A DNA stretch of 64,000 nt. It comes from Bathymodiolus brooksi (Eukaryota; Mollusca; Bivalvia; Mytilida; Modiolidae). The position numbers and the translations under genes are program-made. Shown here in pieces: positions 1 to 64,000 of the stretch; position 1 is the stretch's first letter, and every line of letters starts with the position of its first letter. The stretch covers positions 38,276,397-38,340,396 of the forward strand of contig OY804579.1 of the NCBI GenBank assembly GCA_963680875.1, read 5' to 3'. The notes under the pieces were generated by a model that was given only the letters and a program-made list of their open reading frames with translations, was not told the DNA's origin and ran no database searches.

Positions 1-143
1 CAACTTTTCTGTTACGGTGCATGGGGCACTGAACCATGTTCATATATTTAGTGATTTTCAACTTGTAAATGTATATTAAATGACTCAAATGAGGGACAAA
101 CCCGACTGCTTGGGTTCCCCTAACAACAACCATTGACACTGAC

Positions 144-319
144 AGATCGAGGGTTGCAGGTGGAGGGGCCCACTAATTTTTTATATAAGGGCTCTGAAAT
201 ATGTAGGCCTAAGTGATTTGCTGTAGACAAATACATAGAAAATGGGGATCCAGGCTAAGTCACTAAGAAATATCTCTGAGAGTAGCAGATCGAGGATTGC
301 AGGGGGAGGGGCTCATTAA
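144..319. repeat. Duplicated 33-bp segment in the hAT-flanking region
   Basis: Two near-identical segments, 144-177 and 287-319, both begin with AGATCGAGG and continue into a purine-rich run ending in a CACTAA/CATTAA motif. They lie upstream of the hAT transposase relic and may belong to the decayed interior of that element. No coding frame is recognisable in 1-680 beyond this. Confidence 0.45.
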
Positions 320-680
320 TGGTGAGTAGACAGGATCAGACTTTTTTAAACTCAATTGATTCCGTTCAGGTAAGCCTTTATTTTTTATTTATTTATTAAT
401 TTCACTTCGTCAGTCACCACATTGTCATTGTCACACATTGCAACATGAAAATTAAGCAAATTATAACCAAGGTATGCTGAGCGGGTAGGCACAAAAGATG
501 TCGAGAGAGAGATACAAAAAATGATGACATCTCGGACACGCACAAGTCAACTGACCAAAGTAGGCCTACAATAGTGGTTGGTATCAAAAGTAGTTTCTAC
601 TAAATTTTGGTATATTGACTTCAGTTTAACTTTAAACTGATTGATATTATTACGAAGGCATGTGGGTAAAATGAGGCACG

Positions 681-1100
681 AGGGTTACTCTTGGTAATTT
701 TTTCCAAAGTCTCAGAATCCTATCTGAGTACATTGTCACAGAGATCAAGCAGTTGAAAGAAGTGCATGAAGCCTACTTTGGGAGAGATCAGCTAAGGCCA
801 CTTGATTTATTAAGCAGTCTTTATCAATATAAACTGGAAAATGTTTTCCCAAATATTTGTGTCAATTTGCGTATTTTGCTGACAATCCCTGACACAGTTG
901 CTTCTGCAGAAAGATCCTTCAGCAAACTGAAGCTTGTAAAGAACTATTTGCACTCAACCATGTCACAAGATCGTTTAGTGGATTTAGCAAGACTTAGCAT
1001 TGAATCTGAAATTGCCAGAAAAATCAATTTTCACAATGTCATCACACGCTTCGCACTGAAAAAGTCCAGGAAGGCTCCACTAAATGCAATAGTAAAATAA
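681..1100 (+). pseudogene. hAT-superfamily transposase, C-terminal dimerisation region (relic)
   Basis: The frame is open from before position 720 to a TAA at 1098-1100 and encodes the C-terminal part of a hAT transposase of the ZMYM1-like type. The signature is the dimerisation motif VASAERSFSKLKLVKNYL, followed by STMSQDRL and ARLSIE, close to the stop as in full-length hAT proteins. There is no ATG at the start of the conserved stretch and no DDE catalytic core or BED zinc finger upstream, so this is the 3' end of a longer, mostly lost coding region. The family cuts and pastes DNA between short TIRs and makes 8-bp target duplications. A hAT-like terminus lies 390 bp downstream. Function is unlikely. 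Confidence 0.85.
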
Positions 1101-1489
1101 TGTTCTAATTTTGCAATTGTATGATGCATGCTGCCTTTAATCTTAATAATTCCATAAGTATGCACAATTTATGTAATGTTCATTATACTTTACTTATTCA
1201 GCTGCCTAGGGCATTAAATTAGTGAAGATATGTTTTATATTTGGTTGTCGATAAAGAAAATACATCTATTAATAAATGTACCAGATCATTATGATTAAGG
1301 GTCCAGACAAATAAACAAGTAGAAAGCTGTTTTCTAAATCACAATTCATCAATTCATTTTTGTTGTGCCGATTCCTTGCTTATGACACACCGTGGTGGAC
1401 TTAGTTTGAGTATCATTATTTGGAGAATTAGAGGAGGGGGGCCAAGTTTCCTTTTGCCTTGGGGCCCAAATATTATATTGGCCGCCCTG
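1101..1489 (+). mobile_element. 3' flank and terminus of the hAT element
   Basis: Downstream of the transposase relic is AT-rich non-coding DNA ending in a GC-rich stretch (CTTGGGGCCCAAA, then GGCCGCCCTG at 1480-1489). The end is the reverse complement of CAGGGCGGCC, a typical hAT TIR. A similar TTGGGCCCATG stretch occurs in the degenerate MITE at 45638-45888. TATATATA follows the terminus and could be a target duplication; the left end is not in the window, so this cannot be tested. Confidence 0.5.
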
Positions 1490-1769
1490 TATATATATAG
1501 CAAAGGGTATACATGTACAGATAAACGCAGCTAATATATTCATGAGAGTTTGAGAGGTTCAATCCTACAGCTGAGACGAAGCTAAGGTTCCTCCTTGTAG
1601 GCGCAATCAAGCATCGAGGGTATAGGATTCCTGCCAAAAGTTGACAATAGAAGACTAGAGCTTAAATGGCAATTTAGTATGGAATGACACATGTATTTTA
1701 TATAATAACATAACAATAAACATGTAATAACACATGAGATACCAATAGTGTGTATAATTAAGAGCTCAC

Positions 1770-1960
1770 CAAAAGGGCTGATATTTCTTTTGGATCCTTT
1801 AGGCGTACCAACCCAGAAAGGTTCACTATCTGTAAGGTTTAGATAAATACTGTCTGGATGATCTAATTCTGCACCAACCAGTTTACAATCCTTAGGTATA
1901 TCTTGATAAGTGCTTGTGGTGTTTGTTATAAATATATCTTGATCTGTTAACATTGTCATT
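1770..1960 (-). CDS. Putative internal exon of a receptor-like ectodomain
   Basis: On the minus strand an open segment is framed by an acceptor (...CCTCAG before AATGACAATG) and a donor (CCTTTTG then GTGAGC). It encodes about 63 residues with one Cys (KDCKLVGAEL), three N-glycosylation sequons (NTT, NLT, NIS) and the string EPFWVGTPKG followed by NISPFG. The spacing of C, FWVG and SPF recalls a short Cys-containing ectodomain module common in molluscan type I membrane proteins, in which the next exon supplies the partner Cys; this is recollection, not a search result. Reading past the donor gives a hydrophobic stretch, which is probably translated intron. No neighbouring exon was identified. 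It could also be a chance ORF with plausible splice sites. Confidence 0.4.
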
Positions 1961-2091
1961 CTGAGGTATGTACTTTAATGCTTAATAGTTATATGAAACA
2001 CAACACAAAAATTATTTTTAAGAAACAAATAGTTCTATAATGTAATTATTAATAAAAACTAAGATTCTCCTCCCTCAGGCATATGTGACCT

Positions 2092-2222
2092 TAACCAATT
2101 TTGGCTATCCTGTTTAGGCCTTTTGCTCTCAAAACTTTAAATTATTTAGCTTTCCAATATTTCGATCTTGAACGAACCTGATGAAGATTATTCCAGAAAC
2201 GCGTCGCGCGCACTAAATTTGC
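2092..2222 (+). repeat. Dispersed repeat with CTGATGAAG...GAAACGCG motif, copy 1
   Basis: About 130 bp, homologous to 51478-51618 (+) and 42411-42550 (-). It contains TTGGCTATCCTGTTT at the left and CCTGATGAAG, TTCCAGAAACGCGTCG and GCGCACTAAATTTG at the right. CTGATGA is at 2178 and GAAAC at 2196. The most conserved part is the right end, so selection or element function probably lies there. Its class is unknown to me. Confidence 0.65.
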
Positions 2223-2284
2223 TCTCTACGTGGGTTTTTTTTTACTAATCCATATCCTATATAAGAAACCTAGTTACAGTCTTG

Positions 2285-2590
2285 GTGATATAGTCAGTGA
2301 GTGATTGTTATTTAACGCCAATTGAGCATTTTCAGCTATGTCATGGTGAGAACAAAATATGTCTGATGAAATGACAATGATGTCTACTTTGTACTAGACG
2401 AACAAGCTTATTTGAAGTTGTATAGTGCTAGCTCACTGAAACAACACTCAGTTGGTAGACAAGATCGCTCCACCCCGACACATTGTTCTTAATCCGAACC
2501 AATCAGCCCTTGCTCTTACTCCTTATTTCTGCGTGCAGAAGTAACAATTACCATTTGTATAGTCTTTAGTTTGATCCGACCACGCGTGTG
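2285..2590 (-). mobile_element. SINE family C, head-truncated
   Basis: Read on the plus strand it begins with the conserved SINE tail (GTGAGTGATTG, TTTAACGCCAATTGAGC, TCAGCTATGTCATGG) and runs to TTTGATCCGACC, so the element is on the minus strand. The tRNA-like head seen in the 23880 and 49415 copies is missing. It carries one unexpanded copy of the segment that forms the 70-bp satellite at 6537-16031. Confidence 0.75.
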
Positions 2591-3717
2591 TTAAAATTAC
2601 AGCTAAGATATCGTCTAAGAGATATCTTTTTAGAGTATTTACCCCGACAGATCCCGAAAGGATACCGGGCAGTGCTAAATATTATGTAAGCATCTGAACA
2701 TTCAACCCAACAATGTTAGAGTTAGATTTCTAAATGACAATTAACATCACCTATTTCATATCAATCAATAAGGCAAAAGCGTGTTTTTATGTCAAATTAT
2801 GTTTTTATTCACGATGATTTTTAAATCAAACCCTTATAATGTAGTGATGCTTATTTGTTTATAAAAATTACAATAACTACTTCTTTCTTCAAATGTATTA
2901 TATTTTATTATTAATTATATTTAAATCATAATGATAACTCTTGTGAAAGTGAATATATATAATTTGTTAGCATCACGATATATAGCTGAAATATTGCTAA
3001 CGTTGGCATAAAACACCAATCAATCAAAATAAATAATGATAACTCAATGAATGTTAGAATTTGAAATTAATTGAGAAGAGCACAGCCAACCCCATCTTCT
3101 CCTATCCGTCCATGAAATGGTCGGTCAGGTTAATTTATATTGGGGAAACAAATGTATATTTACATTACAACTGTTTATATAAAGAAAAGGCTAACCTTGA
3201 AAATTTGAAGAGAAAGTCCCCTGTATCTTTTCACTTAATAAAAGCATAAATAATACTATTTTGTCCATTCTGTTAATTGCGTGTACAAAAAGCATAGATA
3301 TTGGCCTTTGGGTTTAATTACTGATTAACCGGAAGGATATGTATCAATTACGTGGGAGGAAGTGATCGAGTACCAGGATGGATAAATTCCATTTCTTTTC
3401 AGGAAGTATTTAATTACTAAATTTCAACAATACCGAAGTTATAAGTGTTTATTTTGATCATTTTGGTTTGCATAAATTATTACCTTATCATAGTGACAAG
3501 GATTACATATGAATAATATAGTCTAAACCTGTAGCCTGTCATTTTTGTTTGCTCATTAAATGGTTATGATATTATAAGTATTGTAATATTTTTCTGTTGT
3601 TGCCTGATTTAATTTCCATGGCCTATAAATGATGTTTACATAAACAATGACCTCATTAGTAAGCAGTTCGCAACATGCTGGAAGGTCAATATTTGTGTTG
3701 ATTAGAATGAATCATGT
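2591..3717. other. AT-rich intergenic DNA with a SINE tail fragment
   Basis: No gene is visible. At 2972-3028 there is an isolated SINE tail (CACGATATATAGCTGAAATA, then AAACACCAATCAATCA) on the plus strand without head or body. The 62-residue ORF at 3061 has no recognisable domain and I do not call it. Confidence 0.6.
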
Positions 3718-3880
3718 ACAGTCAAACCTGTATATAAAGGCAACTCAAGGAAACCTGAAAATGTGGCCTTTATATACAGGTTAATACTATATGCACGATT
3801 CATAAATGGGAAAAAATGAGAGTGCCCTTTATAAACAGTGATTTTTTATATAGATGTGCCCTTTAAGACAGATTTGACCT
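3718..3880. mobile_element. Short MITE with ACAGTCAAACCTG terminus
   Basis: It starts ACAGTCAAACCTG and ends in the imperfect inverse (CAGATTTGACCT). Inside, 3725-3741 and 3766-3782 are exact inverted repeats (AACCTGTATATAAAGGC), so the left part folds back. Similar ACAGTCAAACC termini are widespread in animal non-autonomous DNA transposons; another such start is at 57969. No clear target duplication. Confidence 0.55.
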
Positions 3881-4621
3881 TATTTAGATTCCTGGAGCTT
3901 TCTACAAACATCCTGGACAGCCAGTCAATTCGTTTTCTGGAAGTGTTTAGCGTTCTTATTCATCGTTAACTTTGTGTATTGTTTATCAGAAGATGGTCTT
4001 GTGTTTAATGGCCTAATTTCTGACATTGTAGAGTAAATGCCGTTTGAGATTTCATACCAAGAAGTGAAATTTCCAAATATGGAGAAGAGGGAAATTGTCG
4101 GACAATTTGCAGATATCGAATAATTTGGACAAAGCCAAAATAAGTAATTCGGCGTATATATCTTATTTGTAAAATGTTAACTGTTATTTAAATTTATAAC
4201 ATAGTAAAGTGTTCTTGACCAATCAGGAAACTTGTTTTTATTGGATATAATCTAAATCCTAGGGCATATACAGTGATACATGGGATGAAGAATACATTTG
4301 TATTCAATGCAAGATAAAAAATCAATTAAAAAAAAAAGTAAATTTAGTATTTGCAAATTATTAAACGTTAGAGAAAACCGAAGTTGTAATCAAGAATGAA
4401 CAATCCAGAGAAACCGGCAACACTGGACACACAAGACACAGCACTAAGACAAATAAAACAAAAAACACAACACAGTAAACTAGAGAACATGATCATTTCA
4501 TTCTTCGTGATTAAGATCAAGCCGAGATAGGCATTATAATGTCAACGGATATGTTCAGTTTGTCGTAGTCATAACCCCGTGCTTCTTTTCTACCTCATGA
4601 CTTGTCACTGGAATTTTAACA

Positions 4622-4905
4622 CTAGTGTTGAAGAAGCTGTTTACCCTTCTGGATCACCTGAATTCATTCCCCCTGTTTTAACGGGGTTCGTTAATGTTGT
4701 CCGATGACCTTTCTTCTCGTTGTTTTTATATTTTATTATGTTAATGTATATATTTACGTATATTGATGTTCAACACGATATCCATATCAGGTGATGTTTT
4801 TGTTGTTTAACGGTAACACACACTACTACTGCATCTAGTAGCAGAAACTGCTTACCTTGCATACCTGAATCCATCGCCGAATTTAAGCGAGGTTCCGGTC
4901 GTTCT
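4622..4905 (-). repeat. Two decayed fragments of the GAAGATACC dispersed repeat
   Basis: 4622-4700 and 4815-4905 each match the reverse complement of the middle of the GAAGATACC repeat (CTAGTG..., GCTGTTTACCCTTCTGG, GGGGTTCG in the first; CTAGTAGCAGAAACTGCTTACC with a decayed continuation in the second). They are diverged and partial. Better copies are at 24295, 54308, 57337 and 58015. Confidence 0.45.
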
Positions 4906-5136
4906 ATATTCAATTCTGCGTAGTACTTTGGAATAGATTTTAATAATTTAGAAAGAGGTTTCGAGTAAAATCCCGCAGATCCAGTAATATAATGATATTT
5001 GTAAGGACACTTGTGCGACTTATGTGTCCAGTAGAGTAAGCGAATCTTCGTTTCCAAAGAACAAACCTATGACTGCTCGGGATTTCTCTCTCAATAGTAA
5101 TCCCTGCATAATGTACGTTAAAAGCACAAGAATATT

Positions 5137-5655
5137 AAAATTTCATCTTTTCACTTTGTAATCCGTTTTTCGTTGTCTCTGTGTGAAAAAAGATCTAGCA
5201 ACATCGGATTAGAGTTCACGTTAGAGGTCAAAATTTGCAATAGGTTACAACATTATCTTGACCAATGAAAATATTTTCTTTACATCCAATCAACGATTGT
5301 TTCTTTACTGACCTTCGGTAAAGGGGAATGGCAACTTCCATAGGAATAGAAGAAGCGAGCAGTTAAATTCTGTCTGAGTAATGCGTGAATATATTAAGCA
5401 CAGTATAAAAACATGTTTGTCATGATCATTTTCATTTTGTCAATATTATTTATGTGAGTTGTTCCCCTTTGTATGAACTTGAAGACATTTCCACCTACTG
5501 TATTAGTCTACTTCACAATGAAGATTCGCGAAGCGTAATTGTGATTGGATGAGCGATCTAAACCTCTGACGGGAACTCTAATACGATGCTACATCTCCCA
5601 CGCACAGACAACGAAAAATGGGAGAGCAAGTGAAGAGATCTAATTTTAATTAGAT
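5137..5655. mobile_element. Foldback element with ~110-bp imperfect inverted arms
   Basis: The left arm (about 5137-5265) contains TTTTTCGTTGTCTCTGTG, GGATTAGAGTTCACGTTAGA and GGTC. The right arm (about 5535-5655), read in reverse complement, gives TTTTTCGTTGTCTGTGCG, GTATTAGAGTTCCCGTCAGA and GGTT. Arms are about 80% alike by eye. The interior has no coding potential. It looks like an old non-autonomous DNA transposon with long TIRs. Confidence 0.55.
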
Positions 5656-5775
5656 TGAGAGCACACATGATTCGTATTTTTGTCAGGTCATCAATAAGAC
5701 ATTATACCTAAACGTTGGTTGGTTATTAATGTGATTTGAACATTTCATCTTATGATCTTATCATTGAATATTTAA

Positions 5776-5932
5776 GAAATAAATCATGGAAGCCAGAATG
5801 TGTTCGAAGTTTTAACATGGAATGGCGGATATTAGTATTTTATCTCGAGCCAGAAGCGAAGGATAACATTTACTACTATCCGCCAACCCATGTTAAAACT
5901 CAAAACACATTCTGGCTTCCATGATTTATTTC
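5776..5932. repeat. Near-perfect hairpin element (~57-bp arms)
   Basis: GAAATAAATCATGGAAGCC at 5776 is the exact inverse of the end at 5932, and the complementarity continues with a few mismatches through CAGAATGTGTT and TTTTAACATGG to GGCGGAT. A loop of about 35-40 bp separates the arms. The small ORF running through both arms (5736-5924) is a product of the palindrome, not a gene. Confidence 0.75.
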
Positions 5933-6379
5933 GATTCTGATATGTCTAAGAGTACAAATACGGTAGTATACTTTGATTGAAAGACAATATTTATATTTAC
6001 GTTTGCGGAAAATGTCGCACACAATTTATGTTGCCAATGGAAAGGTCAGTCACATTCACCGGCGCATGTGCTAATGAGATTGTACCGAATGGATAACTCG
6101 CTCGTTTTTTAACAAAGCGAAAGAAGGAGGTCATGTTAGAATACAAAATAGATGTTTATAACAAAGAACGTGTCTTATATTAACATAAAAATAGTTCAAA
6201 CCCGCCATTTTATTTTATTGATTCACTACAACATACCTAAGTTATAGATAGATCATTTTGTTATTTTTACATATATACGATCACAACCATAGTCGTCATA
6301 ATTCTACAGACATTTAAACAACTCTACTGTTGGTACAAGACCACAGCTATCGACAGTTATATTATAGGTCAAGAAAGAG
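5933..6379. other. Intergenic, nothing recognised
   Basis: AT-rich sequence without convincing ORFs, hairpins or known repeats between the hairpin element and the SINE/satellite block. Confidence 0.5.
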
Positions 6380-9300
6380 AGAGTGAGTGATTGTTGTTTA
6401 ACACCAATTGAACAATTTCAGCTATATCATGGCACAAACAAGTTACAGTTAGATGAGATGATAAAGATGTTCTGTTTGTACCAGATACAATACGCTTAGT
6501 TGGATTTTTATAGTACTAACTCACTGAAACAAAAGCCCACGGGTAGACGTGTCGCTCTACTCGAACACATCATCGTGATTAATGCCAACCAGTCTATGCT
6601 CTTACTCCACGGGTAGACGTGTCGCTCTACTCGAACACATCATCGTGATTAATGCCAACCAGTCTATGCTCTTACTCCACGGGTAGACATGTCGCTCTAC
6701 TCGAACACATCATCATGATTAATGCCAACCAGTCTATGCTCTTATTCCACGGGTAGACGTGTCGCTCTACTCGAACACATCATGATGATTAATGCCAACC
6801 AGTCTATGCTCTTACCACACGGATAGACGTGTCGCTCTACTCGAACACATCATCATGATTAATGCCAACCAGTCTATGCTCTTACTCCACGGGTAGACGT
6901 GTCGCTCCACTCTAACACATCACGATGAATAATGCCAACCAGTCTATGCTCTTACTCCACGGGTAGACGTGTCATTCTACTCGAACACATCATCATGATT
7001 AATGCCAACCAGTATATGCTCTTACTCCACGGGTAGATGTGTCGCTCTACTCGAACACATCATCATGATTAATGCCAACCAGTCTATGCTCTTACTCCAC
7101 GGGTTGATGTGTCGTTCTACTCGAACACATCATTATGATTAATGCCAACCAGTCTATGCTTACTCCACGGGTAGATGTGTCGCTCTACTCGAAAACATCA
7201 TCATGATTAATGCCAACCAGTCTATGCTCTTACTCCACGGGTAGCCGTGTCGCCCTACTCGAACACATCATCATGATTAATACCAACCAGTATATGCTCT
7301 TACTCCACGGGTAGACATGTTGCTCTACTCCAACACATCATCATGATTAATACCAACCAGTCCATGCTCTTACTCCACGGGTAGACGTGTCGCTCCACTT
7401 GAACACATCATGATGATTAATGCCAACCAGTCTATGATCTTACTCCACTGGTAGACGTGTCGCTCTACTCAAACACATCATCATGATTAATGCCAACCAG
7501 TCTATGCTCTTACTCCACGGGTAGATATGTCGCTCTACTCGAACACATCATCATGATTAATGCAAACCAGTCTATGCTCTTACTACACGGATAAACGTGT
7601 CCACGGGTAGACCTGTCGCTCTACTCGAACACATCATCATGATTAATGCCAACCAGTCTATGCTCTTACTACACGGATAAACGTGTCCACGGGTAGACCT
7701 GTCGCTCTACTCGAACACATCATCATGATTAATGCCAACCAGTCTATGCTCCTACTCCACGAGTAGACGTGTCGCTCTACTCGAACACATCAATATGATT
7801 AATGTTAACCAGTCTATGCTCTTACTCCACGGGTAGACGTGTCGTTCTACTCGAACACATCATGATGATTAATGCCAACCAGTCTATGCTCTTACTGCAC
7901 GGCTAGACGCATCGCTCTACTCGAACACATCATCATGATTAATGCCAACCAGTCTATGCTCTTACTCCACGGGTAGACGTGTCGCTCTACTCGAACACAT
8001 CATGATGAATGATGCCAACCAGTCTATGCTCTTACTCCACGGGTAGATACGTGTCGCTCTACTCGAACACATCATCATGATTAATGCCAACCAATCTATG
8101 CTTACTCCACGGGTAGATGTGTCATTCTACTCGAAAACATCATCATGATTAATACCAACCAGTATATGCTCTTACTCCACGGGTAGACGTGTCGCTCTAC
8201 TTGAACACATCATCACTCCACGGGTAGACATGTCGCTCTACTCGAACACATCATTATGATTAATGCCAACCAGTCTATGCTCTTATTCCACGGGTAGACG
8301 TGTCGCTCTACTCGAACACATCATCATGATTAATGCCAACCAGTCTATGCTCTTACTCCACGTGTAGACGTGTCACCCTATTCGAACACATCATCACGAT
8401 TAATGCCAACCAGTCTATGCTCTTACTCCACGGGAAGACGTGTCGCTCCACTCGAACACATCATGATGATTAATGCCAACCAGTCTATGCTCTTACTCCA
8501 CGGGTAGACGTGTCGCTCTACTCGAACACATCATCATGATTAATGCCAACCAGTCTATGCTCTTACTCCACGTGTAGACGTGTCACCCTATTCGAACACA
8601 TCATCACGATTAATGCCAACCAGTCTATGCTCTTACTCCACGGGAAGACGTGTCGCTCCACTCGAACACATCATGATGATTAATGCCAACCAGTCTATGC
8701 TCTTACTCCACGGGTAGACGTGTCGCTCTATTCGAACACATCACCATGATTAATGCCAACCAGTCTAAGCTCTTACTCCACGGGTAGACATGTCGCTCTA
8801 CTCGAACACATCATCATGATTAATGCCAACCCGCCTATGCTCTTACTCCACGGGTAGACGTGTCGCTCTACGCGAACACATCATGATGATTAATGCCAAC
8901 CAGTCTATGCTCTTACTCCACGGGTAGACATGTCGCCCTACTCGAACACATCATCATGATCAATGCCAACCAGTATATGTTCTTACTCCACAGGTAGACG
9001 TGTCGCTCTACTCGAACACATCATCATGATTAATGCCAACCAGTCTATGCTCTTACTCCACGGGTAGACATGTCGCTCTACTCGAACACATCATCGTGAT
9101 AAATGCCAACCAGTCTATGCTCTTACTCCACGGGTAGACGTGTCGCTCTACTCGAACACATCATCGTGATTAATACCAACCAGTCTATGCTCTTACTCTA
9201 CGGGTAGACATGTCGCTCTACTCGAACACATCATCATGATTAATGCCAACCAGTCTATGCTCTTACTCCACGGGTAGACGTGTCGCTCTACTCGAACACA

Positions 9301-12300
9301 TCATCGTGAGTAATGCCAACCAGTCTATGCTCTTACTCCACGAGTAGACATGTCGCTCTACTCGAACACATCATCATGATTAATGCCAACCAGTCTATGC
9401 TCTTATTCCACGGGTAGACGTGTCGCTCTACTCGAACACATCATGATGATTAATGCCAACCAGTCTATGCTCTTACCACACGGATAGACGTGTCGCTCTA
9501 CTCGAACACATCATCATGATTAATGCCAACCAGTCTATGCTCTTACTCCACGGGTAGACGTGTCGCTCCACTCTAACACATCACGATGAATAATGCCAAC
9601 CAGTCTATGCTCTTACTCCACGGGTAGACGTGTCATTCTACTCGAACACATCATCATGATTAATGCCAACCAGTATATGCTCTTACTCCACGGGTAGATG
9701 TGTCGCTCTACTCAAACACATCATCATGATTAATGCCAACCAGTCTATGCTCTTACTCCACGGGTAGATGTGTCGTTCTACTCGAACAAATCATTATGAT
9801 TAATGCCAACCAGTATATGCTCTTACTCCACGGGTAGACGTGTCGCTCTACTCGAACACATCATGATGAATGATGCCAACCGGTCTATGCTCTTACTCCA
9901 CAGGTAGACGTGTCGCTCTACTCGAACACATCATCATGATTAATGCCAACCAGTCTATGCTTACTCCACGGGTATATGTGTCGCTCTACTCGAAAACATC
10001 ATCATGATTAATGCCAACCAGTCTATGCTCTTACTCCACGGGTAGCCGTGTCGCCCTACTCGAACACATCATCATGATTAATACCAACCAGTATATGCTC
10101 TTACTCCACGGGTAGACATGTTGCTCTACTCCAACACATCATCATGATTAATACCAACCAGTCCATGCTCTTACTCCACGGGTAGACGTGTCGCTCCACT
10201 TGAACACATCATGATGATTAATGCCAACCAGTCTATGATCTTACTCCACGGGTAGATGTGTCGCTCTACTCAAACACATCATCATGATTAATGCCAACCA
10301 GTCTATGCTCTTACTCCACGGGTAGACGTGTCGCTCTACTCGAAAACATCATGATGATTAATGCCAACCAGTCTATGCTCTTACTACACGGATAAACGTG
10401 TCCACGGGTAGACCTGTCGCTCTACTCGAACACATCATCATGATTAATGCCAACCCGCCTATGCTCCTACTCCACGAGTAGACGTGTCGCTCTACTCGAA
10501 CACATCATCATGATTAATGTTAACCAGTCTATGCTCTTACTCCACGGGTAGAGGTGTCGTTCTACTCGAACACATCATGATGATTAATGCCAACCAGTCT
10601 ATGCTCTTACTGCACGGCTAGACGCATCGCTCTACTCGAACACATCATCATGATTAATGCCAACCAGTCTATGCTCTTACTCCACGGGTAGACGTGTCGT
10701 TCTACTCGAACACATCATGATGAATGATGCCAACCAGTCTATGCTCTTACTCCACGGGTAGATACGAGTCGCTCTACTCGAACACATCATCATGATTAAT
10801 GCCAACCAATCTATGCTTACTCCACGGGTAGATGTGTCGTTCTACTCGAAAACATCATCATGATTAATACCAACCAGTCTGTGCTCTTACTCCACGAGTA
10901 GACGCGTCGCCCTACTCGAACACATCATCATGATTAATACCAACCAGTATATGCTCTTACTCCACGGGTAGACGTGTCGCTCTACTCGAACACATCATCA
11001 TAATTTATGCCAACCAGTCTATGCTCTTACTCCACGGGTAGACATGTCGCTCTACTCGAACACATCATTATGATTAATGCCAACCAGTCTATGCTCTTAC
11101 TCCACGGGTAGACGTGTCGCTCTACTCGAACACATCATCATGATTAATGCCAACCAGTCTATGCTCTTACTCCACGTGTAGACGTGTCACCCTATTCGAA
11201 CACATCATCACGATTAATGCCAACCAGTCTATGCTCTTACTCCACGGGAAGACGTGTCGCTCCACTCGAACACATCATGATGATTAATGCCAACCAGTCT
11301 ATGCTCTTACTCCACGGGTAGACGTGTCGCTCTACTCGAACCCATCATCATGATTAATGCCAACCAGTCTAAGCTCTTACTCCACGGGTAGACATGTCGC
11401 TCTACTCGAACACATCATCATGATTAATGCCAACCCGCCTATGCTCTTACTCCACGGGTAGACGTGTCGCTCTACGCGAACACATCATGATGATTAATGC
11501 CAACCAGTCTATGCTCTTACTCCACGGGTAGACATGTCGCTCTACTCGAACACATCATCGTGATTAATGCCAACCAGTCTATGCTCTTACTCCACGGGTA
11601 GACGTGTCGCTCTACTCGAACACATCATCGTGATTAATACCAACCAGTCTATGCTCTTACTCTACGGGTAGACATGTCGCTCTACTCGAACACATCATCA
11701 TGATTAATGCCAACCAGTCTATGCTCTTACTCCACGGGTAGACGTGTCGCTCTACTCGAACACATCATCGTGAGTAATGCCAACCAGTCTATGCTCTTAC
11801 TCCACGGGTAGACATGTCGCTCTACTCGAACACATCATCATGATTAATGCCAACCAGTCTATGCTCTTATTCCACGGGTAGACGTGTCGCTCTACTCGAA
11901 CACATCATGATGATTAATGCCAACCAGTCTATGATCTTACTCCACGGGTAGATGTGTCGCTCTACTCAAACACATCATCATGATTAATGCCAACCAGTCT
12001 ATGCTCTTACTCCACGGGTAGACGTGTCGCTCTACTCGAAAACATCATGATGATTAATGCCAACCAGTCTATGCTCTTACTACACGGATAAACGTGTCCA
12101 CGGGTAGACCTGTCGCTCTACTCGAACACATCATCATGATTAATGCCAACCCGCCTATGCTCCTACTCCACGAGTAGACGTGTCGCTCTACTCGAACACA
12201 TCATCATGATTAATGTTAACCAGTCTATGCTCTTACTCCACGGGTAGAGGTGTCGTTCTACTCGAACACATCATGATGATTAATGCCAACCAGTCTATGC

Positions 12301-15300
12301 TCTTACTGCACGGCTAGACGCATCGCTCTACTCGAACACATCATCATGATTAATGCCAACCAGTCTATGCTCTTACTCCACGGGTAGACGTGTCGTTCTA
12401 CTCGAACACATCATGATGAATGATGCCAACCAGTCTATGCTCTTACTCCACGGGTAGATACGAGTCGCTCTACTCGAACACATCATCATGATTAATGCCA
12501 ACCAATCTATGCTTACTCCACGGGTAGATGTGTCGTTTTACTCGAAAACATCATCATGATTAATACCAACCAGTCTGTGCTCTTACTCCACGAGTAGACG
12601 CGTCGCCCTACTCGAACACATCATCATGATTAATACCAACCAGTATATGCTCTTACTCCACGGGTAGACGTGTCGCTCTACTCGAACACATCATCATAAT
12701 TTATGCCAACCAGTCTATGCTCTTACTCCACGGGTAGACATGTCGCTCTACTCGAACACATCATTATGATTAATGCCAACCAGTCTATGCTCTTACTCCA
12801 CGGGTAGACGTGTCGCTCTACTCGAACACATCATCATGATTAATGCCAACCAGTCTATGCTCTTACTCCACGTGTAGACGTGTCACCCTATTCGAACACA
12901 TCATCACGATTAATGCCAACCAGTCTATGCTCTTACTCCACGGGAAGACGTGTCGCTCCACTCGAACACATCATGATGATTAATGCCAACCAGTCTATGC
13001 TCTTACTCCACGGGTAGACGTGTCGCTCTACTCGAACCCATCATCATGATTAATGCCAACCAGTCTAAGCTCTTACTCCACGGGTAGACATGTCGCTCTA
13101 CTCGAACACATCATCATGATTAATGCCAACCCGCCTATGCTCTTACTCCACGGGTAGACGTGTCGCTCTACGCGAACACATCATGATGATTAATGCCAAC
13201 CAGTCTATGCTCTTACTCCACGGGTAGACATGTCGCTCTACTCGAACACATCATCGTGATTAATGCCAACCAGTCTATGCTCTTACTCCACGGGTAGACG
13301 TGTCGCTCTACTCGAACACATCATCGTGATTAATACCAACCAGTCTATGCTCTTACTCTACGGGTAGACATGTCGCTCTACTCGAACACATCATCATGAT
13401 TAATGCCAACCAGTCTATGCTCTTACTCCACGGGTAGACGTGTCGCTCTACTCGAACACATCATCGTGAGTAATGCCAACCAGTCTATGCTCTTACTCCA
13501 CGGGTAGACATGTCGCTCTACTCGAACACATCATCATGATTAATGCCAACCAGTCTATGCTCTTATTCCACGGGTAGACGTGTCGCTCTACTCGAACACA
13601 TCATGATGATTAATGCCAACCAGTCTATGCTCTTACCACACGGATAGACGTGTCGCTCTACTCGAACACATCATCATGATTAATGCCAACCAGTCTATGC
13701 TCTTACTCCACGGGTAGACGTGTCGCTCCACTCTAACACATCACGATGAATAATGCCAACCAGTCTATGCTCTTACTCCACGGGTAGACGTGTCATTCTA
13801 CTCGAACACATCATCATGATTAATGCCAACCAGTATATGCTCTTACTCCACGGGTAGATGTGTCGCTCTACTCAAACACATCATCATGATTAATGCCAAC
13901 CAGTCTATGCTCTTACTCCACGGGTAGATGTGTCGTTCTACTCGAACACATCATTATGATTAATGCCAACCAGTATATGCTCTTACTCCACGGGTAGACG
14001 TGTCGCTCTACTCGAACACATCATGATGAATGATGCCAACCGGTCTATGCTCTTACTCCACAGGTAGACGTGTCGCTCTACTCGAACACATCATCATGAT
14101 TAATGCCAACCAGTCTATGCTTACTCCACGGGTATATGTGTCGCTCTACTCGAAAACATCATCATGATTAATGCCAACCAGTCTATGCTCTTACTCCACG
14201 GGTAGCCGTGTCGCCCTACTCGAACACATCATCATGATTAATACCAACCAGTATATGCTCTTACTCCACGGGTAGACATGTTGCTCTACTCCAACACATC
14301 ATCATGATTAATACCAACCAGTCCATGCTCTTACTCCACGGGTAGACGTGTCGCTCCACTTGAACACATCATGATGATTAATGCCAACCAGTCTATGATC
14401 TTACTCCACGGGTAGATGTGTCGCTCTACTCAAACACATCATCATGATTAATGCCAACCAGTCTATGCTCTTACTCCACGGGTAGACGTGTCGCTCTACT
14501 CGAAAACATCATGATGATTAATGCCAACCAGTCTATGCTCTTACTACACGGATAAACGTGTCCACGGGTAGACCTGTCGCTCTACTCGAACACATCATCA
14601 TGATTAATGCCAACCCGCCTATGCTCCTACTCCACGAGTAGACGTGTCGCTCTACTCGAACACATCATCATGATTAATGTTAACCAGTCTATGCTCTTAC
14701 TCCACGGGTAGAGGTGTCGTTCTACTCGAACACATCATGATGATTAATGCCAACCAGTCTATGCTCTTACTGCACGGCTAGACGCATCGCTCTACTCGAA
14801 CACATCATCATGATTAATGCCAACCAGTCTATGCTCTTACTCCACGGGTAGACGTGTCGTTCTACTCGAACACATCATGATGAATGATGCCAACCAGTCT
14901 ATGCTCTTACTCCACGGGTAGATACGTGTCGCTCTACTCGAACACATCATCATGATTAATGCCAACCAATCTATGCTTACTCCACGGGTAGATGTGTCGT
15001 TCTACTCGAAAACATCATCATGATTAATACCAACCAGTCTGTGCTCTTACTCCACGAGTAGACGCGTCGCCCTACTCGAACACATCATCATGATTAATAC
15101 CAACCAGTATATGCTCTTACTCCACGGGTAGACGTGTCGCTCTACTCGAACACATCATCATAATTTATGCCAACCAGTCTATGCTCTTACTCCACGGGTA
15201 GACATGTCGCTCTACTCGAACACATCATTATGATTAATGCCAACCAGTCTATGCTCTTACTCCACGGGTAGACGTGTCGCTCTACTCGAACACATCATCA

Positions 15301-16170
15301 TGATTAATGCCAACCAGTCTATGCTCTTACTCCACGTGTAGACGTGTCACCCTATTCGAACACATCATCACGATTAATGCCAACCAGTCTATGCTCTTAC
15401 TCCACGGGAAGACGTGTCGCTCCACTCGAACACATCATGATGATTAATGCCAACCAGTCTATGCTCTTACTCCACGGGTAGACGTGTCGCTCTACTCGAA
15501 TCCATCATCATGATTAATGCCAACCAGTCTAAGCTCTTACTCCACGGGTAGACATGTCGCTCTACTCGAACACATCATCATGATTAATGCCAACCCGCCT
15601 ATGCTCTTACTCCACGGGTAGACGTGTCGCTCTACGCGAACACATCATCATGATTAATGCCAACCAGTCTATGCTCTTACTCCACGGGTAGACATGTCGC
15701 CCTACTCGAACACATCATCATGATCAATGCCAACCGGTAAATGCTCTTACTCCACAGGTAGACGTGTCGCTCTACTCGAACACATCATCATGATTAATGC
15801 CAACCAGTCTATGCTCTTACTCCACGGGTAGACATGTCGCTCTACTCGAACACATCATCATGATTAATGCCAACCAGTATATGCTCTTACCCCACGGGTA
15901 GACGTGTCGCTCTACTCGAACACATCATCATGAGTAATGCCAACCAGTATGTGCTCTTACTCCACGGATAGACGTGTCGCTCTACTCGAACACATCATCA
16001 TGATTACTGCCAACCAGTCTATGTTCTTACTCATCAATGCTACATGTTTGAAAAGAAACAACAAATACATATGTGTAGTCTTTAATTTGACCAAACCAGA
16101 GCTCGAACCCACGATCTACCACACTCGGGGTGAGCACGCTAACCATTACACAAACGATGCAGTTATATAG
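6380..16170 (-). mobile_element. SINE family C copy split by an internal satellite expansion
   Basis: The plus strand begins with the SINE tail (GTGAGTGATTGTTGTTTAAC at 6383, then CAGCTATATCATGG) up to 6536. It resumes at 16032 with the body and a tRNA-like head reading, in reverse complement, GTAATGGTTAGCGTGCTC followed by GTGGGTTCGAGC (A- and B-box-like). Between the two halves lies a 9.5-kb array of a segment that is present once in sibling SINEs. The two flanks together are a nearly complete SINE of about 300 bp, so the array grew inside one insertion. Confidence 0.85.
6537..16031. repeat. 70-bp satellite array, ~136 copies, SINE-derived
   Basis: Head-to-tail 70-bp units start CCACGGGTAGACGTGTCGCT and end AACCAGTCTATGCTCTTACT. 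Successive GGGTAG positions at 6541, 6611 and 6681 fix the period. Units differ mainly at a few sites (GACGTG/GACATG/GATGTG; CATCATG/CATGATG/CATCGTG). Irregular units lack 2 bp (ATGCTTACTCC), gain 2 bp (GTAGATACGTGTC) or carry a 16-bp partial insert (ACACGGATAAACGTGT). Higher-order copies recur with shifts of 1696 and 4160 bp. There are no unique spacers and no long ORFs. Each unit matches the single SINE-C segment GTAGACATGTCGCTCCACTC...TTTGCTCTTATT found at 49557-49620. Confidence 0.95.
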
Positions 16171-16585
16171 GGCAATTAAAACCTTTGGTTGGTCTGCCCA
16201 TATTATGCCGGGTTTTTTTCCCATTATACTGCTATATTTTAAGATGATATCTTTAAATGCTTATAAGATTCCTTTATGGGAAACTATTTTAGCGACGGAG
16301 CAAAATTCTTTACACCATGATTTATCATTTATAGTAATGTGAGCAATATAAGAATATAAATATTTATTTTTAACACAGTTAACAACACGTATGACAATGT
16401 GCAATTACAAACTTGGGGGGGGGGGGGGGACGTTTAAACTATGAAACAGCAACACTCGAAAAAGAGACATAATCTTAATGCGCCTTTGTCTTTAATTGTG
16501 GTTTCACGAGTAAATAACTCTAAAAACTTAAACATATTAACTGAATTTATTAAACTTTAAATAATAACTTGCGTAAAGTAATATT
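16171..16585. other. Intergenic with a poly-G tract
   Basis: No gene is visible. A run of about 13 G lies near 16416-16428. Short overlapping ORFs on both strands at 15937-16342 are partly satellite and SINE sequence and are not called. Confidence 0.5.
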
Positions 16586-17131
16586 AAAATGAATTACTGC
16601 ATGTCACAAGACAGTGACAATGCAAAACGTAATACTATAGTATTATTACGTGATGCTTTTCATATTGGCCTAGTTACAGGTCCGATGCCTGCTGTATTGG
16701 CCTGAGGCGCAGCCGAAGGCCAATACATTAGACCGAGGACCTATAACTAGGTCAATATGAAAAACATCACATAATGATTCATTTATTAATTAACCAGTCC
16801 AATATCTCTCGGGATTTTTCCTGGCAATTGTCGAAATGTATAGCGGATTCCGATCTAGTTGTTATTGGACTGACTGGAATTGGGCCAATACGGAAAAAAA
16901 TATTCGTATTGGACTGGTTTTTCCCGTATTGGCCCAATGAAAGCTTTTATATTGTATTGACAGATTTGATCATATAAAGGCTAATAAATCAAAGTTAATT
17001 AATAAAGCGTATTATAAACATGAATCACTACATGCCACAATTGAGTGGCACTACAAAACATAATATGACATAATAAAAACATGAATCGCTGCATGCCACA
17101 AAACAGTGACGATGCAAAACGTAATATGGCG
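16586..17131 (+). repeat. Three ~57-bp repeats interrupted by a palindromic MITE
   Basis: Copies at 16586-16633, 17017-17073 and 17074-17131 share ATGAATCRCTGCATGCCACA followed by CAGTGACGATGCAAAACGTAATA. Copy 1 stops at CGTAATA and its continuation (GCGTATTA) is found only after 17006, so the MITE at 16634-17006 inserted into a pre-existing tandem array. Confidence 0.65.
16634..17006 (+). mobile_element. Palindrome-plus-tail element, copy 1 (GAGGCGCAGCC apex)
   Basis: The left part is a palindrome: TTTTCATATTGGCCTAGTTA... is answered by TAACTAGGTCAATATGAAAA, with apex TGAGGCGCAGCCGAAGG at 16703-16719. The tail has smaller inverted motifs (GGGCCAATACGG, CCGTATTGGCCC). A 67-residue ORF across the tail (16774-16977) is conserved in the second copy at 21643-22035, but it contains the inverted motifs and looks like a structural shadow. 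I know no named family. Confidence 0.75.
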
Positions 17132-17612
17132 TATTAAAAATAATATGGAGTAGGCATTGCCTAGATGCGAGCACAGCATTTCTGTCTGGCCAGTGTGTAT
17201 ATATTTGAGTGAAAGTTGAATATCACAAAATAATATGAGTAGGCATGGCCTATAGAGAGGAGATTAGTATTTGAAATTAAATGATATCCCCTATGACATC
17301 CATTGGAAAGTTAAATGAAGTAGAATAGAAAAGTATGAGAAAAAAGTATGGAATCTTTTATTGTTGGACTAGGGACTGTGCAAACATTGAAGACTAACTA
17401 GTACTAGTACGCGGGTGGTATCAACCATTATAAAGCCTAAAGGGGGTAGTAGACGCCGGTGTCTGTAAAATGAAAGTATGGTCTTTTAAGTCATAAGAAA
17501 AGAGTTTTATTACGAAAATATCAATTAATACAACCAACATACATAAGCAATATTGGCCTATACCATGCTATGTACAGTCGATATATATTCATGAAGTGTA
17601 AATGATGAATGA
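17132..17612. other. Intergenic, nothing recognised
   Basis: Contains a partly repeated phrase (AATAATATGGAGTAGGCAT and AATAATATGAGTAGGCAT, about 80 bp apart) but no ORF or element boundaries I can support. Confidence 0.45.
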
Positions 17613-17887
17613 CGTACGGTCAGGGCCGTCTTGTCAGCAATATAGGCCCCGGTCAAAGCAGTGCACTGAGGCCCATATCTATACAAACACTCACAGAAAT
17701 AAAATTATAAATGGTCGATAAAATTAAACATATATTTCTTGTATTGATACTTCCAACAAAATCAGTGTTTAAAAATTAAAAATTATGCCGTATACAGCAT
17801 ACATAGATTAGCATGGGGTTCATTTGCCTGTGGGACCACCGGGCAACTGTCCATTGTGCCCATACATAAGACCGGACTGCGTACGGT
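17613..17887. mobile_element. hAT MITE with perfect 8-bp target duplication
   Basis: The element spans 17621-17879 (259 bp). Its left end CAGGGCCGTCTTGT and the reverse complement of its right end CAGTCCGGTCTTAT form the TIR. CGTACGGT is duplicated exactly at 17613-17620 and 17880-17887. TIR sequence and 8-bp duplication place it in the hAT superfamily. It has no coding capacity and must have been moved in trans. Confidence 0.9.
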
Positions 17888-19556
17888 TACTTTAATACTG
17901 ATAATCTTCATTTCGACATTTTAATGTATGTGTATTTGGGCCAATATTAAGTGAACAAAATAGTTTTTAATTTTAAAAGAATTATATAGGTACCGCTTTC
18001 ATCAGACATGTCTCTGCTTTCACATACAAAATATTTATCAATATTCAATATTTTTTTTATTGGAAAAAGCACAGTAGAGGCGTGATATATATATTAAGGC
18101 AATATTCAGTATCGAAATCATACTCTTTAAAATTATCTGTGACAATATTACGGTTTTCACAGTTTTCCGGTTGTTGACTGATTTTGTCTGTTTATATAAT
18201 TATGAGTTTTGACTTTCCCTTTGTAAGATTGTTCGGAGTTCGGTAATTTTGTTATTACCTTTATTTTCCTTCTTGTGTAATGTTATTACCTTTTAAAGTT
18301 TCAACAACAAGCTGGTTAATAATTTTATAGCATTTATTTTAGAAAGACTGAGTTTAATAAATAATAACAGATATACATATAGTATGAACGGCATAATTAA
18401 TAGTTAAATAAATAAAATTCATTGTGTCTTACTATTCTAGACCATTGTCGGCAGATGTTGGTAGTATTCAAATATTTTGTAGGATTAGACTGACGGAAAA
18501 TTTAAGATGAATAAACAAATGGGTACTGATAGAAATAATTAACACTAACAGAAATAAGGAAAAAGTCATGCGTTCCGTGTTCCTTGCAAGCACATCATGG
18601 TTAGAAAATGTTTGTTACTTAGCCAAAGAAATAATAAATGCAAAAATTGTATAAAAATGAAAAATGTTAATGTTCACCACAAAATGTTAATGTTCACCAC
18701 TATCTTTTCTTATCAGAGACATATGAGCCGGTGGCAAGGGGCACATGCCTTCTCTCCCCCTCCCGCCCAAAATTCCCCCCCCCCCCCCCCCCCCCCGCCA
18801 CCTTTGGCAAAATTTTAAAAAGCTGGATTTTTAGTATACTTTAGGATTTTTGTGATATTTATTTGGAATTACCATTATTCAACACAACTAAACCGTACAA
18901 AAGGTAGGAATTAAGTATAAATATGAACGGGTGTCATCCCTTTTGATATTTTAGTACCGCACATTGATAGTAGGGTTAACATTATTGATAACGAAAGGCC
19001 GGGAGCAGGTCCCTGTGATCTCCTCCTAGTTGTGTACGTGTACTTATAGATGCGTATTAAAAAATATTGATGACATTGTCATCTTTGCGTGTCAGTTGTG
19101 ACCCAAATACGATTTCAATGCTGACCTTTACTTGTTGCAACGTAAAATATGACGTGATAAACAAATATTAACATGACGATGAATGGTGGCCAGATTCGTT
19201 TTTATTTACGCATTTATTGTAGAACTTTAGGAATATTGTGGTACATGTACAAATAATCTTGGAGACAGGAATTGTGTTTGGATTTCTTTTAAACTGGTAA
19301 GTCATATATACAGTAACGAAATGTCAATAAATCTGGAGTTCGACAGTGAAATGCAGTTGGGCGTGACAAGGAATGTCCATACGTCAAAAAATGACCAGAT
19401 TCGTGTTGTCTTAAAGAGTCATTCACAGTGATAAAAAAAATGAACAGTTGTTGTCCTTAACCTGATAGTCCATGTCAGACTTGGTGGATATTTTCATGCG
19501 AAATTTATTCCGAAAAGCTCTATATTATTTACATAACTATTATGTGAATGCAATAT
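17888..19556. other. AT-rich intergenic DNA with a poly-C tract
   Basis: No gene is visible. At 18728-18806 a C-rich segment with a run of about 18 C lies between GGTGGCAAGGGGC and GCCACCTTTGGC, possibly a small decayed element. A 20-bp direct duplication (AAAATGTTAATGTTCACCAC) occurs at 18661-18700. Confidence 0.5.
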
Positions 19557-19563
19557 AATTAAA

Positions 19564-19622
19564 ATTAGAAGTTTGTTGTATCTTAGGGTATCGCCAAAAA
19601 ATAGATACAACAAACATCTAAT
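19564..19622. repeat. Short hairpin (20-bp perfect arms)
   Basis: ATTAGAAGTTTGTTGTATCT at 19564-19583 is the exact inverse complement of 19603-19622 apart from one A/T pair, with a 19-bp loop. Flanking AATTAAA/TTTCAATT lengthens the stem weakly. It may be a tiny MITE. Confidence 0.6.
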
Positions 19623-19828
19623 TTCAATTAGATTAATATAGATGGCATTACTTATTCATTGCCAGATCTTCATAGCTGGTGTGCAAGAAACTGTGTTATA
19701 AGATATATACTGTAGACGAATTGCGGAAAACTGAATTGCAGTGACACCCTACCAATAGAACATAGAAGCCCCCTCCACGAGATCTGATGATATGTAAATC
19801 TAGAAACAGTGATTATAGATGTACTCTT

Positions 19829-20105
19829 AGATGATTGATTTGATTTGTGATGCTTAACGCCCCTTTCAGCAATATTTTAGCTATGCCACGGCTACCAGTT
19901 TTAGTGGTGGAAGAAGCCCGAGAACCCGGAGAGAACCACCGACCATGGGCAAGTAACTGGTAAACTTTATCACTTGCAGCTGCGAGTCGAGTGTACCTTT
20001 TTTTGTAATTTACAAAGCCGGATGCGAACCCACGCGTATTGGTGATAGGCTTGTATGAGTTGTTGGGTAATCCAACTACATAACTCATTGAGTCATCCGA
20101 GCCCT
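19829..20105 (-). mobile_element. SINE family B
   Basis: The reverse complement starts GGCTCGGATGACTCAATGAG, includes a B-box-like GTGGGTTCGCATCC, and ends with the shared SINE tail (CTAAAATATTGCTGAAAGG, then GCGTTAAGCATCACAAATC). The head differs from families A and C. A second copy, on the plus strand, is at 48716-49009. Confidence 0.8.
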
Positions 20106-21080
20106 GTGTACTCTTATAGGATGTGTCTTTGTTTTATTACAGCATGAAATCATTCAATAAATAAAATCTATATGAATCTTTAACAGAGCTGATCCTATTC
20201 CTGTTTCAACATAAAATCTCTAGACATTTCTGTTTGTAATTTAATTCTAAAGGATAAATCTGTATTCAGCAGTATATATATTGATGAAGATCCGCTTAAT
20301 TTAATGCTGGGTTCCCAAGGAAACTGTTTTCGATAAGTTTTAGATTAAAACGTTTTAGAATCCAAACTGTGTTCAGACGTCAAAGCTAAGAGACGTCGCG
20401 CAAGGTGTTGCGTTTTTAACGAATTTCAGAATAATTTGTAATTATAATTAAAATATACTGTACCCCTGCCTGTAAATATCTACAATTTATATATCATGAT
20501 ATTCGCTGAATATTGCAGATTAAGTTGAATAACATTTTCTTCTAATTAAATAAAGCATAATTAAGATTTATGAATATTAAACAGTCATACATGTATTTTA
20601 AGTGCCTGTCACGCTTAACATTTTACAACTTTTACTCCTATATCTGTGTAACAAAAGTATAGAACCCGTCGTCGGATTTTCGTGAAATTTTGTACAACAC
20701 TTTCATATGACGGCATAATAGAAGGGTCGACGTCATTTTAGATTTGGACGCCAACTACGCCATGTCCGATAAAAAAATCTACAATGTAAAATTCTGTCAC
20801 AATTGATGTACTATGAGTGACAAAGTGGAAACAGATGACAAATAAGTGATCAAAAAGTTTTCAGTAAGTAATCAAAATATTATGTAATAATCCTTTTGTG
20901 ATGACAAATTATTCAGCACAACTATTTGAAAAATGGTCAAGTATTTATTTTATTAGAGCATTTTAAAGACGTCAGTTAAAATTGTCCAATGTGTGAATTT
21001 AATCCATCTTGACGTTAAGTATCGAAATTCACGCGTATGAAAAATACCGTATCTGATAATGAAAAAATAAATAAAAAGAC
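20106..21080. other. AT-rich intergenic DNA
   Basis: No ORF with recognisable domains and no clear element boundary. 20375-20415 contains AGAGACGTCGCG, otherwise unremarkable. Confidence 0.45.
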
Positions 21081-21604
21081 TAAAATACGTCTTTTTTTGT
21101 CATATATCATAATATTACAATGACTTTTGATTTTCACAAGAAATAGGAAAACTGCATAAAAAAATGTCCGTTATACAGAAATGTCCAATGTTACATTTTT
21201 CAACCAGAATCGTCATGGTAGAATTAAATCTGACATAGCATGTTGAATTGTCCACGTACAAACAAAAGAAAATCATTCTCAAAATACGTTTTCGATCTAC
21301 ATTGTATAGTTGAAATTTCTTTGGAATTGACTGTAAAAAGAAAAAATTACAACGAAAAATGCTTGTCCCATACAAATATCCAATAGTCTCATTTTTGACG
21401 TTTAACGTCATTAAAATTTAAAATCTAAAACCATATGGTAAAAATTATACGATCATAAAAAAATAATTCACACAACAGAAAAAAATATGAAAACATTTTA
21501 GAAATACGTTTTTTACATAAATTTCAAATTTGTAATTCTTTGTCGATGCACTTCAAAAAACAAAAAAATATACACGAAAATGCTTGTCCCAAAAAATGTC
21601 CAAT
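21081..21604. repeat. Three decayed ~210-bp tandem repeats
   Basis: Segments near 21081-21192, 21281-21392 and 21501-21604 each run from an AAATACGT motif, through an A-rich stretch, to a TGTCC...TGTCCAAT ending (AATGCTTGTCCC in copies 2 and 3). The 98-residue minus-strand ORF across copies 1-2 shows no known domain and is probably accidental. Confidence 0.4.
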
Positions 21605-21642
21605 ATTGCACGCTGAACTGTGAACGTCGTCAAATATCAACA

Positions 21643-22035
21643 TTTATTAATTAACTTTGATTGATTAGCCTTTATATGATCAAATCTGTCAATACAATAT
21701 AAAAACTTTCATTGGGCCAATACGGCAAAAACCAGTCCAATACGGATATTTTCGTATTGGCCCAATTCCAGTTAGTCCAATAACAGCTAGATCGGAATCC
21801 GCTAGACGTTTCGACAACTGCAAGGAAAAGTTCCGAGAAATATTGGACTTGTTAATTAATAAAGATATCATTACGCGATGTTTTTCATATTGGCCTAGTT
21901 ATAGGTCCTCGGTCTGCTGTATTGGCATTCGGCTGCGCCTCAGGCCAATACAGCAGGCTGCGCCTCAGGCCAATACAGCAGACCGAGGACCTATAACTAG
22001 GCCAATATGAAAAACATCACGTAATAATACTATAG
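21643..22035 (-). mobile_element. Palindrome-plus-tail element, copy 2
   Basis: This is the inverse-orientation partner of 16634-17006. The tail lies at 21643-21865 and the palindrome at about 21872-22020, with arms reading TTTTTCATATTGGCCTAG. The apex carries the motif TTCGGCTGCGCCTCA (21928) plus a second GGCTGCGCCTCA (21956), a local duplication of the apex absent from copy 1. It ends at AATACTATAGT like copy 1. Confidence 0.75.
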
Positions 22036-22129
22036 TCTTGACGTAACAATTGAGTATAAACCTGTTCGAGACAATCGTAGAATTCATCATATTTCATCTC
22101 GAGCAATTTCTCCTAAAATTCTTTCTGTC

Positions 22130-22627
22130 GCAAATTTATCATGTTATGAATGTGATGAGTGTTTATTTGATGACAATACCAAATGTACAAATTCGGAATA
22201 CTGCGGACAACGTAGAGTATTACAATGCCGAATGGATGGAATATATGAATAGAAAAGAACGCGATTCAAACGACTACATATATGAAAACGAAAGCGTTTC
22301 TGATTTGGTAACAATAGTAAGTGTGGCCGTACTAGCGGATGATGATGAATATGATTATTATTTGATGAAAGTTTCAAAAGTTCCTTTTCAGTTAGAACGT
22401 GTAGAAAATGATGACTGGGGAAACACATTTCCGGTGGGGGCTAATGTTGCAGGGGTTATTATTATAACAGAAGGAAACAAAATCCATTTAAATATGAACT
22501 TGTTCGAAGAAGGGTAGCGATAGTTTAATCAGTAGCTATTCGGTACATTACGGATATTGAACCACGTGACTCCATCTCTGTTCGTGAATGTGTGCATGAA
22601 GATATTCTTGAAAGCATGGAATCATAA
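22130..22627 (+). pseudogene. Cys-rich, multi-frame relic of a repeat-borne protein
   Basis: Three coding pieces follow each other in shifting frames. At about 22130-22205 one frame reads LSCYECDECLFDD then KCTNSEYCG, a compact Cys cluster. From about 22206 to 22517 the next frame has VEYYNAEWMEYMNRKE and later ADDDEYDYYLMKVS, ENDDWGNTFPVGANVAG and a KIHLNMNLFEEG end. From 22532 to a TAA at 22625-22627, back in the first frame, it reads VAIRYITDIEPRD. The order (Cys cluster, acidic DYDYYL stretch, V-aromatic tail) resembles an uncharacterised multi-copy protein I associate with invertebrate genomes, possibly transposon-borne. At least two frameshifts make it non-functional. The longest ORF alone (22050-22517) is not the gene. 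Confidence 0.5.
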
Positions 22628-23086
22628 AGTAAGATTTAATATGGAACGTAATTTGCTTCTTCTTTCTTCTTTTTTTTATGCATGACGTGCTTTATATTTA
22701 CAACTGCATAATACACGTTTGTCATCTTTATTTTTATGTGTTTTTCTTTCTTTTTTTGTGTGGCAAATTTGGAAAACAAATCTTCCGAAGTTTGAATTCT
22801 TTATTCAGAAACAAGCAATGTATAAGTAAAAATTTTCTTTGATATATTTACTACACATATTTTCAAAAGGCTGTTTATTTTTAATTTCACATTTAAAATA
22901 AAACAATGTATTTTTATATTCTCTTGAAACGAAGAAAGGTAAATTTGACAGACGTTTATAATTACAAGTGTAAATTATGACATCCCAAACACACACAAAA
23001 ATAACCTTCATATGGTCCTATATAAAATGGATTGAAAATTACGCTAAAAAACATACAAAGCTTCAACTTTTAATTCTTATTCTAAA
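22628..23086. other. AT-rich intergenic DNA
   Basis: Long T-runs and AT-rich sequence follow the pseudogene. The 68-residue minus-strand ORF at 22805-23011 has no recognisable domain. Confidence 0.45.
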
Positions 23087-23467
23087 CCATACGCACAGAC
23101 GCTTGTGTAGAGTCAAAAATATGCTCGCTATGTACCTAAAATACCACTGTAAGGCCGGACTCACTCCTACTACCTCTGTCACTTCAACCGCTATTTCCTG
23201 TCAAAATGGCGATATGACACAAATCGCTTACTAATTTGCGTAGTGAAATGATTTTTCTTCAAGGAAAACCCGTTTTCTATATCTTCCTACCATCTACACC
23301 CCCATACTGACAGATAATCCTCCGATTTTGTTGACTATGGACACCTACGTGGCAGCAAAAGGGAAAGTAGGTCACGTGACATCTTCCGCCTTGTGAGTCC
23401 GGCCTTGTGGTATTTCAGGTACATAGCGAGCATATTTTTGACTCTACCCAAGCGCCTGTGCCATACG
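23087..23467. mobile_element. 367-bp MITE with ~70-bp TIRs and CCATACG duplication
   Basis: The element is 23094-23460. The left arm CACAGACGCTTGTGTAG... and the right arm, inverted CACAGGCGCTTGGGTAG, match for about 70 bp, including AAAATATGCTCGCTATGTAC. CCATACG occurs directly outside both ends (23087-23093 and 23461-23467). If the neighbouring G/C pair belongs to the TIR, the duplication shortens to CATAC (5 bp). The interior is non-coding. Confidence 0.85.
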
Positions 23468-23879
23468 TTTATAACGTTCTTTTAACGTTACGTTTGGTAA
23501 CGTAGTTCACCTTGCGTGACGGACGTCAAACGTTTTAGGAAATATTTCGAAAAACGCAAATGCGTGCACACGATAATGTACAGTAATGCGTTCCCAATAC
23601 ACGTGTACGTTTCAGACTTTGAATTATTTCACCTGAAACGATTTCGAAACGCAACAGAAATTTAACGACTTATGAACGCATATGAGTTTTCTAAACGTTT
23701 TGAATGTACGTATGAACTCAGCAAAAAATAAAAATCCAACAATATTAACAAAAATATGACTCCATTTTTTCCTGGTTCTCCCAATTTGGAGTGATTTTGT
23801 TATTGTTGTTTATAGTGTATGCTTGGTAAGTAAATTACAAAAAGAGGAAAGGTCTGCAGGTGTTTTTCACATTTGAGTC

Positions 23880-24215
23880 CGTGAGTGAGGGATTGTTGCT
23901 TACCGCCAAATGAGCAATGTTTTTGCTATATCATGGCAAGAACAAGCTACATTGCGATGATATGATGAAGTCCGCTTTGAACTAGTGACCAACACTTAGA
24001 TGAATCTTAGTGCTAGCTCATTGAAATAGCAGTCCTTTGGTAGTTATGTCGCTCCACTCGGACACATTATCCTGATTCTTATCCAACCAGTCTTTGCTCT
24101 TACTTTTTAATACTGTGCTTTACAGTCTTTGTCGGTTTGATCCGACCGTAGCTCGAATTCATGAAATACCGCACTCCGGGCGAGCACGTTAACTATTACC
24201 CCACCAATGCGTAAA
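23880..24215 (-). mobile_element. SINE family C, near full length
   Basis: The plus strand runs from the tail (GTGAGTGAGGGATTGTTGC, TTTGCTATATCATGGC) through a single TATGTCGCTCCACTCGGACA segment to a head whose reverse complement has GTTAACGTGCTCGCCCGG and ATGAATTCGAGC. It is a useful unexpanded reference for the satellite unit. Confidence 0.8.
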
Positions 24216-24294
24216 ATGCAGACCTTCACATATATCGTTGTATAGAATGACGAGTCCTAATCTTTAACTATAAACATAATGCTATGTAAAGAAA

Positions 24295-24725
24295 AGTTTG
24301 AAGATACCAAAGGATTAATCAGAAGCCGTAACTCGACGGACAGACAATACAATGGCCAAATGAAAACAATGAATGATCTGCAAAACGCTACACAGAAAAC
24401 GGAAAACTTAACAATACGAACCCCACTAAAAACCGGCGGTATGTGAACTCGAGTGTTACGGAAGGGTAAGCAGTTTCTGCTCCACTAGTGGAACACGTCG
24501 AGTTACTCTAGATAAAAACGCGGTAATAACTCATGAATGAGGAAAGGAACGGATTGTGATTACGGCAAATGGAACATATCCGTGGTCATTTGTGACACAG
24601 ATATCTCTTAATGGCTCATCAAATAATGGTGGAGACTATAAAACTTGCAAAGTGATAACTTTAACTTAACCACTATAGAACCCTTGATTTGCTGCTTCGT
24701 TGTTAGCGACAACCCTCTAGCTTCG
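24295..24725 (+). repeat. GAAGATACC dispersed repeat, long copy
   Basis: Begins TTTGAAGATACCAAAGGATT, then ACAGACAATACAATGGCC, ACGAACCCCACTAAAAACCG, a CCACTAGTGGAACACGTCG segment and a distal CATTTGTGACACAG block. The order matches copies at 54308, 57337 and (reversed) 58015. No intact ORF. I have seen this family across bivalve sequences but cannot name its class. Confidence 0.7.
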
Positions 24726-24772
24726 TGACATTAAGTTGTCATATGTACAGTACTAGTTTTATTAAAGAGAAC

Positions 24773-24832
24773 CAATGGGGTTCACCTACGATTTTTACGC
24801 TAATAGGTGGCGCATGTGTTCCATCAGTTATT
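24773..24832 (+). repeat. Promoter-like 60-bp module, copy 1
   Basis: CAATGGGGTTCACCTA, a 16-bp spacer, then AGGTGGCGCATGTG and ATCAGTTATT. The same string order lies on the minus strand at 37081-37136, directly upstream of an ATGGCGGAC start. Here no ATG follows on this strand. Confidence 0.5.
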
Positions 24833-24868
24833 ACTTTCGGAACTCCTCGGCTAGCATCAATAACGTAA

Positions 24869-25060
24869 CTAATGTAAACTACGATATTGATTTACAAAAA
24901 ATGTATATGTATTCGTGTAAAATGCCACAAATGCTGTGTTTAACAAGATGAGGGTAGCTATCAAGAAGACTGACCATGCGACGAGAGTTCCTTGGACGCC
25001 AGGGAAATACGACGTGATTTGCTCGGCACATAATGACATCTCAAGCCCAATCAAGGACAT
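24869..25060 (-). CDS. Hypothetical one-helix ORF or exon
   Basis: A 63-residue frame starts MSLIGLEMSLCAEQITSYF and contains a strong hydrophobic helix (LVAWSVFLIATLILLNTAF, about residues 26-46). The frame is open upstream of the ATG for about nine more codons. A possible donor (TTTTTT then GTAAAT) lies near the end. The balanced composition in an AT-rich region is more gene-like than its neighbours, but I recognise no family and found no partner exons. It could be chance. Confidence 0.25.
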   Translation of the reverse strand: MSLIGLEMSLCAEQITSYFPGVQGTLVAWSVFLIATLILLNTAFVAFYTNTYTFFVNQYRSLH

Positions 25061-25677
25061 CGGCTTCTCAGTGTCGGGATTATTATGTTAGATGTCTTCC
25101 AGTGTTGATTGAATAAAAAGTTTATATTATTTTTACTTAAGGAATGGCTCATCTAAGAAATAGTGTTCAATATATTTAATAAGACAAAGCACTAACCATT
25201 TTACTACTGAGGGGGGGGATTTGTTTTAGAATAAAAATCGTTTATTTTCCACTATGTCCAAATTTTAACGTAGACCTGAATACACCTCAGCTCTAAAAAA
25301 TATTGCTTGTTTAGGTTAACTCGACCCTACCTAAAATTTAGTGCCTATAATCCTAGCTATTTTATTAGTTTTTCTCAACGAGCACAGTCTTGGAACATCT
25401 GCATGCCCAATATATCCAACGCAAAAAAAAGAAAAAAAAATCCTGGTCACCTTTATCTAACCTTTTTCACAGGGTTACCGGTAACCCTAAGCACACAATT
25501 AATTTGTTAGTTCTCGTATGCATGTATCTTTTATCTCATGTATGTATAAAAAATATTTTTGATCTACCCGATGCTTGAAAAAAAAATTGGATTCTCTACT
25601 GACAGACATAAAAAATCCCATGCCCCCTCCCTCTTTCACTAATAAAATTGTTGGTGTCTAATACAGAAAACAAGTGA

Positions 25678-25885
25678 GTGGGAAGACATGTCACTCTACT
25701 CGGGCACACTAATTAATATTCCGATTCCTAGCCGGCCAGTCTTTGTTCTTACTTGCATGCTTTAATAGTAGAGAAGCAACAAATACCAATGTTATAGTCT
25801 TTGGTTTGACCAGACTGGGGCTCTTTCCCATGGATCTAACACACTCAAGGCGAGAATGCTAACCATTACACCACCGATGAGACAG
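25678..25885 (-). mobile_element. SINE family C, tail-truncated
   Basis: Retains the body (GACATGTCACTCTACTCGGG, CCAGTCTTTGTTCTTACT) and the head (reverse complement GGTGTAATGGTTAGCATTC). The shared tail is missing on the left side. Confidence 0.75.
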
Positions 25886-25945
25886 GAAACCATTTTGTCT
25901 ACAGACCAATAACATAATACCACCACAACAAAAGTTATATGGTCG

Positions 25946-26050
25946 TATAAGAATAAGAATAAGAATAAGAATTTTTTATTGTCCAATAGAGGGCCCACAA
26001 GGGGCAAAGTTATTACAGTGATTCATTAAAAAATAAAAATATAAATATTG
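25946..26050 (-). mobile_element. 3' end of a non-LTR retrotransposon
   Basis: In reverse complement: TTTGCCCCTTGTGGGCCCTC, TATTGGACAATAAAAAAT, then a (TTCTTA)n microsatellite tail. A 3' UTR hairpin-like GC segment followed by a short tandem tail is typical of CR1/RTE-like LINE ends. There is no coding part here. Confidence 0.55.
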
Positions 26051-27202
26051 TACGTTACAATGAACTAATCTGCCAATAAAATATACTAAATACTCATACT
26101 AATGATAATTATAATAATAATTAAGTGCCGTCGACTATGACATTGTTGGCTACATCAGACATCAATGGTTAACTCACATGTAGTGTAGTGGTCAAGTCCT
26201 CCCCGTGTCCTATGCACACGGACAAGTACTGTACGGTAGTTGTACAAATGCAGAGGAAACCAAGGGCCGGTGCAAATAGAACTATAACACAATCGCACAC
26301 ATACTATACATGCGAAATAACTACATTTTCGAAATTGAATACATATACTGTATAAATACTTAAAGCATGAGAGAATAAATATATCACTCATACTAATATT
26401 TGTTTAAAAATCACACTGAAAAAGGAGCAGTCCTTCAAAACTTTCATTAAGCAAGGGACTTGTGCCCAAGTTGCTTAGTTGAAGTTAGTTAATACAGTCA
26501 ATATCATCAAACACACATTAAAAAGATCATAGATTAGCTTCCACTCAGATTTGAACTGACATCTTTTCAACTTTATTGAAATGTACTACCTTGTACTATA
26601 GAAGCCATAATGATTGTAATGTTACACAAAGTACACATACAGATAAATAAACCACTCAAACAAGTACTTCAAAAGCATCTTGTACAAAGGACTGTATTTA
26701 CGACATATTATTAACTACAGATGTACATGTATTTTAATCTTCACCATAGGATAGTTAAATGTTTAAATTGTGTATTTATTGACACTGATTACATCAGGTA
26801 ATAATATTCATTAAAAGTTGTTAATGTTTTGGTGATTCATGAAACCTTTTTTCTCTCTAGCTACTGTTAGTAGCGACTAGCCCCTTCGCTTAAATAGTCT
26901 TAAACTTAAAGGGTCAATATATTACTTTAATAAATATACAAGTATAACATGACAAAAAGACAAATATTTAATGGCTGACAAAAAAATTACGAATACCCAG
27001 AAAACTGAAGACTGAGACGCTCAAACAACTAAAAATCCGAACTGACATGAACTCAGATGCTCCATATGAGTCTGCAGTTCGAACTTCACTAATGCCACTT
27101 CAAGGGCGAAAGAGCTGGGGGCAATTGCTCTCCCTACTTTTAAAAATTGAGGGAGGGGGGAATAGTTTTGCCCCCCTTTCTGGCATTAAATCTAAGAAAA
27201 AC
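26051..27202. other. Intergenic DNA, no gene recognised
   Basis: Low-complexity and AT-rich. A tRNA A-box-like TAGTGGTCAAGTCC at 26185 has no B box downstream. A GGGAGGGGGGAATAG/CCCCCC stretch lies at 27155-27180, just before the composite element. Confidence 0.45.
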
Positions 27203-27232
27203 TAGAGGCTCCCAGGAGCCTGTATAGCTCAC

Positions 27233-27314
27233 CTGGGTATAATAACAACATCAGTCAATAAAACTTGATAACTCTGGGTATAATAACAACATCAGTCAAT
27301 AAAACTTGATAACT
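27233..27314 (+). repeat. 41-bp direct duplication near the left end of the composite element
   Basis: CTGGGTATAATAACAACATC...TTGATAACT occurs twice in a row (27233-27273, 27274-27314), essentially identical. Confidence 0.8.
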
Positions 27315-27530
27315 TTGGTAAAAAAAATTAACAACTGTAGCCTTTGTCATTGCAGACCCCTTCTACAAAAAAAATGTTGGGCAGGGGTTCCCCCTTTAAT
27401 GTAAGTTATCAAAATTGCTGTAAAAAAACATATATGTCAATGATTCTCAAAATGTAGCTTTTCCTACTTCACATTTTGTAATAGAGTTGCTTTCCTTTGA
27501 TTATTTGAGTAACCAAAAAAATGCATTTCA

Positions 27531-28015
27531 AGAGGAATAACTCTTCACACAGTTGTCGCACATTTTTAACTGTGGGAAAATTTTGGTAGATCTTGACATG
27601 CTGAACATTTTTGCAGTTTAATCTTTCCCTCTATCTCTAATAGTTTTTGAGATATAAGATGATAGTATTAAAATTGAGAACATTTTGATGAAAAAAGGGC
27701 AATAACTCCAAAATGGGTAATGGGATTTACTTCAAAATTGCAGGGTAGGAAGATCTTGACAGGCTGCAAATTTTTGCAATTTAAACTTGACCTTTATCTC
27801 TTATAGTTTTTGAAATATAAGACGAAAAGTATTAAAAATTTTTTTAAAATTGATGAAAAAAGGGCAAGAACTCCAAGATAGGTAATCAGATTTACTTCAA
27901 AATTGCAGGGTAGGTAGATCTTGACATGGTGCATATTTTTGCAATTTAAACTTAACATCTATCTCTTATAGTTTTTGAAATATAACACGAAAAGTATTAA
28001 AATTTAAAAAAAAAA
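27531..28015 (+). repeat. Flank repeats of the composite element
   Basis: Two to three units of about 130-150 bp share GGGCAATAACTCCAAAATGG, GGATTTACTTCAAAATTGC, GGTAGATCTTGACA and TCTTATAGTTTTTGAAATA. The same unit reappears at 35860-36100 on the other side of the core, so the core array sits between like flanks. Confidence 0.7.
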
Positions 28016-31000
28016 TTGATCGAAGGGCCGAACCGCCGGACACATTTTTGGAAGAGAACCATCCAATGACTATTTCATCAACATTTTGTTCTTATTGAGC
28101 AAATGGTTTCAGACAAGAAGATTTTTATGGGAATTTTTTGGCCATTTGAAGAAATTTCTATTTTTAGTCATGGCGGCCTTCGTGGATACAGGACGGCGCT
28201 GACGGACACAATTTAGAAAAGGGACCACCCAAGGATCATTTCAGCAAAGTTTGGTTGAGATTGGCTCAGCAGTTTCAGAGAAGATTTTTTTTTAATTTCA
28301 TCCCCCCTTTTTTCTAATTTGCATAATCGGTCAAAATAGGCAAAAGTTCAAAGTTCATAAAAAATCCCGTAATATATGTTAAAAAGCTCATCATTATGAT
28401 TATACAGTTCAAATTTGGGCACTTTCTGGTTTAAAATAGAGCAGTTTTGGCCATTTGAAGAAATTTCTATTTTTTAGTAATGGTGGCCATCTTGGATACA
28501 GGACGGCACTGACGGACACAAATTTGAAAGGGGACCACCCAAGGATCATTTGAGCAAAGTTTGGTTGAGATTGGCTCAGTAGTTTCAGAGGAGAAGATTT
28601 TTTTTTAATTTCTTCCCCCTTTTTTTCTATTTTTAGCTTGGCGGCCATCTTGGTTGGAAGTCGGGATCACCGGACACAATTTTGGAAGGGGGCCATCCAA
28701 GGATCATTCCACAAAAGTTTGGTTGCAATTGGCCCAGTGGTTTCTAAGAAGAAGATTTTTATGTGAATTTCCCATAGGGTCCTATGTTAAGCTAATCTCG
28801 GCTGTGGGGGCCATCTTGATCGAAGGGCCGAACCGCCGGACACACTTTTGGAAGAGAACCATCCAATGACTATTTCATCAAAATTTTGTTCTTATTGATC
28901 AAATGGTTTCAGACAAGAAGATTTTTATGGGAATTTCCCATAGGGTCCTATGTTAAATTAAGTTTGGCTGTGGCGGCCATCTTGGTCGGTGTTCTGAAAT
29001 GCCGGACACAATTTCGGAAGAGGACCACCCAAGGATCATTTGAGCAAAGTTTGGTTGAGATTGGCTCAGTAGTTTCAGAGGAGAAGATTTTTTTAATTTC
29101 ATCCCCCCTTTTTTCTAATTTGCATAATCGGTCAAAATAGGCAAAAGTTCAAAGTTCATAAAAAATCCCGTAATATATGTTAAAAAGCTCATCATTATGC
29201 TTATACAGTTCAAATTTGGGCACTTTCTGGCTTAAACTAAAGCAGTTTTGGCCATTTGAAGAAATTTCTATTTTTAGTAATGGCGGCCATCTTGGATACA
29301 GGACGGCGCTGACGGACACTGTTTTGGAAAGGGGACCACCCAAGGATCATTTCAGTAAAGGTTGGTTGAGATTGGCTCAGTAGTTTCAGAGGAGAAGATT
29401 TTTTTTTAATTTCATCCCCCCTTTTTTCTAATTTGCATAATCGGTCAAAATAGGCAAAAGTTCAAAGTTCATACAAAATCCCGTAACATATGTTAAAAAG
29501 CTCATCATTATGCTTATACAGTTCAAATTTGGGCACTTTCTGGCTTAAAATAGAGCAGTTTTGGCCATTTGAAGAAATTTCCATTTTAAGTCATGGCGGC
29601 CTTCGTGGATACAAGACGGCGCTGACGCACACATTTTTGAAAGGGGACCACCCAAGGATCATTTCAGCAAAGTTTGGTTGAGATTGGCTCAGTAGTTTCA
29701 GAGGAGAAGATTTTTTTTTAATTTCATCCCCCCTTTTTTCTAATTTGCATAAACGGTCAAAATAGGCAAAAGTTCAAAGTTCATAAAAAATCCCGTAATA
29801 TATGTTAAAAAGCTCATCATTATGATTATACAGTTCAAATTTGGGCACTTTCTGGCTTAAAATAGAGCAGTTTTGGCCATTTGAAGAAATTTCCATTTTA
29901 AGTCATGGCGGCCTTCGTGGATACAAGACGGCGCTGACGCACACATTTTTGAAAGGGGACCACCCAAGGATCATTTCAGCAAAGTTTGGTTGAGATTGGC
30001 TCAGTAGTTTCAGAGGAGAAGATTTTTTTTTAATTTCATCCCCCCTTTTTTCTAATTTGCATAATCGGTCAAAATAGGCAAAAGTTCAAAGTTCATAAAA
30101 AATCCCGTAATATATGTTAAAAAGCTCATCATTATGATTATACAGTTCAAATTTGGGCACTTTCTGGCTTAAAATAGAGCAGTTTTGGCCATTTGAAGAA
30201 ATTTCTATTTTTAGTAATGGTGGCCATCTTGGATACAGGACGGCACTGACGGACACAATTTTGAAAGGGGACCACCCAAGGATCATTTGAGCAAAGTTTG
30301 GTTGAGATTGGCTCAGTAGTTTCAGAGAAGATTTTTTTAATTTCTTCTCCCCTTTTTTTCTATTTTTAGCTTGGCGGCCATCTTGGTTGGAAGTCGGTAT
30401 CACCGGACACAATTTTGGAAGGGGGCCATCCAAGGATCATTCCACAAAAGTTTGGTTGCAATTGGCCCAGTGGTTTCTGAGGAGAAGATTTTTATGTGAA
30501 TTTCCCATAGGGTCCTATGTTAAGCTAAGCTCGGCTGTGGGGGCCATCTTGATCGAAGGGCCGAACCGCCGGACACACTTTTGGAAGAGAACCATCCAAT
30601 GACTATTTCATCAAAATTTTGTTCTTATTGAGCAAATGGTTTCAGACAAGAAGATTTTTATGGGAATTTCCCATAGGGTTCTATGTTAAATTAAGTTTGG
30701 CTGTGGCGGCCATCTTGGTCGGTGTTCTGAAATGCCGGACACATTTTGGAAGAGGACCACCCAAGAATCATTTCAGCAAAGTTTGGTTGAGATTGGCTGT
30801 AGTTTCAGAGGAGAAGTTTTTTTTTTAATTCCATCCCCCCTTTTTTCTAATTTGCATAATCGGTCAAAATAGGCAAAAGTTCAAAGTTCATAAAAAATCT
30901 CGTAATATATGTTAAAAAGCTCATCATTATGCTTGTACAGTTCAAATTTGGGCACTTTCTGGCTTAAAATAGAGCAGTTTTGGCCATTTGAAGAAATTTC

Positions 31001-34000
31001 CATTTTTAGTCATGGCGGCCTTCGTGGATACAAGACGGCGCTGACGCACACATTTTTGAAAGGGGACCACCCAAGGATCATTTCAGCAAAGTTTGGTTGA
31101 GATTGGCTCAGTAGTTTCAGAGGAGAAGATTTTTTTTTAATTTCATCCCCCCTTTTTTCTAATTTGCATAAACGGTCAAAATAGGCAAAAGTTCAAAGTT
31201 CATAAAAAATCCCGTAATATATGTTAAAAAGCTCATCATTATGATTATACAGTTCAAATTTGGGCACTTTCTGGCTTAAAATAGAGCAGTTTTGGCCATT
31301 TGAAGAAATTTCTATTTTTAGTAATGGTGGCCATCTTGGATACAGGACGGCACTGACGGACACAATTTTGAAAGGGGACCACCCAAGGATCATTTGAGCA
31401 AAGTTTGGTTGAGATTGGCTCAGTAGTTTCAGAGAAGATTTTTTTTAATTTCTTCTCCCCTTTTTTTCTATTTTTAGCTTGGCGGCCATCTTGGTTGGAA
31501 GTCGGTATCACCGGACACAATTTTGGAAGGGGGCCATCCAAGGATCATTCCACAAAAGTTTGGTTGCAATTGGCCCAGTGGTTTCTGAGGAGAAGATTTT
31601 TATGTGAATTTCCCATAGGGTCCTATGTTAAGCTAAGCTCGGCTGTGGGGGCCATCTTGATCGAAGGGCCGAACCGCCGGACACACTTTTGGAAGAGAAC
31701 CATCCAATGACTATTTCATCAAAATTTTGTTCTTATTGAGCAAATGGTTTCAGACAAGAAGATTTTTATGGGAATTTCCCATAGGGTCCTATGTTAAATT
31801 AAGTTTGGCTGTGGCGGCCATCTTGGTCGGTGTTCTGAAATGCCGGACACATTTTGGAAGAGGACCACCCAAGAATCATTTCAGCAAAGTTTGGTTGAGA
31901 TTGGCTGTAGTTTCAGAGGAGAAGTTTTTTTTTTAATTCCATCCCCCCTTTTTTCTAATTTGCATAATCGGTCAAAATAGGCAAAAGTTCAAAGTTCATA
32001 AAAAATCCCGTAATATATGTTAAAAAGCTCATCATTATGCTTGTACAGTTCAAATTTGGGCACTTTCTGGCTTAAACTAGAGCAGTTTTGGCCATTTGAA
32101 AAAATTTCTATTTTTAGTAATGGCGGCCATCTTGGATACAGGACGGCGCTGACGGACACAATTTTGAAAGGGGACCACCCAAGGATCATTTCAGTAAAGG
32201 TTGGTTGAGATTGACTCAGTAGTTTCAGAGGAGAAGATTTTTTTTAAATTTCATCCCCCCTTTTTTCTATTTTTAGCTTGGCGGCCATATTGGTTGGAAG
32301 TCGGGATCACCGGACACAATTTTGGAAGGGGACCATCCAAGGATCATTCCACAAAAGTTTGGTTGCAATTGGCCCAGTGGTTTCTGAGGAGAAGATTTTT
32401 ATGTGAATTTCCCATAGAGTCCTATGTTAAGCTAAGTTCGGCTGTGGGGGCCATCTTGATTGAAGGGCCGAACCGCCGGACACCTTTTTGGAAGAGAACC
32501 ATCCAATGACTATTTCATAAAAATTTTGTTCTTATTGATCAAATGGTTTCAGACAAGAAGATTTTTATGGGAATTTCCCATAGGGTCCTATGTTAAATTA
32601 AGTTCGGGTGTGGCGGCCATCTTGGTCGGTGTTCTGAAATACCGGACACAATTTTGGAAGAGGACCACCCAAGAATCATTTCAGCAAAGTTTGCTTGAGA
32701 TTGGCTCAGTAGTTTCAGAGGAGAAGATGTTTTTTAAATTTCATCCCCCCTTTTTTCTAATTTGCTCATCATTATGCTTATACAGTTCAAATTTGGGCAC
32801 TTTCTGGCTTAAAATCGAGCAGTTTTGGCCATTTGAAGAAATTTCTATTTTTAGTAATGTCGGCCATCTTGGATAAGAACGGCGCTGACGGACACAATTT
32901 TGAAAAGGGACCACCCAAGGATCATTTCAGCAAAGTTTGGTTGAGATTGGCTCAGTAGTTTCAGAGGAGAAGATTTTTTTTTAATTTCATCTCCCCTTTT
33001 TACTAATTTGCATAATCGGTCAAAATAGGCAAAAGTTCAAAGCTCATAAAAAATCTCGTAATATATGTTAAAAAGCTCATCATTATGCTTATACAGTTCA
33101 AATTTGGGCACTTTCTGGCATAAACTAGAGCAGTTTTGGCCATTTGAAGAAATTTCTATTTTTAGTAATGGCGGCCATCTTGGATAAGAACGGCGCTGAC
33201 GGACACAATTTTGAAAAGGGACCACCCAAGGATCATTTCAGCAAAGTTTGGTTGAGATTGGCTCAGTAGTTTCAGAGGAGAAGATTTTTTTTTAATTTCA
33301 TCTCCCCTTTTTACTAATTTGCATAATCGGTCAACATAGGCAAAAGTTCAAAGCTCATTAAAAATCTCGTAATATATGTTAAAAAGCTCATCATTATGCT
33401 TATACAGTTCAAATTTGGGCACTTTCTGGCATAAACTAGAGCAGTTTTGGCCATTTGAAGAAATTTCTATTTTTAGTAATGGCGGCCATCTTGGATAAGA
33501 ACGGCGCTGACGGACACAATTTTGAAAAGGGACCACCCAAGGATCATTTGAGCAAAGTTTGGTTGAGATTGGCTCAGTAGTTTCAGAGGAGAAGATTTTT
33601 TTTTAATTTCATCCCCCCTTTTTTCTAATTTGCATAATCGGTCAAAATAGGCAAAAGTTCAAAGCTCATAAATAATCTCGTAATATATGTTAAAAAGCTC
33701 ATCATTATGCTTATACAGTTCAAATTTGGGCACTTTCTGGCATAAACTAGAGCAGTTTTGGCCATTTGAAGAAATTTCTATTTTTAGTAATGGCAGCCAT
33801 CTTGGATACAGGACGGCGCTGACGGACACAATTTTGAAAAGGGACCACCCAAGGATCATTTCAGCAAAGTTTGGTTGAGATTGGCTCAGTAGTTTCAGAG
33901 GAGAAGATTTTTTTTAAATTTCATCCCCCCTTTTTCTATTTTTAGCTTGGCGGCTATCTGGGTTGGAAGTCGGGATCACCGGACACAATTTTTGAAGGGG

Positions 34001-35850
34001 ACCATCCAAGGATCATTCCACAAAAGTTTGGTTGTAATTGGCCCAGTGGTTTCTGAGGAGAAGATTTTTATGTGAATTTCCCATAGAGTCCTATGTTAAG
34101 CTAAGTTCGGCTGTGGGGGCCATCTTGATTGAAGGGCCGAACCGCCGGACACATTTTTGGAAGAGAACCATCCAATGACTATTTCATCAAAATTTTGTTC
34201 TTATTGATCAAATGGTTTCAGACAAGAAGATTTTTATGGGAATTTCCCATAGGGTCCTATGTTAAATTAAGTTCGGGTGTGGCGGCCATCTTGGTCGGTG
34301 TTCTGAAATGCCGCACACAATTTTGGAAGAGGACCACCCAAGAATCATTTCAGCAAAGTTTGGTTGAGATTGACTCAGTAGTTTCAGAGGAGAAGATTTT
34401 TTTTTAAATTTCATCTCCCCTTTTTTCTAATTTGAATAATCGGTCAAAATAGGCAAAAGTTCAAAGTTCATAAAAAATCCCGTAATATATGTTAAGAAGC
34501 TCATCATTATGCTTATACAGTTCAAATTTGGGCACTTTCTGGTTTAAAATAGAGCAGTTTTGGACATTTGAAGAAATTTCTATTTTTAGTCATGGCGGCC
34601 ATCTTGGATACAGGACGGCGCTGACGGACAAAATTTTGAAAGGGGACCACCCAAGGATCATTTCAGCAAAGTTTGGTTGAGATTGGCTCAGTAGTTTCAG
34701 AGGAGAAGATTTTTTTTTAATTTCATCCCCCCTTTTTTCTATGTTTAGCTTGGCGGCCATCTTGGTTGGAAGTCGGGATCACCGGACACAATTTTGGAAG
34801 GGGGCCATCCAAGGATCATTCCACAAAAGTTTGGTTTGCAATTGGCCCAGTGGTTTCTGAGGAGAAGATTTTTATGTGAATTTCCCATAGGGTCCTATGT
34901 TAAGCTAAGTTCGGCTGTGGGGGCCATCTTGATCGAAGGGCCGAACGCCGGACACATTTTTGGAAGAGAACCATCCAATGACTATTTCATCAAAATGTTG
35001 TTCTTATTGAGCAAATGGTTTCAGACAAGAAGATTTTTATGGGAATTTCCCATAGGGTCCTATGTTAAATTACAAATGTAAGTTCGGCTGTGGCGGCCAT
35101 CTTGGTCGGTGTTCTGAAATGCCGGACACAATTTTGGAAGAGGACCACCCAAGAATCATTTCAGCAAAGTTTGGTTGAGATTGGCTCAGTAGTTTCAGAG
35201 GAGAAGATTTTTTTTAAATTTCATCTCCCCTTTTTTCTAATTTGCATAATCGGTCAAAATAGGCAAAAGTTCAAGGTTCATAAAAAATTCCGTAATATAT
35301 GTTAAAAAGCTCATCATTATGCTTATACAGTTCAAATTTGGGCACTTTCTGGCTTAAAATAGAGCAGTTTTGGCCATTTGAAGAAATTTTTATTTTTAGT
35401 CATGGCGGCCATCGTGGATACTGGACGGCGCTGACGGACACAATATTGAAAGGGGACCACCCAAGGATCATTTCAGCAAAGTTTGGTTGAGATTGGCTCA
35501 GCAGTTTCAGAGGAGAAGATTTTTTTTAAATTTCATCCCCCTTTTTTCTAATTTGCATAATCGGTCAATATAGGCAAATGTTCAAGGTTCATAAAAAATT
35601 CCGTAATATATGAGATTGGCTCAGTAGTTTCAGAGGAGAAGATTTTTTTTTTAATTTCATCCCCCCTTTTTTCTATTTTTAGCCTTGCGGTCATCTTGGT
35701 TGGAAATTGGGATCATCGGACACAAATTTGGAAGGGGGCCATCTAAGGATCATTCCACAAAAGTTTGGTTGCAATTGGCCCAGTGGTTTCTGAGGAGAAG
35801 AAATTTTTTTTAATTTCATCCCCCCTTTTTTCTAATTTGCATAATCGGGC
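28016..35850 (+). repeat. Core array: ~160-bp repeats in 311- and 803-bp higher-order units
   Basis: The basic ~160-bp unit carries GGCGGCCATCTTGG, CGGACACAATTTTGG, CCAAGGATCATT and GGTTTCTGAGGAGAAGATTT variants. The marker GCAAAAGTTCAAAGTTCATA recurs every 311 bp in 29455-30077 and 33029-33651, or every ~803 bp where a block containing CCGAACCGCCGGACAC is interposed. A 1108-bp segment near 30080-31185 is duplicated next to itself. There are dozens of small ORFs on both strands but none is conserved as a protein. Confidence 0.85.
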
Positions 35851-36295
35851 AAAATGGGTAATGGGATTTACTTCAAAATTGCAGGGTAGGTAGATTTTGA
35901 CATGCTGAACATGTTTGCAGTTTCAACTTACCACCTGCCTCTTATAGTTTTTGAAATAAAGGACGAAAAGTATTAAAATTTTGAAAATTTGATGAAAAGG
36001 GGAAATAACTCCAAAATGGGTAATGGGATTTACTTCAAAATTGCAGGGTAGGTAGATCTTGATGTGCTGATCATTTTTACACCATGTCAGATTTTTGATA
36101 TTATTAACGGTTTTTGAGTTATTACCAAAAACCTGCAATTTTACCATATGTTCTATTTTTAGTAACAGCGGCCATGTTGGTTGGTGCACGGCATCAGCGG
36201 ACACAATTTTGAAACTAGACACCCTAGTGATGATTCAGACCAAGTTTAGTTTCCATTGGTCTAGTACTTTCAGAGGAGAAGATTTTTGAAAAAGT

Positions 36296-36365
36296 TTACG
36301 ACGTACGACGGACTACGGACGGACGACGGACGACGAACGACGACGACGGACGACGACGGACGCCA
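36296..36365 (+). repeat. GAC-rich simple repeat
   Basis: Irregular runs of GACGGAC and GACGAC form a purine/pyrimidine-alternating microsatellite just inside the right end of the composite element. Its reverse-complement equivalent (GTCCGTCGTCCGTCCGTC) is in both reversed copies at 51680 and 52915. Confidence 0.8.
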
Positions 36366-36411
36366 AGTGATGGCAATAGCTCAACTGACCCTTTGGGTCA
36401 GATGAGCTAAA

Positions 36412-36850
36412 CACTTTTTTACTTTAGTATGGAAGCATATATTGTCTATTTAGCCAAGGGTATAAGGATATTTGGACAAGGGTATGCTTTGAAACCATAG
36501 TGACTTTTTTTTTTTTTATTGCTGCAGTTTTGAAAATATACCAGACAAATAAGGAATACATTTTTTGTACAAATTTCATAAAGATGTATACCGAATGTAA
36601 TGAGCATCATTTAAATTAGTATATTTATTGAGGTAATTACACATGATTGTGTATCTATATTTCAAAGATAAAAAAAATTGTGAAAATTGTGAAAAAAATT
36701 AATGCCTGGATATGAATCCCATCTGGTTTTATAAAGGCAGTTAACTTCAAAATCTTCTTTTTCAATTATAATGGATAGCATAAATATGACAAATTCTCCT
36801 GGTCTTGTATATGAATCCTGTCACGAAAGCACATTCAAACTGATCCGTCA
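36412..36850. other. AT-rich intergenic DNA
   Basis: Poly-T and AT-rich sequence without ORFs or repeats I recognise. Confidence 0.45.
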
Positions 36851-36968
36851 TCATAATTTTAATGATGTTTTCTTTTCAGTCGGGGCAACTTGGACATTCA
36901 ACAAATACAATAATATTGAAAAGTAACGAACATAAATCGTATGCTTGGGGTTTCGGTGTAGTATGTAC

Positions 36969-37069
36969 CTTTCAATCAAGTCAGTTTTTCGAACGTTTGT
37001 CGATGAATTTCGGCGTAGTAGATCATATTCGAGCTTCGGCACTGACCACAGCTGATCGCCGTCCGCCAT
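36969..37069 (-). CDS. Putative first coding exon, starting ATGGCGGAC
   Basis: On the minus strand TTTCAAGATGGCGGACGG gives a strong start context (A at -3, G at +4). The frame reads MADGDQLWSVPKLEYDLLRR and ends at GAAAG followed by the donor GTACAT. The exon is charged, CpG-containing and unlike its AT-rich surroundings. Immediately upstream lies a module also found at 24773 (CAATGGGGTTCACCTA...GGTGGCGCATGTG), which may be promoter or repeat. I do not recognise the protein and see no second exon. It could instead be part of an unrecognised repeat carrying an AAGATGGCGG motif. Confidence 0.3.
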
Positions 37070-37080
37070 CTTGAAATCGA

Positions 37081-37136
37081 ATAACTGATAGTACACATGC
37101 GCCACCTGTCGGGAATGGGATAGGTGAACCCCATTG
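37081..37136 (-). promoter_or_regulatory. Promoter-like module, copy 2
   Basis: Minus-strand order: CAATGGGGTTCACCTA, 13-bp spacer, AGGTGGCGCATGTG, ATCAGTTAT. It sits 12 bp before the ATG of the putative exon. Shared with 24773-24832. Confidence 0.35.
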
Positions 37137-37182
37137 CCTTAACTATCATTTGTATATTTTGCAATCTATCTTTATTCCAAAA

Positions 37183-37440
37183 GGGGGCCGTCGTGGCCGT
37201 GATCGTATGGTAGTTGGATTTACACCTGCCTGTGTAATCAGTGCTTATCACCACTGATGTGAGTTCGAATCTCGATCAGGACAGGGTGTACAACATTATG
37301 TGATAAAGTTCATCAGTGACTTGCGACAGGTCGGTGTTTTCTCCGGGTCCGGGTCCTCCAGTTTCCTCCACCAATAAAACTGACCGCCACGATGTAACTG
37401 AAATCTTGTTGAAAGTGGCGTTAAACACCATTAAACAAAC
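37183..37440 (+). mobile_element. SINE family A, full length
   Basis: tRNA-like head GTGGCCGTGATCGTATGG (A-box region), B-box-like GAGTTCGAATCTC, then GTGACTTGCGACAGGTCGG, TCCACCAATAAAACTGACCG and the shared tail ending GGCGTTAAACACCATTAAAC. It is the best reference copy for this family in the window. Confidence 0.85.
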
Positions 37441-38489
37441 AAACCCAAATTATTTGTTAGCATTATTCCCAAATGACATTTGAAACAAATTTATTCCGGT
37501 AATAACTCTTAGTAACATTAGTGTCAAACTGTCTGTTGTGAATGTTGTAATAGTATAATATTTATTTTCCGAATTTTTTTTTTTAAATATTACACTATAA
37601 TTAATTAATCATAAATGATTTTGAGACCAAAATGGTCAGATGGAGCTGTATTTTGTAAGAACAATATTTTGCATCGTAAAAAAAACCGCCTTGTAACAAT
37701 TCAGTATCAGAAGATGCTTTCTTGTTTATTTCCCTAGTAGTGGTTTTAGAATCATTGTCTTCCGATGGATATCATAGCTTAACCCCTCCCCCCACCCCTT
37801 TTTCCATTAAAATACCGAAGTGGAAAATTTAGGAATCGCCAATATTGGAGACTGAAAAAGTGGACTGTCTCACCAACGGCATGTTGTTATTGTTGAAAAT
37901 TAAAATCATTTTGTTTTTGTTTATTCAAGATAAGAATTCAATTAATAGAAAATGAAGTCACCTAAATATTAAAGGTCATTTTGTTGTACCTTGGCCACAC
38001 TCCTTGGTAGACGATTATATTAAATTTGGTAAGTTAATATAAACAATAATACCTGACACAATATATGTTGAGATGGGGGTAAAATTAAGTAGTATCTTCA
38101 ATTTATTTAAGGTCAGGGACTCAGTCTATATGCTCTATAACACACGATGCGACCTTGATAACAATGAGGTTAACAGTTCTGTACGCAATCGTGTGTTTCC
38201 GTTCCATCTTAATAATTCGTGAACGTGAAATTGATATCATTTTATTATGTTATTGACATTTATGTATAAAAACAACGATATGAAATACAATCATGTTTTT
38301 TAAAAATATTTTCCATCTATAAATAAAGTAGTGTGTGTTAGCATGTACTTTGTAACTTCACAATATATTAATTTTTGTTTAGTTGAATGAACTGTCTAAC
38401 CCAAGTGTATTTTAGATCATTATCCAATAAGGGAAAACCCACATAGGTACACGTTCGTTATAATAATATACATGTAATATTAGTGCAGT
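37441..38489. other. AT-rich intergenic DNA
   Basis: Scattered poly-T, poly-A and a CCCCTCCCCCCACCCC tract near 37783. No genes or elements recognised. Confidence 0.45.
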
Positions 38490-38780
38490 GTCTTATAATA
38501 TACAATTACGGCCCTCGGAAGAGGTGAATATCCAAAATTGTCCGAGGGAAATAACCCTAGTGGGGTTGACAATTTTGGATATTCACCGATTCAGAGGGCC
38601 GTAACTGTTTTATTATACCGAACAAACAGTTGAAATATACTGTTTAATATTTGAATTGTTAAAATATTATTTCAATAGGGTTATTCAATGGACGTTGTAA
38701 TTTTCGAGGGTTATTCACCGTTGAATAATAGGGTTATTCAATGGACGTGTGTAATTCTTGAGGTTATTCACCGTTGGCGG
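38490..38780. mobile_element. Palindrome-plus-tail element (GTAATTACGGCCCTC arms)
   Basis: Arms 38505-38542 (ATTACGGCCCTCGG...GAATATCCAAAATTGTC) and 38568-38605 are inverted, with the apex CGAGGGAAATAACCCTAGTG. The following tail has two copies of GGGTTATTCAATGGACGT (about 38679 and 38729), each ending in GGTTATTCACCGTTG. The layout is like 16634 and 41838, without the GAGGCGCAGCC apex. Confidence 0.7.
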
Positions 38781-38978
38781 CGATTAGAAGCAAAAATATC
38801 CAGATTATTTCATGTCATGTGATTATCTTTTAACCAATATAATTGATTCTTTATTATGTGAGGTATAATAATATAAAGTTTATGTGTATGAGATTGGGGC
38901 AGGGGCGATGTTCACCGAGCCTTTCCTCAGTTTTGCACGTACTACACAAAACGTTATATTATAAGCTAAGGTTATGGT

Positions 38979-39092
38979 CATGGTGTTTAGCCCAACTATT
39001 CAACAATATTTCAGTTATATTATAGCGGTAAGTTTTATTGGTGGAGGAAACCGGAGTACACCTGTCACATAATGTTGTATCAAGTATATTAT
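38979..39092 (-). mobile_element. SINE family A tail fragment
   Basis: TGGTGTTTAGCCCAACTATT, CAACAATATTTCAGTTATAT, GGTGGAGGAAACCGGAG and ACATAATGTTGTATC; the tRNA head is absent. Confidence 0.7.
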
Positions 39093-39372
39093 GAGTAATT
39101 GCATTAATATTATGTTTATCCTGTAGAAAAATGGCATTAATCCATTGTCGGCAATATTTGGAATTAAAAATAATAAAATTAAACAAATATCCCTTCATTG
39201 CCCCTATTGATATTTTCTGTCAAAGGGAAATCAACTGATTTACAACTAGTTTCCCAAAGCTCAGCAGGTAAAATGATACGTGTAAGGGGTACCAGTAAAG
39301 CTATGGTTCGGTCAGTAACCGTATATAGCAAAAGTATCCAGTCCATACAATTTAACTGCTAAAATAGAACCA

Positions 39373-40893
39373 ATGACATATTACTGTAGAGAGCATGGGT
39401 ACTCGAGTGACTAATGACATATTACTGTAGAGAGCCTGGGTACTCGAGTGACTAATGTCATATTACTGTAGAGAGCCTGGGTACTCGAGTGACTAATGTC
39501 ATATTACTGTAGAGAGCCTGGGTACTCGAGTGACTAATGACATATTACTGTAGAGAGCCTGGGTACTCGAGTGACTAATGTCATATTACTGTAGAGAGCC
39601 TGGGTACTCGAGTGACTAATGACATATTACTGTAGAGAGCCTGGGTACTCGAGTGACTAATGTCATATTACTGTAGAGAGCCTGGGTACTCGAGTGACTA
39701 ATGATATATTACTGTAGAGAGCCTGGGTACTCGAGTGACTAATGTCATATTACTGTAGAGAGCCTGGGTACTCGAGTGACTAATGTCATATTACTGTAGA
39801 GAGCCTGGGTACTCGAGTGACTAATGTCATATTACTGTAGAGAGCCTGGGTACTCGAGTGACTAATGACATATTACTGTAGAGAGCCTGGGTACTCGAGT
39901 GACTAATGTCATATTACTGTAGAGAGACTGGGTACTCGAGTGACTAATGTCATATTACTGTAGAGAGCCTGGTTACTCGAGTGACTAATGTCATATTACT
40001 GTAGAGAGCCTGGGTACTCGAGTGACTAATGACATATTACTGTAGAGAGCCTGGGTACTCGAGTGACTAATGTCATATTACTGTAGAGAGCCTGGGTACT
40101 CGAGTGACTAATGACATATTACTGTAGAGAGCCTGGGTACTCGAGTGACTAATGTCATATTACTGTAGAGAGCCTGGGTACTCGAGTGACTAATGACATA
40201 TTACTGTAGAGAGCCTGGGTACTCGAGTGACTAATGTCATATTACTGTAGAGAGCCTGGGTACTCGAGTGACTGATGTCATATTACTGTAGAGAGCCTGG
40301 GTACTCGAGTGACTAATGTCATATTACTGTAGAGAGCCTGGGTACTCGAGTGACTAATGACATATTACTGTAGAGAGCCTGGGTACTCGAGTGACTAATG
40401 TCATATTACTGTAGAGAGACTGGGTACTCGAGTGACTAATGTCATATTACTGTAGAGAGCCTGGGTACTCGAGTGACTAATGTCATATTACTGTAGAGAG
40501 CCTGGGTACTCGAGTGACTAATGACATATTACTGTAGGGAGACTGGGTACTCGAGTGACTAATGTCATATTACTGTAGAGAGCCTGTGTACTCGAGTGAC
40601 TAATGTCATATTACTGTAGAGAGCCTGGGTACGCGAGTGACTAATGTCATATTACTGTAGAGAGCCTGGGTACTCGAGTGACTAAGACATATTACTGTAG
40701 AGAGCCTGGGTACTCTAGTGACTAATGTCATATTACTGTAGAGAGCCTGGGTACTCGAGTGACTCATGACATTACTGTAGAGAGCCTGGGTACTCGAGTG
40801 ACTAATGACATATTACTGTAGAAGGCCTGGGTACTCGAGTGACTAATGTCATATTACTGTAGAGAGCCTGGGTACACGAGTGACTAATGTCAT
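39373..40893 (+). repeat. 41-bp minisatellite, ~37 copies
   Basis: Unit: TGACTAATGWCATATTACTG then TAGAGAGCCTGGGTACTCGAG. GGGTACTCGAG at 39397 and 39438 fixes the period. The main variation is GACAT versus GTCAT. A rarer GAGACTGGG variant recurs exactly 492 bp apart (39921, 40413), a 12-unit higher-order duplication. No ORF. Confidence 0.95.
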
Positions 40894-41165
40894 TGATTTC
40901 TCACCATATACTACGAGTGCCTTGGTGATAATGATTTTTATCATCGCCAATTTCTGACTACATGTGTAGCCAGATGAGTAACTGCCTGTCCTAGAGATTA
41001 ATGTCAATGATATTTGACGATATTCCACACACCCCGAGGGCATCAGCGACAGACAGATTAATGTCAATGACGTTTGACGATATTCCAAACCCAAGAGAGC
41101 ATGAGTGACCAAGAGATTAATGTCAATGATCTTTGACCACACGTCTCACACAATGAGGACCTGGA
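40894..41165 (+). repeat. Degenerate ~60-bp repeats flanking the 41-bp array
   Basis: AGATTAATGTCAATGA recurs at 40995, 41055 and 41114, followed by TTTGACGATATTCCA in the first two copies and a decayed version in the third. GAGTGAC before the core resembles the GAGTGACTAATGTCAT junction of the 41-bp unit, suggesting common ancestry. Confidence 0.6.
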
Positions 41166-41289
41166 TGACCGCAAGAATAACACTATTTAAAGTTCCATTA
41201 TGGTACCTCTCGCGTATAAGATATCAGTACGCTCTTGCAGATCTCTTTATCATTTGAGTTTAGGCTTCGCAACTTGTTTCATCCTCATC

Positions 41290-41382
41290 ATGGATTTATT
41301 AAAAATTCTGCAAAATTTAAGGAGTGATGAGGACCCTGACTTAGTTGACTACAAAGGCAAATCACTTAACACTAAAATTTAA
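41290..41382 (+). CDS. Micro-ORF with upstream TATA-like box and polyA signal
   Basis: A 30-residue frame (MDLLKILQNLRSDEDPDLVD...) ends in TAA, which overlaps AATAAA at 41382-41387. Upstream are CTATTTAAAG (41177) and GCGTATAAGATATCAGTACG, a TATA plus initiator-like pair. The frame can be extended to an ATG at 41200. It could be a micro-gene, an LTR-like promoter fragment or chance. I recognise no family. It is squeezed between two minisatellites. Confidence 0.2.
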   Translation: MDLLKILQNLRSDEDPDLVDYKGKSLNTKI

Positions 41383-41389
41383 ATAAAGT

Positions 41390-41762
41390 CCCAATGTAGG
41401 AAGTCTTTGTCAATTTAACCTGTATAAACCGAATGTCTGTCTATTCCAAACCCCAATGTAGGAAGTCTTTGTCAATTTAACCTGTATAAACCGAATGTCT
41501 GTCTATTCCAAACCCCAATGTAGGAAGTCTTTGTCAATTTAACCTGTATAAACCGAATGTCTGTCTATTCCAAACCCCAATGTAGGAAGTCTTTGTCAAT
41601 TTAACTTGTATAAACCGAATGTCTGTCTATTCCAAACCCCAATGTAGGAAGTCTTTGTCAATTTAACCTGTATAAACCGAACGTCTGTCTATTCCAAACC
41701 CCAATGTAGGAAGTCCTTGTCAATTTAACCTGTATAAACCGAATGTCTGTCCATTCCAAACA
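41390..41762 (+). repeat. 62-bp minisatellite, 6 copies
   Basis: CCCCAATGTAGGAAGTCTTT...GTCTGTCTATTCCAAA repeated six times with at most a few substitutions per copy (41390, 41452, and so on). The first copy abuts the AATAAA at 41382. Not divisible by 3 and no ORF. Confidence 0.95.
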
Positions 41763-41837
41763 CAAAAACCGGTTCCAAAAGTCTACACTCGTTTCACTGT
41801 ATGTATGTTTTCATGATAACCCCCACATTATATTATA

Positions 41838-42373
41838 AGTTATCTACGTTCCTATCCGTAGATATGGAGATTTTAACACCCTGAAGTAGCCAAGTACATC
41901 ATGAGGCGCAGCCGAAGGGTGTACAGACTACTGAAGGGTGTTAAAATCTCCATATCTACGGATAGGAACGTAGATAACGAATTTATCCCCGGTTATAGTA
42001 AAAAATAAGACATTTTGGACCCCGGCGGCCCACGTTAAAGTGACGTTTTCTTTGTTTTTGGAAAGAATAAGTAAAAAATATGAAAGTTTCGAATGCTTTT
42101 TACCCGGTTGGTAGTATCCTACAGTTGATCAAAGTAACAGCTTTATATTCAATATATAAATAGCTAAAATTAACTAAATTTGATTTTGGAGCGCAACGTC
42201 GCGAGCTTTAACGTCATATTATCCCCGTTTTGAAAATGATAACAACATTTGATTGGATAATGGTTAGTTACACCCAGTAATATGGCCTAGCAACACCAGG
42301 GAATATGGGTTTTTTATACTTGGGGTTTTAACCAATCAAAAGTTTCAAAAATTTTCAAACCGGGGATAAATAG
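41838..42373 (+). mobile_element. Palindrome-plus-tail element with GAGGCGCAGCC apex
   Basis: Arms 41839-41882 (GTTATCTACGTTCCTATCCG...) and 41935-41978 are perfect or near-perfect inverses. The apex holds TGAGGCGCAGCCGAAGG at 41902-41918, identical to the apex at 16703 although the arms are unrelated. A ~395-bp tail is bounded by TTTATCCCCGG (41980) and its inverse CCGGGGATAAA (42360). Confidence 0.75.
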
Positions 42374-42410
42374 GTATGTCATAGACCAATGAAAACGTAG
42401 ATATTCATAT

Positions 42411-42550
42411 TCATTTAGTGTACACGATACGTTTCTGGAATAACCTTCATCAGGTACACTCAAAATCGAAATACTAGGAAGCCAAATGATCTAAGTCTTT
42501 GAGAACAAGAAAACCAATGAACTTTTACAAGATAGCCAAAAATCGGCTAA
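42411..42550 (-). repeat. Dispersed CTGATGAAG...GAAACG repeat, copy 3
   Basis: In reverse complement: GATAGCC...CTTGTTCTCAAAGACTTAG, GTGTACCTGATGAAGG, TTATTCCAGAAACG. The GCGTCG after GAAAC is decayed here (TATCGTG). Confidence 0.6.
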
Positions 42551-43243
42551 TATCACCTTTTTATGTTTTCAATTATTTTTGCTCTTGTAATTTTCAATTT
42601 TCACAGACAATACAGACAGTACAATACATTTACACAACCAGACTTTAAACCCACTATATTGCCATTTTTCCTATCTGCTACGGTCACCTTTGCCCACCAG
42701 AAAAGAACCTTACTTTTAAAAATAATTCCATTATTTAGGAACTGTAAATTTCAATAATAAATACATTTGTATATCTAATAAATCAGGTCAGTCAGCGCCC
42801 AAACACTGATTACTGTGCGGTTCATGCATTCTGGAATTGTCCACCAAGCAGTGGTATCAACCCAGTGATAGTTATAAAAGCGTAAATGTCAAATTTAGTG
42901 TGGATTAGAAAGCCAAATAATTTACAATACCGTATTTGGGAGCAAGATAACATGTTTATATGCGATATTTTCCTAACACGCATTTAAACTTTTTAACCCT
43001 TTTGTTTTGCAAGTATATTTATTAGTACAATTCCATGTGTGGAAGATGTACAGATATGTTGATAATTTTATGAAAGATAGAGAAAACATGTCAAGTCGTC
43101 TGCTTCCTTCAAGAATGGTTCATTATTTGATAAAAATATAAAGGATAAATATATTATTGAAAACCATTTATAATATACTGTAAGGATATAAGGGAGATAA
43201 GTAGAGTGATTCTTCCAACTTGTTGGCTGGTGCACAATCTGAT
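42551..43243. other. AT-rich intergenic DNA
   Basis: No recognisable gene. The 64-residue ORF at 42563 has a hydrophobic start but low-complexity AT composition and is not called. Confidence 0.45.
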
Positions 43244-43510
43244 TGGGGTCGTCGTGATCTTGATCGTATGGTAGTTGGATTTACAACTACCTGTGCAATC
43301 ATTGCATATCACCACTAAAGTTGTGAGTTTGAACTCCGTTCATGGCGATATGTACTTGATACAACATTATGTCATAAAGTTTGTCACTGACTTGTAACAG
43401 GTCGGTGGTCTTCTCCGGGTAATCCGGTTTCATCCACCAATAAAACTGACCGCCACGATATAGCTGAAATATTGTTGAAAGTGGCATCAAACACCATAAA
43501 AAAACAAAAC
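43244..43510 (+). mobile_element. SINE family A, full length
   Basis: GGGGTCGTCGTGATCTTGATCG head, GTGAGTTTGAACTCC B-box-like, GACTTGTAACAGGTCGG, CCACCAATAAAACTGACCG, the tail ending GGCATCAAACACCATAAAAA. The A-rich end is followed by non-SINE sequence. Confidence 0.85.
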
Positions 43511-43939
43511 AAGAATCTGATTGAATGCGGCCGTTATATACGCTATGCCCCCTAACATCCGACAGAACCCGATTAGAGGTCATTTCCCAATGAACTTCCG
43601 TATTTCAATTATTAATACTTATTAATAAAAAAAAAAAAAAAAAAAATCTGCAGAGAATTGTACGTTTGTGATTCGGTTATAAAAGATCTCGAAAGGCGCT
43701 GTTGCGATTTCACCATCGGAATTTGCATTGGTTGATTACCAGTTATGATTTTATCAGCGGCATTTTCATTGGCTGATTACGAGCTCTGTCAGATGTAAGG
43801 AGTAGGGTAGCGTATTTATAACAGCTAATTTTAATCAGAGTGATATGATGTATATTACAAAAATATTAAATAGATAACATGCATTGTAATTACTTTAGCT
43901 ATTAAGTACACATTTAGAGCGTTAATAATTACTATCTCT
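43511..43939. other. Intergenic with poly-A tract and two inverted CCAAT boxes
   Basis: A run of about 20 A lies at 43627-43647. TGCATTGGTTGATTACCAG and TTCATTGGCTGATTACGAG (about 43723 and 43767) are related 19-bp segments containing inverted CCAAT boxes. No gene start follows. Confidence 0.4.
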
Positions 43940-43994
43940 GCAATCAGTGCCTATTACCACTAAAATTAAGAGTTCGAACCCGTGTATTCTATAC

Positions 43995-44993
43995 GGGTGC
44001 AATACATTACCGCGACATTTTCAAAATAGTCATTACCGCGACAAAATAGTATACATTACCGCGACATTTATATGTATACCGGGATTACCGCGACAATGCC
44101 TCTTCCGTTAGCCAGCGCCTTATACATGTACATGTATATATAACAAGTGAAGGCCATTCGTTTTACGTACTGTAGTCTAGTAAGCTCGCCATTCTCATAT
44201 TTTGTTTTCAGTTCTTTTTTCTGTCTTGTATTGTCATTTTCCTTTCGTTCCTAAGGAATTCTATTCCTGGCAGCACGCATCTTCAAATAACTTTTGGTCT
44301 GTACGGATTGAATCTTCGCTAAAAAGTCAAATATGTTAGGATGTGAACTGTAAAACATCGTGCTGAATTCCTTGTGAAAGCTTTCACATCCGTGTGTTGT
44401 TCTTTTGCACTCTACATCCGAATCTGCCCATGTGGTCGGCGGGAATGATGATGACTGATCTATGTAATTGTTAACGACGTAATAGGCGAACTCAATAGCC
44501 TTTTCAGACTCGGGAGCTTCGAAAAACACGTCAAACACAAAACACTCCTCAACTTCTTCATGGTCTAAGAAGCTCAAACCGAAATTTTTTTTGCAGCCAC
44601 TGTCCTACTACAGACTCCTGAGACTTGTATTCAGCCGTTAGCCCAAGACTTTGTATTTTCCTATACTAGGCTTGAGCTAGATGAAATTGACATCCTTTGA
44701 TGGTAACGTCTCTATGCTAGCCATTTCAATAACTGATAAATCGTACAGGGACTAAAGGGTGAGCGAATTATTTTGTGAATAGAACTCATGTATGTACCTT
44801 GTGTTTAATTATTCAAGAAACATGTACATGTATATACCTTGAAGGCAGTTGTTCAAATGTCGCGGTAATGAGTCGTATACAACAATGTTCTAATAGAAAA
44901 AAATGTCTCGGTAATGAACACCTTATTTCAAGAAGAAATATCGCGGTAATGAGTTGTAAATTCTTGCAATGTCGCGGTAATGTGTTCCTCCCC
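43995..44993. mobile_element. MULE-like DNA transposon (999 bp) with ATTACCGCGACA subterminal repeats
   Basis: The ends match as inverted GGG(T/A)GCAA-type termini leading into CATTACCGCGACATT. The motif ATTACCGCGACA or a close variant occurs four times near the left end, and its inverse GTCGCGGTAAT about four times near the right end. TCTATAC is duplicated at 43988-43994 and 44994-45000, within a probable 8-bp target duplication with one mismatch. Inside, on the minus strand, is a transposase C-terminus. TIR-rich ends, an 8-9-bp duplication and the transposase type all point to the Mutator-like superfamily. Confidence 0.8.
44251..44577 (-). pseudogene. MULE-type transposase, C-terminal fragment
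   Basis: A 108-residue frame ends with a stop after RAARNRIP. It contains RTTHGCESFHKEFSTMFYSS then HPNIFDFLAKIQSVQTKSYL, the pattern (N/H-x-E-S-F-H, HPN, F-L) that follows the DDE core in MULE transposases. The catalytic core and zinc finger are absent, and the frame is broken upstream of residue 1 (its frame runs into stops within about 60 bp). In the family this region packs against the RNase H-like domain. The element is therefore a deleted, non-autonomous derivative. Confidence 0.7.
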
Positions 44994-45354
44994 TCTATAC
45001 AATATTACGTGATAAAGTTTGTCACTGACTTGTGACAGGTCGGTGGATATATTTGGGTACTCCGGTTTCCTCCACCAATAAAACTGACCGCCACGATATA
45101 GCTGAAATAGTGTTGAAAGTGGCGTTAAGTACCATAAACCTAAATCAAACCTAGAGCATTAATATATAACAATAATTCCCCCTTTACCAGTACCTCATTC
45201 TTGATGTGTCCATATAATGAGTCAGTATAGATATTTTGACGTGACAAGATATAAATATAGCTATATAATAAACTTGCTTGTGTCAGCACCTTCATACTGA
45301 TATGTCCTAATACCGGGTCAGTATAGATCTTTGGTGTGACCACATAGAATAAAT

Positions 45355-45637
45355 ACGAAATGAAGATACCAAAGGCCGTAAATCGAAGGACATACCAGGG
45401 GCGGATCCAGGATTTCAAGTTAGGGGGGGCGCACTTGAACAAATTGCGCCGAGCGGAGGGAGGCGCGAAAATGTTTGGGGTATTTCGAGTGAAAAATCAC
45501 GATTTTACGCCAAAAAATCATATTTTTTACAATTTTAGGGGGGGCGCGAGCCGGGGGCGCCCCCCCGCCCCTGCATACAATACAATGGCGGCCAAAAGAA
45601 AAGGGACAAAAGGATAAACAATAATAGGTAGAACAAT
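45355..45637 (+). repeat. GAAGATACC repeat carrying an inserted MITE
   Basis: TGAAGATACCAAAGGCCGTA at 45361 leads to AAGGACATAC, is interrupted from 45396 to 45573, and resumes AATACAATGGCGGCC and AAAGGGACAAAAGG. The uninterrupted order is seen at 24295. Confidence 0.7.
45391..45578. mobile_element. CAGGGGCGGATCC MITE with CATAC duplication
   Basis: The element is 45396-45573 (178 bp). It starts CAGGGGCGGATCCAGG and ends CCCCCCGCCCCTG. CATAC flanks both sides (45391-45395 and 45574-45578). The interior is G-rich with GGGGGGGCGC strings near both ends. It interrupts an older GAAGATACC repeat, which confirms the borders. A second terminus of a related type (CTCTAGCTCCGCCCCTG) is at 63423-63439. 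Confidence 0.8.
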
Positions 45638-45888
45638 CAGTGATGTCTTAACGTATAGGTACGCTGGGCAATTGCCTTGGGCCCATGATCATAGGGCCCC
45701 CATGCTAATCTATGCATGTTGTGTATGGCAAGTTTTTAATTGCTTAAACAATGATTTTGTTGGAAGAACCAATATATATTTTAAATTTTATCGACATTTA
45801 CAGATTTACTCCTGTGAGTGGTTGTGTAGCTATGGGCCTCAGTTCACTGCTTTGCCCAGGGGCCTATGATGCTGTTAAGACGGCCTTA
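45638..45888. mobile_element. Degenerate hAT MITE
   Basis: Left CAGTGATGTCTTAACGTATA and right GTTAAGACGGCCTTA are inverted relics of a CAGGGCCGTCTTAAC-type TIR. The GC-rich CTTGGGCCCATGATC near the left and GCCCAGGGGCCTATG near the right are also partly inverted. No exact target duplication remains. Confidence 0.5.
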
Positions 45889-46774
45889 AGGATAATCATC
45901 TATATATTTTACAGTGGATTTGTCTGTATATACTGTTTGGCGTGTTCAATAAATACTGAATTGTCCTCTCTAAAAACAAAATACCCACCGACTGGTACGA
46001 TGATATTTCCACCCTTGTTTGCTGTTTTGGACATGAAGCTTAATATGGCAACATAGCATTTCTGCTCATGTTGTTCCATTTTGATGTGTGTTTTTTGTAA
46101 GTTCATGTTGCAGACTTCGGCCGGTTTGTAATGTTCCATGTAATATTTATAGCACGGTTTTCAGAGTTAAACGGTTAAACAAACGAACGCGTGGTATAAA
46201 TGATTTGTAACATGAAGCCATGCAATATCACATCTAGGTCGTTGATTAGTGCACTGCTTTCTGAGAGTAATAAAACTACAGCCCAGATTTTAAGTGGGCA
46301 ATATCTCGTATCTGCGTGTATTATTTCATGATACTTAGCTGTTGCTTACATTTTGGTCAATAAACCATAAAAAGATCAAAGGAAAAGAATGCATTCATGT
46401 TATAACTTATTTTAATACCAGAATTCTATGGATAGTTGACTATTTATCTAAACCGTAGTATTCTACTCAGTAATGAAATTAAATTTAGATTTGTTTTAAA
46501 TCCACAAACACCTGACTATGAAATAATCAATTTTTTTTTAAATTTTGGTTCAAAGTTGACTGTGTTACGATGGCCTTGTACTAATACTTGTATCTAATAC
46601 TTAGATAATGGTTGAGGCCATCGACTCTCTTTAATAGAACTACATTATGTAGTATTAATATACATATGACAACTTCTGTGTCATGAAGATTAAATCTATT
46701 ATGTATAATGTTCAAGATTGTTGCATTCTTTTTTAATAACGCCGTTCGCCCGGTTTTATGTGAGGGTTGGCATT
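45889..46774. other. Intergenic or intronic DNA upstream of the oxidase exon
   Basis: No earlier exon of the oxidase was recognised: no frame shows a GxGxxG dinucleotide-binding motif. If the oxidase gene is intact, this stretch is intron. Confidence 0.45.
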
Positions 46775-46980
46775 TTACTCAAATGTGGAAACCACTTGCT
46801 TGATCGTATCTTTTGACTAAGAGGGGAAGTTTTGACCCATACAACTAGTTTAACCTCACTACTTTTTATTGAAGTGCATGAACTAAGCAAGGTCATGCAT
46901 TTTTGTATTAGGGTTATCGATTTCTGCGATTTTTCTATTGGATTTTAGAACTGTTCGTACAATGTGGGATGTTTTAGGGT
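46775..46980 (+). repeat. Dispersed repeat (CTAAGAGGG...GTTCGTACAATGTGG), copy 1
   Basis: Homologous by eye to 60490-60670: CTAAGAGGG, TTTTTTATTGAAGT or TTTTTTGTTGAAGT, GGTCATGCATTTTTGT or GGTCATGTATTTGTGT, TAGGGTTATCGATT or TAGGGTGTCGATT, then TTTTAGAACTGTTCG or TTTTAGAATTGCTCA and AATGTGGGAT or CAGTGTGGTAT. In copy 2 the last 28 bp are tandemly repeated. Confidence 0.55.
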
Positions 46981-46982
46981 TA

Positions 46983-47205
46983 GGGGTTTTGTTGTTTAAC
47001 GCCACTTTCAACAATATTTAAGTTATATCGTGGTGGTCAGTTTTATTGGTGGAGGAAAGCGGAGGACCCGGAGCAAGTCAATGACAAACTTTATCACATA
47101 GTGTTGTATCGAGTTCGAGTGCGGGGTTCGAACTCACAACGTTAGTGCTGATAGGCACTGATTGCATAGGTAGTTATAAATCCAACTACCATACGACCAC
47201 GACGC
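46983..47205 (-). mobile_element. SINE family A inside the oxidase intron
   Basis: The plus strand starts with the tail (TTGTTTAACGCCACTTTCAA) and ends with the tRNA head in reverse (GGTAGTTATAAATCCAACTA, CCATACGACCACGACG). It ends about 100 bp before the splice acceptor at 47303. Confidence 0.85.
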
Positions 47206-47303
47206 TCCCTTTCCCCAGTATTTTTAATGTTTTCATTTTATTATTATTATATTATAAATATATACTGGTTAATGATAATACATACGTTTTGTATTGTTTT
47301 CAG

Positions 47304-48429
47304 GAAGAAAGAACGTTGGCTCACAGAGAAAGGGACATACATCAGTAAGAAAATAGTCAATAAAACTTGGGATCTGTTTGATGATATAGAAGAAGAACTA
47401 GATGAAGGTGATGTTCCAGAGAAATTCGCGTCTTGTTACGAGTACACGGAATCCCGTTTAAAGGACGGGATGAAGAAATTTGGTCAAGAAGACCACGCAC
47501 ATGTACGGGCAATTTTTAATTCATTAACAAGTGATTTAGGCTTATATGAAGGCGACGACTTGAAACTTGTTTCAGCTCAATTGTACCATATTGGAGAAGA
47601 GATTGCAGATGACGATTTTGCTTTACCAAATGGGTTCTCAGGAGTACTTGAGACATTAAAACAACAAATTCCTGAAAAGGCATTTAAATTCAGTAGGCAT
47701 GTTACCCAAATTAATTGGAAAGACGAGAGGACAGCTCGAATAGTTTGTAAAGTGAACAACAGCGTTGAAGAGTTTTATGCTGATCACGTGATAGTCACAT
47801 GTTCACTTGGCCATTTAAAACAATACCACGATTCTCTTTTCAATCCTGCTTTGCCAAAATGTAAAGTTGATGCTATAGAAAGAATGGGATTTGGTAATGT
47901 CGAAAAGGTCTTTCTTTATTATGAAACCCCTTTTTGGAAGAAAGGGGATGGTAGGTTCAGAATTGCTTGGGACAGTTTAGATGACGCATTTAAAGCAGAG
48001 TATTGGTTTAAATCAATATTTTCATTTCGTGAAGTTTTAACATGCCCAAATGTATTGTTAGCATGGGTTCACGGGAGTGCTGTACAACATATGGAATCCT
48101 TAACAGACGACCAGCTCATGGGTACATGCACAGAAATACTACGAAAGTTCTTAAATACTAAAGACATCCCACATCCAACGAAAATTCGTAGGTCTTGTTG
48201 GAGTACAGATTCATTATTTTTAGGGGCTTATAGCTATAATTCTGTTACTTCACAGAAAAATGATGTAAGTGACATTGCCGAACCAATAATAGTTGACGGA
48301 AAACCAGTTCTATGTTTTGCAGGGGAGGCAACTCATGTAAAATGGTTCTCGTATGCACATGGGGCAAGATCTTCTGGAATCCGTGAAGCTGACCGAATAA
48401 TTGGTTTCATTCGGGATAATTCCATGTGA
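47304..48429 (+). CDS. Polyamine oxidase (flavin amine oxidase family), 3'-terminal exon
   Basis: Flavin-dependent amine oxidase of the polyamine/N1-acetylpolyamine oxidase type, which oxidises spermine/spermidine derivatives and releases H2O2. The exon starts after TTGTATTGTTTTCAG; its first base completes a codon, and about 375 codons run to TGA at 48427. Numbered from an in-frame ATG at 47227 (in the intron): GFGNVEKVFLYYE with the Lys (K227) that lies near the flavin N5 in this family, and PVLCFAGEAT (FAGEAT 364-369) followed by AHGARSSGIREADRI, the second FAD-contacting segment. The N-terminal GxGxxG half is missing and must be encoded upstream. No signal peptide or C-terminal SKL is visible (it ends RDNSM). 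The frame is intact, which argues for a live gene. Family assignment is firm; substrate and compartment are inferred. AATAAA lies 36 bp past the stop. Confidence 0.9.
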
Positions 48430-48464
48430 CACAAAAGGGAATGAACATAACGTAAAAAAAACCC

Positions 48465-48470
48465 AATAAA
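48465..48470 (+). terminator. Polyadenylation signal AATAAA of the oxidase gene
   Basis: CCCAATAAATTTAATAATA lies 36 bp after the TGA, a short but normal 3' UTR if cleavage follows at about 48490. Confidence 0.6.
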
Positions 48471-48715
48471 TTTAATAATACTATATGTTCTTGTAGTTAT
48501 GTTAGTTATTTTGGTTGACGTGATTACAACAGACAGTCGGCATTCCTATTGGTAGCAACTGTGTTCCTCTTTTCGACGATTTTAAGAAGGTAGAATTTGT
48601 TGAAGACTATTCGTTATTTGTTGTACAAAAAGAAAATCATACTGAAATTTCCAAAAACTTTAGCATAAGTTAGTAATACACATCTAAAGAAATTGATGAT
48701 CTTCCTGGGTTACAG

Positions 48716-48962
48716 AGGGCCCGGGTGGCTCGATCAGTTAGGTAGTTGGATTACCTAGCAACTCATACAAGCCTCTCACCAATAAGGCGTGGGTTCGCAC
48801 CCGGTTTTGTAATTTACAAAAAAGGGTGCACTCGACTCGCAGCCGCAAGTGATCCAGTTGCTTGCCCATGGTCTGTGGTTCTCTCCGGGTACTACGGCTT
48901 CATCCACCACTAAAACTGATCGCCATGATATAGCTGAAATATTACTGAAAGTGGTGTTAAAC

Positions 48963-49009
<47 letters not shown>
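48716..49009 (+). mobile_element. SINE family B with (ATCA)n tail
   Basis: GGCCCGGGTGGCTCGATCAG head, GTGGGTTCGCACCCGG B-box-like, GTAATTTACAAAAAAGGGTG, GCCCATGGTCTGTGG, then the shared tail (ATGATATAGCTGAAATATTA, GTGGTGTTAAACACAATCA) and about 12 ATCA units. It matches 19829-20105 in reverse. Confidence 0.85.
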
Positions 49010-49010
<1 letters not shown>

Positions 49011-49412
49011 AGGTTACAAGAATAAATACGTCATCAAATTGGTGGATTAAATATTGAATATAACATAGAAATATGATATAGAATGAAGTATGAATGGACT
49101 GGTCTACAAATAAAACAACCTCACAGATAAGTGCACGGAAGGTGATAAAATTGTCTAAATACTGGACATTTTTATTAACAAACTGTTGGTAATCCAATGG
49201 GATTTAGCTGTACACTTAAACTTTACGACATAGTTTGAAGGCATAAGTATGTCCAATTCATATTCACTCATTATATGGACAGTTTTCACTGTTCTGAGGC
49301 AAAGTCTATACAAGTGTTTCGAACCTTTAATATCTCCTTTCAATATATAGCTGATCTTTTGTAACTTACATGTAAGGACCATAGCTTTAGTTACCACAAA
49401 TCTTTAATGTAT
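49010..49412. other. Intergenic DNA
   Basis: Two short minus-strand ORFs (49003-49197, 49155-49397) overlap each other and have no recognisable domain. Confidence 0.4.
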
Positions 49413-49414
49413 AC

Positions 49415-49757
49415 AAGTCTGTGAATGAGCAATTTTACAGCTATATCATGACGAGAACAAGTTGCATTTCGATGTGATGATGATGCAGCGTAGTACTAGA
49501 TTATGACACTCTTAGATTTTTATAGAGCTAGCTCACTGAATCAACAGTCTGCAGGTAGACATGTCGCTCCACTCGGACACATTATCCTGATTCCGAGCCA
49601 ACCAGTCTTTGCTCTTATTCTTAATTCTGCGTACTTAGCGGAGAAACCGCAAATACGAATTTTATAGTCTGGTTTCACCCTACTAAATGGGGCTCAAATC
49701 CGTAATCTACAGCACCTGTGATCATTCTAGATAATCATTACGCCACCGATGCGGCTT
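49415..49757 (-). mobile_element. SINE family C, full length, single unexpanded segment
   Basis: From the tail (GAGCAATTTTACAGCTATAT) through AGGTAGACATGTCGCTCCAC, CCAACCAGTCTTTGCTCTTA, to a decayed head. The segment at about 49553-49621 is the single-copy counterpart of the 70-bp satellite unit. Confidence 0.8.
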
Positions 49758-49892
49758 ATTTACAAGTGAATTCGAAATTAATTATACCATTGTTTTGATA
49801 GAAACGGCCCATATTTAGACCAGGCTACATTCCAAGATTTAAACTTAGTGACTACGATTTCTCAATGGTAGATTTTCCTTTTTTGATTCCTG

Positions 49893-50600
49893 CTTCCTAT
49901 GTTTATAATTACGGGGTGTTTGTATCCTGTTCTTCCTATGTTTATAATTACGGGGTGTTTGTATCCTGTTCTTCCTATGTTTATAATTACGGGGTGTTTG
50001 TATCCTGTTCTTGCTATGTTTATAATTACGGGGTGTTTGTATCCTGTTCTTCCTATGTTTATAATTACGGGGTGTTTGTATCCTGTTCTTCCTATGTTTA
50101 TAATTACGGGGTGTTTGTATCCTGTTCTTCCTATGTTTATAATTACGGGGTGTTTGTATCCTGTTCTTCCTATGTTTATAATTACGGGGTGTTTGTATCC
50201 TGTTCTTCCTATGTTTATAATTACGGGGTGTTTGTATCCTATTCTTCCTATGTTTATAATTACGGGGTGTTTGTATCATGTTCTTCCTATGTTTATAATT
50301 ACGGGGTGTTTGTATCCTGTTCTTCCTATGTTTATAATTACGGGGTGTTTGTATCCTGTTCTTCCTATGTTTATAATTACGGGGTGTTTGTATCATGTTC
50401 TTCCTATGTTTATAATTACGGGGTGTTTGTATCCTGTTCTTCCTATGTTTATAATTACGGGGTGTTTGTATCCTGTTCTTCCTATGTTTATAATTACGGG
50501 GTGTTTGTATCCTGTTCTTCCTATGTTTATAATTACGGGGTGTTTGTATCCTGTTCTTCCTATGTTTATAATTACGGGGTGTTTGTATCCTGTTCTTCCC
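49893..50600 (+). repeat. 39-bp minisatellite, ~18 copies
   Basis: Unit: CTTCCTATGTTTATAATTAC then GGGGTGTTTGTATCCTGTT. Copies are almost identical; changes are single bases (TCATG for TCCTG, CTATT, TTGC). Because 39 is a multiple of 3, several frames stay open on both strands (YVYNYGVFVSCSS, MFIITGCLYPVLP, RTGYKHPVIINIG), which explains the long ORFs here without implying a protein. Confidence 0.95.
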
Positions 50601-51477
50601 ATCTGAGTGGTTTTTTTTTTAACCAGGGTGTATATTTGTGTCTTTTATAAATTAATTTCTTTGATAAAAGTGGCATGACCTTGCTATTCCGCTCCGAATA
50701 TATACGAACGAAAATTAAAAAATAATCTTTTTAAAAGGTATGAAATCAAACAATGTTTCCTCCTGTTTATGATAAATGTCAGGCATCATATAAATATGTC
50801 ATTTTTTTTCTTATTTACTTTATGTACATTTCCTATCTAAAAAATCGTTGTATGCGTGGTGCTAAGTATAAATGTAATAAATTGATTTTGGTGTAATCGT
50901 ACTAGTATTGAACACCTTAAAATGTGTTCAAATTAGAACCACATTATGACATTGGGAAGTGCAGTTGCCTTTTGGCTTTTAAATGTGTCTTCCGTTTTAC
51001 TAGTAATAGATATGAAACGTATCATATAAGCTACAGGTACAATTGGGTGAAGGTCATTTCTCAAACTGGTGATTAAAAGTCCTTGGCCATAATACCTTAT
51101 ATAAATAAGAACAAAACTAGTACACATGTACTATAACAGGTAAATTATGAGTTTATTTCAATATGTACACGTTATGAAAGCCATGCGCGTATATAGGACA
51201 AGGCGGGTCAATAGTTCCCGGCCACAAAGCGAAGGACAAGCTGATATGTTGTCTGATTGATATACTAAAAGTTATCTTTTACTTCTATTTATCTTAAACT
51301 GTAGGATGTACATGTACTTTAGAGATAATATCACCATATTGAATTTTGAATCATATTTTTCAAAAGGAATTTTGAACTGCAGTAGCTCAATAGCAAATGG
51401 CCTCATCAAATAACCAAACTCACATATATATATAACCCATGAAGCTAAAAATAAATCCGCAAACTACAAAACATATG
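50601..51477. other. AT-rich intergenic DNA
   Basis: No gene recognised. The 64-residue minus ORF at 50933-51127 has no domain signal. Confidence 0.45.
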
Positions 51478-51618
51478 CCAATTTTTGGCTGTCCTGTTTG
51501 GGTCCTTTGATTTTATTGCTCCCACAACTTGAAATTATTTGGCTTTGCAATCTGTCGATTCTGAGTGTACCTGATGAAGGGTTATTCCAGAAACGCGTCG
51601 TGCGCACTAAATTTGATA
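51478..51618 (+). repeat. Dispersed CTGATGAAG...GAAACGCG repeat, copy 2
   Basis: TTTTTGGCTGTCCTGTTTGG, GAAATTATTTGGCTTTGCAA, GTACCTGATGAAGGG, TTCCAGAAACGCGTCG, TGCGCACTAAATTTG. It ends 8 bp before the composite element at 51627. Confidence 0.7.
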
Positions 51619-51626
51619 TATACGTT

Positions 51627-52868
51627 TTTAGCTCACCTGGCCTTTAGGCCATGTGAGCTATTGTCATCACTTTTCGTCCGTCGTCCGTCCGTCAACATTT
51701 CACATTTTAATCTTCTCCTCAGAAACCACTGGGCCAATTGCAACCAAGCTTTGGTGGAATGGTCCTTGGATGGCCCCTTTCCAAAATTGTGTCCAACCAA
51801 GATGGCCGCCAAACTAAAAATAGAAAAAAAGGGGGATGAAATTTTAATTGTCCATTGCTGCTTTAGTATAAGTCAAAATGAGCTCAAATTTTAACTGCAG
51901 CTACATGGCAAGGAGTAGTTTAGCCTATATTTCGGGTTTTTCTGTGAAATTTTTCTTTCAGTCGATTTATACCGATTATGCAAATTAGGCATATTTTGAT
52001 AAAAGATCACATTTTAATCTTCTCCTCTGAAACCGCTGAACCAAATTTAACCAAACCTGGCAGGAATGATCCCAGGGTGGGTCCCTTTCAAAATTGTGTT
52101 CGACAGCCCTGCCCTCCATTCAAGATGGCTGCTGTTACTAGAAATATAAATTTCTTCAATTGTCCATTGCTGCTTTAGTATTAGTCAAAATGAGCTCAAC
52201 TTTTAACTGCAGCTACATGGCAAGGAGTAGTTTAACATACGTTCGGGGTTTTTACTGTGAAATTTTTCTTTCAGCCGATTTATACTGATTATGCAAATTA
52301 GGCATATTTTGATAAAAGATCACAATTAAATCTTCTCCTCTGAAACCACTGAACCAAATTAAACCAAACCTGACAGTGATGGTCCTTGGGTGGGTCCCTT
52401 TCAAAATTGTGTCCGACAGCATCGCACTCCATTCAAGATGGCTGCTGTTACTAAAAATAGAAATTTCTTCAATTGTCCATCGCTGCTTTTTTTTAAACCA
52501 AATGAGCTCAAATTTTAACTGCAGCTGCATGGCAATGAGTAGTTTAACATTTATTTCGGTTTTTGTTTTGAAATTTTTCTTTCAGCCGATTTCTACCGAT
52601 TATGCAAATTAGGCATATTTTGATAAAAGATCACATTTAAATCTTCTCTGGAACGGCTGAACCAAATTAAACCAAACCTGGTAGGGATGGTCCCTGGGTG
52701 GGTCCCTTTCAAAATTGTGTCCGACACATCCGCCCTCCATTCAAGATGGCTGCTGTAGCTAAAAATAGAAATTTCTTCAATTGTCCATTGCTGCTTTAGT
52801 ATAAGTCAAAATGAGCTCAAATTTTAACTGCAGATACATGGCAAGGAGTAGTTTAACATATATTCCGT
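51627..52868 (-). mobile_element. Composite element (reverse), truncated, with three ~310-bp units
   Basis: Starts TTTTAGCTCACCTGGCCTTT with the palindrome GGCCTTTAGGCC, then GTCCGTCGTCCGTCCGTC. GAGCTCAAATTTTAACTGCAG or a one-base variant recurs at about 51880, 52193, 52504 and 52812 (313, 311, 308 bp), matching the 311-bp period of the 27203-36411 element. The left-type end (AGGCTCC palindrome) is missing because a second element begins at 52869. Confidence 0.75.
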
Positions 52869-53611
52869 TTTTAGCTCACCTGGCCTTTAGGCTATTGCCA
52901 TCACTTTTCATCCGTCGTCCGTCCGTCAACATTTCACATTTTAATCTTCTCCTCAGAAACCACTGGGCCAATTGCAACCAAACTTTGGTGGAATGGTCCT
53001 TGAGTGGCCCCCCTTGAAAATTGTGTCCGGTGATCCCGACTTCCAACCAAGATGGCCACCAAGCTAAAAATAGAAAAAGGGGGGATGAAATTAAAAAAAA
53101 TTCTTCTCCTCTGAAACTACTGAGCCAATCTCAACCAAACTTTGCTGAAATGATCCTTGGGTGGTCCCCTTCCAAAATTGTGTCCGGCATTTCAGACCTC
53201 CGACCAAGATGGCCCCCACAGCCGAACTTAGTTTAACATAGGACCCAATGGGAAATTCCCATAAACATATTCTTGTCTGAAACCTAAATTTTAATGAAAT
53301 AGTCATTGTATGGTTCTCTTCCAAAAATGTGTCCGGCGGTTCGGCCCTCTGACCAAGATGTCTGCACAGCTGAACTTAGTTTAACATAGGACCCTATGGG
53401 AAATTCACATAAAAACCATCTTGTCTGGAACCAGTTGCTCAATTAGAACCAAACTTTGATGGAATAGTCATTGGATGGTCCTTTTCCAAAATTGTGTCCC
53501 GCAGTCGCACTCTCCCACCAAGATGGCCGTCACAGTGCAGTTGCGTTGTTATTGAAAGCAGCCTCGATCCAGGTGAGCGATTACAGGCTCCTAGGAGCCT
53601 CTGGTTTATTA
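52869..53611 (-). mobile_element. Composite element (reverse), short complete copy
   Basis: Right-type end TTTTTAGCTCACCTGGCCTT at 52868 and left-type end with the palindrome AGGCTCCTAGGAGCCT at 53585-53600. It contains only four to five ~160-bp units with CCAAGATGGCC motifs, so it shows the minimal form of the family (about 740 bp). The small ORFs are array products. Confidence 0.8.
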
Positions 53612-53702
53612 TTATCAAAAAGAACACATTTTAAATATCGCCAATGGAAATAGTGGGTCTTGTCAGAATATGAATTAATTCCTATCCTCTCTAACAGGAA
53701 AT

Positions 53703-54020
53703 GTTTGAAGATACCAAAAGAGTAAGCAACAGCCATACATCTAAGAAAGACAAACAATAGAACAGCTAAATATGGTCAAGGGCAGGGTTAAGCAGTTTAA
53801 CTCCACTTTCAACAATATTTTAATTATGTCGTGACGGCAGTTTTATTTGTTGGGGAAACCGGAGTGTACGGGGAAAACTGACCTGTCGCAAGTCACTGAC
53901 AAACTTTATCACATAATGTTGCATCGAGTACACCTCGCCAGAGCTGGATTCGAATTCACAACTTCAGAAATAAAAATAGCAAAAGGACAAACGATATATA
54001 AAACTAAATGCATACTTTTC
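53703..54020 (+). repeat. GAAGATACC repeat fragment with nested SINE
   Basis: TTTGAAGATACCAAAAGAGT to about 53770, then a SINE, then AATAGCAAAAGGACAAACGA, which continues the repeat. The second half is short and diverged. Confidence 0.5.
53788..53965 (-). mobile_element. SINE family A, head-truncated, nested
   Basis: AAGCAGTTTAACTCCACTTT, CAACAATATTTTAATTATGT, GACCTGTCGCAAGTCACTGA, ATCACATAATGTTGCATCG, GGATTCGAATTCACAACTT (reverse B box). The A-box part is missing. Confidence 0.7.
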
Positions 54021-54307
54021 TAAAATATAACAGTTGAAGATATTTAATATTACACAGTGATGGTTGACAATATAAACTACTACAATAACACGACTCAGTC
54101 CTCTCGGATATTTCAAACATTAAAAATCGGTTTATTAAGCATCTACAACACGCACCAATCCACTAGGAACCTACACTTGCAAACACAGATATGGCAGCCA
54201 CTGATGACACTAGAAAGCATGGTCTTGTCTGGGAGCATACACAAAACTATTTAGCTGGATTAATTGTGTTAATAGTATGCAAATCCTCTTATCTTGGTAT
54301 CCACAAA
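54021..54307. other. Intergenic DNA
   Basis: A 65-residue ORF at 54057 has no recognisable domain; nothing else noted. Confidence 0.4.
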
Positions 54308-54990
54308 CGTTTAAGAATACAAAAGGGGGAATCAGATCAACAGACAATATTATGACTAAAGGAAAAAAAGGGGGATGATCTAAACAGAAAAATATAAATT
54401 GAGGAACACGAACTCCAATAGGAACCGTGGATGAGCTAAGGTGCCCCGGAAAGGAAAACAGTTCCTGCTCTACTAGTGGTACCTATCGGGTAAATGGTGT
54501 TAATAATCCGATGAGAAATCATTGTCGGTGATAAGTCATGATGGAAGAAAGTAGTGCCAGATTTAGGACAAATGAGACCCTGTGCTAATTCAGTTATGAA
54601 ACCCTTTACTTGGGCTCCGAAGGAGGTATGTCTGGAATCACTCTGAAACAGAACGCCTTCAAATTTGAAATTGCACCACATAAGCAAAAATCCATCGTAA
54701 AATATTTTCGGCAGGAAGATGCCCCCCCCCCCCCACCTCCTGGCCAATGGGGCCTTGTGCTTAAACACACCTAAGCACAATGGTAAATCTGGCACCGGAA
54801 GAAAGATGGATGTGATTGTAGCTGCCAGGGAATGCGCATGCTCATGGTCATCTGTGATACAGACAACCCAAAACAGTCAACCAATTCATAATGGTGATCA
54901 TAACATTTCGTAGTGATGGCTTCAACTTTATCAGTACTAACCCTTGGTTCAGTAGCTTCCTTGTTAATAGCAACATTATATCAAGGAGAT
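54308..54990 (+). repeat. GAAGATACC repeat, long copy interrupted by a MITE
   Basis: TTTAAGAATACAAAAGGGGG, ACACGAACTCCAATAGGAAC, TTCCTGCTCTACTAGTGGTA, then interrupted at 54552-54796, then TGTGATTGTAGCTGCCAGG, GTCATCTGTGATACAGACAA. Same order as 24295-24725. Confidence 0.65.
54543..54805. mobile_element. 245-bp MITE with perfect 9-bp target duplication
   Basis: The element 54552-54796 has TIRs GTGCCAGATTTA (left, after TA) and, inverted, GTGCCAGATTTA (right, after G). GGAAGAAAG is duplicated exactly at 54543-54551 and 54797-54805. A poly-C run lies at 54721-54734. A 9-bp duplication fits Mutator- or Merlin-type mobilisation. A 119-residue ORF on the minus strand is an artefact. Confidence 0.85.
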
Positions 54991-57336
54991 CCTTATACGA
55001 AACATAAGCTCTGAAATATCGTATCAACTAAGAGATATACATTCCATAGTGCAGGTGCTGCTGAAATGTTGCTACATATAAATGGAAAGATTGCAATGTC
55101 GTAAAGTTCCGTTCTTAGCCGATACATACATAATATTATGCAATTAATTACCCTTTATGATATTAATAGCAGGAAATGTGGATCTGAGGATTCTGACTCG
55201 ATTTGACCTGATCTGACCGAGGCCAACGGAACTGCACTGCATGAACCTTACATGTCGGTATATAGGAATAAATTGGACTTTCTAGAGTTGCTGGGACTTG
55301 TACGTTATATATCCAAAATGTTAGGAGGGCAAGGTGTAATTGGACTTGTGAGGACATGATTTATGCAAATTGTTGCAATTCCAATGTAAACTAATTGTGC
55401 TCCTCCCATTGTTGATTTGTTTTTATTCTGTTATCAATCTGAAGTTATGGCTAAACTCCAAAAGACCCGTCTAAGCACTCACTTACTAGTTTATTCAACA
55501 ATAACTGTAGATACTCAAATGATATTTTAACTGTAAACAATCCTAATTTTCTTATGTTTGCTAATCAAATCTATTCTAAGGAACTAAGGCTAACATTACA
55601 AGTGACTCATATCCATTTTTGAATTTAGACATACCCCTTTTTCAAGTAGCTGCGGAACCGTAGCCCTTATGGTCCTTGGCCAGTTTTCTGATATTTGCGG
55701 ACCACACAAGGACCATAAGGGCTACGGTTCTGCAGCTATTTTTCAAGGTAACTTTAACACACGCCTTTACAACAAAAGAGATGTTTATCTTTCCTTATTG
55801 TAAATGTTCCTTTTTTTAATAGTGATGTTCCTTTGGTCCCATCATATAGTGTTTGCATTTCTCAGTTTTGCACGTATTTGTAATAATGTTTCTGACTTCA
55901 ACTACCATAATATCGCAATAACAGGGAGAACAAACTCTTAAACCAATGATACCGCTTCCATAAATGATTGAAAATATTCACTAACTTTTATAAAGATCTT
56001 GTTTATGCATACTATTCTACATGCAGAGATCTTATCAAAAAGAGTATTTTTCTTTCTTGATTTGATGACGAAGTAATTAACAACTTAACATTAGCTAAAG
56101 CATTCAAATCTGACACATCTTAACTGGTAAAATCCTTGAAAAATCTTAGGACTATTGTTTGCTATGTGAAGCAGCTTTACTCTGCTAACATATTGACAAT
56201 ATGCTAATACAACTAGTAGATCCAACTAGCAATTAAATTAGTACATTATATTTCATTCCTTATTATATTCCTATCTTTGGTTCAATATTTGATTCCAAAA
56301 GTTTGATGATCTATTCATTCTGGTCTCCCACGTAGACCATTCATCTCGTTGGATGTTCATGAACTAATTGATATTAAATCTGTTTAGAAGTATCAGTTAT
56401 CATTTTTTGTCTAAAGAGTAATGGCCTTTAACCAGCAGATTCTACCTTCCTAGCTAGTAGTCACTTAACTACGAGCATGCATGGACACTGCTATTGTACT
56501 GTCCATGTTTATGTTGTCAATCATTTTTGTGATAGTATGTGATCTTTTTGAGTTGAGGCGAATATGTTCAGAGTTTTTCTTACAGCTTGTTTATATATGC
56601 ATTGCTGTTGCAGATGCAGTTATCAACAGAGGAGGGTTGGGTTCCTATTAACCGATTTAACACCGCCACATATTTGGTGCAAGGACCTTAATTCCAGCGT
56701 CATATGTCGCGATCTTTTTTGTGTTGAGTGAGTTGAGGTAAGATGAGAGGTGATTGTTCGTTTTGTTGATGTTGGTAGCCTTGGTGACCATCACATTTTA
56801 AACTTTCTTTTCATTATTACCTGACGCTCAGAATAGATGGCGCAAATATTACATCAACACTTTGTTCTACACTAAATAATACAATTGACTGTCACTGGTT
56901 GTCACGATAAACATTTATTTTTATGTATGGCCAGCAAAGCAGTGGCAAAAACCTCAATTTTGAAAATAAGCACTTTTTTGGAAAAGGGCCATATTCAACC
57001 CAATTAGTATAAACCCAGTCATGATTAAAAACACCATTTATCCCTGTTTTACGAGCATAACAATAAATTTAGCTGGTGTCTTGTTCAATATCATCGTATT
57101 GATATTAAAATTGGATATAAAACCATGACATCATATACAGTCTATTACACTTATAATTAAATTTTAAGGAGGGGAGGGGGGATGAACTATTTTTTATCAT
57201 AGCCGAACTTCAATATATCCAGACATGAAATATACTCTAGAAGGTTGATGGGAATAATTCAACTGTTCAATATAACCGATTTTTCATTATATCCGATTTC
57301 ATTATAAGTAGACTGGTCTATAAGATCCTTTTAAGA
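54991..57336. other. Gene-free AT-rich region with one hairpin
   Basis: No ORF of interest over 2.3 kb. The only structured feature I see is the hairpin at 55647-55738. Confidence 0.5.
55647..55738. repeat. Hairpin with 32-bp arms
   Basis: TAGCTGCGGAACCGTAGCCC at 55647 continues TTATGGTCCTTG; the arm at 55707-55738 is its inverse with one or two mismatches. The 28-bp loop contains TGATATTTGCGGACC. The GC-rich stem stands out against the AT-rich surroundings. Confidence 0.8.
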
Positions 57337-57575
57337 AAACTTTGAAGATATCAAAGGGGTAATCAGATGTAAAAAATCTCAGAAAGACATACGATACCAT
57401 GACCAAAATAAAAAGGACAAAATAACAAACAATGATCTACAAAATACTACATAGAAAATTAAAGATTGAGCTACACGAACCCCACTAAAAACCGCGAACT
57501 CCGACCCTCAAAATGGAAAGCAGTTCATGCTCCAATAGTAGCACCCGTCGTGTTACACATGTAAGCCCAGTGGTA
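57337..57575 (+). repeat. GAAGATACC repeat
   Basis: CTTTGAAGATATCAAAGGGG, AAAGACATACGATACCATGA, CACGAACCCCACTAAAAACC, GGAAAGCAGTTCATGCTCCA, AGCACCCGTCGTGTTAC. An ORF starting at 57513 in this repeat is not a gene. Confidence 0.7.
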
Positions 57576-57968
57576 TGCTCTGAACGTGGTAAAGCAACGC
57601 AGTTGCATTTTAGTTGCTCTCTTACGACCACTAAATTCCTACAGTTCTACATAGATAACTATTCTGTGGAAGGCCGGAGTTCCAATTTCAACTCCAAAGA
57701 AGGTCAATATAGTAATAGGATTAACTACTTTTGACCAATTAATTAAAAATCATAATTTGCGAGGCATACGAATTAAAGCTTAAATGCATGTTGCTTACGC
57801 AGATAAGATTGACCAATAAGGCAGCATTAAGATAAGCAACAAAAGTAAACACTATGCATCTTTCTTCTGACAGCTTGAGGTATTCTGTGAAAAATACTAA
57901 GGATTAATTGTGACCTGAAGGGTAATATTATATCAATATTAATGATATGTTAAGTACCATCAGTAAAC

Positions 57969-58215
57969 TACAGTCAAACCCTGTCACTTCTTGACTTAGA
58001 GGGGCTATATGCCGGTATGATGAGTTCATTTCCACGACGGGTGCCACTAATGGAGCAGGAACTGCTAACTCTTCCGGAGCACCCGAGTTCATCCTCGGTT
58101 CGTGTTACTAGATCTTTGGTTTAATGTGTAATGCTTTGTAAATCGTTTGGCCATTGTATTGTTTTGTCATTCCTTTTTCGATTTACGGATTCTGATTACC
58201 CTTTGTTATCTTCAA
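57969..58215 (-). repeat. Reversed GAAGATACC repeat behind an ACAGTCAAACC motif
   Basis: 58035-58215 is the reverse of the family: CGACGGGTGCCACTAATGG, CTTCCGGAGCACCCGAGTTC, GGTTCGTGTTACTAG, TGATTACCCTTTGTTATCTTC. ACAGTCAAACCCTGTC at 57969 resembles the MITE start at 3718. Confidence 0.65.
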
Positions 58216-58804
58216 GCTCTTCGACCGTGGCCATATTATTTATTTAAATTTTAATTCATTGCGTCATCATTTGGTTGAAACGTATGTGTTCCGTGTCCTC
58301 GACAATAGCAATGATCGCAGAACCACGATGACGACTGAGGTCATGCATCATGTCTAGATATCCTCCCAGTTTACATGATAAACGTTAGCCGTAGAAATAG
58401 CGACAAAGTAACTTATAACTTTTGGTTGAGAACATGCAAATTACAATTTAATGTCTGTTGGAAATTGTGCATGCGTGCATACAATGACCAAATTATGATC
58501 AACGTAATGACTTGTATTTAACAATAGTAAACCTTTCTTTGTTGAAAGCAACATTCCTATGCTACCGGATATCATGTTGTTGTTATGGGAAATGTTTGAA
58601 AAGGGACATAAGACATGAAGGTTACGAGAAATCAAAGCTTGAGAAATTCTGCAGTCACCATATTGAAAGGTTAATCAATATAAAATTCTAGTGTTTCAAT
58701 TAGTTAGACATGTTTCCATTATTGTTAAGGATTTCTCTCTTTCCAGTATGTTCTTGGACATCTCTGTTTCTATTGCTTGTTTCTATTTTGAATATGAATT
58801 TCAC
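58216..58804. other. Intergenic DNA
   Basis: Nothing recognised. ORFs that begin near 58691 run into the foldback element and are not called. Confidence 0.4.
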
Positions 58805-59601
58805 GGTGGGAGCACAGGCACTTGTTTCATTCAAAAAATGTATGCCCCCTCCTCTTCCTTACTTCAAGGTAAACATCTATCCCTTTCCCCTTCCCCACTT
58901 CGCCTCAATATTTTTCACTTATTTGTGATCCTTTCGCTGACCCAATTATATCGTTACACTCCCGAGATATTTCTCTTTTCGACTGCCACATTTAAATATA
59001 CCTACCGGGCCCCCCTCAGACGAATTTGACAAAGATAGTCAGCGAACGTGGCTTAGTGAAAATTCAAGTCATTGAAACGGATACAGCCACTTCTGGTCCG
59101 GTTTAAATTGATTTAGAAAATAAAAAAAAGGTGCTTTAAAAATCAAATGTCAGTAATTTGGAGTTGAACATATTTTTATATTCTGCGTTGTAACAATTAT
59201 CTGTATTTAAAAGGCTTACTTTACATTTGAGAGGAGATGATCATGTGGCATTGTTACACATGGCCGGTCTAGAGAATTCCGAATGCATATGAAAATTCCA
59301 GCGCAAACCGGAAGTGGCTGTATCCGTTTCAATGACTGAAATGTTCACTAAGCCACATTCGCTGACTATTCTTGTCCAATTCGTCAGAGGGGGGGGTCCG
59401 GTAGATATATTTAAATGTGGCAGTCGAACAGAGAAATATCTCGGCAGTGTAACGATATAATTGGGTCAGCGAAAGGAACACAAATAAGCGAAAAATATTA
59501 AGGCGAAGTAAGGAAGGGGAAAAGAGTAGATGTTTACCTTGAAGTAAGGAAGAGGAGGGGGCTTATATTTTTTGAATGAAACAAGTGCCTGTGGGTAGGA
59601 G
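58805..59601. mobile_element. 781-bp foldback element with ~290-bp arms and 8-bp TSD
   Basis: The element 58813-59593 begins CACAGGCACTTGTTTCATTC and ends with its inverse. Arms 58813-59102 and about 59300-59593 match with scattered substitutions (CAAAAAATGTATGCC..., CGATATAATTGGGTCAGCG, TCAATGACTTGAATTTTCAC). A loop of about 195 bp separates them. Flanks GGTGGGAG (58805-58812) and GGTAGGAG (59594-59601) are an 8-bp duplication with one change. The ORFs of 112 and 72 residues in the left arm are repeated in inverse in the right arm and have no known domain. Confidence 0.85.
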
Positions 59602-59791
59602 TCGTTAATGAGACAGGAGATGCTTCTATTCCGTGGTAAGTAAGTAAATTTTATTTACAGTCCGTATATATATACATAGACAACAAATCAACATGAGCCC
59701 TAAAGTGCTCTTAAACCGACTATTCAGATATAAACATAACAACTTATGTCAAGCACTACATAAAATCATAGCAATTACATTTAAACAAACA

Positions 59792-60250
59792 TGCAAAATA
59801 GATGTACTATTGGCAATCACAAACAGCAATCCATGTGGCAAGTGCCTCTCTAGACAGCTGTTTACAATCACCAACAGCAACTCAGTAGCAATAAAAAGCA
59901 AAAATATGCTAAGAATAATAAATGATGGAAAAACATTAGAATAAATCAAAATGATATGCTAAAAAATATCAGAACACAAAATAATAAAATAAAGCAAAGA
60001 TCATATACAATGAATCATTCTATACAAGCTTGCAAAATAGATGTACTGTTGGCAATCACAAACATCAATTCATGTGGCAAGTGCCTCTCTAGACAGCTGT
60101 TTACAATCACCAGCAGCAAATCAGTAGCAATAAAAAGCAAAAATATGTTAAGAATAATCAAATGGAAAAACATTAAAATAAATCAAAATGATATGCTAAA
60201 AAAATATAGAACACAAAATAATAGAAATAAAGCAAAGATCATATATAACA
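59792..60250 (+). repeat. 239-bp tandem duplication
   Basis: TGCAAAATAGATGTACT at 59792 and 60031 starts two copies, about 90% alike, both with GGCAAGTGCCTCTCTAGACA, CAGTAGCAATAAAAAGCAAA and AATCAAAATGATATGCTAAA. Preceding sequence (TTTATTTACAGTCCG at 59649) and composition recall a LINE 3' UTR. The adjoining ORF tail (ETVTFRAIPGLNHVSELGEA, stop at 60385) is more gene-like but unrecognised. Confidence 0.7.
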
Positions 60251-60489
60251 AGAAGCTGAAAGCAGAACTAAATGCTTGCGAAACAGTGACATTTCGAGCC
60301 ATCCCAGGATTGAATCACGTTTCTGAACTAGGAGAAGCCGTTTTCCCTCCTGCAATGATCCGGAAGGCTATTCAAAATCATATATAAAAGCAGAGGTACT
60401 TGGTCTCACTCCTGGATTTTTTTGGAGGTTCGTGTTGTCCAATCTTTTTGCTATGTTATTTATTTCATTTTAAATATTTATAAGCGCAT

Positions 60490-60670
60490 AATTTCACTAA
60501 GAGGGTATGCTTGGATAACACAGAGCTAGCTTGATCCCGCCACTTTTTTGTTGAAGTACCTGTACCAAAACAGGAAAGTGAGCGGTCATGTATTTGTGTG
60601 CTAGGGTGTCGATTTGGTTCTTTCAACGATTTTGAAAAAGAATGATTTTAGAATTGCTCAGACAGTGTGG
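60490..60670 (+). repeat. Dispersed repeat (CTAAGAGGG family), copy 2
   Basis: Counterpart of 46775-46980. Its right end, TTTAGAATTGCTCAGACAGT then GTGGTATT, is the seed of the adjacent 28-bp array. Confidence 0.55.
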
Positions 60671-60790
60671 TATTTTTAGAATTGCTCAGACAGTGTGGTA
60701 TTTTTAGAATTGCTCAGACAGTGTGGTATTTTTAGAATTGCTCAGACAGTGTGGTATTTTTAGAATTGCTCAGACAGTGTGGTATTTTTG
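60647..60790 (+). repeat. 28-bp minisatellite, 5 copies
   Basis: GAATTGCTCAGACAGTGTGG then TATTTTTA; GAATTGCTCA at 60651, 60679 and 60707 fixes the period. Copies are identical, so the expansion is recent. Confidence 0.95.
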
Positions 60791-61588
60791 TTTTTGTTTT
60801 TCATTTGATCATAGTAAAATCACGTATATCTTTGGCTAAAAATACTATTATAAAAATAAAACACACAATGGCAATAACATTTATATAATTTAAAATGGTA
60901 ATTACTGACAATAAATGGTATTTTAGTAAATATATACAAATGAAAATGGTATTTTATAAATATACACAAATAAAAGTGACATTTTGAAATGTCTTTAAAT
61001 GAAACATAAAACATAAAATCAGAATTAAATAAAGTGGTATTTCAAAATACATGCAAATAAAAGATATAAATATACAGTAGAAATAATACAAATAAATAAT
61101 ATGCTACATTAAATTACAAAAATATAAATAAAAAAAACCCCTATTTTTTGTGTAAAAAAAACTTGGAAACCAGAGGTGCAGTTTATTGCGATGTACCCAT
61201 TGTTTGGGAGTGGTGGTTCTTTTCGTTTTCTAATAGGATTATTGATTGGAACAGCTTCATAGTGTTCATCTTCATTTAAGATTGTAAACAACTTGAACAT
61301 TTGCGTTAGCAGAAGACAAAAGAAAGCACGAGTTATGTCCCTTAGATCATCTGTACACTATAGGAAAATACTACGACTTTCGGTTGTATGAATACGGGAA
61401 AAAATGTCATAAATGAACGTTTCTCATTAGTTTAAGATTATAGCTGTATAATAATGATACATATTGAATAGGGTATAACGATTGGTCATAGTTTCTACGC
61501 TATTGGGTACACCTTCTCCGAAAGCAAAATCTGCTAACTTTTAGGATATCGAATCAAACAGGGGTTGATGGGTTACCTTATCGAAAAT
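60791..61588. other. AT-rich intergenic DNA
   Basis: AT-rich with irregular ATAAATGGTATTTTA-like phrases at 60860-61070. No gene recognised. Confidence 0.4.
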
Positions 61589-61603
61589 ATTACCTAGCAA
61601 CGG
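61589..61603 (+). promoter_or_regulatory. RFX X-box-like site
   Basis: ATTACCTAGCAACGG matches the X-box half sites GTNRCC and RGYAAC with one mismatch (A for the first G) and a 1-bp spacer. X-boxes mark promoters of ciliary genes when close upstream of a start; an ATG in strong context lies 74 bp downstream (61677). Confidence 0.45.
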
Positions 61604-61676
61604 GGTCATCAACAATCACTCATATCAAACTAACTCATCGCGAGTTTCTGCAAGTTGGCATGTACGAGCAAGTAGC

Positions 61677-61757
61677 ATGGCATTCCGCAAGCACGAATCC
61701 TTTATTAACATCCATCATACGGACAAGTTTGAACTTGATTCGTCCTGTGTAAAATAG
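61677..61757 (+). CDS. Possible short first exon behind the X-box
   Basis: ATG with A at -3 and G at +4 (GTAGCATGG) opens MAFRKHESFINIHHTDKFEL, stopping at TAG about 26 codons later. A possible donor (CCT then GTGTAA) lies before the stop. An overlapping frame starts at 61660. The assignment rests only on the X-box and the start context, and I know no matching protein. Confidence 0.2.
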   Translation: MAFRKHESFINIHHTDKFELDSSCVK

Positions 61758-62168
61758 GGGACGTCTCTTTCATTTCAAAGGGGTGGTATCCCACACAGGA
61801 GAATCTTGGACATATTTCTACAACCCGGCAGACCCTGTTTAATATATATTCTTGTTTTCCTGTGGTATTTTAAATTTCCATACATGCAGATCACCCTTTG
61901 TCTAAAATATTTATTATTTTAAAATATTGTTCTCGAAATTAATATAACTGATGTCAAACAACAATCCATCAGTGAAACGTTTCTGTGGTATCAACCTTCA
62001 TGGAGTTCCAATGAACACTAAAAACTAATGTAACACACTGGTGAATCCTGAATTTTGCTAATTTAAAATTCCAAAAACAAACACAGGGAAGCCAAACAGA
62101 ATAATACATTGCTCTATTTATGGTACCACTCATAGTGTATGGTGTACATCGCTTTTTGTGGAGCTTCA

Positions 62169-63735
62169 AATTAACTTTACTATAATAATAATAATAATAA
62201 TAAATTCTTTATTTAAAGAGGGTAACTCAGTTATCAAAGATATGCTAGTCTCACCTGAGGCCCTCTGAAACTAAAACTACAATGTATATGTAACATAAAT
62301 CTCATGCAAAAACAATCAATATAAGAAAAATAAAAAATATGGTGATGAAAAACTGACTAGAAAATAATATTAAATACTAATTACTTAAAAAAAATAAAAA
62401 AAAAATAGCTGTTATTACAACAAAAAATAATACTGAAAAGTTCATTGGCACATATACATATATAACAGTACAGGAGATCTTGGAAGTTAGGCATTCTCAA
62501 TTTGAAATCTTAACAGATAATATTTTCCTATGGTTTTGAAACGTATTTCACTGTTTAAACTTTTAATATTGGATGGGAGAGAATTCCATATATTTGTGCC
62601 AGAGTATAGAAAAGTTCTTTTACCATATTCACTTTTTGGACGTGGAACTTGTATATTATTTGATGTTGCAGATCTTAAGCCATAAGGACAATTTTCATTA
62701 ATACTATTAAACATTGAACATAAGTATTCAGGAGCTAAGTTATTAATACATTTAAACATAATAAGTGTTGCTTTATGGTAATTAATCTTGTTATAGACTG
62801 TGAGCTATTCTAGCTTCTCAAATAACGTTTTAAAATCAGCTCTCTTTTGATGTTTTAGGATTTTTTCTAAGTTTACTTTATTTGTATTTCCCCATACGAC
62901 ACTACACTAGTCTATTAGTGGAAGTAAATATCCATTATAATATAGTTTTAGTCCTTGGCAAGTAAGTTTTGAGCCTATTTAGCAAGGCATTTCTAGATGA
63001 GAAAACTGAACATATTTTGTCTACCCGGAAAGTTCAATTTAGGCTTTTATCAAGGTGCGCTCCCAGAAGTTTATGTGTATCTACATTACGTAGACACTTG
63101 TCATCAAAGTAGAGTTGTAATTCACAATGAAGTAAAGATAGTTTACGGGAGGACCCCATTAACATAGTCTTTGTTCTCTGTATAGGAGAATGTCCGAGTA
63201 ACTCTCCATTCCTTAAAAATAATGGAGCCGAGGCCCCGAAGGGGCCGAGGCCCATTGGTTTTAAGGAATGGAGAGATACGAGGACATTCTCCAACTTAAA
63301 ATCCACCCATTGTACTTTAATAATTTTATTAATTATTAATCTTGTAACAAACAAATTTAAATAAATAGATTGTTATTCCCTTTTGCAATTTTAAACAGGT
63401 TGAGGTTTTTGACCCTTAAACTCTAGCTCCGCCCCTGTACATATTGTTCACAACTCTCCATTCCTTAAAAATAATGGAGTGTTTAGACAATAGATTTACA
63501 TCACAGGTGGATTTTAATGGCATTTAAAGCCATATCATTATTTGTACACCAATTTTTAACCTGTACTAGGTCATTTTGAAATTTGTTGTTAATTATATGT
63601 ACAGACTCATTTGATGTATGAATAGTAGTATCATCAGCATATAGCTCTAAAATAGTTTCACGTAAGTAGAGGGGTAGATCGTTTACATATATTAGAAATA
63701 ATAAGGGGCCTAATATAGATTCTTGTACTATGTTA
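62169..63735 (-). pseudogene. Non-LTR retrotransposon, reverse transcriptase 3' half (5'-truncated, interrupted)
   Basis: Minus strand, reading down from about 63735: SILGPLLFLIYVNDLPL and ELYADDTTIHTS (YADD catalytic motif, palm domain), then NNDMALNAIK. After an interruption (63185-63505) it continues KTMLMGSSRKLSLLHCEL and DTHKLLGAHLDKSLN (thumb region), then MFKCINNLAPEYLCSMFNS and GTNIWNSLPSNIKSL at the C-terminus. Order and motifs are those of CR1/Jockey-group LINE RTs. The upstream RT fingers and the endonuclease are absent. The 3' UTR (GAGGGTAACTCAG... GAGGCCCTC near 62220) ends in (AAT)n at about 62180. Stops and the insertion show it is dead. Confidence 0.85.
63185..63505. mobile_element. 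Hairpin insertion within the LINE
   Basis: Arms 63185-63225 (GGAGAATGTCCGAGTAACTC...) and 63252-63292 are inverses. The apex is AGCCGAGGCCCCGAAGGGGC. A truncated direct copy of TCTCCATTCCTTAAAAATAA follows at about 63453. In between, 63423-63439 is the inverse of CAGGGGCGGAGCTAGAG, an end of another MITE family, so the insertion is itself composite. Confidence 0.6.
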
Positions 63736-63751
63736 ATTATAACAATAAAAA

Positions 63752-63980
63752 GGCGAGAGGCCGTCGACGTCGTGATCGTGCTCGTATAGTAATTGGATAT
63801 ACAACTACATGTAGAGGTGTACTCGATACAACATTATGTGATACAGTTTGTCAATGACTTGTGACAGGTCGGTGGTTTTCTCCGGGTACTCCGGTCTCCC
63901 CCCAATAAAACTTACCACCACGATATAACTGAAATATTGTTGAAAGTGGCGTTCAGCACCATAAACCAAATCTAATCAAT
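63752..63980 (+). mobile_element. SINE family A
   Basis: GGCCGTCGACGTCGTGATCG head (decayed), GATACAACATTATGTGATA, GACTTGTGACAGGTCGGTGG, then a tail GTTGAAAGTGGCGTTCAGC. The B-box region is deleted. It abuts the 5' break of the LINE at about 63735. Confidence 0.8.
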
Positions 63981-64000
63981 AAATCTATAGAGTCGAAAAT

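Follow-up and report, generated by a model that had tools for sequence, protein, structure and literature searches.

Tandem arrays inside copies of a probable tRNA-type SINE in the bivalve Bathymodiolus brooksi: a 70-bp satellite, its twin and arrays from other segments of the element

Satellites derived from short interspersed elements (SINEs) have been described in squamate reptiles, where the units of sSat1-3, about 70-290 nt long, come from the 5', middle or 3' part of a tRNA-type SINE and are repeated from a few to over 1,200 times, with long sSat loci preferring subtelomeric regions (Vassetzky et al. 2023, PMC10702118). In molluscs, PcH-sat of the limpet Patella caerulea, a pericentromeric satellite amounting to about 10% of the genome, has been proposed to derive from Nin-SINE (Petraccioli et al. 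2024, PMC11121367). Internal repeats carried by Helentrons and MITEs, such as CgHINE and miDNA4, likewise give rise to satellites (PMC9659126), and reviews count SINEs among satellite sources (PMC9659126, PMC12692304). Since SINE-derived satellites are already published, the array analyzed here belongs to a known kind, and its interest lies in recurrence and a spared tail rather than in the occurrence of a satellite within a SINE. Similarity is often the sole ground for tracing a satellite to its origin. In this one genome many arrays remain in their source element, grown from different seeds and ranging in length from ~0.8 to ~112 kb. It thereby becomes testable which parts of a transposable element act as seeds, a question posed in PMC9659126 (section 2.2), and how a short duplication turns into a long array.

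The window is a stretch of 64,000 nucleotides of B. brooksi contig OY804579.1 (here C5:38276397-38340396; window positions count from its first letter), and the genome searched comprised 2.0 Gb in 136 contigs. Rows of Tandem Repeats Finder (TRF) with periods of 70, 86, 140 and 210 all cover one stretch of 9,496 bp, which at 70 bp per unit gives the approximately 136 repeats counted in a sequence-only reading of this DNA (Table 1). Spacing was 70 bp in 109 spacings among the 131 cores found, with variants of 68, 72 and 86 bp. BLAST with a 366-nt SINE consensus matched the minus strand on either side, at 6608-6377 (SINE 132-365, 82%) and at 16160-15961 (SINE 3-205, 80%), and between these matches SINE 132/137-205 is repeated as 70-bp units; the SINE tail thus lies to the left of the array and the head to the right, as that reading had proposed. 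In this copy CCTATATAACTG precedes the head and CCTATAATATAACTG follows the tail, an approximate target-site duplication recognized by eye and given no statistic. As in the definition of sSats, the unit covers less than a whole SINE (70 of 366 nt), the middle units (~136) exceed the required minimum of at least four, and the terminal units reach the SINE end, here on both sides, at nt 3 and nt 365. Comparison of the array with itself in 420-bp windows gave matches at offsets of 1,696, 2,464, 4,160 and 6,821 bp, many of them with 99.5-100% identity, and these near-identical blocks at kilobase offsets indicate that the array grew lately by kilobase block duplications.

Table 1 Features of the window array, single SINE copies in the window and SINE-derived arrays elsewhere in the genome. 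Positions without a contig prefix are window positions.
Feature	Position	Strand	Repeat	SINE segment (nt)	Basis or remark
One SINE insertion, probably tRNA-type, interrupted by the array	6377..16160	-		3 to 365	BLAST of consensus
SINE 3' part and tail	6377..6536	-		~206-365	BLAST
Array	6537..16032	-	70 bp, ~136 units	~136-205	TRF, BLAST
SINE 5' body and tRNA-like head	16033..16160	-		~3-135	BLAST
TTTT, possible pol III terminator, head/array interval	16051..16054	-			
Kilobase-scale blocks repeated within array	8846..15566	-			420-bp windows; approximate boundaries
86-bp variant	7514..7773	-	86 bp, three units		TRF; two-unit rows at 10315, 12011, 14475
Tail-side flank, one approximate target-site duplication copy	6326..6376	.			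by eye
Head-side flank, second approximate target-site duplication copy	16161..16190	.			by eye
SINE copy	2581-2292			66-364	BLAST
SINE copy	24211-23881			2-363	BLAST
SINE copy, truncated	25879-25680			4-200 only	BLAST
SINE copy	49754-49428			1-331	BLAST
Array	C14:25.734M		65 bp x30	138-199	
Array	C13:110.717M		76 bp x127	132-208	
Array	C2:137.495M		59 bp, ~27.0 kb	161-218	part read
Array	C14:91.0M		72 bp, about 10 kb	131-198	part read
Array	C18:51.856M		76 bp x56	144-220	
Array	C1:22.9M		68 bp x28		core-word pattern
Array	C1:52.2M		53 bp x16		core-word pattern
Array	C1:69.6M		34 bp x36		core-word pattern
Array	C1:169.236-169.262M		50 bp, ~26 kb		seen: ends, two probes, listed matches
Array	C1:7.70M (L094, C1:7,697,168-7,698,450)		29 bp x44		ahead of SINE nt 2-366, 92.6%
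Array	C1:9.90M (L095, C1:9,895,224-9,897,315)		29 bp x72		ahead of SINE nt 2-366, 92.3%
Array	C1:10.16M		71 bp x32	1-56, plus ~15 bp extra-SINE	ahead of SINE 1-364 (87%)

The SINE consensus was made by eye from 12 aligned single-copy relatives, four from the window and eight from a genome search with the window array as query, and comprises, on the sense strand, a tRNA-like head followed by a body and a CTCACT-type tail, the last recognized by eye in 8 of the 12 copies. The element may resemble Nin-SINE / RUDI (V-SINE) of molluscs. The 70-bp segment had been held to be homologous to, and single in, the copies at 2285, 23880, 25678 and 49415, and this was borne out in all four: alignments of the 70-bp consensus scored 28, 69, 35 and 76, respectively, against a top score of 24 to 26 in 500 dinucleotide shuffles per copy, with identities of 20/24, 54/66, 53/74 and 56/67, the alignments to copies 2285 and 25678 being weak and barely exceeding the best shuffle. 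An Rfam tRNA search had no match in the head of the window copy; a copy 95% like the consensus (L021) aligned full-length to the Rfam tRNA model with 23 bits (E 0.043), which falls below the gathering score of 29. In the window copy the best matches to the A box and B box consensus agree at 10 of 11 positions each, and for the A box there are two such places.

The window array is one of a pair, the locus being duplicated or heterozygous. A twin locus ~247 kb away on the same contig carries an array spanning 38,036,151 to 38,148,177 (112,027 bp), likewise with SINE on both sides (BLAST); its flanks are 97.0% identical to those of the window array over 5,099 bp on the left and 96.9% over 973 bp on the right. 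All the pieces of the twin array that were read (33.8 kb at the left, 6.2 kb at the right and four 2-kb samples between, ~48 of 112 kb, leaving ~64 kb unread) consist of array. The junction word of the 70-bp unit had 1,570 matches genome-wide on a single strand, with up to 3 mismatches, and the 100 places listed sit at C5:38,036,208-38,045,039. The window holds 113 matches and the 40.0 kb of twin ends hold 475, which extrapolates to ~1,329 for the whole twin; the resulting prediction of 1,442 against 1,570 found implies that the unit hardly occurs outside the C5 pair. Within the window array identity rises to 100%, whereas it is at most 96.2% to the twin in the ~48 of 112 kb compared, and growth or homogenization was therefore array-specific. 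One seed is thus seen at two very different lengths.

Whether this difference lies between two loci or two alleles is a separate matter. If the assembler had put the two haplotypes of a single locus one after the other, the difference would be a 9.5-kb versus ~112-kb polymorphism, a reading that we rate only slightly below an even chance: an identity of ~97% together with large indels would be plausible for the alleles of a heterozygous animal, and the two copies stand consecutively on one contig, but four probes further to the right, all of which match the window, are only 90.4-97.7% identical, and true tandem duplications would look alike. Much of window 1031-63935 recurs ~247 kb upstream on C5 at ~90-98% identity, with large insertions of 506 bp and about 6.9 kb in one copy of the duplicated block. 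Among the 2-kb pieces sampled between the arrays, L041 and L042 gave close matches, L043-L045 gave short diverged ones only, and L040 (C5:38,160,000) gave no match to the window at the cut-off. As to the left border of the duplication, probes at C5:38,022,000 and 38,012,000 had no partner among the pieces fetched.

A genome-wide search for other SINE copies with internal tandem units, which the sequence-only reading had called for, led to eleven further loci seeded by different segments. Five of the additional arrays came from the search with the window array, in which 17 of 1,715 candidates were scored. The others came from a tandem test, in which a 15-nt SINE word had to recur exactly after a gap of 30-60 nt, run genome-wide on both strands with a reversed pattern as control: a core word yielded four arrays on C1 and a head word three arrays within C1:7.7-10.2M, each among the first 100 matches listed. 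The units of the C1 body arrays mapped to SINE 173-232, 180-220 and 151-201 and to one 53-bp composite; for the array at C1:169M, none of the matches listed lay between 169,242,302 and 169,251,704. Three more loci (C1:103.0M, C1:144.7M and C2:87.3M) come from the listed matches of a behind-core word only. With regard to the subtelomeric preference of long sSat loci, the C5 array lies at 38.3 of 133.5 Mb and those on C1 at 7.7-169 of 176 Mb, contigs being assumed to be chromosomes.

In total, 14 arrays were read whole or in part, and these represent 12 loci if the two C5 arrays are counted as one and likewise the two 29-bp arrays on C1. The 12 loci have 12 unit designs, two of which are 76 bp long but come from different SINE segments, and this diversity argues for independent origins: satellite birth from this SINE is recurrent and not one event. 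Consensuses of a 48-nt core from six families were mostly nearer to the SINE (77-88%) than to one another (62-80%), the exceptions being C5-C2 (79) and C5-C14a (78) against C5-SINE (77). SINE sequence stands on both sides of 8 of the 11 body arrays. It lies within 14 nt of both SINE termini in four (window, twin, C2 and C1:22.9M) and is partial in the others, extending to nt 289 at C14:25.7M and to nt 257 at C13, and starting from nt 70 at C18 and from nt 82 at C1:169M. Two body arrays are one-sided (C1:52.2M and C1:69.6M), and the flanks of the remaining one (C14:91.0M, 72 bp) contain no recognizable SINE, so that an origin in the SINE cannot be shown there.

The head arrays bear on how arrays arise and move. 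The 29-bp unit at C1:7.70M and 9.90M corresponds to SINE head nt 3-31, the A-box segment, which gives the element dozens of A boxes. The two arrays have common flanks, so some arrays spread via copying of larger segments and not by new birth. Such copying shows that an array can be duplicated with its surroundings and to this extent favors the idea that the window array arose no later than insertion, by template switching of the reverse transcriptase or by capture in a mobile element, and arrived whole. We nevertheless regard that idea as very unlikely. At C1:10.16M the unit includes ~15 bp outside the SINE consensus that we read as host flank, and a unit that crosses the SINE border would place the first duplication there in DNA, after insertion, and makes an origin of that array in SINE RNA less likely; beyond the two pairs, moreover, no unit is common to any two of the 12 loci, flanks having been compared for some locus pairs. 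Two SINE copies with similar flanks, L018 and L019 (C15:60.16M and 59.88M), share a 33-bp tandem duplication behind the core, apparently a dimer stage that was copied once.

Array lengths are those of the assembly, and one piece of the C2 array (L013) contains 200 N. That the arrays are an assembly artefact is still exceedingly improbable, given that none of the C5 pieces counted contains N, that the window array carries array-specific variants and block duplications, and that arrays of similar design recur elsewhere (14 arrays read).

That a segment within the SINE was amplified into the satellite, as first proposed from the letters of the window, is supported by the SINE on both sides, the approximate target-site duplication and the arrays from other segments elsewhere. 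Very probably, a SINE inserted once and tandem growth followed in DNA, the twin array stemming from the same seed and the process recurring independently in other copies. In this model, a single insertion would have left the target-site duplication at its ends, after which template switching or slippage would have duplicated SINE nt ~136-205 in tandem in DNA. The duplication could then have been extended to ~136 copies by further rounds of either process or by repeated unequal exchange, and block duplications of 1.7-4.2 kb would have come late. At the twin, ~247 kb away, the same seed would have grown to a span of ~112 kb, and like events would have hit other SINE copies of the genome independently. 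Possible microhomology at unit junctions was noticed by eye (e.g. AATCAG in the C2 array), a case made ambiguous by the last partial unit.

A rival to any special role of the element is that the genome makes tandem arrays everywhere and that SINEs carry them simply because they are numerous. The window itself contains minisatellites of 41 bp x37 (39372-40893), 62 bp x6 (41390-41761), 39 bp x18 (49893-50599) and 28 bp x5 (60646-60789), and arrays of 68 bp x43, 52 bp x28, 42 bp x18, 54 bp x7 and others lie beside fetched SINE arrays, all of them unrelated to the SINE by eye. The SINE as bystander is accordingly a serious possibility, although we lean against it, because a blind process should not spare the tail. 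In the tandem test, the head word gave 13,000 matches (8,025 + 4,975), the core word 1,641 (614 + 1,027) and the behind-core word 1,131, whereas the tail word, ~100-310 nt downstream of these, gave one, a 53-bp dimer on C8; all four controls gave 0. The tail word alone occurs 2,487 times (1,253 + 1,234; reversed control 1), and the scarcity of tail arrays is therefore not due to a lack of copies. Word frequency offers no explanation for the spared tail either, the head word being present in 4, the core and behind-core words in 8 each and the tail word in 2 of 16 copies with lengths of 270 nt or more, a small sample biased to the core by the eight loci fetched by core similarity.

The direction of the bias, away from the tail, is solid, but its size is not. 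Tandem matches count units and not births, one long array can yield hundreds, and the 29-bp C1 arrays are partly copies of each other. The head count is un-normalized, as a copy count exists for the tail word alone; other SINEs or tRNA genes may contain the head word too. Arrays escape the test if the word is altered or if the period, or a multiple of a shorter period, does not fall within 45-75 bp, and the window array itself mostly escapes it. A hotspot at the core (SINE nt 131-220) had been suggested by the first six loci, all of them found with the window's own unit, and was rejected because the head-word control gave still more tandem matches. Folding of the DNA in 70-nt windows along the SINE found the head most stable and nt 131-220 without special stability, and a hairpin was discarded as the cause.

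Replication forks can stall at bound pol III promoters. The SINE might give rise to satellites repeatedly and with a directional bias, in that the pol III promoter and the adjacent downstream DNA outseed the 3' tail, fork stalling at the bound promoter leading to template switching and then to growth by unequal exchange; we consider this rather unlikely. As a general rule it is disfavored by the limpet, where 118 bp of the 179-bp PcH-sat monomer derive from the SINE 3' part, opposite to the spared tail here (PMC11121367), and by squamates, where units come from all SINE parts (PMC10702118). Transcription by pol III through the window array, which the sequence-only reading had envisaged, is doubtful, as the B box is separated from the array by a T4 run and the array itself contains 10 more (13 in all from 6301 to 16250).

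The squamate sSats and the arrays found here share longer terminal units that reach the SINE end, as well as locus-specific variants, and derive from different SINE families. In squamates the extended unit is mostly at one end, both termini being a minor or uncommon case, and one or few unit designs dominate most sSat-rich genomes, whereas here most body arrays are two-sided and each locus has its own design (PMC10702118). PcH-sat is likewise a mollusc satellite with a monomer partly from a tRNA-type SINE, but its origin was inferred by similarity, whereas the arrays here are still inside SINEs (PMC11121367). CgHINE and miDNA4 also show array growth inside a dispersed element; these are DNA transposons that carry their repeats along when they move, in contrast to the retroelement and the locus-specific arrays of B. 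brooksi (PMC9659126). In the literature consulted, we found no SINE-internal arrays in a bivalve, and no description of many unit designs in one genome combined with mostly two-sided body arrays and a near-absence of tail arrays; the SINE itself may have been described earlier.

Several other repeats were observed in and near the window. A tRNA-Phe with an aaa anticodon is predicted at window 26535-26606 (Rfam, 50 bits), but window 26400-26624 matches C5:38,390,077-38,390,290 at 83%, and it may therefore be a tRNA-derived repeat rather than a gene. Irregular tandem-like repeats of 150-315 bp in both orientations occupy window 28513-35212 and 51846-53432 and probably form a single larger repeat family. 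The 28-bp repeats of the window are alike by eye to those at L074 1315-1601, perhaps marking another element with an internal repeat. Many of the fetched SINE-array loci carry additional arrays alongside, and at C1:52,154,656-52,155,241 (L075) a 71-bp x8 array of a different sequence starts at the end of the 53-bp SINE array.
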